Below, one piece after another: positions 1 through 64,000 of a stretch of 64,000 nucleotides of DNA. This DNA comes from Cynocephalus volans (lineage: Eukaryota > Chordata > Mammalia > Dermoptera > Cynocephalidae): positions 51,826,907 through 51,890,906 of the forward strand of contig NC_084463.1 in assembly GCF_027409185.1 (NCBI RefSeq). The letters run 5' to 3'. The translations under genes and the position numbers were made by a program. Below the pieces are notes generated by a model. The model searched no databases. It was given only the letters and a program-made list of their open reading frames with translations, and was not told where the DNA came from. Each line of letters begins with the position of its first letter. Positions within the stretch are counted from its first letter, which is position 1.

Positions 1-271
1 GTGGGACAGGCAGCTAGGAGGAGTGCATATGCTTATATGGGTTGGTGGGCATGAAAAACGTGGGTGGGGAGGGGGAGGGAGTGCTGGTTTGTGGGATCAG
101 GTCGACTATGGGTCCAGGTGTGGTGGGTAGGGGTGATGTAGTCAAGATGGGAGGTACCTCTAGGTGAGAGGAGAAGGGTCCTTTGTTTGGGAAACCATGA
201 GGTAGAGGTTTTTCTGTTTTGAAGTAACCACCAGGTAGGGTTAAAGACTGGTGGCCATTTCTACTCAATAT

Positions 272-354
272 GGCGCCAGTCACGTCCATGATGACGTCAG
301 TCATATCCAAGGTGATGTGACCACGTCCAAGATGGCACCAGCCATGTCCAAGAT
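272..354 (+). repeat. Minisatellite, four 20-21 bp units with a CRE and YY1-like motifs
   Basis: Four imperfect units at 272-292, 293-313, 314-333 and 334-354, each with a core like GTCCAAGAT or GTCCATGAT. A perfect CRE palindrome TGACGTCA lies at 292-299, and CCAAGATGGC (327-336) resembles a YY1 site. Function is inferred from motifs only. Confidence 0.6.
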
Positions 355-514
355 CTATCAGAACCTAAGGAAGAAGAGGCAAATTTTGACACAGGAAAAA
401 CCAAAGATCAATTTCTTAAAAACTCTATACTGGCCATATCCTCTACTTTGCCTTCCTCAGCTTAAAAGGGCTTCTTTCTTATTCCCTGTCCCTTGGATTC
501 ACACTCCCTCATTT

Positions 515-657
515 CCGTCCTGGTGACCTGGTGTTGACCAAGACCTGAGAGGAGGATAAACTTCAGACAAGCTGGGAAGGTCCCTACCAGGTGCTGCTCA
601 CTACTGAGACTGCTGTGCAAACGGCTGAAAAAGGGTCGACTCACTATACTAGGGTCA
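515..657 (+). pseudogene. pol: ERV pol relic: C-terminal part of integrase
   Basis: Translation of this segment shows the pattern of a gammaretroviral integrase tail: a G-D-L-V-L strand, a W-E-G-P-Y turn, then the L-L-T-T-x-T-A-V strand and a closing T-R-V-K motif. An in-frame TGA follows the first strand (near 545), so the reading frame is broken. The small C-terminal integrase domain contributes to DNA binding. Nothing of the catalytic core is recognisable upstream in the window. Confidence 0.65.
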
Positions 658-1569
658 AGGGACTAGAGACCTCACACACAGAACACAAGGAACCTAATGA
701 TCGGTGGGAAATATGTGGGCCCATGGGAGAGTCTTTAAGTGTAATTTTAAGAAAGGTCCCTTAAATTATGGGTTGGGTCCAAACATGATGGATTTTAACA
801 TGGGTAAGCTTGGGGCAATCTTTCCAAGTGATTCATATAGGAGATTACTGCCTGAGGCAACTGCCTAAATTAATTATCAACATAACAAAGACCTCAATGT
901 GATGCATGTCACATCCTCTCCTGTGGTAATTTAGAAAATCAGAGAGAGACTCTGGAGATTGAAACAGGATATGGGGATATAAATGCCTGGGTAGAATGGG
1001 TTAAATTTTCTGTGCGTGTATTGAGGAAGAGTGATTGCTACACATGCGCTGTAGGATAGACACACTTCCTCTTTGTTGGGATACAGATACAATAGTAATG
1101 TGCTGTATGATGGGTCTATACCAAGGCAAGGATGCACGGGGGAAATGAACTTTGCAGAATCCTGTCATTACTTTTCCCTGCACTGTGAAGGTCAGATCTA
1201 AAGGTCATCCCTTCCTTCTCCATAGGTGTGGTAAATCATTCCTCTGGCCTCTCCCGGCAGGGGGGAAATATTCAATAAACCCATAGGAGATCTATCAATT
1301 TCTACCCACATTCTAAATGTCTTTGGTGAGTCAAATTTCAACTATTCCAACCTCCACATCCCTCAAGCGGATGTTTGATCATACTGTGGAAGGAAAAACC
1401 GGCATCATCTATTGCCACCCAAATGGACTGTAACTTCTGCTTTAGTCCAAGTGGCAATTCCATTCACCTTGGAATTTCATGTCACAGCTGAAAATTACAG
1501 TGTTCATCCTTGAAAGCAGAGAGCATTAGAGGTGTCATTTGACTCAAATATATACATGAATTTAATAGG

Positions 1570-2059
1570 AGTCCCAAGGGGGAGTTTATGTCATGCTAGG
1601 AGGAAAATGCTCCACCTTTATTCCAAATAATACTGCCCTGGATGGGACCATCACTAAAGCATTACAAAGGCTCACAGAATTGGAAATGAATTGGCTAAAA
1701 ATGCAGGCATTAATGATCCATTTACTGATTGGTTAGAAGGATGGTTTGGGAAATGGATGGGGTTGGTAGCCTCAGTCCAAAATTCCCTTATAATCGTCAC
1801 TAGAATTTTAACAGCAATCCGGTGCTGCATTACTCCATGTGTCAGAGGCGTGACACAAAGTTTTATAGAAGCCACAGTTAATAAACAAATGTCCATGACC
1901 TATGTCACAAATATCCCCACGTTGATGGCAGCTTACCCAGACTATGATGAGGAAAGCGAACAAATGCTAAGACAATTTGAAGAGAGCCAAAAATACAATG
2001 AAATGGAATCAGTAGTTTTCAGAAAAGGAGAGGAGGGAATTTGTAAGAAAGTATTCTAA
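1570..2059 (+). pseudogene. env: ERV env relic: transmembrane subunit C-terminal part
   Basis: A 122-codon open frame at 1691-2059 continues an interrupted frame that can be followed back to about 1570. It shows features of the end of a gamma-type envelope TM subunit: a W-L-E-G-W-F-G-K-W pre-membrane motif, a hydrophobic membrane segment ending in a C-C-x-T-P-C cluster, and an acidic cytoplasmic tail rich in E and Q. Further upstream, scattered pieces (for example around 985-1060) look like surface-subunit remnants with stops between them. The fragment lacks a signal peptide, the receptor-binding part and the fusion peptide, so it is not a functional envelope. Confidence 0.7.
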
Positions 2060-2471
2060 GTGATTCACTTTCAGAAATGACTTATCTGAGGGTGTTTTAC
2101 TGAGGTGGTAATTAGTTACTAGCCCCTTTTGTTTTCTTCATTCCCTGGTATTTCTCCCTTCCCAGGGCTTTAGTGGGCCTTTTTCATGGGCTTGCCCTCA
2201 GCCCCCAGACAAAGTAATTGCATGCAAGGTGGTAATAAATCTTAGGCATCATTTGGGAAGATCGTGCATCACGTAGTATGGTCAGCCTATGAGGAAGTGG
2301 GGGGAGGGACTTGCATACTAGTGAATGAATTGCTTGCTACAGCCCTTTTCCATGTGCCTGTCCCATTCACAGACACCTGGACTTGCAAGGACATTATTAA
2401 AGTCTCGCTTCACTGTACCTCATGTCTGTCTGTCCATCCTTTGCGTTGGATAGGTGAGGGCATTTCTCACA
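2042..2471 (+). repeat. 3' LTR of the ERV (about 430 bp)
   Basis: Starts TG just after the purine-rich tract and ends CA at 2470-2471. An ATTAAA poly(A) signal lies at 2396-2401, with a short R/U5-like segment after it. The matching 5' LTR is outside the window, so the ends are inferred from TG/CA and the tract. Confidence 0.6.
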
Positions 2472-2478
2472 TCTAGTT

Positions 2479-2653
2479 AGACATAGTGCTTTTTTTTTTT
2501 TTTTTTTTTTGTCCTTTTCGTGACCGGCACTCAGCCAGTGAGTGCACCGGCCAGTTCTATATAGGATCCGAACCCGCGGCGGGAGTGTCGCAGCGCTCCC
2601 AGCGCCACACTCTACCAAGTGCGCCACGGGCTTGGCCCAGACATAGTGCTTTT
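2479..2653 (-). mobile_element. Young tRNA-derived SINE (CYN-like) with target-site duplication
   Basis: SINE body about 2491-2638, antisense: an oligo-T tail on the left, then on the minus strand a tRNA-like head with an A box near the cacttggtaga stretch and a B box GGTTCGGATCC. It is flanked by a direct repeat agacatagtgctttt at 2479-2493 and 2639-2653. Resemblance to the colugo CYN family is from memory. Confidence 0.85.
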
Positions 2654-4194
2654 AATATGGGCTTTGTTCCTCAAATGGGTTACTGAGCTAAGGGTTGAGC
2701 CAATGAACATGCAGAGCCAAAGCCATTCGACTTTGGGAGCTTCAAGAGGAAGGCAGCAGACAAAAAAGGAGGTCCAGTCGGCATGCCAGGGCTGCATTTT
2801 TCATGGGGCCTCAGAGTCTTTGACAAACAAGAAATGCACATAGATTTAAGAAAAAGGAAATATACTCAAACAAAACCAGAGCTGCAAAGAAACTGAGGAC
2901 ATAGAGCCAGTTAGTAGGCAAAAAGAAAGGAAAGATAGACTATTTCTGGTGGGTGAAGAATCAGATAATATGAATATTCACACTAAATGTACAGCAGAGT
3001 TTCTATACCACAGACTAGTCACACAAATCATTTTCATTCTATTAATCAAAATTCTGGAAAAGGAGATAAACATTCAATGATTTTTCCCCCATCTGATATA
3101 GAGTTCAAGACTGGGAGTTGAGATGTAAGAAAGGCTTACTATTTTGTTCACTTTCAAGTTATGGTCTCTCTTGGCTATGGATACCAGAAGGGCAAGGTGG
3201 CTTGGGTATCCTGTTTACAGCACCATAACTGTAGGGGCCAAGGGAAGACATCCCCTCCAACACCTTGGAGGTTCTCCAAAAGTCAACTGATAAACACAGC
3301 ATAAATTTAAGTGACATGGGAGCTGTCAGAGTGAAGACTCAGAGATATATGGAAAATTGTCCATATTTATGCTTAGGTTCTATGAAGCAGGCAGAGCTAT
3401 GTAGTAATGATCTAATGCTAATACACTGAGTGCAGAAGCCCAGCAAGGCCTGTCTGTTCAGATTCCTCTTGGCCTATCTGTGTAGCATTCATTCCTGCAA
3501 GGTGTAGGACAGGACTCTTTCTGGAATGGGGCTGTCTTACAATCTAAAATCAGACAAGGTAGGTCAGAGAATTTCTTTACCGCTTGCTCTAACTCAGAAA
3601 TGTGAGTGTGGGCGTTGGATTGAGTATATCTAATGACCCACCTTGAGGGAAAAGGATTCTAGTTACCATGGCTTGCCTCAGGGGAAAGTGAAGCTAAGAG
3701 ACAGGAGGGCAGGAGAAGGTCAGAGGGAAATTTTGATTTTGAGGTCTTTAATTTGGGGTATCACTTTTTGGGTCCAAACACAATTGTGAAAAGAAATACC
3801 AACTTCTTTTGCTTTAGGTCATCCAATTTGAAGTCTTTCCAGTTACCTAAAGTACATCCCAGGGGTGGGGTTTCTTTTGGGATTCTGGTGGCATTTCCCA
3901 TCTTTTCTCTGATGACATATTTGTTGTCTTATAATCAGGAGGGCCTGTGGCAGGATGGAGTCTGTGTGACTGGGGATCAATATAGTTGTAGGACCTCTTT
4001 TGGTCTCACTTAGAATGGGCATAGAGGAGGAACAGAGTTATTGTTGTGCAAATAAAAGTAAGCCTGGGCATAAGGGTTTTCAGATGATTTTTCCATTGTG
4101 ATTGCAAATGTTGTCTAGGCCTCTCAAATTTTGGTAACCAAAAGTGTCATTTTCTGCCCTTTGGCTATTAATAACCAATTTGTATCATGTGGAG
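2654..4194. other. No gene; unassigned repeat-like DNA
   Basis: No convincing exon or open frame. Parts (about 3100-3950) read like an antisense LTR or ERV internal sequence, but I cannot name the family or fix its ends. Confidence 0.4.
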
Positions 4195-5045
4195 GAGGTT
4201 GACATTAATGGGATAGAAATGAAACACATGTATTTCACAGGACTTAAGCCTGTAGTTTAGAAGGACCAAATTCCATAGTTTAGCATACAATGTAGAAAGG
4301 CCAAAGCCTGTAGTTTAGAAGGACCAAATTCCATGGTTTAGCATATAATGTAGAAAGGCCAAAGCCTGTAGTTTTGAAAGACCAAAGTCTTTAGTTTAGG
4401 AGGCCAGAGCCTCTAGCTTAGGAGCTCAAAGCCCAACCCTTTAGGAAAACATGTAGAATTGCTAAGATTAAGAAAGATCTGAAAACTTTCATAGGACTGA
4501 AGCCTTTGATGTAGATAAGAGACTACAGCAAAAAGTGACTGCTCTGAGGGCAGTTGTCCTTGGTTCAGCTAAACCCAGTGCTGGGAAAGTATGCAAGCTA
4601 AAATCTTCAAGGACATGCTGCCAGTTAGTGCTTGAGGGATGTTCCTCATTTTGCCCTAGACTGTTTCTTTGAGTTTCTTGGGGTGTTAGGCACTTTGGTG
4701 ATTATCACATTGCTTCCTTTTGTATAACACATAGCTTAGTTTTATGACTCCTTTGATAGTAAATTGCTTGAACTATTTAAAGTTACATCTGCTTTAATGA
4801 AGATTGTCATATAGCCAGTTTGTTTATGTTTTCACTGTGACCAATTAACCACCTGTTTCTCTTCTGCAACTTTCTTATTGTAACAATAAACACTGACACA
4901 AAAACTGACTTGGGGCTGTGCCTGGGCTGTGCTCTCTTAAAGGAGTTTTCCCTTGGTAAAGTCCCTTTGGGCTTCTCATTGCTCTGAATACATGGGCTCT
5001 GTAATCTTTTGCATCTCTGTCACTCAGCAAGAGCTGACATTACTG
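4195..5045 (+). repeat. Probable LTR, plus strand
   Basis: An internal tandem repeat near the left end, a CCAAT-like motif (about 4849), an AATAAA signal (about 4881) and a T-rich U5-like stretch suggest a retroviral LTR. No target-site duplication was identified, and the ends are approximate. Confidence 0.4.
4249..4378 (+). repeat. 58-bp tandem repeat, about 2.2 copies
   Basis: CCTGTAGTTT recurs at 4249, 4307 and 4365, a 58-bp period, with only a few substitutions between the first two units. A decayed continuation follows to about 4430. Confidence 0.8.
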
Positions 5046-5134
5046 GGGCCAGACCATAATTCAGGAAAATATCAGCTCTTTTGGACTTACTTCCCCTCCC
5101 AGGTACAGGAATTTTAAGTTTTGTATAAGGCATC

Positions 5135-5580
5135 TGTATTTGTCCACTTCTGTTGCTTAGAACAAAATACACAGAACTGCGTGATCTATAAAGAAAATGA
5201 AATTCATTGCTTTAAGTTTCTGAGGCTAACAAATACAAAGTCCAGGGAACACATCTGGTGCAGGTTTTGGTGGTTTTGACAGTGATGGCAGGGTATCACA
5301 TTGCAAAATGGTGGAGCAGAGAGAGTAGAAAGAGAGAGAGACTAACCTGCTCATTCACTCCCCTCTAAAAGCCCTCCAAACCACACTCATGACCACCCTT
5401 GATTCAGTCCAGCATGGTTATACAATCTAATCATGTCTTCAAGGCCCCACCTTTCAATTACCATAATAAGATTTCCCACCCTCTTGACAGTTGCAATGGG
5501 GGCCAAGTTTCTAACACATAAAACTTGGGTGATACAATTCAAGCTTCAGTGAGTTTGGGGAGACATCATTCAGTCCACTA
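5135..5580 (-). mobile_element. MaLR/MLT-like LTR, antisense, old
   Basis: The order of elements (ctgttgcttagaac..., a tataaagaaaa stretch, a purine-rich centre, then a pyrimidine-rich end with a cccacc motif) follows an antisense ERVL-MaLR LTR but is strongly diverged. Subfamily uncertain. Confidence 0.5.
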
Positions 5581-7419
5581 CAGCATCCAAGAGGGAGTTC
5601 CCCATGTTAGTGATATCTGTAAATGGACGAAGGAGTAGAAAACCAAGCCCAGGGAGAAACAAGATAAGAAGGAGGCATTATTCATTCTTAATCTTGAAAC
5701 TCCAGCAGAGAGGACAGTGAGTCCAAGAAGTGAGTGGATTGTCTGTAACTCAGGTGTCTCCAAGAAACAGGCACAACCCAGCCAGGAGATCTGATCTCCA
5801 TTTTGGCCAGGGAAATCTCTGACCCATTGATGGGATTTCTGAGGCAGATAGAGAAAGAGAAAGGAGAACTCTGAGGAGGGCTTTAGCTGTACTCACCCCA
5901 AGTCAGTGACCGGTAGTGGGTGGGCAGAAAGGAATGGAAATGCTGAGCTCATATGGATTTCTCATCAATTCCCGTGTTTTGACATCAAATATGAAAAGTT
6001 GATGATTAGTGAAGATTGGTAGTGAGACAAGTAATCAGGCTCAGAAGGCTTCATTTGCCCATGCAGCAGCATGGGGCCTGGAATAGGCAGCATGTAGGAG
6101 GCATAGGTACAAGACAGAATAACCACCCCCCTGGCGGTTGGGGTTCTATTTATTCTTGTGCTGAGTTGTGTTGTTGTGATTGGCCATAGCTTATGTTAAA
6201 TAGGAGTTAAATAAATATCCAATGGAAGTTGTTGAGGCCTTATGTTAATTAGGTGTTTTTTCCCGTGTATGATTATTGGTTCCCTTAGCATTTAAAGTAG
6301 AGTTTGAGAGGTGACCAATGACTTGGACTTCTGTTGCAGTTATGAGTTCTCTTGTCTTCTGATTTTATGAGAAAGTCCCTTAGGAAAGGAATCACCATTT
6401 TGAGTATCTTTGGGTGGCACCATATGTGGAAAATAGAATAGTTGAATCAGGCTCCCTCAACTCAGGTCTGGATGGGGGTCAAAAACCACATTTCTAGTAA
6501 ACAAGTTGTGTGTGTGTGTGTAGAGTTAGTGCACATGTGCACCAATGTACCTGTTTAGTTTTGTTGCTTTTGTGTGTTCTTCAGTTTGTGAAGCAGGGTT
6601 GGCCAGCAGAGAGCTCGTGTCTAAAAATAGAGCATGTTTACTCTGCTGGCAGCTGCTCAGATTTCCTTTGGACTTTGCTGGTAGCAGCTGAGTTTCTGAG
6701 TTTCTGTGTGGCCTAATTCTGAGATGTGTGTGTGCTGAAAAAAGACTATTCCTACTTCAGCCAAGGCTCCAAGCAACATTTTATCTGGTTACCTAGCTCA
6801 TAGAACTGCCTGTGAAGGGTTTGTGAATGGGCTTGAGGGATCTGTAAGCCCCAGAACCTGGCTCTAGCTCTACACACCATCTTAAGTATTTTTTCCCAAA
6901 CCTAATACGTAGGATGTCAAAAAAAAAAAAAAAGCTTTGGATCGATAGAAGTGATGTTTACACACCATTGGGAATGTATCTAATTTTATGCAATTGTATG
7001 TTTAAAAATGCTTCAAATGGCAAACCGTTTGTTACATATATGTTACAGTAATAAATGTATTAATAATGAAAACACCAAACACTTGATATGATATCTCGGG
7101 ATCCTTTAAATACAGGATGATTAGCAGTGGTTGGTGAGGGCAACTAGTGACTATATTCCATCTTCTAAAATCTAGATTCTCATTCCTTTTGTTTATGTGC
7201 CTCAGTCTTTTGTCCATAAAACTGGAGACAGCAATACACACTTGGATGTGTAGACTCACCTTGAGCCCATTTTAGTAATATAAAGTTCATGAGTGAAATC
7301 TCTTTTCTCTGTCTATTAAGGTACAGTTCTCAGAGCCAAGTACAGGAGGCTCAGGAGTGATGTTTAAGTCTTTCCACACTGGCCATGTGTTGCAGTTTTC
7401 ACTGTTTAAGCTTACACTT
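5581..7419. other. No gene; unassigned DNA
   Basis: Only short open frames without recognisable domains. A short poly(A) run lies at about 6919-6933 and a small GT run near 6508-6521. I see no exon or named repeat. Confidence 0.4.
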
Positions 7420-9010
7420 CTTTTGTTTGAGTAACTCATATTTTTCCTTGTGATATTGTACGTAAAATTTTTTTCTTAATTTTATTTTGGGACACTTTAT
7501 TCTTATGTAAAGAAATTTGAGGAATGTCTGTACATTGATTTTTCTATCCTATTACTTTCTTCAGGTTGTTTATTAGTTTTAGTATGTTTTACTGAATTCC
7601 TCATGGTTTTCTAAATACAAGAACATGTCATCTGTTAATAAAGATGATTGTGCTTCCTCCCCAGTTTAGATGCTTTTTGTTTACTTCTGTTGCCAAATTG
7701 CCCTGTCTAGCACCTCTAGTACAGCAATAAGTAGATGTGGTGAGTAGATATATTGACCTTCTTCCTGATCTAGGAAAAGTATACTGGCTTTACCTATGAA
7801 GAATGATGTTAGCTGTGGAATTTTTAATTGTAATACCCTTTATCTGTTAAAAATGTTTCCTTCTATTCCTATGTTAAATATTTCCATCATAAAAAAATGT
7901 TGAATTTTGTCAATTTCATATTGTGCATCTGTTGAGATGGTCATGTGGTTTTGTGTCTTATTCTATCTATATGATATATCATGCTAAATGATCTTTAGGT
8001 GTTAACCAACCGTCTATTCCTGAGTATTTAAATTGGTAATGGGGAATAATTATTTTATATGTTGCTGAATTCTGTTTGGTTATATTGTTTTTGAAGGATT
8101 TCCACTTATATTTACAAGATAAAGTGTCCTGAATTTTTTTCGTGTGTATGATATCTCAGTATGCTTTTGGTATCATAGTAAAACGACCTCATGTAATGAA
8201 TGTAAAAGTGTCTCTACTGTTTTTCTATTTTTTGGACAGTTCAAGAAGACTTTATATTAAATCTTCTCCAAATGTTTGATAGAATTAAATAGTGATGTTT
8301 CTGAATGTAAAATTTTCATTCTGTATAGATTTTTACTATTAAAATACTTGTAATATGTCCACTCAGAATATTTATTATTTTCTTGAGAACGTTTCCACAG
8401 TTTTTATCTTTCTAAGAATTTCTCAATTTTATCTAAATTATCTAAAATTGTGTCATGTAATCCTTCATATTATTCTTCTCTAATATTTTCTTTACTTTTG
8501 CAATGTTGGTAGTAAAGACCTTTTTAATTTTTGATTTTAGGTATTTGAGATCTCTCTCTCTCGCTCTCTCTCTCTCTAGCCTTGGACTAGCTAAAGATTT
8601 GTCAACTTTTTGGTCTTTTACTAACCTCCTTTAATGTTATTGTTATTCTTTATTGTTTTTAATTTCATATTCCATTGCCCTTTTTATTGTAATTTTATTC
8701 TTTTCCTTTCTTATGCTTACTTTAGATTGTGTTTGCCCTACTATTCTGTATATTTTTTGTGGAAGCTTAGGTTATTGATTTGAGATCGTTTTTTAAATAT
8801 ACATATTCATGTATAAATTTACATATAGTCACCACTATAGCAGCCTTTCAAAAATTTTATTCCTCTTATTGATAGACACTTTCATAATTATAAAATGTTC
8901 CTTATTTTCTCTATTTAGTTTGTATGTTTTAAAATCTATTTTGTTATGTTTTCAAACGGATCTGATCACTGTTGATAGGTCCCAATAAATTTTGGCTACA
9001 TCTGCTTGAT
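7420..9010 (-). mobile_element. Ancient L1 fragment, antisense (ORF2)
   Basis: AT-rich sequence whose minus strand follows L1 ORF2 reverse transcriptase and upstream regions, with many stops and indels. A short TC/CT run sits at about 8552-8578. Typical of an old mammalian L1. Confidence 0.7.
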
Positions 9011-9034
9011 ACAAATAGAAGAATTAAGCTGCAA

Positions 9035-9420
9035 GCGACTCTAACTTTTTATTGCTTCTTTAAGAAATCATTAAAAACATAATGGCTTAAAAGAGTAGAA
9101 ATTTATTCTTTCACAATTCTGAAGGACAGAAGTCCAAAATCAGTGTCATTGGACTAATATCAAAGTGCTGTCAGACCAACACTCTCTCCCAAGGTCATAG
9201 GTGAGAATCATTCATTACATTTTCTATCTTCTGATGGCTGCAGGTATTCCTTGGCTTGCGGTTGCAAAAGCTTTTGATCCAGCTCCTGAATGTTAAAAGT
9301 CTTACAAGCCCATTCACATAGAAAACATTCAGAGTTCAAGCAAAGAGGCTCCTTCAGTCTCACAAGGTCTTGCTCCCATAGCACAGGAGAAGATAGATAT
9401 TTCAGGGAGCTTGACAGAAC
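9035..9420 (-). mobile_element. MLT1-like LTR, antisense
   Basis: The order aatggcttaaaa, agaaatttattctttcacaa, then ttctgatggctgcaggtattccttggcttgcgg is the antisense pattern of MLT1-type ERVL-MaLR LTRs. The right end is approximate. Confidence 0.7.
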
Positions 9421-10744
9421 TTGAGAGAAGGAAGCTAATGCACAGGAGAATGAGGGATAGGAGAAGGCCCCTGTGCCTGCAGACTAAAGCTAGTGATGTA
9501 GGAGCCCCGAGGGAAACAGAGATGGGGAGATGACAACAGTGTGCAACACCTCAAAATTTTAAATGGAGGGCATTTGGAGGCCACTGATCCCAGACAGACC
9601 TAGATGAAGAGAGAGAGCTGAGTCTAGATGGAGAGCAGGAGACAGAGACCAGTCTACATGAAGCATCTCACCTGCAAGATTGACTAGGCATGTAAAACAT
9701 TTCCAGACCCCCTAGAGCCCTGTAGTGTTCCAATTATTGCTCTCTTTATCTTTTGCAAGCATCTCAATCTTCCCCTCCACAACACCTGCTCCCAACCCCA
9801 CAATGCATGTGGCGTGCTGTGTTTATCCAAACAATCTGGAGGAGATGCACATATGAAGATATCTCTTTCTCCCTCTCCCTCTTTCTCTCTCTCTCTGCAT
9901 TGCTCCTTCCTCTCCAGAATTCTGTCTGTAAATTCCTGTGGCTTCACTTTCTGAACCCCCACTTCTGTCATTTCAACTCAGCACATCTCCATGCTCCCTG
10001 CTCTGTGGTGTGGAGAGCTGGAGCAGATTGTGAGACCCACCAGTTTTGAGGTTATTGTTCTCCATTTAAAAAATCATGTTATCTCAGTGGTTGCTGAGAA
10101 GAGAACATATTTCTCACTCATCTTTACATGCAGGTCAACAAGGGTTGCATGTGGCTGCTCAGAGTGATTCAGTGACCTAGGCTGTTTCCGATTCTGAACT
10201 CTTAGAGTTGCTTCATCTGGAGCATGTTTCAGGTTGGACGCTGATTCTTCTAGGCTTTAGTGGAGCTCATACATTAGCCATACCTAGACTTCTGAGCCTG
10301 TGTAATTGTAAGGGAGCTTAGAAACATGGGTTTTGGACTGACCATTTTTCACCATGGTTTCAACTCACTTAGCATGGTCTCAGACCATGACAGGAGACGT
10401 CAGCTATCCAAAATTAAGTCAGAAGTAAATTTCTCAGCCCCTAAATTAGTGGAAAAGTAAGCCCTGAAGAAAAATAAAGCTGGACGTTATTCACATTCGT
10501 CAGGACAGACTGTCATCAGTAATAAACTGATATAATGGGAAAAATGGTAAAATCAAATCAATTTAGTCAAATCAAATTAGTCCAAAGGAGACTGGGTATT
10601 TTAAAAAGAATATGAAAATGAAAGGGTAAACAGGGGATCAGTGGCATCTGGACTGTAAAAAACTTCAGAAGGAGGAAGGGGGTTGGCTCATGTAAAAGGC
10701 ATCTGAGTTAACTAATTGCTGTTTATGGAAGTCAGGCTCCTATC
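9421..10744. other. No gene; unassigned DNA with a CT microsatellite
   Basis: A CT-rich run at about 9863-9897 makes the overlapping short open frames low-complexity. No exon or domain recognised. Confidence 0.4.
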
Positions 10745-11232
10745 CTCCATCCCAGGCTGGCAGACCGGGGCCTATCTCCAGGTGTTGTCTGGAACAAACA
10801 GGCGACACAGTCTCAGCCTTCAGTTTGCTCAGGTGGGCACTTTAATGGGTGCTGAAGGCATCCCTGGATGGTAGACACTTTAACTGTTAGAAACTATGTT
10901 GATGTTTTATACAGGCCTTTATATACCAAGGTTGAGGCCTAGTTCACAAGACAGTTCAGAGGGGACAGGCTAGAGTGGTCAAGGAGAGAAACTTTGTCAC
11001 TCAGAGGACATTAATACAGAAAAGTTCCTGCCCTAAACTTGTGAAGGTAGACATGGAAATCCTAACCTCTACTTTACCTCCATTGTTTTCTTATCTTGTT
11101 GGTAAACCCTTTATTCTGTCTGCTGTGAGGTGATTTTCAAGACTTATGCCCTCAACCAGCCTGTGAACTATGTAATAAGGAGTAGCAGGAAGAACTGAGT
11201 GTGGGAAAGAAGCACATGGGAGATTCCACACA
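10745..11232 (-). repeat. Probable solo LTR, antisense
   Basis: Read on the minus strand it starts TGTGTGGAATC at 11232, has a TATA-like tatataaagg (about 10916-10927) and an ATTAAA (about 10842-10847) downstream, followed by a GC-richer U5-like end. No target-site duplication was fixed, so the right limit of U5 is approximate. Confidence 0.5.
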
Positions 11233-12219
11233 CTAAAAGTGAGAAGAAAGAGACAGCAAAGGGGTCACAATTTGCTTTTGCTGTGTTCTGATCACAGCCT
11301 GCAGGTCCTGGAGCCCCAATGCCTCATTCATACTGCATGGGAATAGACAAGTCAGAGAGGGAGAAAGTGTTTAGATTTTTAAGAGGAGAGGCATTAAGAT
11401 TTAGGGTGTAGGTGATGAAAGAGTTTGGAAAAGGAGAGAATAGAGAGCTCCTGATAAGGGTGGATTCAGCCATTCTGTGGCACATCTGAATCAGCCCAAG
11501 TTTCCCTGTAATCCCAGGCACCTGAGGCTCCTTTCTTTTTCATCTTATTGTACACATTTACCTATAGTGACTCCATTCCCCAAATTCTGTTTGAATAATG
11601 CATTCAGGTTCATTTGGGCCGACACTTTTATTTTCACCTGGCGCCAAGGAGCAGTGGGCAACTCCAGCACAGGGTACAATAGAGTATCTCGCATGCACAC
11701 AGGCACGCACACACAGACATGCATCATGCAAACACAGTATGAAGTAAGACCTTTGTTTTTACAGGTAGATTTGTGTTGGGATCATATTACAATGAAGAGG
11801 CAACTGCGTTAACACATTTCAAAGACAAAACGAGTGACTAAGAATAAATTGTGATTTTCAGATATTTTTGAAATTCAGTCCATGATAAGAAATACAATTT
11901 ATATTACAACCAAGTACAGACCTGTCGAACCTTGAACAATTGAAGCACATTATCACACACAGAAAACTTAACTGTAAGTAATGTGATACTGTCTGATATA
12001 TACTTTTGCATTACATTTCTATGATAAATAAATTTATCTGAAGTAAACAAACCACTCCAGAATCATAAATGTTTCAAATAAATCAAAAGAGACATTAGAA
12101 AATACACTTATATGACCGAAAACGAAGATACAAGAAAAGAAAAATTCAGAAGAATGTATCTTATGACTGTCGATTGAAAATTAGGTAAAAACATTAAAGT
12201 ATGTAGAGTCAAGCAACAT
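11233..12219. other. No gene; unassigned, right part probably old L1
   Basis: No recognisable exon. The A-rich sequence after about 11900 may be the upstream part of the L1 that becomes clear at 12220. Confidence 0.35.
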
Positions 12220-13420
12220 ATAAAACTAATTATACCCCAAGTCAGAGTTGCATATATCCCAGGACTACATATTTGGCTAATAGCTAAAAATTACACAATA
12301 TAATACACTATGTCAATAAAAGAATAAACAAAACTACATGACATCTCAGTAGATGTACAAAACAAATTTGACAAAATCCAACCTCCTTCTATGAAGAAAA
12401 CATTCAACAAAGTAGAAATAGAAGGGAAGTTCCTCAAACTGATGAAGGGCATATGAAGAACACACTGCTCACAGTATTTTTGTTGGAGTGAGCAAGACTG
12501 AAGCCATGTTGGGACCTAAGGCTGCCTGGGCTGCAGAGGTGGGGAGGATTCTTTTAAAGGACAGTTTTTTTCTCTCCACTCTTGCTTACTTTCTTATTTC
12601 ACTCACTAATTAGAAAAACAAGGCCGAGAAGCTAATTAGTACTTTGCAAAGCTAACAGTTCTTTCTTTGAGACTTGTAGAGTTTTGGGAAATGATCAAGG
12701 CCAAATGACTGATGCTGACCTTGGGCACTAGCCACGTACACTGGTGCAAATCAAAATCTTGCAGGGTCCTGAGTTAACAGCGAAGATGAGAACAGAAACC
12801 AGATGAAGCCTTGTCGAGACCTTTTACCTGACTCACAGACACAGACCTGTTGTAACTCACATCTCCTGTTCTCCTGACTTTCACCTTCCATATCCCATTC
12901 CCTCAACCCTTCCTTTAAAAACCCCTCAGTAAATGTAAATCTTTGAGATGGGGTGGTCTGCCATCTCCTTCAGCTGAATACATCTGCTTTTCTCACACCA
13001 ACCATTTGACTTCTGAGGTTTTTTCAAAGGGGTGGGCAGCCGGACGTGAGTCCAGTAACATTTTTAGTGGTGAAAGTCCATATGCTTATGTGCTAAGACC
13101 AGGAACAAGATAAACAATCAATTCTCACTACACCTCTTCATCATTGTACTAGATGGAAAAATTGGCAACAGATGTAGATTAAAGGCATCTAGATTGGAAA
13201 AAAAGTGTAACATTCTTTATTTTCAGTTGACATGTTTTTGTATTTAGAAAATCATAAGGAATTCACTAAGTACTATTAGAGTTCAGAGAAGTAACAGGAT
13301 CAATATACAAAAATCAATTGTATTTCTGTACACAAAAATAAATAATACAAATATGAGATTGAAGAAACAGTTGAGTTACAATAGACTCAAAATAAGATCC
13401 CTAGAAATAAGTTTAACAAT
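12220..13420 (+). mobile_element. Ancient L1 ORF2 fragment, split by an LTR
   Basis: 12220-12480 and 13061-13420 read as consecutive parts of L1 ORF2 (reverse transcriptase) on the plus strand, with stops and indels. The LTR at 12481-13060 interrupts them, so the L1 is older than the LTR. Confidence 0.75.
12481..13060 (+). mobile_element. Solo LTR (ERV1-like) inserted in L1
   Basis: Starts TG at 12481 and ends CA at 13060, flanked on both sides by tttt as a possible 4-bp duplication (12477-12480 and 13061-13064). It has a TTTAAAA TATA-like box (about 12914) and a pyrimidine-rich U5. Interruption of continuous L1 sequence supports the ends. Confidence 0.7.
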
Positions 13421-14100
13421 AGAAGTGTGTACTTGAACGTGGAAAGCCACAGTACATGGGTAGCATGGAAACACTTAGGTATTATCCCTGAGCCTCTTCT
13501 CCTTGGCTCTGAGAACTTTACCTTCATGGGGGAGAAAACGGATTGCATCCTTGACCTTTATATTATTAGAGGTGGGCTCGGGGTGAGTTCGGCATATCCA
13601 AATGTGTTTTAGTGTATCCATTTTTATGGATAGGAGACATACATAGAAAGAGAGGGAATGACAAACTCTAGCCAGAGTGTGAAAGATCAGGCAGTGACTC
13701 TCACCACCCAATCCCTGCCAATCATGCTGTGTTTAAAGGATCCCCACATACCATACCAATAAGGGTTTGAGAGGCATGGAATTTAGGAGTTCAAAGATGG
13801 GGGTCTATAGATTCTAATATCCGAGACAAGAGGGCTGTGGGAAGATCAATGCTGAGTTCCCTGCATCTGCAAATAGAATCACTGAGGGGAAGTTGAAGGA
13901 TCTAGGAAAGCACAGGAATTACGACAAGGCAGGAAACACATTAGGAAAAGAGAAAACCAGAGATAGGATATAAGCATGACTGCAGCCTCTCATACGCACC
14001 ATCCACACACCCCCAACGTTTGCCCTTCTTTCACTCTGCCCCACATTCTAACACTCCAACCCGCATCAACCCTGATTACTGAAGCTGGGCATTTTTCCAT
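13421..14100. other. No gene; unassigned DNA
   Basis: Short open frames only; no domain, splice pattern or repeat family recognised. Confidence 0.4.
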
Positions 14101-14200
14101 GTTTTGTTTTCTTGTTCGGCAGCTGGCCAATACTGGGTTCTGAACTCTTGACCATTGTGTTATGAGCTCTATGTTCTCCCAAGTGAGCTAACCAGCCAAC
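14101..14200 (-). mobile_element. Old tRNA-derived SINE (CYN-like)
   Basis: The minus strand reads ggctggttagctcacttggg, then a variable arm, then a decayed B box and a tggccagctgcc tail. This is a tRNA-Ile-like body. No clear target-site duplication. Confidence 0.75.
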
Positions 14201-14323
14201 TTTATTTCCCTGTTTTAAAAGGAACTTCAGTGTAGCAGAAACTTTTATAAACCCATGTACAGATGTCCTTGTCTAGTTTGCTGCAGAAACCAGAGAAGAA
14301 AAGGCAACGTTCTTGTCCACCAT

Positions 14324-14341
14324 ACACACACACACACACAC

Positions 14342-14401
<60 letters not shown>
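14324..14401. repeat. CA microsatellite (about 38 units)
   Basis: Near-perfect (CA)n with one CG interruption at about 14345. It explains the low-complexity H-T or C-V open frames on both strands. Confidence 0.98.
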
Positions 14402-14403
<2 letters not shown>

Positions 14404-14985
14404 AAGTTACTTGAAATTGATTTAATAGATGGACGGATAGGTTCATGGAACACGGGAATTTCTGAGTAATTAATTATCAGACCCTGCAAGTGTAAATTGG
14501 AAGAAGGCTTAAGAAATGCACCTACCCTGTGACCTGGCTCCTTTATGTCACTGTAAACACCAGAGCAGTTTTTCTAACTGTGTAATAAAATGCATTGAAA
14601 CTCACAAATTAGTTTGCTGGATGAGAAGAAACATCTTCTAATATTTTGAAAGAAAATTACTACATCAATTTGTTGTTTAACACATTTAAAGTAAAATAGA
14701 TATGATTTTTTCATACTTTAAAATGCATCTTTAAAAGTAGATTTGGGTTTTATAACACATACACCTGGGCCCCATTTGAGTTTCCCCATTACTGCCACAA
14801 TGTCCTAGGTTGTCAAACCAAGACTTCATAAAAAATCAGAATTAAACCTCACTGGAACGGAGACTAGTCTATCACGTGTGTAGAGACCACTCTTGATCCA
14901 ACAAGGCCTTATCTCCCAGTAACAAGATTTCAGCTGGGAAAATTTTAACAATTTTCGCAGTTGGTTCCCAGTATAGGGCTGCAGC
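14402..14985. other. No gene; sequence upstream of the CpG island
   Basis: No exon or named repeat recognised. The right edge runs into the promoter motifs. Confidence 0.4.
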
Positions 14986-15620
14986 GACTTCTGGGAAATG
15001 TAGTCTCGCTGGCCATTAACATCACAGGCACAGGTGTACTTCTGCCCCTGCGCATCCTTACTCACTGCGCCATGTGGGAAATGTAGTTTTGCCCAGCAAT
15101 GACGCTCCCCTCCGAGGACTACTACGGGACAGGCATTTCCGTGATTCTACTGCGCATGAGCTGCCACGCCCACTCCGCCATGTTTTGTCTGGAACTTCCG
15201 GTCGCTTTTGCCCTCCCAGCGCTGCTTCTCAGAGCCTGGGTTTGGATTGCGCGTCCCTGAAGGTGGGTTCGAGGGTGAAAGAGGAGTCCTGCACGCCTCC
15301 CGACCCTGGGGGCAGGACGGGTGTCCCTGCACTTGTTGGGCAGCAGCGCTGTGGCCCTCGGGCGGGCGGGGCCCTGGGCCGGGCGGGGGAAGGGGCGCCC
15401 GGGCTGCGCTTTCCACAACGGCCCCGTCAGAGGACTGCGCTGCGGGAAGGCGGGCGTGCGCTGCCGGGTGTGCAGAAGCCGGTTCCAGATGTCCCAGAAC
15501 GGGGGCTCAGGTCCAAGTGGCCACAGGAACGTGGGTGGGGGGGTGTGAAGACAGCGAGCCTGGGAGGTGTGCGGGAGGCCACATTCCAGCTCCGCCGTCC
15601 AGGAACCTGGTACCGACCTA
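14986..15620 (+). promoter_or_regulatory. CpG-island promoter of the KRAB zinc-finger gene
   Basis: This is the only extended GC-rich, CpG-dense segment near the gene. Two ZNF143/SBS-like motifs lie in tandem: ttctgggaaatgtagtc (14989-15005) and gtgggaaatgtagtt (15074-15088). Downstream are an NRF1-like tgcgcatgag (15151-15160) and an ETS site acttccggt (15194-15202). There is no TATA box. SBS, NRF1 and ETS motifs in a CpG island are typical of housekeeping and KZFP promoters. Assignment to the downstream gene is inferred from orientation and the lack of another CpG island upstream of its exons. The island might also drive an antisense transcript. Confidence 0.75.
15190..15262 (+). other. Putative non-coding exon 1 of the KZFP gene
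   Basis: The sequence after the ETS site, up to a good splice donor (CTGAAG|GTGGGT, boundary 15262/15263), has the size, position and look of a KZFP 5' UTR first exon. The transcription start is not visible and is set approximately. It would splice to the start-codon exon at 26603. The overlapping open frames in this GC-rich area (up to 192 codons) have no recognisable domain. Confidence 0.55.
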
Positions 15621-17182
15621 TGGGACGTTCATTTTACCCGTCTGTAACATGAGCGTGTTGACGTTAGTGTAATGCCCCCAGATTCTCATAGAAATAATTG
15701 TGAAGTGTGTGCAGGCTGATACTCTGTGTCAGTTTTGTTTGTGGGGAGTCTTGATGTCTCTTCAGGAAGTCAGGTTTCTCTCCCTTCCTGCACTGTGTAG
15801 CCTGCCTACCACTCCTGGTCTCAGTTTACAGAAGATAATACAAGACCTAGTTTTCAGGGACAGTAACTTGTGGAGGGAGATTGAGGCTCTGCATGACATT
15901 CTGATTTTCTTTGGGGTAATAGAGCTGTGACAAGAGTTTGAAGGAGGGCGCCCGATGAATAGGAATCCCGCCTGGGAGAACATCATTGTGGCCTGAACCC
16001 TCTCAGTACTGCTTCAGAGCAGAGGCAGAAGAGTCCCAGACAGGTGTAGCTTTGCACAGCCCACGCAGTTATTCAGCGTAGTGCTTACAAATGCACAAGA
16101 GTTGACAGATAATACTGCATTCGGCAGCGATCTGTGACTTGGTGACATGGGAAGGTTTGGTCCAACTTTGAAAAGGGTGAGTGAGTTTGAGTATAGGCAA
16201 GGACCTAGCAAATGTTACTTATTGAAGGGGTCTGAAGATGTTCTTTGGGGTACAGGAATAACCTGTCATAGATGAGAGACTCTGTCTACAGTGCTCTCTG
16301 AACAGAGTCCCATTCCTTCAGTCTTCCCTCATTGTTCCCAGGGTCTGAGCTCTCTCAAACCTAGACTATCACCAATTTTGACATCTAGAAATATACTTAT
16401 GGTTTTGTATCTGCTTTGTTTTTTTCTGGTAGTTCAGGAATGGCTTGTCTGGTATTTCTACCTTGTAAGAAAAGTGAAAATAAGTAGATTTTAGGAAATG
16501 TGACTTGCCCAGGGTCACATGATTTATTGATGTTAGATTTCCTGACTTTTTGGCTGTTCTCCATTTTGCCACACTTCAGTCAAAAACAAGTGCTTGTTCA
16601 CTATTGAAATTACTTTTGTAATGCTGAATGAAGTCAACTTAGAGCAAACATTGCTTTAACATACACTGTTTAAAACATCCCTATCCTTTTTTTATCTCCA
16701 GTGCTTTCTGCGAATCATGTCACCACAAAGTGAATAACATTAAGTATTTCCAACTTAATGTCAGTATTCTGTTCTTGAAAATCAGAAACGTTGCATATAT
16801 GTATATCGGATCCAATTTTACATTACTTAAATGGGAAAATTACAATACTCGTGTGCTTCAAAAACTTCATGGAGATATTCCTTTTCACTTTTAGTTATCT
16901 TTTCCCATGAACTTTTCAAAGTACCATTGTATGGCTCACTACTACTTTATAAGAAACAGACCCTTTTTATATTTTTAAAGTAAACAACTTCTATATGATA
17001 TATTAAGAAAAGAATAACAGAAAGTCTTACTCCGTAGTTCACTGATGTGTATAAAATTGCTTTTTATGATTCACATGGCCTCCATTAACATCAGGGGCTT
17101 CAATAAAGTAGTCCTTTTAGTTGACAGTCATTGAAATTTTCAAAACTCCTTGTGGTTGTGAAGGTATATTGATTGTATTTAA
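15621..17182. other. Intron 1, left part; nothing recognised
   Basis: Only short open frames. No named repeat with clear ends, although parts of 16850-16930 look like an old interspersed element. Confidence 0.4.
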
Positions 17183-17520
17183 CATGTAATATAAGACTTT
17201 TTCACCCACATAATTTTGTTCAAAACATATTGAGTTCTGGAGACTTAGATGTATCATTTTGCATTTGTCACATACGGAACAAATGAAAACCCAAATAGCT
17301 TAAAAAACCCAGCCATTTTATTATGTTGAAGTACCAAGAATCTACATTTTGGGTGTGTTGAGCTGGGCAGCTAGTGTTGGCTGGATTAAAAATTCAGCTT
17401 TAGTTACTTGGTCCCTTGACTGAGGCTGGTTGGTTCAGGATGGCTTCACTCACATGTCCTGTGGTTTCTTCTGACTCTTGGTTGGGTTCCCTGTCTCCAA
17501 AAGTGTAGCCTCAGGCTTTT
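17183..17520 (-). mobile_element. MLT1-like LTR, antisense (pair of 27105-27410)
   Basis: The order tagcttaaaa, ccattttatta, gagctgggcag, ttgactgaggctg, cttcactcacatgtcctgtgg is an antisense MLT1-type pattern. It matches 27105-27410 over about 300 bp, with the same order and many substitutions. Confidence 0.65.
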
Positions 17521-17843
17521 TCACACCATGATTGTGTTTAAGAAAGCAAGCATCAGTGGCCATTACTCATCAAACATGTTTGCATAACATTTTCTAATGT
17601 GCCTTTGGCCAAAGCAAGTCACATAGCAAAGCCCAGTCCATTGTCAGAGCATACTATCTGAGGGTTTTGGTGCAGGGAGATCCATCGCTGGCACAGGGAT
17701 GGTGTCCCAAGAGAAATATACGTTATGTATGTTACTTTACCTATATAATGATGGGCAAAAGATTTTGGATTACAAGATGCATACTATTTAGATATTTAGT
17801 TATATATAAATAAGATGTGTTGTAGTGGAAACACTTCTCTGGA

Positions 17844-18241
17844 TGTATTAGTCCGTTTGTGTTGCTATAACAGAAATTCAGGAGACTGGGTAATTTATAA
17901 GGAAAAGAGGTTTATTTGGCTCATGATTCAGGGACAGCTGCATCTGGCATGGGCTTCAGGCTACTTCTACTCATGGCAGAAAGTGGCAGGCAGCCAGTGG
18001 GTACAAACATATCATGTGGCAAGAAGCAAGAGAGAGAGAAGGTGCCTGGATCCTTTAAACAATCAGCTCTGGAGGGAACTAATAGAGTGAGAACTCACTC
18101 ATTAATCCTCCCTCCCACAAGGAGAGCATGAATCCATTCATGAGGGACCTGCCCCCATGACTCAATCAGTTTCCAGCACTGCCACATTGGAGATCAAATT
18201 TCCACATGAGCTTTGGAGGGGACAACACTTCCAAACTGTCA
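17844..18241 (-). repeat. 3' LTR of the MaLR provirus
   Basis: Antisense MST/THE1-type LTR: tgtattagtcc start, actgggtaatttataagg, a pyrimidine-rich centre, then the tttggagggg end and a terminal tca. Confidence 0.9.
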
Positions 18242-19810
18242 TTCTGCCCCTGGCCCCCAAAATTCATGTCACTCTCATATACAGAATACAATTACTCCAT
18301 CCCAAGAGTCCCAAAATTCTTAGCTTGTTCCAGCACCAACTTAAAAGTCCAAAGTCTCATCTGATACCAAAAGCAAAAGTCCTTCCAGTTGTGAACCTGA
18401 AAAACAAAGCCAAATTTATCTACCACCAAGATACAATGGTGGAACAGACATTGGGTATACATTCCCATTCCAAAAGGGAGGAATAGGCCAGAAGAAAGGA
18501 AAAACAGGTCCCAAACAAGTCTGAAACCCAGCAGGACAGACACTAATCTTAAAGCTCCCAAATAATCTTTTTTGATTCCAAGTTTTGCATCCTGGGCACA
18601 GTGGGGCATTTGGGCCCCCAAAGGATCAGGCAGCCTCACTCCCACAGCCAGGGACAGCCAAGTGGGCTGTGCTGGTGCCTGCAACTTTTCCAGACCAGTG
18701 TTCCACTCTGGTAGCTCTATAAGTTTGGGGTCTCCATGGTGGTCCTGCTGCCTTGGCTCTTCTAGACATTTCCCCAGTGGGAGCTCCCTGTGGGTGCTCC
18801 AGCCCCACTTTCCTGCTCAGCACTGCTCTAGTAGATGTCCTCTGCAGTGCCTCTGCCCTTGCGGGAAGACTCTGTCTGGGTCCCTAGGCTTTTCCATACA
18901 TCATCTGGAATCTGGATGGAGGCTGCCACCCTTCCACTGCTCTCATGTCCTGCCAGCCTGCAGACAACATAATGTGGATGCCCCCAAGTTTTCAGGCCAC
19001 TACTCTCCAGGGATGCTGTGTGAACCACACTCGGGGCTGCTCCAGCCAGAGCAGCTGGGATGCAGGGAGCAGGATCCCAAGGGCAGCTGCACCCCAGGTC
19101 TGTCTTCCAGGATAACTCAGTCCTTCTAGGCCTCAGGGTCTGTGTTAGGTGGGGCACCCTTCCAGACTTCTCAAATGCCTTCAGGGCTTTCCTCTCCTTG
19201 TCTCCACTGTTAGCATCTGGCCTCCTCATCACTATGATAATGTCTTTAGCAACCAGTTTATCTGCTTCACCCTTGCGTTTTTCTCCAGCTCTCCACTTCT
19301 CAACCCCATGGCCAGGCTGCAAATCTTCCAAATCTTTACACTCTGATTCCCTTTTAAATTCTGGCTTTACGTCATGACTTTGCTGCCATAACTCAGATTA
19401 GGTTCTTAAAAGCAGCCATGCAACTTCCTTAATGCTTTGCTGCTTAGAAATTTGCCAAATGCTCTGGTTCACAACTCTTCAGGTCCACCTTCCACAAAGT
19501 CCAAGGGCATGGACACAGTACAGCCAGGTTCCTTGCTATGGTGTAGCAAGGGTGTTCTTTTGTCCAGTTCTCAATAAGTTACTCATTTCTATCTGAGACT
19601 TCATCATGTGCATGGCCTTTACTGTCCACATTTCTATCAGCATTCTGCTCACCACCACATATGTCTCTAAGCCATTCCAAAGTTTTCCTCGTCTTTCTGT
19701 CTTCTAAGTCCTCCAGACTCTTTCAACCTTTGCCCATTACCCAGTTCCAAAGCTTCTTCCACATTTTTGAGTATCTGTATAGCAACACCCCACTTCTGTT
19801 ACCAATTTTC

Positions 19811-20215
19811 TCTATTAGTCCATTTGTGTTGCTATAATAGAAATACTTGAGACTGGGTAATTTATAAGGAAAAGAGGTTTATTTGGCTTATGATTCTGGG
19901 ACAGCTACATCTGGCATGGGCTTCAGGCTGCTTCTACTCATGGCAGAAAGTGGCAGGCAGCCAGTGGGTACAAGCAGATCACACAGCAAGAGGAAGCAAG
20001 AGAGAAAGAGGAGGTGCCAGGGTCCTTTAAACAGTCAGCTCTGGAGGAAACTAATAGAAGGAGAACTCATTCATTAATTCTCTCTTCCCCAGGGAGAGCA
20101 TGAATCCAATCATGAGGGATCTGTCCCCATGACTCATTCAGTTTCCAACACTGTCACATAGGGGATCAAATATTCGCATGAGTTTTGGAGGGGACAGCAC
20201 ATCCAAACTCCATCA
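19811..20215 (-). repeat. 5' LTR of the MaLR provirus
   Basis: Same order of motifs as 17844-18241 in the same orientation. Its first bases (tctattag) differ by one from the partner's tgtattag. Confidence 0.9.
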
Positions 20216-20650
20216 CTGGAGTTGTTTATGTAGGCATTATATTAATATGAAAATAGTTAATATAGCCTAACTGTATTTCTGTAACAGTTTTAGTAAAGAC
20301 ATGATATGTTTTTCTTTGGTTTTTTTTTTACTTCTCAAAATACATTGTACTTGATTTCATGCCCCTTTACCCGTTCCTCTCCACCCCCTCTCCTCTCCCT
20401 GCACATCATTCACTTGACTTAAAAGTTCATGGAATTTTTGTGGTTATTCTGTTTTCTCCCCCTGACCCTTTACTTGTTTGTGTGTTTATTTATTTATTTA
20501 TTTTTACCTCCCACAAATCAGTGAGAACGTGGTATTTCTCTTTCTGTGCCTGACTTGTTTCACTTAATATATTTTTCTTGAAGTCCATCCATGTTGTTGC
20601 GAATGGTAGTATTTCATTTTTTTTTTTAAGGCAGAGTAGTTATCCATTGT

Positions 20651-22031
20651 TTAGATATACAACAGTTTCCTTATCCACTCATCAGATGATGGACATTCGG
20701 GATGGTTCCAGCTCTTAGCTATTGTAAATAGTGCTGCAATAAACATTGGAGTACAGGTATCCTTTCGGCATGATGATTTGCATTCCTCTGGGTATATTCC
20801 CAGCAGTGGAATAGCTGGGTCATATGGTAGATCTATCTGTAATTGTTTGAGGAAAGTCCATATCATTTTCCATAAAGGCTGCACCATTTTGCAACCCCAC
20901 CAACAGTGAGTGAGAGTTTCTTTTTCTCCTCAACCTCTCCGGCACTTATCATATTCAGCCATTTCGATGTTAGCTATCCTAACTAGAGTGAGATTGTATC
21001 TCAATGTGGTTTTGAATTGCATTTCCTGGATGTTGAGTGATGTTGAGCATTTTCTCATGTGTCAGTTGGCCATTCATATGTCTTCCTTTGAGAAATGCCT
21101 ATTCAGCTCGTTTGCCCATTTTTTAATTGCGTTATTTGTTTTTATGTTGTAACGTTGTTTGAGTTCCTTGTATATTCTGGATATTAATCCTTTGTCAGGT
21201 GTATATTTTGATAATGTTTTCTCCCACTCTGTTGGTTGTCTTTTCACTCTGTTGATTGTTTCTTTTGCTGTGGAGAAGTTTTTTAGTTTGTTAGAATCCT
21301 GTTTGTTTATTTTTCCTTTGATTGCCTGTGCTTTGGGGATCATACTCATGAAATCTGTACCCACTCCTACTTCCTGGAGTGTTTCTCCTATGTTTTCTTT
21401 AAGGAGTTTTATTATTCCGGGATGTATATTTAATTCTTTAATCCATTTTGAGTTGATTTTGGTATATGGTGAAAGGTATGGGTCATTTCATTCTATATAT
21501 GAGTATCATTTTCCCAGCACCACTTGTTGAAAAGGCAGTCTCTTCCCCAGTATGAAGATTTGCTGCCTTTATCAAAGATCAGATGGCTGTAGGCATATGG
21601 ATTGATTTCTGGGTTCTCTATTCTATTCCATTTATCCATTTGTCTATTTTTATGCCAGTACCATGCTGTTTTGGTTATTATAGCTTAGTAATATAGTTTA
21701 AAGTCAGGTAGTGTTATGCCTCCAGCTCTACTTTTTTTTGGTCAGGATTGCTTTGGCCATGTGTGGTCTTTTGTTTTTCCATATAAATGTCTGGATAGCT
21801 TTTTCCATTTCTGAGAAAAATGTCATTGGAATTTTGGTGGGGATTGCATTGAATCTGTAGGTCACTTTGAGTAATATGGATATTTTCACAATGTTAATTC
21901 TTCCAATTCAAGAGCATGGGATATCGTTCCATCTTCTTGTATCCTCTTTAGTTCCTCTCAACAGTCATTTGTATTTCTCTTTGTGGAGAATTTTCACATC
22001 ATTGGTCAGCTTTATTCCTAAGTATTTTATT

Positions 22032-22092
<61 letters not shown>

Positions 22093-22658
22093 TTTTGGTG
22101 GCTCTTGTAAATAGTCTAGCTTTCTTGATTTCTTTTTCTGCATTTTCACTGTTGGAGTATAGAAATACTACTGATTTCTGAGTGTTGATTTTATATCCTG
22201 CAACATTGCTGAAATCATTTATCAACTCCAAGAGGTTTTTTGTAGAGGCTTTAGGCTGTTTGATATATAGAATCATGTCATCTGCAAAGAGGGACAGTTT
22301 GACTTCATCTTTTCCAATCTGGATGCCCTTTATTTCCTTATCTTTGATTGCTCTGGCTAGGACTTCCAACTGTGTTGAATAGGATTGGTGAGAGTGGGCA
22401 TCCTGTCTAGTTCTTGTTCAGGATGATATTGACAGTGGGCTTCTCATATATGGCTTTAATCATGTTGAGATACTTTCCATCCATGCCTAACTTGTAAAGA
22501 GTCTTTGTCATGAAAGGATGTTGAATTTTGTCAAATGCTTTTTCAGCATCAATAGAGATGATAATGTGTTTTTTGTCTTTGGTTTTATTAACATGGTGTA
22601 TCACATTTATTGATTTGTGTTTGTTGAACCAACCTTGTATCTTTGGGATGAATCCCAC
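20651..22658 (-). pseudogene. L1 ORF2 C-terminal half, broken
   Basis: Minus-strand pieces carry reverse-transcriptase text (the F-A-D-D-M catalytic motif within 22369-22031, and the [16 protein letters not shown] stretch within 22658-22407) and the C-terminal region (20887-20651). They are separated by frameshifts, and a GT microsatellite has expanded inside the frame at 22034-22090. The ORF2 product would be the L1 endonuclease and reverse transcriptase; this copy cannot encode it. Confidence 0.9.
22034..22090. repeat. GT microsatellite inside L1 ORF2
   Basis: About 28 GT units replace normal ORF2 sequence between ttatttat and atttttggtgg. Confidence 0.97.
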
Positions 22659-24096
22659 TTGATCATGGTGTATAATTTTGTTGCTGTATTCTGTTAGCTA
22701 GTATTTTATTGAGGATTTTTGCATCTATATTGGCCTGTAGTTTTCTGTTTTTGATGCATCTTTGTCTGGTTTTGGTTTCAGGGTGATGTTTGCCTCATAG
22801 AATGAGTTTGGGAGAATTGCCTCTGTTTCATTCTTTTGGAATAGTTTGTAGAGAATTTGTATCAGTTCCTCTTTGAACATTTGGTAGAATTCTGCAGTGA
22901 ACCCATCTTGTCCTGGGCTTTTCTTTGGAGACTTTAGATAACAGCTTCAGTCTCTCAGTGTTATTGGTCTGTTCAGATATTCTATATCATCTTGGCTCAG
23001 TTTTGGCAATATGTATAAATCCAGAAATTTATCCATTTCCTCCAGATTTTCAACCTTGTTGGCATATGGATGCTTAGAGTTGTCTCTAATGATTCCTTGT
23101 ATTTCTGAGATGTGAGTTGTAATATCACCTTTTTCATTTCTTATTTATGTTATTTGGGTTTTGTTTATCTTTTTATCTCAATTTTATTTATCTTTTCAAA
23201 AAACCAACTTTTTCTTTCATTGACCTTTTGTATTGTTTTTTGTTTCTATTTCATTTAGTTCTGCTCTGAACTTAATTATTTCTTTCTACTATTTAGATTG
23301 TTCTTGTTATTCTAAATCTTTAAGGTGAAGTGTTAGGTTGTTTATTTGCCATCTTTCCATTCTTCCAAAGTTAGCATTTAGTGTGATAAATTTCCCACTT
23401 AATATTGCTTTTGCATTATCCCACAGGTATTGGTATGGTGTGTCATTATTTTCATTAATTTCAAGAATTTTTTTGATTTCCTGTTTAATTTATTCTTGGA
23501 CCCACATGTCATTAAGTAGAATGTTGTTTAATTTCCATGAGTTTGTATATTTTTCAGAGTTTTGTTTATTATTGATTTCTAATTTTAATCTGTTGTGATC
23601 AGAAAAAATACATGGAGTCCAATTTTTATGAATTTGTTAAGACTTGCTTTGTGACGTAACATGTGGTCTATTCTGGAGAATGTTCTATGTGCTGATGGGG
23701 GGAATGAACATTCTGAGGTTGTTGGATGGAATGTTCTGTAGATATCTGCCAAATCCAATTAGTCTGTAGTATTGTTTAGATCTTGTGTTTCTCTGTTGAT
23801 TTTTGGCCGAGATGATCTGTCCAATGATGACAGTGGGGTTTTCAGGTACCCTGCTATTATGGTGTTAGTGTCTATCTCTTTATTTAGATCTAATAGTGTT
23901 TGGTTTATTAATCTGGCTGCTCCAAATTAGGTGTATATATATTTATGATTGTTATGTCTTCTTGATGGATAGATCCTTTTATTGTTATATAGTGGCCTTC
24001 TTTATCTCTTTTAATGGTTTTTGCTTTAAAGTCATTTTATCTGATATAAGAATAGCTACTGTAGCTCATTTTCCATTCCTATTTGCATGGTACATC

Positions 24097-24263
24097 TTTT
24101 TCCATCCTTTCTTTTTTTTTTTTTTTCGTGACCGGCGCTCAGCCAGGGAGTGCACCAGTCATTCCTATATAGGATCCGAACCCGCGGCGGGAGCGTCGCC
24201 GCGCTGCTAGTGCAGCACGCTACCGAGTGCACCACGGGCTCAGCCCCTTTTTTCCATCCTTTC
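24097..24263 (-). mobile_element. Young tRNA-derived SINE (CYN-like) inside the L1
   Basis: Body 24112-24247 antisense with an oligo-T tail and B box GGTTCGGATCC on the minus strand. Direct repeats ttttccatcctttc flank it at 24098-24111 and 24250-24263. It postdates the L1. Confidence 0.88.
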
Positions 24264-25271
24264 ATTCTTAGTCTATGTGTGTCTTTTCAGGTGAGGTGAA
24301 TCTTTTGAAGGCAGCAGATTTTTGGATCCATCTTTTTAATCCAGTCAGTCTGTCTGTGTCTTTTGAATGGGGAATATAATCCCTTTACACTTAGAGTTAT
24401 GGAAAGATGTTGACTTACTCCTAGGTTTTACTGATTTTTGTCTAGATATACTAAGTATCTTTTCCTTTCTTTCTAATTTTCTGTTTGTCTTCTCTATTTG
24501 TTGGTTTCTTGAGGTTATAGATAAACTATTTTTTTTCTTTTGCTAGCATTTTTATTTTGCTAGTAGGTATTCTTTTTTCTTGCATATTCATGGCAGTGAT
24601 GGTTGTTTTTGTGGTATCAAATCTAGTACTTCCTTGAGAATTTCTTACAGGGCTGGTCGTATGGTAGTGAACTCCCATAGTTTTTGTTTGTCTGAGAAAT
24701 ATACTATTCTGATTCGGGCTTCCTCATAGGTGATTTGCTGCTTCTCTTGCAGCTTTTAAAATTCTCTTTGTCTTTTGAGTTTTGTCAGTTTGATTATCAT
24801 ATGTCTTGTAGAGGGCCTTTTTGGGTTGAATGTGTTTGGTGATGTTTGGGCTTCCTGAATCTGGAGACCTGTGACTTTCTCTGTACCTGGGAAGTTTTCT
24901 GCTATTATTTCATTGAATCTGTTTTCAATGCCATTTCCTTTTTACTCCCCTTCTGGAATTCCCATGATTCAGATATTTGCATGCTTAAGGTTGTCTGTAG
25001 TCTCTCTTAGATATTCTTCAATTTTTTTCTTTTTTCTTTTTTCTGGTCTGCCTGTGATAATTCAAACAGCCTGTCTTCAAGGTCAGAAATTATCTCTTCT
25101 GCTTGTTCAAGTTTGCTGGTTAAACTCTCTGTTGTGTTTTTCATTGAATGAATCCTTCAGCTCCACAAGTTCAGCTACATTCTTTTTCAAGGCTTTGATT
25201 TCTTTGTACATTTCTTCTTTCAGATCCTGTATACTTTTTCTCATTTCATTGTGTTGTCTAAATGAGTTTTC

Positions 25272-25460
25272 TTATATCTCATTTAATTTCCTCAGAATAG
25301 CTGCTCTTAATTCTTTGTCTGTCATTTCAAAGATAACCTGTTCTATAGCATCTAGCTCTTGAAAGTTATTAATTTCCTTTGGTGTTGATATACTTTCTTG
25401 ATTTTTCATATTTCTGTTATCTTTCCTTTGGTGTTTTGTCATTGCAGCCAGGGGTATCAC
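25272..25460 (-). pseudogene. L1 ORF1 start, broken
   Basis: 62 open codons beginning with Met on the minus strand, directly downstream of the 5' UTR repeats. The charged, Q/E/K-rich text resembles the start of an L1 ORF1 RNA-binding chaperone. The frame is lost downstream. Confidence 0.7.
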
Positions 25461-25499
25461 AGTGCACTTGTTTCACCCTGATGTGTGGCTTGGATCCTG

Positions 25500-26110
25500 A
25501 AGGGACTGCTGCTTCTGGTCAGCAGAAACTAGCCTGGGCCAGAAGTTCTGCTCTGTCTGCCTTCTCTGACATGGCTGGCTCAGGGTGTGGGGTCTCTGCA
25601 CCTCTTAAGTCACCCCCAGAGGCACGGACCAGCCTGAGCCAGGTGTTCCACCCCACCTGCCTACTCTGGTTCGAATGGCTTACTTAGGTTGTGCGGGCTT
25701 GGAGCCCTTAAGTCACTCTCAGAGGTGGGGCAGCCTGGGCCAGAATTCCTGCCCCACCTGCCTTCTCCAGCTTGGCTGGCTCAATGTCTGGGAGCTTAGA
25801 GCCTGTTAAGTCACTCTCAGAGATGGGGACCAGTCTGGGCCAGAAGTCCCACATCACCTGCCTTCTCCAGCTTGGCTGGCTTGGGGTGTGGGAGCCCCAA
25901 GGCTGTTAGGTCTTTCCTGGTAGCAGGACCAGCCTGGGCTAGAATTCCTGCCCTGCCTGCCTACTCTAGGATAGCTGGCTTGGGGTGTGGGAGCCCTGAG
26001 GCTGTTACATCTCTCCTGGTGGTAGGACTGACCTGGGCTGGAAGTCCTGCCCCACTTGCGTTTTCCAGCCTGGCAGGCTCAGGGTGTGTGGGCCCAGAAG
26101 CTCTAAAGTC
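25500..26110 (-). repeat. L1 5' UTR tandem units, about 100 bp x 6
   Basis: The phrase tggctggctcagggtgtgg or a variant recurs near 25571, 25675, 25776, 25876, 25975 and 26075. It lies directly upstream of ORF1, as tandem 5' UTR (promoter) repeats do in some L1 families. Confidence 0.85.
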
Positions 26111-26300
26111 TCTCTACAGAATGGAGAGCAACCTGAACTGGGGTCCCATGATGGACAGCTGCCATTCACTCCAGCACAGATCTCGGGTCCTCCATTGCTG
26201 CTCATCAATAGCTGCAAATTGGTCACTCTGTGGGAGAGAGTGACACCAGGAACCAACTACTCCAGCATCTTGACTGGAACTCCCTGTTTTTCTTTGGTTT

Positions 26301-26602
26301 AAATGATGAAGTTGTATGTTTAGATATCATTGATTCTTGCTGAATCAGTAGGTAACGTAACTTTTCATTAACAACAAAATAAACTGTGTGTCTCTTTTGT
26401 ACCAATTAATGTACTTGTAGACGCAACTTTAATGGGTCTTTGTTGCACCTTTTTGACCATAAAAGATTGTTGTCTCATAGGGAGGATTTTGTTTGTTTCT
26501 CTTTCCTGGCTATTGTGTAGAGAGTTTTGGGCAGGAGAATCCAGGGCCAATGCACAACAGTTCTTTCCTTAATCCACTCCATTCTCTTCTCTCCCATCTA
26601 AG
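26301..26602. other. Intron 1 end with branch/pyrimidine tract
   Basis: Unique-looking sequence leading to a strong pyrimidine tract (about 26567-26598) and an AAG acceptor. Confidence 0.6.
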
Positions 26603-26656
26603 CTGCCAGAGTGCCCTATGCATTTTGAAGAGCAACAAAGGATGAATAATTCTCTG
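26603..26656 (+). CDS. ZNF717-like: KZFP exon 2, start codon and five codons (MNNSL)
   Basis: A long pyrimidine tract precedes the acceptor TAAG|CTGCC (26602/26603). The 54-bp exon ends CTCTG|GTGAGT at 26656. Its ATG at 26642 opens five codons (M-N-N-S-L) and ends in phase 0, which joins in frame to the KRAB A exon starting GAA at 45667. KZFPs commonly have just such a small exon carrying the ATG and a few residues before KRAB A. The exon is too short for an open-frame search. Usage is inferred from splice-site quality and phase; no transcript evidence is available. Confidence 0.8.
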
Positions 26657-27104
26657 GTGAGTAGTCTATTTATTTATTTCTCTCTTTTTTTTTTTCACTG
26701 TATTACCTGGTTATTGTGGGGAGCCTGAATTAAAATGGAAAAGTAGAAATGAATAAAACTCAGCTGGAAGGAAATGCACATATGTAAGATAACGTTTGCA
26801 TGTAGATATAGCAAGTTATAAGACCTCAGAGTCATCTAAGTTCAGTAAAAGTTTGTCTCTGGTCTTTCTGATGTTGTGGCAAAAAAGGCAGACACTTGTT
26901 TTACATGACTGGAATGGAAACTAATAAGATAAAATACCAAATTCTCATGGGATATGAAGATTTACTGGCACTAAATTCTGAAACACTGTCTCTATTAGAA
27001 GGTGTTTGACTGCCAACCTGGAAATGAACACTTTTACCTTTCTGCACAAGAAATGGTTAGTGAGTGCTAAGGCATGTGTTCCTGAATAAGCAGTCTGTAA
27101 AGTT
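26657..27104. other. Intron 2 start; nothing recognised
   Basis: A T-rich stretch follows the donor (about 26668-26698). No repeat family or exon recognised. Confidence 0.4.
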
Positions 27105-27410
27105 TCATGTAATGTAAGACTTTCTCCCCTACATAATTTTGTTAAAGCCTACTGAGTTCTGGGGACTTAGATGTGTCAGTTAACATTCACTGTGTAAGAA
27201 CAAATGAAAACCCAAATGGCTTAAAATATCAGGCCATTTTATCTTCTTGAAGTTCTATGGATCCACATGTTGGGTTTACTCAGCTGGGCAGTTTTCTTGC
27301 TAGCGATGCCTGGATTCTAAATGTAGCTCCAGTCACCTGGTGCCTTGACTGAGGCTGTTGCTTCAAGATAACTTCACTCACATGTCCTGTGGCTTGTGTA
27401 CAGCTTTGGA
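27105..27410 (-). mobile_element. MLT1-like LTR, antisense
   Basis: Same motif order as 17183-17520 (atggcttaaaa, ccattttatc, cagctgggcag, ttgactgaggctg, cttcactcacatgtcctgtgg). Confidence 0.65.
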
Positions 27411-28699
27411 AGACTTGATTCACAGATAAAAACTTGAATTATCACCTAAATTAGTGAAATCCAGTGCCTATTCTCTAGTCTTTTTCTAAGTTGAATCTTC
27501 TGCCACCTTTGAAACTGCTATTCATGACTTCTGGAAATTCTACTGTGTTGGTTTGTCAGTTTCTCTCAAGCCCTTACTGATGGCTTTCTCTAGTTGATCC
27601 TGAATTCTTCTCTTTTCCTCCTAACGTAGCTCATCAAAGTGCTTCACTCTGGGCACTATTGTCACTGTGCTCCTTTTCTTGACTGATTCAGTCCTCTGTA
27701 GTTTGTACTCTTGGTTCTCTTTAGTTTCTTCTCTTTTCTATTTCTTCCCTTTTCTTTGGATCATAGGTAGAACTCTCTGTTGACTGGTTTTTCTAGCTAT
27801 TTAAAAGGTACCTTAAGGCCAATGAATCCAAAATGAAAATGACGTCTACTTCTTTTCTCTTACTTGTGGTAACAGTACCACCCAGCCGGTGACCCAAGCC
27901 ACTGAAGTGGGATTTTTCCTGGATTCCTCCCTGTTTCTGGGGTCTAGTCTTTTCTGGTGTTTATTCGTGTTCCTTTTGTTTGCTTGTTCTTTTCATTTTA
28001 TTCTAATTTCCGTATACACTGCTTGTATAGGGGTAGGAGATGATGGCTCTTATAAAGACAGTAACTTTGTTCCAGTGTAAATACTCATGTAAAAACCTAA
28101 GGGCATATTTCCTGGGTGATGAGATTCAATCCCTGGTGACCTGTGCTTCTAGTCAGCACCTGTGGTGACATCCTTAAGAGTGTGAGGGGAGAGAGCCTTC
28201 AGGAGTTAGTGGGACATGTTTGATGAAGGGCCAGTAAAAAGGCATGCGAAGAAGAAAAATAGAAATGGCAAATTTTTATAATTTGTACATTTTACATATA
28301 TAAATTTATATCTGATTCTGTGTGTAGTTTTCTTACTGTACAGTTCTCTGTTTCTACTTCAAGAAGACCCGTTATGTTTTTAATCTTTTTTACAGATTGT
28401 ATATTCTTCTTCTCCTATATCAGCTGATAACTTAGAAATCAATGAGAAAAATGGGTGTGTGCATTAGTCATCAGTATGTTTATAAACCAGAACCATAGCT
28501 AACAGTTGGTTAAGAAAGAAAAATGACATACCAGTTAACTGAAAGTTTACATTCTCAACTAGACTTTGAGGTGTAACAAGATGTGAAATGCTGGCTTTAT
28601 TTATTTTGGATCTATTGATCAATGTGAAACTACATGCTTCCTGTTGCATATGAGAGTACTGTCTGTGGTCTCTAATGACTGGTCTGGTGTTCCGGTGAT
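27411..28699. other. No gene; unassigned intronic DNA
   Basis: Short open frames only. No exon with consistent splice sites seen. Confidence 0.4.
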
Positions 28700-29145
28700 C
28701 AGCTGCATGACACAGTGACACAAAACATAGTTGCTTAGAATAAGAATTTTTTCCTTACTCCATGTTGCAATGTTGTAGGTAAGTATAGTGTTCAGGGTAG
28801 TGTGGGTTGGCTGCTGCATGATGTGTCTGGTCTAAAGTGGAAGAACACGAGTGGCTGGGGACTTTGGGCAGACATCCAGGCCCTCTTTGTGGCCAGGTGA
28901 ACTTCCTCAGAGTCTGGCAGTCTCCGTGTAGTCAGATTAGTCTGGCTTCTTCAGGGTAAGTGTCCAAGAGGCCCAGGCAGAGGCTGCAAGTCTTCTTGTT
29001 ATCTCCACTCAGATCCCAAAGCATGTCTCCACCACATTCTCTTGGTCAAGCACATCACTAAGACCAGCCCTGATTCAAGAGGAAGGCAATTATATCCTAC
29101 CTCTCAATAAAAGGAATAGTAAGTATTTCCAGCAGTCTTTAACAG
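28700..29145 (-). mobile_element. MLT1-like LTR, antisense, old
   Basis: A purine/pyrimidine pattern with gagtggctgggg, aggcccaggcagaggctgcaagtcttc and accagccctgattcaagaggaaggc is in the order of an antisense MLT1-class LTR. Subfamily uncertain. Confidence 0.5.
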
Positions 29146-30037
29146 AACATGGTTTGGTCTCTGGCCATAAGTTTCTACCATATACAAAATATAATTTGCT
29201 CCTCTCAAGAGCTCTAGAAATCTACTGTTGTGCAATTGGCTGTAAACCCAATTAAATTATGTCCAGTGGCCTGTTTTCTTCATCTCCTCAACACATGGCC
29301 AGATCACAGTGAGGAGACTGGCATAAGCATGTGGGCACTTCCCTTCAGCAGGGTAGGTCGGAAGGGCTGGCATCCAGCACGGTCTGGTCTGAGCAGTTAT
29401 GCCCACTGGGCACCTGGTTTAGTTCTTTGATTAGGGCCCCGTGTTGGTCTCTGTACATGATGCTTCCTGCTTCTGTACTGTGCCCTGCGGGCTCTCACCA
29501 TTCTCTGTTTATATTCATTTTTATTAAATGATTGGGTTTACAGTGGAGCAATGTCTTTTTTTTTTTTTTTTTTTGGTATAATACATTGCAAATCCAAAGA
29601 CCTTTAAAAATATTTGTTTTTGGATTCTGGCCAAAGAAATTCCCCTTTGTACATCATTAAAAAGCGTTGACTTTCATTGTACTAAAATCCATACAACCAA
29701 TCCTACCTCTGTGTTAGGCCCTTTTTTCTCTGGCCTTCCATTCTCTCTTAGGCACCTATTACTTAAAAAGTTTTATTGTTTATCAGGTGCTATCTATGTA
29801 TCACACCCTATGGTACTTAAAAGGCTGGAAACACATTTGTTTGTTTGTTTGTTTGTTTACAAAACAGTTTGATTCTTGCCTCAAAGTAGTTTCTGTCTTT
29901 GAAAATATTGTGTTGAAAAAACTTGGATTGAAAAGCAGTTTTATTTCCAACTCAGCAAGTTCTGGCTCCTTTATATTCTCTTTAAATTTGTTTGAAAATT
30001 GACCATCCTTCTTTATTTTATTGTTAACTATTTACTT
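29146..30037. other. No gene; unassigned, with poly(T) and GTTT repeats
   Basis: A poly(T) run at 29551-29573 and (GTTT)n at about 29836-29860 are simple repeats. No exon recognised. Confidence 0.45.
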
Positions 30038-30130
30038 ATTGGCAGATGGCCTATATGGGGATCCAACCCTTGACTTTGGTTTTATTAAAACCATGTTTTA
30101 TCCTTCTTTATGAGCTGACCAGCCAGCCTT
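30038..30130 (-). mobile_element. Old tRNA-derived SINE (CYN-like)
   Basis: The minus strand reads ggctggctggtcagctcat, then an arm, then a B-box-like caagggttggatcccc and a tail. Confidence 0.7.
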
Positions 30131-30369
30131 CTTTACTTTGTCCTTCTTATATTTTACCAGTTTCAGAGAGAGGAGACCATGTAGCACTTTTACCATTGTT
30201 CAAAGAAGTCTCCTTTGGCAGACCCCTGAGAGGGTGAGATAGTTTTCCACTTTCCATGCTTTGGGAGGCAATAGTGTGGCCCACATCCTTCAGTGTTCCA
30301 TTTATTTTTGGTAACATATTTTGTGGCGACACTTCTTTTCACTAGTATTAATATTTCCACTTAAGCTTT

Positions 30370-31505
30370 TCATAGTGTTTGTGTAATATTTTAAATTTTA
30401 TTTTACTTTTTAACTTTCAGTCTGTGTCTTTATGTTTAAAGTATATGTCTCTGGTTAACATATTGTTGGGTCTTACTTTCCTATCAAATCTGATAATTTT
30501 TGCCTTCAGTAGAAGATTTAATCTAATTCTATTTCAACTCTTAATAGGGTTAGATTTAGGTCTGCCATTTTACTACTTTTTTGTTATTGTCTAATCTGCC
30601 TCTTAATGCTTTGCTTTTCAGCTTTTCCTAAAAATTTTTTCCATTAATCAAATATTTTAAAATATTTTAATTTGTTCCATCTATAGATTTTAAAAATAAT
30701 TTACTTTAATTTTAGTTTTGGTAAAGAAAAATGCACATAACATAAAATGTAGCATTTGAACCATTTTTTTACCTTTAAGTAGTGTTATGTATATTCATAG
30801 TGTTGTGCAGGAGATGTCCAGAAGTTTTTTTTATCTTAGAATACCGAAACTCTATATACATCAAATGACATATGTCAGTTTTCCCAGGCTTGTAGCCTCT
30901 GGTGTCTGCCATCCTATTTTGGTTTCTAAAAATATGACTCCTATCAGTGGGGCCATACAATACTTGTGATTTTGTGAGTGACTTATTTCACTTTGTGTAA
31001 TGACCTCAAGGTTCCTTGTTATAGCATATGCCAAGATTGTATTTCTTTTTAAGGCTGAATAATATTTCCTTCTCTGTACATACCACAATTTGTTTATCCA
31101 TTCATTCATGGATGTACATTTGAATTGCACCACTTCACTACGTGACTAATGCTGCTATGAACACAGGTGTGGATATATCTTTTGCAGATTCTGCTATTAA
31201 TTACTCATGATAAATACATAGAATTTGTAATTCTGAATCACGTGGTAATTCCATCTTTAATTATTTGAGAAGCCACTGTACTTGTTGTTTAAATGGTACA
31301 GGCACTGCACCATTTTACATTGCCACCCACGGCATTGTAAGTTTCCAATTTCACTGAAACCTGTTATGTTCTATTGATTGTGGAGTAATTTTTCCTTGTG
31401 ATTTTGCATTTTCTAATGATTAATGATGTTAAGCATCTTATCATATGCTTGTTTGACATTGGTATATTTTCTTTGAAGATATGCGTATTCAATTTCTTTG
31501 CTGTT
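30370..31505 (-). mobile_element. Ancient L1 3' end, antisense
   Basis: The order 'cacataacataaaatgtagcatttgaacc', a sharply AT-rich body, 'aaggctgaataatatttcc' and 'tttgtttatccattcattcat' is the antisense pattern of old L1 3' UTR/ORF2 ends. Many indels. Confidence 0.7.
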
Positions 31506-31557
31506 TTATTTGGGGGCATGGGGTCAGATTGGCTGCCTGGTATTTGAAACTGAACTT
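31506..31557 (-). mobile_element. Left half of a SINE split by the composite element
   Basis: On the minus strand this is the tail side of a tRNA-derived SINE (caaataccaggcagccaatc). Its head side resumes at 33758-33815. The target-site duplication gaactgaactt (approx. 31546-31557 and 33747-33757) brackets the insertion. Confidence 0.65.
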
Positions 31558-33746
31558 TAAAAAAATTTCTATCTCTTGTGATATTTCAACGAATAGGTTC
31601 TTTTTAAAATTATTATTGAATCAAAATTGATTATACATATTTTTGGGGCTGAACATTGAGATATGTTGATCAAGTTAATATTGCTCACGTATATATTGTT
31701 AGAAATCATAATTATAATTTATGCCCCTTGTCCATCTCTTGCCATTCCCCGTCTTTCTCCCCCTCCCCCTTCTAATTACCGTAGATGTCCTGCTTCTGAA
31801 AGTGTAATGGTTACTCTGTTGATTTGTTGCCTAGATGATCTGTCCAATGGTGAGAGGTTTGATCAGGTCCCCCAATATTATCATAGAGCAGATATTTCTG
31901 TCAGTCTGAAATGGGATTTGTGGGGATAGACATTCTCTTTTCTTTATCTCTGATGGTGACTCCCTTTGTGTCAGTGCAGTCCAGTGGCTGGCGGATGATC
32001 TTCATGGTGGTTGCAGCATCTAGCCACTATCATGGCAGCCATGGTTATTGTGGTGGCTGTGGTGGGCCACACACATGGAGCTGTTTTTGGCATGCTCCTC
32101 TGTGATGGCAGTGTGCCTTGTTGTGGAGAGTGTCCGGGCCTCAGCTCCATGCCTCAGGTCTGCAGGCAGGCCCTGAGGCACTGGCACTGTGCCTGGTTGT
32201 GGGAAGGGATCTGGTCCCCTTCTCCATGCCTAGAGTCCCTGGGATGGGCCCTAAGGTGCTGGTGGTGTACTTGGTTGTGAGCAGGTCATTCAGTCCCTGG
32301 ATCCGTGCCCCAGGCCCCCAGGTGGGGGTTACAGGGGCTGGCAGTGTGCCTGGTTGTGGGAGTTGGGTCCAGCCCCCTTCTCCATGCCTTGGGTCCCTGG
32401 ACAGGCTCTGAGGTGCTGGTGCAGTTTGCCTGGTTATGGAAATTGGGTCCAGTCACCTCTCCATGCCTCAGGTCCTCAAGCAGGCCCCAAGGTGCTGGTG
32501 CAGTACTTGTTTGTGGGAGGGATGTCCAGTCTCCTTCTCCATGCCTTGGGTCCCTGGGCAGTCCTTGAGACACTGGCATGTTGTGCCTGGTTGTGGGAAG
32601 GAGGTTTGGTCTATGGCTCCATGCCTTGTGTCCCCTAGTGGGTCCTGAGGCACTGGCATGGTGTGCCTGAGTGTGGGAGGGAAGTCTGGTCCACTTCTCC
32701 ATGACTCAGGCCCCCAGACAGGTCCCAAGGCATTGGCGTGGTATGCCTGGTTGTGGGAGGGTTGTTCAGTCCCCTTCTCCATGCTTTAGGTCACCAGACA
32801 GGCCCCAAGATGCATGTGGTGTGAGTAGTTGTGGGCAGGGTCCAGTCCTCAGCTCCACGCCTCCTGTGACCTGGCATGCTCCAAGGCACTGGTGGTGTTT
32901 TTGATCTTGAACTAAGTTTTTGTCTTTTGCTTACTTCTAAAATGGGGAGACTTTCTGTGGGAACCAGTACTTGAGCTGTGTGTTTGAGTTAAATTGCTGC
33001 TTTGCTGCTCTTTTCCTAGGGAAGGCTTTTTGTGCAGCCAAGAGTTTTATCATTGACCTTATAGATCCTTCTGGCTCTTCAGAGACTCAGTGCACCTGGG
33101 TTGTGTGGAAACTCTGAGCTAGGCCTGAATTTTTTCATCAAATGCACCCCATGCAATTCTGCATTCCTGATCATTCTCCTCTGAGTGATCCTTTGCTGAT
33201 TGAGGCACAGATTGGCAGTCTTTGCTGTGTCGCAGTGTTCTTCTGGTGGGCCTGTCTCCACCACCACCCATGCTTCAAATTCTTCTCATGGGATGGGCCC
33301 TGCACTGGTCCCTTAGGATGACTCAATGGCCTCTCGATGGCTCCCCTTTTTCAGCTGTTCTGGCTCCTCACTCCTGTATGAGTGCACAGGAACTGTATTA
33401 TTGGTCTTGCTGTCTTAGGGGCCCCCAAGGGCCTCTTCTCCCCTGCTGCCTCCAAGTAACTCCATCTGAAAGGCACGGCTGTGGCTTCTGCTGGCTCCTG
33501 CTCCATATGCTCAGCAAGTTGAGCCTTAAAGCTGCCATGGCCTGAAATGCTCAGAGCAGTTTTTTCTTTCTCATTGTGGTTTCTCCCACCTTCATGGACT
33601 GTGTAGGTTTCTCCTGCTCTTCCCCTGAGCTCTAGTGGCCCCAGCTTGGCTGATGTTACATTTTTATAGTTGTAAATTGGTTGATTTGTGGGGAGATAGT
33701 GATGCTGGGGACAGCCTATTCTGCCACCTTAACTGGAACTCTCCTG
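31558..33746 (-). mobile_element. Composite VNTR retroelement, copy 1
   Basis: Read on the minus strand: an L1-like 5' end (ggagttccagttaaggtggc) at 33745, about 850 bp of unique body, a ~79-bp tandem array (about 32900-32100, ten units), a short unique piece with Gly/Ala-coding triplets, a ~90-bp piece similar to L1 ORF2 endonuclease sequence (about 31890-31800), then a purine-rich tract and an AT-rich L1-like 3' end (ending about 31600). Bases 31559-31600 are unexplained. It has no protein domain and needs enzymes in trans. It sits inside an older SINE with an 11-bp duplication. Same architecture as 40678-42633. Confidence 0.75.
32105..32905 (-). repeat. ~79-bp tandem array (about 10 units) of copy 1
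   Basis: The phrase tctccatgcc or a close variant recurs near 32144, 32222, 32300, 32380, 32458, 32537, 32618, 32696, 32776 and 32855. Units carry tgcctggttgtggga. The period lets long meaningless frames stay open on both strands. Confidence 0.9.
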
Positions 33747-33757
33747 GAACTGAACTT

Positions 33758-33815
33758 GTAACTTGGTGTTACAATTGTCCTTTCTAACCAACTTAGCCAT
33801 GTTGCTTTGCCCCCC
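33758..33815 (-). mobile_element. Right half (head) of the split SINE
   Basis: The minus strand reads atggctaagttggttagaaa, an A-box region of the tRNA-Ile-like SINE, continuing from 31506-31557. Confidence 0.65.
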
Positions 33816-34261
33816 ATGGATTTGTCACCCCACTTCCCCTGGGTGATGGAGCCACAAAGGATTACTCAAATCCCATCTCTTTCAAGCAGTGAGAGACCCT
33901 GAAGTGGTTAATCTCCCTCAGAATCCTCAAGTGAGAGTCATCCCTTCCTTGGGAAATTAACCCCAAATTGAGGTTCTCTTCCTGCATTTATTTTCCAGAC
34001 CAGGAAGTTAGAGGAAGAGAACATAGGTGGGGTTATAGTTTAACAATATAGGCTGGTAACTTTTAGTGAAACAAGTCAGATGACATTCCATTAGAAGATT
34101 AAGTGATCCATTAACAAAAGGTTGAGCTTAGCAAACATTCCTTCTTACAGCACTTTCTCAGTATCTTTGCATAACAATCAGTAAATAGTCTGTTTTTGAG
34201 CCAGCAACCTTGCTGTTACAAATCTTTTATCTTACAGCAGAGACTTTATAGCCTGAGGAAA
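33816..34261. other. No gene; unassigned DNA
   Basis: No exon or repeat family recognised. Confidence 0.4.
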
Positions 34262-34364
34262 ATTTCCAGTCCTCCGCAAGATCAGTATTTGAAACTGCAA
34301 GGCTTTGGAAAACCAGGCCCTGTGAAGTACATTTAAGAATCCTCTACAGAGCTAACCAGCCAAC
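34262..34364 (-). mobile_element. Decayed tRNA-derived SINE (CYN-like)
   Basis: The minus strand starts ggttggctggttagctctgtag. The body is strongly diverged. Confidence 0.55.
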
Positions 34365-35870
34365 CTACTCTTTTGCTTGTTTTATACACAGGTTATTTGT
34401 TTTGTTGTTGTATAGGGTGTGAAAGGTTTTTTTCTTTATGTATTCTTGGTGTTTATTTCTTATGATATAGATGATTTGCAGCTATTTTAGTTTTTGAGGT
34501 TCTAGCAAATAGTATTTCAATTATTTTTTAAGATTCTACTTGGTCATTGCTGATGTGTTGAAATGTGATTAAATTTTTATTAACCTTGTATGCTGCAATC
34601 TTGCTGTACTCCATTATTCTTTCCAGGAGTTTTTCCATTTATTTACTAGAATGTTTTACACAGATAGTCATATTACCTGCAACCAAAGACCCATTTATTG
34701 ATTTATTTTTCCCAGTCTGTAATTTTGTTTCATTTTCTTCTGTTATTGCAGTATGAAATACTTTTAGTGTTCCCTTGTTCCTGATTTTCTGGAAAAAATT
34801 TGAGTTTTTCACCATGAACAATAACGTTAACTACAGTTTCCTGTAGATAATCTTTATCAAGTTGTGAAGCTCCTCTCTATTTCTAGTTTACTGAGAGTTT
34901 TTATGATGAATGGGTGCTGTATTTTATCAAAGGCTTTTTCTGAATTTATTGATAGGACCATCTAATTTCTTTTCAGTATTTTGATGTGAAGGGTTGAATT
35001 AATTGATGTTCAAGTATTGAACAATCCTTGCTTACTTGGGATAAATGCCACTTGGTTGTGCTGCATAGTTCTTTTTAAACATTGTTCCATTAGGTTTGTG
35101 TATACTTTTTTTGAATATATTTGCATGTGAGATGATGGCTTGTTGTTTTCCATTCTTGTATTATCTTTGTCTGGTTTTGGAATTGAGGTAATGCTGTCCT
35201 TGTAAATGAGTTGTGATGTATCTCATCTTTTATTCTCTGAAGTAGATGGTAGGGAGTTGGTATAATTTCTTCCTTTTAAATGTTTGTTTGAAAGCCCAAA
35301 TAACACATCTTGCTCAGGTGCTTTGTTTTGAGGATTGTTATTTACAGTTTACTCAATTTTCATAATAGATATAATCCTATTGTAATACTGCACTTTACTA
35401 TGTGTGAGTTTTGTCTTTCAAGGAATTGGTCCATTTCATCTGGGTTATCAAATTTTTGCCCAGCTCTGTTCATGGTATTTGTATTTTTAATGTCTGCAGG
35501 CTCTAGTGATGTCCTCTCTTCCATTTCTGATATTAGTAATTTTTGTCCTGTTTCACTATCTTTTAGGCTTATCAATTTTATTGATCTTTTTGATGAATCA
35601 ACTTTTTTGTTGATAATTTTCTCTTGATTTCCTTTTTCAATTTTCTTTCTACTCTAATTTTTTCTGCTTGTTTTTAATTAATTTGCTTTATTTTCTTTTA
35701 TTTTCTGAAGATAAAACTTTAAATATTGGTTTTAGATGTTTCCTTTTCTAAATATATGCATTCGATACTGTAAAATTTTGAAAGTATTGCTATTTCTGCA
35801 TCCCACAAATTTTAGTAAGTTGCATTTTCACTTTTGTTTATTAAAAATATTTAAAAATTTTTTCTTGATA
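34365..35870 (-). mobile_element. Ancient L1 ORF2 fragment, antisense
   Basis: The minus strand follows L1 reverse-transcriptase and endonuclease order (for example aaaagcctttgataaaatac near 34920-34940). Strongly decayed. Confidence 0.7.
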
Positions 35871-38800
35871 TATTTTTTTTAAAAGCCCACACAAATACAG
35901 TTCCAATACTGACTTTCACCAGAGTACCGACATGGAGGCTACACTACTGTGGCTACCAGAAGCCAGTTTTAAAACTCCCCATTCAATGGTCAATATAAAA
36001 CACATCTAGAAAAGCAACTCCCTCTTCTCAAAGCCCACTTCAGAGTACTAGAAAAAGCAAGTGCTGTGCAAGATGACTAGAGACCAACATAGAGGTGCTA
36101 GAAATATGAAAAATAAAACTGATGACACCACCAAAGGAATATAATGATTTTCAAGTACCAGACTGTATAGTCAATTGAAGAAGTCCTTCAATTGACTGAA
36201 AAGGAATTTCAAGAATCCCTAAGAAACTCAGTAAGATACAAGAAGAATCAGATGATACAACAAAATGAGAAAAAGTATCCAGGACCTGAAGGAGGAAATG
36301 TACAAAGATACTATTGGGCTTAAAAAAGAATGTAGCAGATCTCATGGAACTGGAAGTGTTATTCAATGAAATAAGAAACAGAACTGAGAGCATTAACAGC
36401 AGGCTAGAATGAGCAGAAGAAAGAATTTTTGATGTCAAAGACAGCCTTTTGAAATAACCAAAGTAGACCAAAAAAAAAAAAGAAAGAATTTTATGAAAAA
36501 GAAGAAAGTCTAAGACAACAAGCAGGCACCCTGACATACACAAATACCTGAATCATGGGTGTTTCAAAAGGGAAGAAAAATGAAAAGGAATTGAAAACAT
36601 ATTCAATGAGATAAAAGCAGAAAACTTCCCAGGTATAGGGAGAGATAGGCATGTTCAGATCAAGGAGGCTCAAAGATCCCCAAACTCATTCAATCCAAAA
36701 ACATCCTCTCCAAGACATCATAGTCAGATTGGCAAAGGTCAAAGACAAAGAATCTTAAAAGCAACAAAAGTGTCCAGTCACCTGTTAGGGAGCCCCCATC
36801 AGAGTGACAACAGACTTTTCATCAGAAACCCTAAAGGCCAGAAGAGAATGTAATGATATATTCAAAATACTAAAAGGCAAAAATTGCCAGCAAGGAGTAC
36901 TATACCCAGGAAGTCAATTCTTTAGAAACAAGGGAGAAAGAATACATTTCCCACAAAAACAAATGCTGTGGGAACTCACCACCACACAACCAGCCCAACA
37001 AGATTTCTTCAAGGGAGTACTGCATCCAGTATCTGAACAACAAACATCTTTATGATGGATACATGAGAAAGAACAAAACCCATTAATAGAAGAAAAATGC
37101 AAACGTTAAAGAGAAAGAAACTTCTAAAATCACCTCAGAAAAGCAACAAACATGGAAGACAAACTATGAAATGGAAGTAAAGGAAAAAATGTATTCAAAG
37201 CATCCAAGCAAAAATCAATAAAATGTCAGGAGTAAGTCAACATAGTTTAATAATAACTCTTAATGTACATGGATTAAATACCCCACTCAGAAGACATGGA
37301 GTGATTGGATTAAAAGGATAGAGCAAACTATATGCTGTCTCACCTCCCCTGTAAAGGCACACACATACTAAGAGTAAACAGAGGGAAAAAGAAATGTCAT
37401 ATGAGTGGAAACCAAAAACAAGGAAGAGTAGCTATTCTTATGTTGGATAAACTAGATTTTAAACCAGAAACCATAAAAAGAGATATAGAAGGTTACTATA
37501 TAACGAAAAAGTATATATTGAGAAAGAAGACCTAACAATACTGAATATATATGCACCCAACTTTAGAGTTAACAAATATATCAAGCAAACACTATTAGAC
37601 TTAAAGAGAGAGATTCTAATAGCATAATAGTTGGGGAACTGAACACCCCTCTCTGAACATTGGACAGATCATCTAGGTGAAAAACCAACAGAAACACAAG
37701 ATTTAAACTGCACTTTAGAGGAATTGGACTTGGCAGATATCTAAAAAGATTTCATCCAGCAACCACAGAATATATATATTTTCTCATCAGTATATGGAAT
37801 ATTCTCCAGGATAGACCATATGTTAGGTCACAAGTCAAGTCCCAAAACATATGAAGTTATTTCATATATATTTTCAGATGACAATGGATTAAAAATAGAA
37901 ATCAATAACAAACAAAACTCTGAAAATCTTACAAACACATGGAAATTAAACAACATTTTCCTGTATGACCTATGGGTCCAAGAAGAAGTTGAACAAGAAA
38001 TCAAAAAATTTCTTGAAACTAATGAAAATAAAGACATCACACCAAAACATAGGCGATACTGCAAAATCAATAATAAGAAGGAAATTTACCGTAATAAATA
38101 CTTAAATGGGAAGAGTAGAAGGACTGAAAATAAACAGCAAAATACCTCAAAAAACCATAGAACGATCAATTCCAAAACTAATAGATGGCAAGAAATAAGA
38201 TCAGTGCAGGACTAAATGAAATAGAAACCCCCCAAAATGATACAAATGATCAGTGAAACAAAAATTTGTTTTTTTGAGAAGATAATCAAAATAGACACAA
38301 TTTTATGTAGGCTAATTAAAGAAAGAAGAGATAAGACACAAATAACAAACATCAGAAATGAAAAAGAGGACATCACTACCTATACCACAGAAACCCAAAA
38401 ATCATTGGTGACTGTTATAAACAACTATACACCAATAAATTTGAAAACCTGGAGGAAATGGGCAAATTTCTGAACACACAAAAACTACCAAGGCTGAATG
38501 AAGAAGATATAGAAAACCTGAACAAAACGATAACAAGCAACAAGATTGAAGCAGTAATCTGCAATCTCCTAACAAAGAAAAGCCAAGGGCCAGATGGCTT
38601 TACTGATGGATTGTAACAAACCTTTAAGGAGTAATTAATATAAATTCTTTTGAAACACTTCCAAAAAATTGAAACAGAGGTTATTCTCTGAAACTCTATG
38701 AGGGAGACAGCATTCCGATCCAAAAGCAGACAAAGATGCCACACGCACACAAAAAATGAACTATACGCCACTATATTTGATGAATATAGACACAAAAATC

Positions 38801-40677
38801 CTCGATAAAATATTAGTAAATAGAATTCAGCAGAACATCCTAAAAAATAGACATTGTGATCAAGGAGGATTCATCCCAGAGACACCAGAATGGTTCAAGA
38901 TATGCAAGTCAATGAATGTGTTACCCAACATCAACAAAATCAAGGACAAAACGCATATGGTTATCGCCACAGACACTGAAGAAGCACTTGAAAAAATTCA
39001 ACATCACTTCATGGTAAAGACTGTCAGCAAATTAGGTATAGAAATTATCTCAACACAATAAAAACCATATATGACAAACTTAATGTCAGTTTTATCCTGA
39101 ATGGGGAAAAGTTGGAAGCTTTTCCCTTAAGAATGGGAAGAAAACAAGGATATCTACCCTCAACTCTTATTTAATGTGGTATAGGAAATACTAGCCACTA
39201 TAATCAGTCCAGAGAAAGAGGAAAAGTGCATCCAGAATGGAAAAGAGAAAGTCAAATAGTCTGTTTGCAGGTATCATGATCCTATGTATAGTGAAGCCTA
39301 AATAGTCTACATAAAAACCTCTTAGATTCAGTAAACAGTTTCAGTAAAGTTTCAGGATACAACATCAACATGCAAAGATCAGTAATGTTTTTGAACCCAC
39401 AGAAAAAGAAATCAAGAAAGCTGTATTCGATTTACAGTGGTCACAGTTAATGAGGAATGTGAAAGATCTCTACATTGGGATCTACAAATCAATGTTGAAA
39501 AAAATCAAGGAAGAAAAAAAGGAGGAAAGATATTCTATGCTCTTGGATTGGAAGAAATGGATTGAAAACTTAAAAATAAGGGCTGAAACTATAAAACTCC
39601 TAAAAGCAAACATAGGGGAAATACTTCAGGAAGTAGGACTTGGCAAAGACTGTTTGAATATGATCCCCACAGCATAGGCAACCAAAGAAAAAAATAAAGA
39701 AATGGTATTATATCAAATTAGAAAGCTTCTGTGTAGGCAAAAGAACAACCTACAGATTGGGAGAAAATATTTGCAAACTATGCACCTGACAAAAGATTGA
39801 TTCCCAGAGTATACAAGTAACTGGAACAATTTAACACTAAAATAACAAATAGTCTGACTTTAAAAATGTGCAAAGGAGCTGAATAAGCATTTCCCAAAGG
39901 AAGGTATATAGATGTCCAGTAGACACATGAAGATACTCAATATCACTCAGCATCTGGGAAGTGCAAATCAAAACCATACCCAGATATCATCTCACTCCAG
40001 TTAGAAAGGCTATTATCAAAAAAGCAGAGAATAACAAATGCTGATGAGAAGGTAGAGAATGAGGAACCCTCCTATACTGTTGATGAGACTGTAAATTGGT
40101 GCAGCCATTATGGAAAATGGTATGGATGTTCCTCAGGCAACTACAGGTAGAACTGCCAAATGACTCAGCAATTGCACTGTGGATTATATATTTGAAGGTA
40201 TGGAAATAATCATGTAGGAGGGACACCTGTACTCCCATGTTTATTGCAGCTCCATTTGCAGTAGGCAAGAGTTGGAACCAACCTAAATTTTCATCATTGG
40301 ATGATTTGATAAGGAAATTGTGGTATATTTATATAATGGAATATTACTCTGCCATAAAAAGAATGAAACATTTCCATTCACAGCAGCATGGAAGAACTTA
40401 GAAAAATTTATGTTTAGTAAAATAAGACAGGCACAGAAAGAGAAATATTGCATGTCTTCAAATATATGTGGGAGCTAATAAAATAAATAAATACATAAGT
40501 AAACAATAAAGCATCAAAAGAAATACACAAGAATCACAATAATGTATTGAACTTTGAGAGAAAACAGAAGTGTAGTTACCAGAGGTAGAAAACAGCAAGA
40601 TGTATGTGGGAAGGGAGTAAAGGGACCCCCAAATCGATTACTTTGTGTAATGAAGAATATAGTAATCACCCTTTTTG

Positions 40678-42633
40678 TTTATTTAAATTAAAAAATTTTT
40701 ATTGAATCAAAATTGATTATACATATTTTGGAGGCTCAACATTTGAGATATGTTGACCAAATCAATATTACTAGCATATATAGTGTTACAAATTGCAGTT
40801 ATTCTTTATGCCTCTTGTGCAGTCTATCCCCATCCGTTTTTCCCCCCTCCCCTCTCTATTCAGCCTAGATTTCTTCTCTCCCTCTGGAACAATAATGGTT
40901 ACTCTGTTGATTTGCTGCCCAAATGATCTGTCCAATGCTGAGAGGCACAATCAGGTCCCCAAATACTATCGTAGAGCAGATGTCTCTTCCGTCACTATGA
41001 AATGGGCTCTGTAGAGACAGACATCCTCCTCCTTTCTTTATCTCTGCTGGTGACTTTCCTTGTGTCAACTCTCTCCGGTGGCTGGCAGACCATCTGTGTG
41101 GTGGTTGTGGCATCTAGCCACCTTCATGGCAGCCATGGTTATTATGGTGGCTGTGGTGGGCCACCCACATGGAAGAGATGTTTTTGGCCTGCTCCATGCT
41201 GCTGGCAGTGTGCCTGGTTGGAGACTGTCTGGTCCCTTTCTGCATACCCTGGGTCCCTGAGTGGGCCCTGAGGTGCTGGCACAGGTTGCCTGGTTGTGGG
41301 AGGGGGGTCCAGTCCCCTTCTCCATGCCTCAGGTCCCAGGGAAGGCCCTGAGGCACTGGCATGGGGTGCCTGCTTGTGGAGACGTTCCATAACCTGGGTG
41401 GGCCCCAGAGTGCTCGCATAGGGTGCCTGGTTGTGGGAGGGAGGTTTGGTCCCCTTATCCATGCCTTAGGCCCCTGGGCTGGCCCTGATGCACTTCCCAG
41501 CATGCCTGATTGTTGGAGGGGGTCTGGTCTCTATGCCTCAGGTCCTCAGGCAGACCCCTAGGCACTGAGTGTGTCTGGTTGTGGGAAGGGAAGGGGGTGC
41601 AGTCCCTGGCTGCTAACCCCGGGTACCAAGGCAGAACCCTAGGCATTGTTGGCATGCCTGTATATTGGAGTGGGATCCAGTTCTTGGCTCCAATCCTTGG
41701 GTTCTTAGGTGGGGCTGTGAGGTGCTGGTGGTGTGTGGTTGTGGGTGGGGTTACTGGCCCCTTGCTCCATGCCTCATGTCCTATGGTGGACCCCAAGGCA
41801 TTCGTGGTGTGCCTGGCCCAGAACTAAGTTTTTGTCCTTTGCTTGCTTCTAACCTGGGGAAAGTTCCTGTGGGAATCAGGACTTTAGCTGTGTGATTGAG
41901 GTAAATTGCTGCTTTGCTGCTGTTTCCTAGGGAAGAATTTTTGTGCAGCTCAGGCTTTAATGGTTGACCTTACAGGTGCTTCCGGCTCTCCAGACAGTGC
42001 ACCTGGGTCGTGTAAAAACTCTGATCTGGGCCTGAGTTCATTGAACTGCACCCCGTGCAATTCTGCATTCCTGACCAGTCTCCTTTGAGTGGTCCTGTGC
42101 TCATTGGGGGGCAGATTGGCTGTCCTTGCTGTGTCCCAGTGTTCTCCCAGTGGGCCCATCTCCCCAACCACCCATGCTCCAAACACTTCCCCTGGGACGG
42201 GCCCTGCACCAGACCCTTGTGGTGACTCACCAGTGTGAGTGGCTTCCCTTTTTCAGCTGTTCTGGCTCCTCAGTCCTGTGTGGGTCCATGGGAACCCTTT
42301 TAGTGATCTTGCTGTCCTGGGGGCCACCAAAGTTCTCTTCTCCCCTTCCACCTCCAAGTAATTCCATCTAAAGGGCACAGCTGCGGCTTCTGCCAGCTCC
42401 TGCTCCATGAACTCCAACATTAAAGCAGCCATGGCCCAAAACACTGAGAGCAGTTTTTTCTTTCTCTCTTCATGGTTTCTCCAGTCTTCATGAGTTCCAT
42501 AGGTCTCTCCTTCTCTTCACCTGAGCTCCAGCAGCACCAGCTTGGCTGTTACATTTTTATAGTTGTAAATTTGTCGATTTGTGGGAGTGACACTGGTGAC
42601 CGTCTACTCTGCCATCTTGACCAGAAGTCCTCA
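40678..42633 (-). mobile_element. Composite VNTR retroelement, copy 2
   Basis: Same order as copy 1: an L1-like 5' end at about 42630 (minus strand ggacttctggtcaagatggc), a unique body (for example tttgctgctgtttcctaggg, also in copy 1), a tandem array (about 41830-41210), the shared block with 'atggcagccatggttatt' near 41127, an ORF2-like fragment (about 40990-40900), then a purine-rich tract and 3' end (about 40690). It is flanked by imperfect repeats agtaatcaccctttttg (40661) and actaattatcctgattt (42634). By eye the copies are roughly four-fifths identical. Confidence 0.75.
41210..41830 (-). repeat. ~79-bp tandem array (about 8 units) of copy 2
   Basis: Units carrying tgcctggttgtggga and ctccatgcct, as in copy 1, but fewer and more irregular. 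This difference in unit number is why I call it a variable-number array. Confidence 0.85.
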
Positions 42634-42760
42634 ACTAATTATCCTGATTTTAATGTCACATATTGCACACAGGTATTGATATTCAATGCTGTACCCCAAA
42701 GATATGTACAATCAACTATGTTGCAATAATAAAACTTAAAATGCTTTTTATTGTACCTTC

Positions 42761-43440
42761 ACTTATTTCTTTAATTCCCATTATGGATATGCAGATTCTA
42801 ATGCATGTCTTTTTTCTTCTCTGTAAGAATTTTTTTTTTTTCACTTTGCTTCCAGCACAGGTGTATTGGCAACAAATTCTCTCAATTTCTTTTGCCTGAG
42901 AAAGTATTTCTTCTTTTCTATAGCGTAATTTCATAGTGTACAGAAATCTGGGCTGTAGGTTGCTTTAATCAACAGTTTGAATATTTCAGTATTCTCTCCT
43001 TCTGTGGATTCTCAGGAGATGCTGGGAGTAATTCTTATCTTGCTGCTTTTTAAGCAAGATGTTTATTCCTCCCTCTGGCTTCAGTCAGATTTTTTCTCTA
43101 TTTTTCATTTTCTGAAGTTTGAGAACTACATATGAAAATGTAGATTTTTGGCATTTATCTGGCTCTGTGTTTAACTCCCTTGATGTTTGATTTTGTGCTT
43201 GATGTTAAATTATGGAAGTCCTTCGACATTATTGTTTTAAGTGTTTCTTCTATGTTTTTCCCCTCCATCTGTTTTCTGCTGTTTTTTTTTCATTACTCTT
43301 TGTTACAACTCTTGTCATTGTCCACCAGTCCTCAGAGATTATGTTCTGTCCTCAGATATTATGTTCTGTTCTTTTTTGTCTTTTTCTTTTGTGTGTATGC
43401 TTTTCAGTTCTTAATTTTTTGATGTATCCTCAAGCCAAGA
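42761..43440 (-). mobile_element. Ancient L1 fragment, antisense (5' part)
   Basis: T-rich sequence whose minus strand resembles the ORF1/5' region of old L1s; strongly decayed. Confidence 0.45.
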
Positions 43441-43464
43441 GATTTTTTTCCTCAGCTGTGTTCA

Positions 43465-43545
43465 GTCTGTGAAGTTCATGAGAGTATGGTGCCAGTCATA
43501 TCAAGGACCATAGTTTGATCCCTATACAGGTCAGTTGCCCACCCA
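43465..43545 (+). mobile_element. Old tRNA-derived SINE fragment, sense
   Basis: gttcatgagagtatggtgcc then a B-box-like catagtttgatccctata and a caggtcagttgccc tail, in the order of the tRNA-Ile-like SINE. Confidence 0.6.
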
Positions 43546-43920
43546 CCATGTATCTTTATAATGTCTGTGTAATTATTTAAAGGAATTTCATTGATAGAAC
43601 AGTGAATATGTTGGATTTGAAAATGGACCAAATGCAAAAAAATAACAATAATAAAAGTAAATATAAGATGAATTATATTATTGTTAGACTTCTTAATACA
43701 GAGCTTTCCTTTAATGGTGTAATAAATTTAGAAGATTTCTTTTTGTTCTTTACAGTCTTTCATTTCCTCTATCTTACGATTAACAATAAAGTGCTTCTGC
43801 AGACTCTGTCCTTGTTCTTTTTTGGTTTTGATTTGTTTTCTTTTTATTTGGACTCTCTTAGGTTTGTTCACTGATTCTGATGTCTTCAAGTAACATTAAA
43901 ATTGTCATACTTTCCTTGTA
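43546..43920. other. No gene; AT-rich unassigned DNA
   Basis: Low-complexity A/T runs. No exon or named repeat with clear ends. Confidence 0.4.
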
Positions 43921-44302
43921 CTGAATGTCCGCCCGAAACCTGACCCCCAGCTTGACAGTGTTAAGATAGTGGGAAATCCAATTATGGTCATTGAAAGTTG
44001 GGGCCTTCAAGATGTGATTAGATTGTAAGATCATGCCATAAGGAACAAGTTAATAATGGGGGGCAGAAGTGTGCTTCTGAGGGTTTTAAAAGAAGAGCAT
44101 GTGAGAGCTTAGCCTGTCTCCCCTCTGCCGTTTTCTGCCATATGAGACCACTGGGTCACTGTCATCTCCACCACAGCCATCCCCAGCTGTGTTCCCTGGA
44201 CCTTGGGCTTTCCAGCTCTTGAGTCTGCAAACAGTAAATTTCATTTTCTTACAAATCACCGAGTTCCAGGTATGTTGTTATAAGCACTGGAAATGGACTA
44301 AC
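43921..44302 (+). mobile_element. MaLR-type (MST/MLT) LTR, sense
   Basis: Starts ctgaatgtccgcccgaa and runs through atgtgattagattgtaagatcatg, a pyrimidine-rich promoter part, cttgggctttccagctct, an aacagtaaatttcattttctt signal region and a ...ttgttataagcac end. This is the sense order of MaLR LTRs. Confidence 0.75.
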
Positions 44303-44640
44303 AAATTTTCAAATCTTTATCTTCAGCTTAGGTCTCTCACTTCAACTCTGGAATCATGTATCTGACTGCAATTTGGACATACCCACAGATATTTTAAGTA
44401 TAATATGTTCAAGTCTGCTTTATTTCTGCCCATCATATTTTTCTGCCATTCTTCAATTTACACTTTAGAGTGCCACTACCTAACTAACTATGATTATGTA
44501 GAGAGCCTGAGAGTAAAACACTTTTTCATTTTCTGCACAGGAATTTAATACCACAGTGTCTTCCTGCATTTTATTTCTCTTTCTTTTTCTTTTTTGTAGT
44601 ATTGCATCCCTCTTCTGGATGCATACTGCTCTGTGTTCTT
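44303..44640. other. No gene; unassigned intronic DNA
   Basis: No exon or named repeat recognised. Confidence 0.4.
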
Positions 44641-44747
44641 TTTGTTCTTTTTTTTTGTTTTCCTCTTGGGTGGCCAGTGCTGGGATCTGAACCTGTGACC
44701 TGAGTGTTACCAGAACCACACTCTCCATAGTGAGCTAACTGACCAGA
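44641..44747 (-). mobile_element. Old tRNA-derived SINE (CYN-like)
   Basis: The minus strand reads ggtcagttagctcactatgg, then an arm ending cacaggttcagatccc and a tggccacccaagagga tail. This is a clear tRNA-Ile-like body. Confidence 0.8.
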
Positions 44748-45440
44748 CTTGCTCTATGTTCTAATGTAGCTAGTCTTCCATCATCCTGTTTTCTTCCCAT
44801 CTGACTCTAAGGTTCTTTCCATTCTCTTTCTAGTGGATAGCTATTATATTGTAAATCTAGTTATGTGATTTTGGAAATACAAATCAGTTACATTATTTGC
44901 ACCCTGTGGTTTCAAAAGAGGCAGTGTTCAGTCTCATGCAGACACAAGCAATTTTTTGATATGTAGGAAGGAAATTTTGGAAAGCACTTATGTGTGCCTT
45001 CAGTTTATAAGTAATTAAAAAACAGTTGCATATGCTTTACTGTTTGAAATAGACAAATATGTAAATGCAGAATCATTTCATAATGAGTTTTTAAAATAGT
45101 GTGTGTATTTGTTATCACAGCTCACAAGCATTCACCTAGACATGGTGCTGTGTGTAGTTCCACTAACATGGGGTGTCTTCCTTTGGTCTTGTGATGGCAG
45201 TTTTGCTGTTGTCTTATATTAAGGAAAACATGTGGTTCACATGGAAGAGCTTAATGTCTTTGTCATTTCAGTGAATTTCAAAATACATTTCTGTGTTTAT
45301 CTTACACACTGGTTCAGTTATATATTTACACTTATGTCTTCATACCTGATTATAAACTCCTTGGAAAAGCATTCTATTCATACTTTTGTCACTAGCCACA
45401 GGGATGGTCCTTAGTTATAAGGTAAGATTTGGAATCATAT
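44748..45440. other. Intron 2 end; nothing recognised
   Basis: No named repeat or exon. 45441-46205 is homologous, inverted, to 62035-61300 (see that entry). Confidence 0.45.
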
Positions 45441-45543
45441 ATTTAGTAATTATTATATTATTACGGTAACAGGATATTCCTCTTGTTGTTGTTTTTCTCC
45501 ACCATATAGAGTACCAAAAAGAAGCATCTTGTTTAATACATAA

Positions 45544-45544
<1 letters not shown>

Positions 45545-45582
<38 letters not shown>

Positions 45583-45590
45583 ACACACAA
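45545..45590. repeat. CA microsatellite
   Basis: About 22 CA units with one interruption, directly upstream of the KRAB A exon. The inverted relic at 61.9 kb has only a short remnant here. Confidence 0.97.
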
Positions 45591-45642
45591 AGAGGTGTGA
45601 ACTTTGAGATTCCTGTTTTGTGACCCAGGGCTGGTGGCTTGA

Positions 45643-45798
<156 letters not shown>

Positions 45799-46033
45799 TG
45801 AAACTCTTCAGTAACATTCAGGAGGCACAGTTTTTAAAATTAATATAGGAACAATTTATAGGGTTTTACACTATTTGGTAAGAGTATATTTCATGATAAT
45901 CATGTCATCCTTATCTCAGAAAAGACTCAATTGGCCTCTTTATTGCATACTTTCTGTAGCTGAGCTCTTGTCATTCTTCTAAGGATCTCACTTTGCAGTT
46001 TTATAAATGTCCTGTGTTACTTCCTCTTAACAG

Positions 46034-46126
46034 GGTACTGCATTAGTGAACCTGAAGTGATCCTCAGGTTGGAGAAAGGAGCAGAGCCACGGTTGATAGA
46101 AGAACACCCAAACCAGAGCCTCCCAG
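46034..46126 (+). CDS. ZNF717-like: KZFP exon 4: KRAB B box
   Basis: 93 bp between acceptor CTTAACAG (ending 46033) and donor GTTAGT (46127). It enters and leaves in phase 1, keeping the frame into the finger exon. It encodes a typical KRAB B box (I-S-E-P-E-V-I-L-R-L-E-K-G) with an E-P-R-L-I-E-E-H-P core. KRAB B helps KRAB A but does not itself bind TRIM28. It lies 240 bp after KRAB A, as in most KZFPs. The donor GTTAGT is weaker than GTAAGT but acceptable. Confidence 0.93.
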
Positions 46127-46444
46127 GTTAGTAAACACATCCTGGGCAGAGGCCAGGAAAAGTAAAACCCAGCAGATCCTGCCTGTTGTCAGCTGTTTCT
46201 AGCAATTTTCCCCCAGATTCCTGAGTGGAGACTGGCTCATCATGCATCAAATACATATATAATCTTTTAGATGGACTCACGCATACATATCTCCATATTT
46301 TACTGTGCTATTTTAAAAATATATTTTCTTAAATTATAACCCCTACATTTCTCTGATTTGACATTTATTTTTGGTGGTCACTTTTTCAATATTGTCAGTT
46401 GCCTTTGTGTCCTCACTCTCATGGATACGGTTTTTCAGACTCTA

Positions 46445-46640
46445 TCCTTTTGTGTTGCTTAAAAACGACTATCTGACACTTGGTAATTTATAAAGAAACA
46501 AAGTGTCTTTTTCAGTTCTGCTCTGGACCTTGGGCATTCCGAGGTCAAGGGGCTGCATGTGGTGAGGCTCTTGTTTCTGGTGTGGATTCTTGGCAGAATC
46601 CCAATGTAGTGCAGGGTATCACTTAGGGAAAAAAGGTTCA
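46445..46640 (-). mobile_element. MaLR-like LTR fragment, antisense
   Basis: cttttgtgttgcttaaaaac, acttggtaatttataaagaa and tcaaggggctgcatgtggtg follow the start of an antisense MST/MLT LTR. Truncated. Confidence 0.6.
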
Positions 46641-51195
<4,555 letters not shown>

Positions 51196-52737
51196 CCTGC
51201 AAATATGTACTTGTTTTCAGGTATTGGGGAATGTTTTGAGGATTCCCTATTGATAGAAAAATTTGCTGATGCTAGAGTCCCTTCTTCAAATGGTGCAGTG
51301 TTTGTGTCTTATCAATTCATGTCCTGCCATGTACATTACTTAAGATGTTGGGGAAAATGTGAGTACTCTGTAAATAGTTGTTATAGTGTGTTGTTTTTTT
51401 TTTGTAGAATTGTTTCCTTTATTTCATAATTGTATTTTTAAAGATATTTGATAAGTAGTAGGTTGACTAACACGATGTGTAATACTCATGGAAGGAGGAC
51501 TGTAATGAGTGTGAAAACATCTTTTCTCCAAAGTCTCAAGGCCGACTATTGTTAGAGCACTGTTGCTTATAGCATTGTGCTCATGACACAGTCATGCCCC
51601 ATCATTACAATCATCCCCATAGCAGCCACTCACGAAAAAATAAAAATAGAAAATGAGTCACATCATGCAAGCATTAGAGAATTTTCACAGTGGAGAAATT
51701 CGGCATGGATTAGACTGGCTATGTGTTTTCTAAATACAACCACCCTTTTCTCTTGTATACATAGCCTGCAATTTGAGCCTTCTGTGATTGGGTTGAGGAC
51801 CATGTAATTTGGCTCTGTTCAGTGGAACATAGATATAAGTGATCAACATTACTTCCAGGCCAGGCAATAAAAAAAAAAAAATGCCATGCAGATTTTCCTG
51901 ATTTCTCATGTTCCCTGTGACTGAATGAAGATGACTCCTGGGTGGAGCTGGGGTCCACAGATGGGAAAAATCCACCCTAACTTAAAATAGAAGGAATTGA
52001 AGAAACCAGAGATATTCCCACCTCTATCCCCAAACCTCCATTTATACATTATATAAGAAATTCTCTTTGTTGAGCCATTCTGTGTGTGCTTTGTTTGTAC
52101 AAAACAACCATCCCACTGCAGCTAATTGATTTTACAAACTTTCTGAGCCATTACCAGTCCTTGTATATGGGAAGAGAATCCTGTGTTGTCACCTTTTATA
52201 ACCAAATCAGTATATGGAAAAATCAAATTATGGGGAGAATCAATGCAATAAATATGGGACATCGTATCAGGCAGGGACACCTCATTGAATAGTTAAAGTT
52301 AAATATCCATCTAATCTTTAATGTGTTAATGCTTTCAAGAAAACGTTCAACGTGTTTTTTGTCAGAATTTGAAATGAAAACTATGAATTTTATGTAATTA
52401 ATGTAAATTTTGAAATAGAAATAAAATTAGTATCAAACCTATTTTTAACGTTTTGAGTGTATACCAATATTTAAATATGATTGGTGATACTGTCTCTCAG
52501 GACCTTTGGCTTACACATTTTTGGTTGTCATAACTGAAGGTTATGAAGCACTTCTCCGTCTAGTGGAAAGAAGGCACAGATGTCGCTAAACAGCCTACAG
52601 TGCACCAAAAAGCTTCCTCATGTATGCAACATTTATGCATAAATGTGTTCTTCATTGACAATTTATCTTAACGGAACCCAGCATAACTCTGCAAATGAAA
52701 TATGTACACTTAGTCTAATAAATAGTTTGGTTTGACT
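51196..52737 (+). other. 3' flank / probable 3' UTR; poly(A) signals
   Basis: No further exon. AATAAA occurs at 51866-51871, 52247-52252 and 52420-52425. Any could end the KZFP transcript, and I cannot choose. No named repeat recognised. Confidence 0.5.
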
Positions 52738-54238
52738 TCCTTCAGGATTTTTTTTTTTTTTTCATTGATCAGTGTGTCTTTTTATGCCAGTACCATACTG
52801 TTTTGGTTATTATAGCTTTGTAGTATAGTTTAAAGTCAGGTAGTGTTATGCCTCCAGCTTTATTTTTTTTTGCTTAGCGTTGCTTTGGCTATGTGTGGTC
52901 TTTTGTTATTCCATATAAATGTGTGGATAGTTCTTTCCATTTCTGAGAAAAATGTCATTGGAATTTTGATGGGGATTGCATTGAATTTGTATATCACTTT
53001 GGGTAGTATGGACATTTTCACAATGTTGATTCTTCCAGTCCGAGAGCATGGGATATCTTTCTGTCTTCTTGTATCCTCTCTAATTTCTCCAGCAGTTGTT
53101 TGTAGTTCTCATTATAGAGATTTTTCACATCCTTGGTTAACTCAATTCCTAAGTATTTTATTGTTTTGGTGGCTATTGTAAATGGGCAGGCTTTCTTGAT
53201 TTCTCTTTCTGCATGTTCACCATTGGAGAATAGAAATGCTACTGATTTTTGTGTGTTGATTTTGTATCCTGCTACTGTGCTGAAATCCTTTATCAACTCC
53301 AAGAGATTTTTTGTAGAGACTTTAGGCTGTTCAATATATAGGATCATGTCATCTGCAAACAGGGACAGTTTGACTTCATCTTTTCCAATCTAGATGCCCT
53401 TTATTTCCTTCTCTTCTCTGATTGCTCTGGCTAGTACTTCCAACACTATGTTGAATAGGAGTGGTGAGAGTGGTCATTCTTGTGTAGTTCCTGTTCTTAA
53501 AGGAAAAACCTTTCAGCTTTTCCCCATTCAGGATGATATTGGCAGTGGGTTTATCATATATGGCTTTAATTATGTTGAGATACTTTCCACCTATACCTAA
53601 CTCATAGAGGGTCTTTGTCATGAATAAACGTTGAATTTTATCAAATGCTTTTTCAGCATATATAGAGATGATCATATGGTCCTTGTGTTTGACTTTATTA
53701 ATATGGTGTATCACATTTATTGATTTGCATATTTTGAACCAACCTTGCATCCCTGGTATGAATCCCACTTGATCATGGTGAATAATTTTATGTGTGTGTT
53801 GCTGTATTCTGTTTGCTAGTATTTTAGTGAGGATTTTTGCATCTATATTCATCCAGGATATCGGCCTGTAGTTTTCTTTTTTGGTTATATCTTTACCTGG
53901 TTTTGATATCAGGATGTTGGCTTCATAGAATGAGTTTGGGAGATTTGTGTTTGTTTCAATCTTTTGGAATAGTTTGTAAAGAATCGGTGTCAATTCCTGT
54001 TTGAATGTTTGGTAAAATTCTGCTGTGAATCCATCTGGTCCTGGGCTTTTCTTTGTTGGGAGCCTTCTGATAACAGCTTCAATCTCCTTTATTGTTATTG
54101 GTCTGTTCAGATTTTCTACATCTTCATGGCTCAGTTTTGGGAGCTTGTGTGTGTCCAGAAATTTATCCATTTCCTCCAGATTTTCAAATTTATTGGCGTA
54201 TAGTTGTTTATAGTATTCTCGAATCCTTCAGGATTTTT
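52738..54238 (-). mobile_element. L1 insertion ending in poly(A) inside ORF2
   Basis: Direct repeats tccttcaggattttt flank it at 52738-52752 and 54224-54238. The minus strand begins mid-ORF2 (about 54223) and ends directly in poly(A) after gatcaatg (about 52763). In the full-length L1 the matching point (near 21650) is about 1.3 kb before the 3' end, so the 3' UTR is missing. A 264-codon open frame lies within it. Confidence 0.9.
53376..54170 (-). pseudogene. L1 reverse-transcriptase fragment (264 codons)
   Basis: Open frame with L1 RT text: the [12 protein letters not shown] motif, N-Y-R-P-I-S, Q-V-G-F-I-P-G and A-E-K-A-F-D-K-I-Q. It lacks endonuclease, FADD and C-terminal parts in the same frame (a frameshift follows; FADDM text is absent from this frame), so it is not an active enzyme. 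Its good preservation marks a relatively young insertion. Confidence 0.9.
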
Positions 54239-55069
54239 GACCTTAAATGCCACTCTAACTTTTGTATATTTTGTTAAATATATTAAGTAAAGTACAGCAC
54301 TACATAGGTTTTTTTCTACTCTCCTATTGTTGGTAAATTTCTGTGACCAGTATTACAAAACTATCAAGTAAAGGTAACTTTTTCTAATGTTTGAAGTTAA
54401 CACAGAACCAGTCAGTGAGTTGAATAGAAACATTTCCATGGGAATGCACAAAATAGTAAATATCTTGTCTGAGCATATTTACACAGCTGTAAGCAATAGT
54501 ATTTATCTTATTCCAGTCAGGGAAAAGCGGTATCTGGAAGGGATATTTGTCCTTTATCCCTGTTCCTCATATTTGTAAATGGGGCTAAATCACAGATATT
54601 TGTGTGTACCACACGCACTGTACCTGAGAAATTTCTTGTGTTAGTACTTGAAGTGATGGATTTGTATTTTGTACCTTGCCACTAGCAGGTGAATCCTGAC
54701 TCCACTTGTGTATTGCCTTGTGCATGGCTCTGTTTGTGTGTAGGCCTCCAGACCTAGAGATTGCCCCAGAGCCTGTTTTCACTTAAGGAGTCTTCTAGAA
54801 TCTTTGGTGACTACCTATCTGCCCTCAGAGCCCTTGGGGTGGGGGAGACCCAGGACCCAAGGAGAGGTAAGAGCAAGTAAGAGCAAATGGGGTCCATCAT
54901 AGATCCTGAGGGGTGTGGCTGGAGGCAGAGGTTGTGGGGTCCTTTTGCACAGGTAGGTTGTTTCCTTCTGCCACCATTGTGTCCCCAAATCTCTTTTGAA
55001 AGTTGTCAGAGAGTACCGCACCATCATTTATCATTTTTCACTCTAATCATTATTCTTTTTGTTTTTGGG
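54239..55069. other. No gene; unassigned DNA
   Basis: No exon or named repeat recognised. It includes the L1 flank (gaccttaaatgccac) and GC-richer sequence at 54820-54950. Confidence 0.4.
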
Positions 55070-57150
55070 GTTTAATTTTCCACCTTTATCTACTTTTTTA
55101 GTTGGAAGGTTATTTTTGATTTCAGATCGTTCTTTTCTAAAATATAGACATTTACAGTTGTAAAGTTTATTCTAACCCTTTTCTTATTTATGGTATGTTG
55201 TGTTACTGTTTTCAATGTCAAAATGATTCTAATTTTAGTGTCATTTTTAATGACACACTGACAGTTTGGGTGTTTGTTGTTTAACTTCCACATCATTGTG
55301 AACTACTGGAATATTCAGCTAATCGTTTTCATGTTAAATCTAGTGTGGTCAGAAAACATACATCTTATGATTTGAATCCTCAAATTTATTGAGGATAGTT
55401 TGTGGCCTCAGAAATGGTCTTTTCTGGAGTATATTCCATGGGCACTGAATAGATTTAGTATCCTCTTGGTGGTGGTGTGTTCTACATATACATATGTGTA
55501 AAATCAAGTTTTATACTGTTGTCCCAGACTTCTATACTCTTGTCAGTCTTTTGCCTAGTTGCAAAAGTTAAAAATGAAATTTTTGACTAGACAGTCAAAA
55601 GTTGCACTTGGCGTTGCTGAATATAAGAACTGTCTGTCTCTCCCTTAATTTCTCTTTTATTTGATGTTGGACTTCTTTGTTTTCTGCATGTATACCTATA
55701 ATTATTATGGTGTCCTTATAGCTGACACTTTTGTCATAAAATCACCCTCTTTATTCCCAGTAACATTTTTGTTTCATTTTTTTTTATTTTGTATTTTTTT
55801 GATATTAGTATGGTCAGTCAATCTGTGTTATTTTTCTGTTTATGTTATATATATTTTCCCATCTACCAACTTTCAACCTGTTGGTGTTTTTGAATTTAAC
55901 ATGTTTCTCTTGTGCTCAGTATATAGTATTTTGGGGGGATTTTTTTGTCCTTTTTCAAAAAAATAAATACTATGGACAATTCTTTTTAAAATTTTTAATT
56001 TGTTTTATTTGACATGTTATAATGGTATATGCTTATGAGGTACAATTTGATGTTTCAACACATGTATACATTGTGAAATGATTCATATGCATTACCTGTA
56101 ACACATTTCTTTGTAGAGAGAATATTTAAAATCCACTGTTAGCAACTTTGATATATTACTATGAACTATATTCACCATGCTGTGTGATAATCAGAAATCA
56201 TTCCTCCTGCTGAATAGAACCTTTGTACTCTTTGACCAACATGTCCCCATTGATCTTTGATGCCATCCTAACCCTCAGTTTCAGTAAACTTCATTCTTCT
56301 ATTTCTATTAGTTTGACCTTTTAATAATACACATCCAAGTAAAATTAAGTGGTATTTGTCTTTCTGTGCCTACCTCATTTTACTTAACACGATGCACTCT
56401 AGATTCATTTTGTTGTAACAATTGACAATTTTTACCCCTTTAAAGGCTGAGTAGAATTTTATTTTATATGTAAACATTTATTTTGTCCATTTATTCATTG
56501 ATGAGGACCTCTGTAGTTTAGATTTCTTGGCTGCTGTGAATAATGGTGCAATAAACATGGGAGTGCTGATGTCTCTTTCTCATACTGATGTCAGTTCCTT
56601 TGGACATATACCCAGAAGTGGGATTGCTGGACCATTTGGTAGTTTTATTTATAGCTGTTTGTGAAAACTTTATGCTACTTTTGAAAGTGGTGTTCTAATT
56701 TACATTCCCACCTAGTCTTGTATTCACACCATGAAGAGTTATCTTTTATCTTTTTTATAATACCTGTTCTAACAGGTTTGATGTGATCTCTTTGCAGTTT
56801 AAAATTGCATTTTTCTGTGGATTAGTGATGTTGACAAAGTTTTCATACATCTGTTGGTCATTTGAAGTCTTTTTTGGAGAAATGTCTATTCAGATTTTTG
56901 ACCACTTTTTGAGTAGGGTTGTTTATTATTATTATTGAGTATTTTGAGTCCTTTTTATGCTTTAGATTTAGCCTTTGTCAGATGTAAGGCTTGCAAATAT
57001 TTTCTCAATCTGTAGGTTGTCTCCTCAGTTCGATATTTGTTTCACTTTCTGTGCAGAATCTTTTCAGTTTGATCCTGTAAATTTCTTCTAATCACAAGAT
57101 TAGCTAAATTGAAGTTGTTACATGTAATGTCCGTACTGTTATTCAGAGTA
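55070..57150 (-). mobile_element. Ancient L1 fragments, antisense
   Basis: Two parts: 55070-55970, similar to the ORF2 endonuclease region, and 55980-57150, an L1MA/MB-like 3' UTR and ORF2 end (ttatttgacatgttataatgg ... catttattcattgatgagg). Both decayed. Whether they are one element rearranged or two insertions is unclear. Confidence 0.65.
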
Positions 57151-57485
57151 TTCTGTAATTTCAACTGAATGTAAAATTATTTTGATCATCTGTCAGGATT
57201 TCACCTATAACACAGGTGTTGTTTCCCTATATCGTATTTTTAAAAAAGAGAGGTTGAGATTTAGTTTTGTTGCTTGAGGCCTCAGACTGGTTGTAAAACT
57301 TTTTGACTATGCCTCATTCTTCCATTATTTTGTGGAAACCATGCTCAGGAGTCTGAAAGCATGGGTTGGTCTCTCTCTTCAAACCCCACCAAGTTGCTGG
57401 CTTACCTGGTGTTGACAACAGCAAAGCAACGGTTAAGATACCCTTACCCATCATCTTTATAAAAATAAATCATTCCTTGTTCTCC

Positions 57486-57488
<3 letters not shown>
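57151..57488. other. No gene; unassigned DNA
   Basis: No exon or named repeat recognised. Confidence 0.4.

Positions 57489-57566
<78 letters not shown>
57489..57566. repeat. GT microsatellite (about 38 units)
   Basis: Uninterrupted (GT)n between ctccctagt and gaaatgtt. Confidence 0.98.
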
Positions 57567-57568
<2 letters not shown>

Positions 57569-57757
57569 TGTTACTGAAACCAATCCCAAATTTAGGACTC
57601 ATTAGCAATATGCAGTAATATAACATACTCATTTATTTCCTTCACATGCAATAATTCACAGATGAAAGAATTGTCTGTGCTTCTATCAGCTACATTTACT
57701 TTTGCAGGTGGGATATATCAATATGGGCTTCCAGATGTTTAAACAGCTGAAAAATAG

Positions 57758-58222
57758 ACCAAGTGCGGGGCGGTGCCTGGGGTCCTCCCGCAGACCCGGA
57801 AGGAGAAGGAGCCGACAGGATTACCCCTGGTGTTGGGACCAAGGGATCTCGGGGAAAAGTGAGCCTGCTGCCCGCCAACACAGCCCCGTGAAAGAGAGAC
57901 TCAGATGCGGCAGGGGTTTTGTCAGGGCAGTTCCACTTTATTGCCATTACACTGCAATTTATATAAGCAAGCAAGTAGGGGCTCTCCATGGACTAACCAA
58001 TCAAAGGATCACATGGGCATGCATTTTGTACAAACGTGTTGAGCATCGCGATCACGCAGGGTTCATGAGTGCGGAAATACTGGAGGACCAATGGAAACCT
58101 TTTAGCGCTATCTTGGGTTATGGCTCTCCTACTTCCCGTGGGCGCCATCTTCATCCTCCACCCATAGGCACCATGTGGCTCACAGATAATGTTTGCTCCT
58201 AAAAATGGGCCCTACAACCAAT
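57758..58222 (-). mobile_element. CpG-rich solo LTR (class II-like), antisense
   Basis: LTR 57764-58216 with TG at its left edge and CA at its right edge on the plus strand. Flanks accaag (57758-57763) and accaat (58217-58222) are near-identical 6-bp repeats, the length usual for class II elements. On the minus strand: inverted CCAAT (gattggtt, about 57988-57997), TATA tatataaa (about 57957-57966), AATAAA (57937-57942), then a CpG-rich U5. No internal sequence remains, so it is a solo LTR. CpG retention suggests a fairly recent insertion. Confidence 0.75.
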
Positions 58223-59640
58223 ATGGATGGGGATATTGGATTCCTCTATTATCAATACATAACAGATCTAAAAGCAATCATTGGAATAATATTGGGCTAG
58301 TTCCCTTTCACTACAACAGAGCATCAAGCATGACTTTCCTGGTGAGTCATGGAATGTTGAATTTGCTTCTTTTGGCAGGTCTCTTGAACAAAGTATGTTG
58401 TAGCCACTAATGAAGAAACAATAAGAAATCTTATCTGCTATCATAGGAATCTTTGCAGGCTCCACTGCAAAGGCTGATGCTGCCCAACAGCATGTTAACA
58501 CTTCTAGTTTCGGTATTCTCAGATGATAGAATTGTTCTTGATTATTAACTGAGGAAGGTGATGCCTTCATTATTGCTAATACTGCAAGATGTACCTAAAT
58601 AAATTCCTCTGAGGAAGTTGAGACTCAGTTGTACAAATGAATAGAACAAGCCACATGGCTACCATAAGCTTCACCTTGTTCTCCACTGTCATTTGATCTA
58701 TTTAATTGCATGTCTTTTACTGTAGGTTCATGGCTTAAAACCATCATGCAACCTAGAATGTTCACATAATTGACATCTTTCCTTTATACTTTCCTTTTTA
58801 GACTATGTGCTTGTTAACTATTAAAGCTCTGCAGAAATGCAAGTACTGACAAAATAATGTTTGCCCAGTGAGTGCTCTGAGATAAAAACCAATACTGCAA
58901 AACGTAAATCAAATTTAAAGATAACACCCAAATAACGCACGCAAAAAACACCTATTTCTGGCTTCCTTGTTGGTCAAATGTAATTAAAAGTGTCAGGACA
59001 CTGACTTCCACTCCTTCATTACCTCCCCCTGATATGAGATCAGATCTAGTGACTGGAACATGTTCATCCCAGCATCAAGGGACACATAAAGTCAGACAGT
59101 GGTCTAATTTATTGTTGACATTTTCAAAGAAAGATCTTGAACAAAAGTGGGAAATGTAAAAGTTCATAAAATCAATTTCTGTAAGATCCAGAGAAAAAAA
59201 GAGCCAGGAAAATCACAAGAGGAGGGCTCATGCTTGCTTGTCTGAGGTAAGAGTTGTTTCCAGGGATCTTCTAAAAACCCATCAAAAACCTTCACTTTTT
59301 AATGCATCTCTTGATTTATACAAAAGTACATTTCTGTAATGAAGTTTATCCTTAGACATTGTTTGCCATTGCAGTAATTCAGTTAAGGTGCTCCAAAAAG
59401 AATCTGTCCAGTAATGGCATCTGAAGCAATGAACCTATGACAAATCTGACTCTGAGCCTCCAAAAACAATGAACTCTGTCTTATGTGAACTTTTCACATT
59501 ATGCCGATAAAAGCTCTTTCTTGCCCTTCTCTTACTGAAGGCCTTTGTGGCTTGCCATAGTATACATTCCAGATTTTAATTTAATTTTATATTCACAAAG
59601 AAACGACGGATTTGAAGGTATTTTTCTCTACTGTATTTTA
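58217..59640. other. No gene; unassigned DNA
   Basis: No exon or named repeat recognised. Short open frames only. Confidence 0.4.
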
Positions 59641-59870
59641 TCTAGGTTGACAGAATGTACATTAACACAATAAATGTCATACATGACAAGCCCAAACCTA
59701 GGACCATCCTAAGCAGTGAAAAGTTAAAACCTTTCCAGACAGCCTGTAAAATTCCAGAAGAAATTTTTAACCAGAGATATTGGACAAGAAAACAAATGAA
59801 AGGCAAACAAATAGAAAGCAAAAAAGTCATGATCTTTTACATACATTGTGGAATGAGCAGATCAGACTCA
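59641..59870 (+). mobile_element. Ancient L1 ORF2 fragment, sense
   Basis: The order gtcatacatgacaagcccaa, cagtgaaaagttaaaacctt and the A-rich text after it follows L1 ORF2 after the conserved 'tatgac' point. Decayed. Confidence 0.6.
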
Positions 59871-60059
59871 TTAACATGTCTATCACCTCTCATACTCATC
59901 ATTTTTGATGTAAGACATTGTACACCCATCACTGCATTTCTAACCTGGTGTCCTAGGAATGGCCCACACAGTCTAGATGCAGTGGATGCCCTTTAAGAGT
60001 TCAGCTGAATGTAAATCACATGAGATTCAGGTAGGCATCTGTGGATGTGGAAAGGAAGT
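59871..60059. other. No gene; short unassigned DNA
   Basis: No feature recognised between the L1 fragment and the SINE. Confidence 0.4.
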
Positions 60060-60060
60060 T

Positions 60061-60219
60061 GACTCTGATTTTTTTTTTGTCTTTTTTTCTTGACCAGCAC
60101 TCAGCCAGTGAGTGCACTGGCCAGTCCTATATAGGATCCGAACCCGCGGCGGGAGCGTCGCCGCTCCAAGTGCCGCACTCTCCCGAGTGCGCCACGGGCT
60201 TGGCCCGACACTGATTTTT
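60061..60219 (-). mobile_element. Young tRNA-derived SINE (CYN-like), with duplication
   Basis: Body 60071-60206, antisense, T-rich tail with interruptions at left, B box GGTTCGGATCC on the minus strand, atataggatccgaacccgcg in the plus text. Flanks gactctgattttt (60061) and gacactgattttt (60207) differ at one base. Confidence 0.85.
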
Positions 60220-61299
60220 AAATAAAAATAAGAATCAATGTAAAAGTGATAATGAAAAAGAAAAGATTTGCTTGACAATATATCAAAAGGGGTAGAAAGC
60301 TACTATAATGTCAGACATTATCACATATATGTAAAAGAATCTGCAAGAACTTCAGTGAGAAAAAAAGCAGGTAAGAGGAAGGCCTGAAAAATACAGTCAA
60401 TTTAGGACTTAAATACAAATGGGAGTAACCCACCTCCCATTTGAGTGTAAGCAAACCAAAACACAACAAAATAAAAAAAAATTTTAAAGGAAAAATACAC
60501 TTGTCCAGTAGCAATTACAGGAAGAGGAATGTAGTGATGTCCTCAGAAGAGTCCAGCCTGTCTGGACTTGAGGACACTCTGTTTTCAGCAGAATATAAAT
60601 TTATATCTTGGTGTAGTTCTAATGTCCCCCTAGAACTCAGATTGAAGCTTGATCCCTGTTGTAGCAATGTTAAGAAGATGGATAATTCAACTCTGATATT
60701 TGGAAAATGGGGCATGTGGAACATAATTAGATAGTGAGGGCTATGGCACCACAAATGCATTAATTGATCATGGAGTGATGAGTTAGTGCTTTATGGGTTG
60801 TCCATAAATAGACAAGTTGCTTTATAAAAAGAGAAAAAACACGAGGACACAGTTTGGCCACTTTCACCATGTGACACATCACATCTGCAGAAAGCCCCCA
60901 AAGAGAGAAGGCCCTCAGGAGACAGACCTGCATGACCTTAGACTTAGCCTGCATAACTACTAGAAATAAATTTTGTTTCTTAATTAGTTACCCAGCCTTA
61001 GGGCTTTATTTGTTTGTTTGTTTTTACTGAGGAATAGAATATGAACCTACACAGTCTGAAAAAAATATGCATGAGAATGGAGGAAAACAGAGCAACTGAG
61101 ATGAGTGAGAGTGAATAGCAAAAATATGTAAATAAATAAACCCTGAGAATAGGAAAGTAGGAATTAGATTTGGGGTAAGTATAAAAGAACTTCAGGAATA
61201 TACAAGGTGAAGGTAGACATATGAGAGGCAACTTTGGAGATTACATAACACATATGTTTGATACAGTCAGACCAGCTATGGTCAGCTCTAGGAACTGAT
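60220..61299. other. No gene; unassigned DNA
   Basis: Short open frames only. If the inverted KZFP duplicate once had a finger exon it should lie here or to the left, but I see no finger text on either strand. Confidence 0.45.
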
Positions 61300-61385
61300 G
61301 AAAAAGTTGGTTAAAAGCTGACCATGGCCAGCATCTGCTGGGCCTTACACTTCCCAGCTTCCCTGCCCAGTGTGTGGTGGCTGAG

Positions 61386-61478
61386 CTGGGAGGTGCTGGT
61401 TTGGAGATTCCTTAGCCAGCCATTGCTCTGCTTTTTGCTCCAACTTGAAGATCACCTCCAGTTTGCTAATGCAGTGCC
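61386..61478 (-). pseudogene. KRAB B relic exon
   Basis: 93 bp, the same length as the functional KRAB B. It starts after ttaacag with the same g-g-g-c-a-c join and reads C-I-S-K-L-E-V-I-F-K-L-E without a stop. The splice donor is destroyed. It is part of the inverted duplicate. Confidence 0.88.
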
Positions 61479-61716
61479 CTGTTAATGAAAAATAATGTAG
61501 AATTCTGTAAGACTTCTTAGTCGGATTCTTGTGTTACATGAACTCATCTTCAGAAGCTGTTCAAAGAGGCCAATTTTAACCTTTTGTAAGAGAGGGGGGA
61601 CTGTCATATTTTTCATGATATAGAATCTTTCCACATAGCATTAAAGTTTATAAATGATTCCTGTGTTTACCAATGGGAAATGTGGCTGCTGAGATTTACT
61701 AATGAGCTTCATTCAC

Positions 61717-61835
61717 CCAACAACACACTGTAGGTCTCCAGCATCACAAACCTGTACAGGGTTCTCTTAACATAATCCAGGTCGTGGCACTCCTCAGGTG
61801 AAGCCCACAGCTTTGTTCTCAAATGACACCAACCC
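61717..61835 (-). pseudogene. KRAB A relic exon
   Basis: The minus strand starts gggttggtgtcatttgag, as the functional exon does, and ends in ttggtgaat. A TGA and deletions break the frame in the F-T-W-E-E-W region. The M-L-E-T-Y-S text survives. Confidence 0.88.
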
Positions 61836-62035
61836 CTCTAACAGCACATTTCTTCATAACTCAAGTCACCAACCTTGGGCCCAAAACAGGAATCTGAAAG
61901 TTCACACTTTTGTGTGTGGCTGTGTCTTATATGTATCTTACTTAAAGTGCGGCTTCTTTGTACATCATATGGTGGGAGAAAGCAAAATCAGAATAAATAC
62001 CCACCCACTGTAATAATTTATTAATTACCAACAAT

Positions 62036-63219
62036 GCTATCACAAACTTACATTATAAATCTTGAGCCATCCCAGTTGCTAAAGATGAAAGTACGAATAC
62101 AATTCTGCTCTTCCAAGGAGATTACAATCTGGTATGAAGACATAAGTATAAACACATGCCTGGGATAATGTGTTAGATAAACCAATTTAGACAAAATTTC
62201 AATGTAGACTTATGTAAGAAAGAGCAAAAGAATACAATTCTATTGTGTATTCAGTTTGCACTTCACTGCAATGTCAAAGATGTTAAATTCTTCCAAGTGA
62301 ACAATGTGTTCTCAAGATTATGAGGCAACATCAAAAGTTCAATCAGAAGAGCACTAAGAATACAACCTGCATTAACAGAACTGCAAACAGCATCATGTGT
62401 AGGTGTATGGTCCTGGACCATGATAAGAAATGAACAAATGTTGAAGAAACTAGTTATGTAGTGGTTCTACATGAAAATATTTGACTTCGCCCAAACTGCA
62501 AAACATTTCATGTGCATATTGTTGGTTTTTAATTACTTATAAATGAAAAGAATGTAGATAGACAGATGAAAATTTTTCTCTATATGCCAAATAATTGCTT
62601 GTGGCTATCCCAGGTTGGAAAGAGTGCCACTTTTCAATAATAATGAGTGGGTCCTGCAAAAGCAGGTGAGCTACATGAGCAGATTTGCATTTAACACTCA
62701 TCCCCCAGAAAGTGAATGGGATGTGCAAGTCAGAGGGGAAGAGGACAAGGTGACAGATGAGCACCTATGTCAGGACACAGAGCAGCAACCCTACAGAATA
62801 GGAAAGAAATTGTATAAAAAAGATAAAAAGAAAGAGCAGAATATAGTAGTAATTTGCTGAGCAGAAGGTAAGAAGTTTTATTTCCAGGCTATGTGCATGA
62901 TCACAGCTACACATACTGGTCTTCTCAAATGAAATTTGGAAGATGAAAAAATAAGATGGACAAAATTGACACAGACGTGGACACACCATACGTGATATAT
63001 CTGTGGTCCAGCACATGGGATGTTCAGCTGGCAATAGGTATATAATTCCACAGTTTACATAAATCTAAGCTAAGGATGAAAAATGTGGAAAGGAGCAGGA
63101 TTTCAGTGGTTCTTGAAGTCATCCAAGTGAATAAGATGGCTCTAAGAGAACCTAAGAAGTTGAAAAAAGAGAAAAAGACCAAGTAAAGAATCTGAGAAAA
63201 AACACATGTTTTCTCTTAG
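62036..63219. other. No gene; unassigned DNA
   Basis: Short open frames without domains. It could be intronic flank of the inverted duplicate, but homology fades. Confidence 0.4.
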
Positions 63220-63485
63220 TTCTTTTTTTAATTGACAAAAACTAATTGTACATATTATGGGAAACAGCATGATGTTGTGATACATGTACCACATACTATG
63301 TATATGGATTAAGTGAGGGTACTTGGTACATGTATCGCCTCACTTATTATATTTCTTTGTGTTAAGAACATTCAAAATCCTCTCGTCTAGCTATTTGAAA
63401 ACATAAATTATTGTTAATCAATAGTCACCTAACTGTATTATAGAACTCTAGAACTTATTCTTCCTATTTGGCTATAAGAAAAACT
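63220..63485 (-). mobile_element. L1 3' UTR fragment (L1MA/MB-like), antisense
   Basis: ttttaattgacaaaaactaa, acatgatgttgtgatacatg-like text and cttattatatttctttgtg are in the antisense order of an old L1 3' UTR. Confidence 0.7.
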
Positions 63486-64000
63486 AATATTTACTGATAG
63501 AAAAGGAGAAAGAGATTGTAAAGACTGACAAGGATTTTCTGAGTTCATTCCATGAATTAAAAAAATCTCCATGTTAAGAATGCTATTAATATAATTTATT
63601 ATACTTACAATGCCGTGAAGAACATATTTGATTATTCACATAGAATGATAAGTCACCATCCACATTTCTAGTTCCACATGTAAGGAGCTTAAAAGTAATT
63701 TCTCTCCTTCAACAAAAAGTAAAGGCTAAAGAAATTAAAAAATCAAAAACTCTTCTTGGATTCATAAGAGAGAAGATGACACAGGGAAAAGTGCTGTCCT
63801 CAAATTCAGAGAAAGAGTGGAATGAATAGAGGCACTCACACCTTACAGGAGTAGAGACTCACCTGGGAATCCAGCATGGGAACGAGTGCAGGAGAAAGAA
63901 GACCTGATGTGACATTGTGACTGACCAATTCCTGAAGGCTCAGTGTGGACAGCTCTGAGAGTTAATTCCAGGGGGACCCAGTCATAAGCAGGCCACGACA
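63486..64000. other. No gene; unassigned DNA to the window end
   Basis: No exon or named repeat recognised. Confidence 0.4.

Follow-up and report, generated by a model that had tools for sequence, protein, structure and literature searches.

Two elements of the same architecture lie on the minus strand of the window (the 64,000-nucleotide stretch of Cynocephalus volans DNA that was analysed). In both copies, c1 and c2, an L1-like 5' end is followed by an 830-bp body, an 80-bp tandem array, an L1 5'UTR remnant, a 74-bp endonuclease fragment, a purine tract, an L1-like 3'UTR and an A-rich end. The features are:

33744-31558, minus strand: c1, whole element, read on the minus strand
33745..33757, minus strand: c1 target-site duplication (TSD), 5' copy, AAGTTCAGTTCCA (by reading and script)
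32909..33744, minus strand: c1 L1-like 5' terminus and 830-bp body (89% alike to the majority sequence of the family)
32106..32908, minus strand: c1 80-bp tandem array, ~10 units (TRF)
31884..32105, minus strand: c1 post-array segment, final letters TGCTCTA (homology with the end of autonomous L1 5'UTRs)
31810..31883, minus strand: c1 LINE-1 ORF2 endonuclease fragment, 74 bp (L1 comparison)
31801..31809, minus strand: c1 junction sequence between ORF2 fragment and purine tract
31601..31800, minus strand: c1 purine-rich tract and L1-like 3'UTR (L1 comparison)
31558..31600, minus strand: c1, 43 bp from the 3' end to the TSD, a possible 3' transduction or tail remnant (by reading)
31545..31557, minus strand: c1 TSD, 3' copy, AAGTTCAGTTTCA (by reading and script)
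42633 to ~40674, minus strand: c2, whole element, read on the minus strand
41821..42633, minus strand: c2 L1-like 5' terminus and body (reading and alignment)
41201..41820, minus strand: c2 80-bp tandem array, ~7-8 units (array length and anchors)
40972..41200, minus strand: c2 post-array L1 5'UTR remnant (reading and ungapped blocks)
40898..40971, minus strand: c2 LINE-1 ORF2 endonuclease fragment (reading and alignment)
40692..40890, minus strand: c2 purine tract and L1-like 3'UTR (reading and alignment)
40674..40691, minus strand: c2 A-rich tail (by reading)

The two copies were colinear over their full length, at 69% in an alignment of 2,165 gapped columns, in agreement with the single shared minus-strand architecture claimed in an earlier note on this DNA. 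Outside the array we found 12 ungapped blocks of 44-186 nt each (76-92%), and the bodies were ~81% alike. Some measures given in that note had to be adjusted. The array was there as described, with a unit of 80 bp instead of ~79 bp and with ~10 units in c1 and ~7 to 8 in c2 instead of about 10 and 8; for c2, TRF called just 1.9 units and the higher number comes from array length and anchors. The ORF2 endonuclease-like fragment occupied the same place in both copies, as stated, but is 74 bp long and not ~90 bp. The TSD of c1 was also present, with a length of 10 bp by script and of 13 bp, one of them mismatched, by reading, in place of 11 bp. In the flanks of c2 the script found only TAATT, and a decayed TSD of 8-9 bp is arguable. 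The targets of c1 and c2 differ.

We searched the window's own assembly (2.81 Gb, 130 contigs) with a word of 26 bases across the fusion of 5'UTR and ORF2. With up to three mismatches, 7,565 matches were obtained (3,761+3,804), and the reversed control gave none. Pieces of L1 are abundant in the window, so that two L1s might have been deleted independently by chance; the identical fusion at thousands of places with a control of 0 refutes this explanation, to which we assign a negligible probability and which the earlier note had already called unlikely. A second local explanation is that c1 and c2 are products of a segmental duplication. Indeed, c1 lies within a local tandem duplication with a spacing of ~124-134 kb, which occupies five places on contig C4, c1 included; the four duplicates were 100, 99, 93 and 92% alike to c1 in the main match, the last with a 3' piece at 82%. 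However, c1 and c2 have bodies only ~81% alike and different targets, and a search with the whole of c1 yielded at least 62 matches on at least 11 contigs (best 40 of 11,146 candidates scored). Together with the 7,565 fusion words, this dispersal refutes a local duplication as the source of both copies, and we give it practically no weight. The search thus answers the concern, raised beforehand, that only two locally duplicated copies might exist.

All of the 20 further loci fetched via the c1 query carried the complete architecture, in 1.53-2.70 kb; they were picked by full-length similarity to c1, so that they do not measure the truncation rate. Array length varied among copies and accounted for most of the length variation among these loci (from ~2 to 17 copies of the 80-bp unit by TRF). 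Six of the 20 represent one insertion duplicated over four contigs, with flanks in common across most of 8.6-kb stretches (85-96% by piece), leaving 15 independent insertions, or 17 with c1 and c2. From 100 listed fusion-word matches we fetched four exact ones regardless of length: one was 5'-truncated and the other three were full length, although the body of one of these contained an insert. The longest forward ATG frame differed among the 20 copies, from 64 to 248 aa. These data support a non-autonomous VNTR composite retroelement that is present in many copies and consists for the most part of L1 pieces, hereafter family A, and bear out the earlier proposal of such a family.

We then scored repeated strings in the flanks of the independent insertions. 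The best string scored at least 10 at 12 of the 17 insertions, compared with 14 of 272 mismatched flank pairings. Lower scores were found for L009 (9), L010 (5), L027 (8), c2 (5) and L014 (8), the last being the representative of the duplicated insertion, whose duplicates L016, L023 and L026 show a TSD (scores 16-17). At 13 sites the mean match to TTAAAA was 4.92 of 6 against a background of 3.05, and none of 10,000 resamples was as high; these are TSD-bearing sites beside A-rich tails only, which somewhat biases the test towards an A-rich motif. The 3' ends of family A copies are A-rich. TSDs of variable length, TT/AAAA-like sites and A-rich tails form the signature of L1-type target-primed reverse transcription, and by these marks in the DNA the insertions of family A fit the L1 type.

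A decayed L1, found in the flank of a single locus (L028, L029), is colinear with family A and has ORF sequence between the shared parts. Similarity to family A was 68% in the post-array segment, 82% in the ORF2 fragment and 66% in the 3'UTR, the last compared with this single decayed L1. The endonuclease stretch of the L028 element matched structures of the LINE-1 ORF2p endonuclease (2v0r, 1vyb; E about 1e-34), and the 74-bp fragment of family A spans the final ~25 residues of the matched region. A search of PDB and Pfam with 38 aa from a different window L1 found no match. In nine L1 copies, eight of them selected by a word spanning the breakpoint, homology with the family A 5'UTR extended to CTGCTCTA and then stopped; beyond this point the L1s continue towards ORF1, whereas family A turns to the ORF2 fragment. 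The autonomous-L1 word across the CTGCTCTA point had 4,016 genome matches (control 0). Thus, the post-array segment, the ORF2 remnant and the 3'UTR are related to L1.

For the 5' part, we compared 13 autonomous L1s, obtained by the breakpoint word (L035-L042) or by similarity to the array and post-array segment of L040 (L044-L048). The post-array segment was present in all 13, which had been sampled by 5'UTR words or sequence, and TRF called an array in seven, with a unit of 61-69 bp. Alignment of the 80-bp unit of family A with the ~67-bp L1 unit scored 22.0, which none of 1,000 dinucleotide shuffles reached (top 21.5); the margin is narrow and the units were composed by us from TRF output. 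A cruder test of array-unit likeness between family A and L1 gave z values of 1.6-3.3. The 100-bp array of the window L1 at 26286-25531 was also tried as kin of the family A array and was unconvincing (z 2.4). The first ~78 bp of family A were 79% similar to the 5' end of a window L1 (26285-26208). Joining coordinates of the 5' terminus with those of autonomous L1s paired none of 100 termini, a comparison of low power with just 29 autonomous places in range. Taken together, L1 kinship of the 5' terminus and the array is supported.

Absence of internal L1 blocks at fixed points is also a property of SpIREs, according to the available part of PMC5860796, and every copy of family A could be a separate spliced L1 transcript, with no self-propagating family. 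SpIREs have splice-site junctions; at the junctions of family A, however, a GT donor and an AG acceptor were absent from both in the L1s compared, with an uncertainty of a few bases in the breakpoints and the direct parent not found. On this ground, and within this uncertainty of the breakpoints, we rejected membership of the SpIREs. The same source, as far as available, reports that SpIREs lose promoter sequence and terms these internally deleted L1s dead ends. Family A contrasts with them in keeping its 5' end and in having thousands of fusion words. We therefore regard recurrent splicing as improbable.

The 5' module of family A is not confined to this family. A word from the end of the body had 9,141 genome matches (control 0). 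Among 27 exact matches on contig C1 up to 131 Mb, seven were followed within 4 kb by an exact match to the fusion word of family A. From the remaining 20 we fetched ten: six were family A and four (L049, L054, L057 and L058) were a different element, and L1 ORF1 was absent from the ~2 kb read at these ten loci. Common to the four are the end of the body, a linker of ~145 bp and a 3' end, in which a pyrimidine-rich stretch precedes an A-rich tail. By eye, this 3' end seemed to resemble the CTGCTCTA region of L1s. A tandem period of 102-108 bp was seen in L049, L057 and L058 and was absent from L054; the single TRF call, in L049, was of 4.0 copies at 102 bp. The junction word of this element had 6,838 genome matches and the 5' terminus word 7,582, each with a control of 0. 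Downstream of 100 listed terminus matches on C1, the new junction followed in seven cases, all at 803-825 bp, and the family A fusion in 11, ten of them at 1,109-1,939 bp; the eleventh pair lies at 3,124 bp, and its fusion match is also claimed by a nearer terminus. The remaining 82 termini had neither exact word, and no family A or B word was found within range upstream or on the opposite strand of the 100. Because the terminus word precedes both junction types on C1, the two families have one 5' module. By these sequence comparisons, family B is a second large family with the 5' body of family A, a different array and a different 3' end.

The 830-bp body itself was found in none of the 13 autonomous L1s, and for this reason it may have been captured rather than derived from an L1 5'UTR. 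If so, family A could be a true composite like SVA and LAVA, in which an unrelated module (an older repeat or a captured transcript) was fused to pieces of the L1 5'UTR and 3'UTR. The occurrence of the same body in family B, in four copies of which no L1-type 3'UTR match was found, is in line with such a fusion. Against it, the element begins with ~78 bp of L1-like sequence, its array unit shows kinship with the L1 unit, albeit by that narrow margin, and the examined autonomous L1s, which start within their own array or close to it, may be 5'-truncated. We consider a true composite possible but the less likely origin, and infer that the body is L1 5'UTR.

The body aside, family A carries 5' and 3' parts of L1 in L1 order with the ORFs deleted. 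In L1s these parts follow one another in the same order but are separated by ORF1 and ORF2, so that the most plausible reading of family A is an L1 with internal deletions: very probably, it is a non-autonomous non-LTR retrotransposon of ~1.5-2.7 kb, which L1 would move in trans. An ancestral L1 would have lost ORF1 together with the beginning of ORF2 and also the remaining ORF2, the order of these deletions being our inference. The 74-bp endonuclease remnant would have stayed behind, flanked by the end of the 5'UTR on one side and the 3'UTR on the other, and the 5' end, the body, the tandem array and the 3'UTR would have been retained. Copies may be transcribed from their own 5' end, for which we presume promoter activity, and L1 proteins would then carry them in trans by target-primed reverse transcription. 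Such mobilization would explain the TSDs, the TT/AAAA-like sites and the A-rich tails.

Families of this kind are known as SVA, LAVA, PVA and FVA, which have a common 5' region and array and different 3' ends, and are termed hominoid-specific in the available part of PMC4432496; the accessible text of PMC7353768 likewise describes VNTR composites as hominoid-specific. Family A resembles them in being non-autonomous, about 2 kb long (size from the available part of PMC4859970) and flanked by TSDs, in its central GC-rich tandem array of variable length, and, together with family B, in combining a common 5' region with differing 3' ends (PMC4432496, same part). Unlike SVA and LAVA, the colugo families have an L1-like 5' end, and a CT hexamer or Alu-like region was not seen there by reading, for which reason membership of SVA/LAVA was rejected. 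Their recognizable parts are L1-derived, their array units measure 80 bp and ~102-108 bp compared with 30-50 bp in the four hominoid families, and the arrays of families A and B differ, whereas the hominoid families have one common array. Family A thus works like SVA/LAVA by analogy but is not a member. Like HAL1, it is a non-autonomous L1 derivative in a mammal. HAL1 encodes ORF1p (PMC5753468, available part); in family A the 5'UTR is joined straight to the ORF2 remnant with no ORF1 between them, and membership of HAL1 was rejected. From the autonomous L1s of the same genome, with which it shares the order of post-array segment, ORF2 fragment and 3'UTR, it differs by the ORF1 and ORF2 sequence that L1s have between these parts, by their unit of 61-69 bp where an array was called and by its body, absent from the 13 examined.

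In the open-access literature, with subscription journals, Repbase and Dfam beyond this scope, no title or opening of an abstract among the matches listed reported such elements from colugos or outside primates. Colugo LINE1 markers were used in PMC9141288, the available part of which does not mention such elements. The SINEs of the window look like those of colugos. Families A and B are real and large, and as a pair of VNTR retrotransposon families they are not described in the literature searched, where VNTR composites have so far been reported from apes only. On balance, we favour the view that a modular VNTR composite system arose independently in a non-ape mammal: one L1-like 5' module with two arrays and two 3' ends, each combination having probably reached thousands of copies via L1 in trans, above the count of human SVA (~2,700 copies according to the part of PMC4859970 available). 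With an independent and more numerous case one could ask what makes such elements successful: a retained 5' module and an array rather than Alu-like or retroviral parts. The SVA array is said to be a main target of the repressor ZNF91 (PMC4432496, part available). If the arrays described here attract zinc-finger repressors too, they would be a natural replicate of the SVA-ZNF91 arms race.

Finally, we compared the 17 independent copies of family A with their own majority sequence. The median divergence of the body was 8.0%, or 5.4% without CpG, TG and CA positions, and c1 and c2 diverged by ~10%. Trees of 19 copies were star-like, with a median tip of 0.091 (5' part) and 0.12 (3' part); strong support was found at none of the 16 inner branches of the 5' tree. 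L010, L013 and L024 formed one supported subfamily, at 100/99 for the 3' part and 87/94 for the 5' part. Family A seems to have spread in a past burst, from a small number of sources. The sample used for divergence was not chosen for the best-preserved copies, and present activity of family A is compatible with the data.

Copy 1, a family A retroelement on the minus strand, occurs at five places on contig C4, spaced ~124-134 kb apart (C4:51592892-52113322, including window 31558-33746), and these are 92-100% identical over the main match. We conclude that copy 1 was repeated by local tandem segmental duplication. The family A loci L014, L016, L019, L021, L023 and L026 represent a single insertion, carried in a duplicated unit of at least ~8.6 kb on four contigs. 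The sequence beyond the 3' end of copy 1 is perhaps a 3' transduction:

31558-31600: 43-bp segment from the copy 1 3' end to its target-site duplication

In family B, which shares the family A 5' module, four loci (L049, L054, L057 and L058) have a 3' end that reads AACTGCTCTGCAACA... By eye, this is similar to CTGCTCTA, the L1 5'UTR point at which family A turns to its ORF2 fragment. Premature polyadenylation at that point is our guess.

The window that carries the duplicated copy 1 also holds a zinc-finger frame, with 18 zf-H2C2_2 stretches, and further L1 sequence:

47780-50416: open frame, 878 aa, many C2H2 zinc fingers, either a gene or a pseudogene
26286-23500, minus: separate L1
53376-54170, minus: open frame, 264 aa, reverse transcriptase match (PF00078, 2.4e-16)

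The separate L1 has a ~100-bp tandem array inside its 5'UTR. After the array come remnants of ORF1-like sequence (by reading) and of ORF2, and a SINE interrupts the element. The 264-aa frame is an L1 ORF2 remnant.
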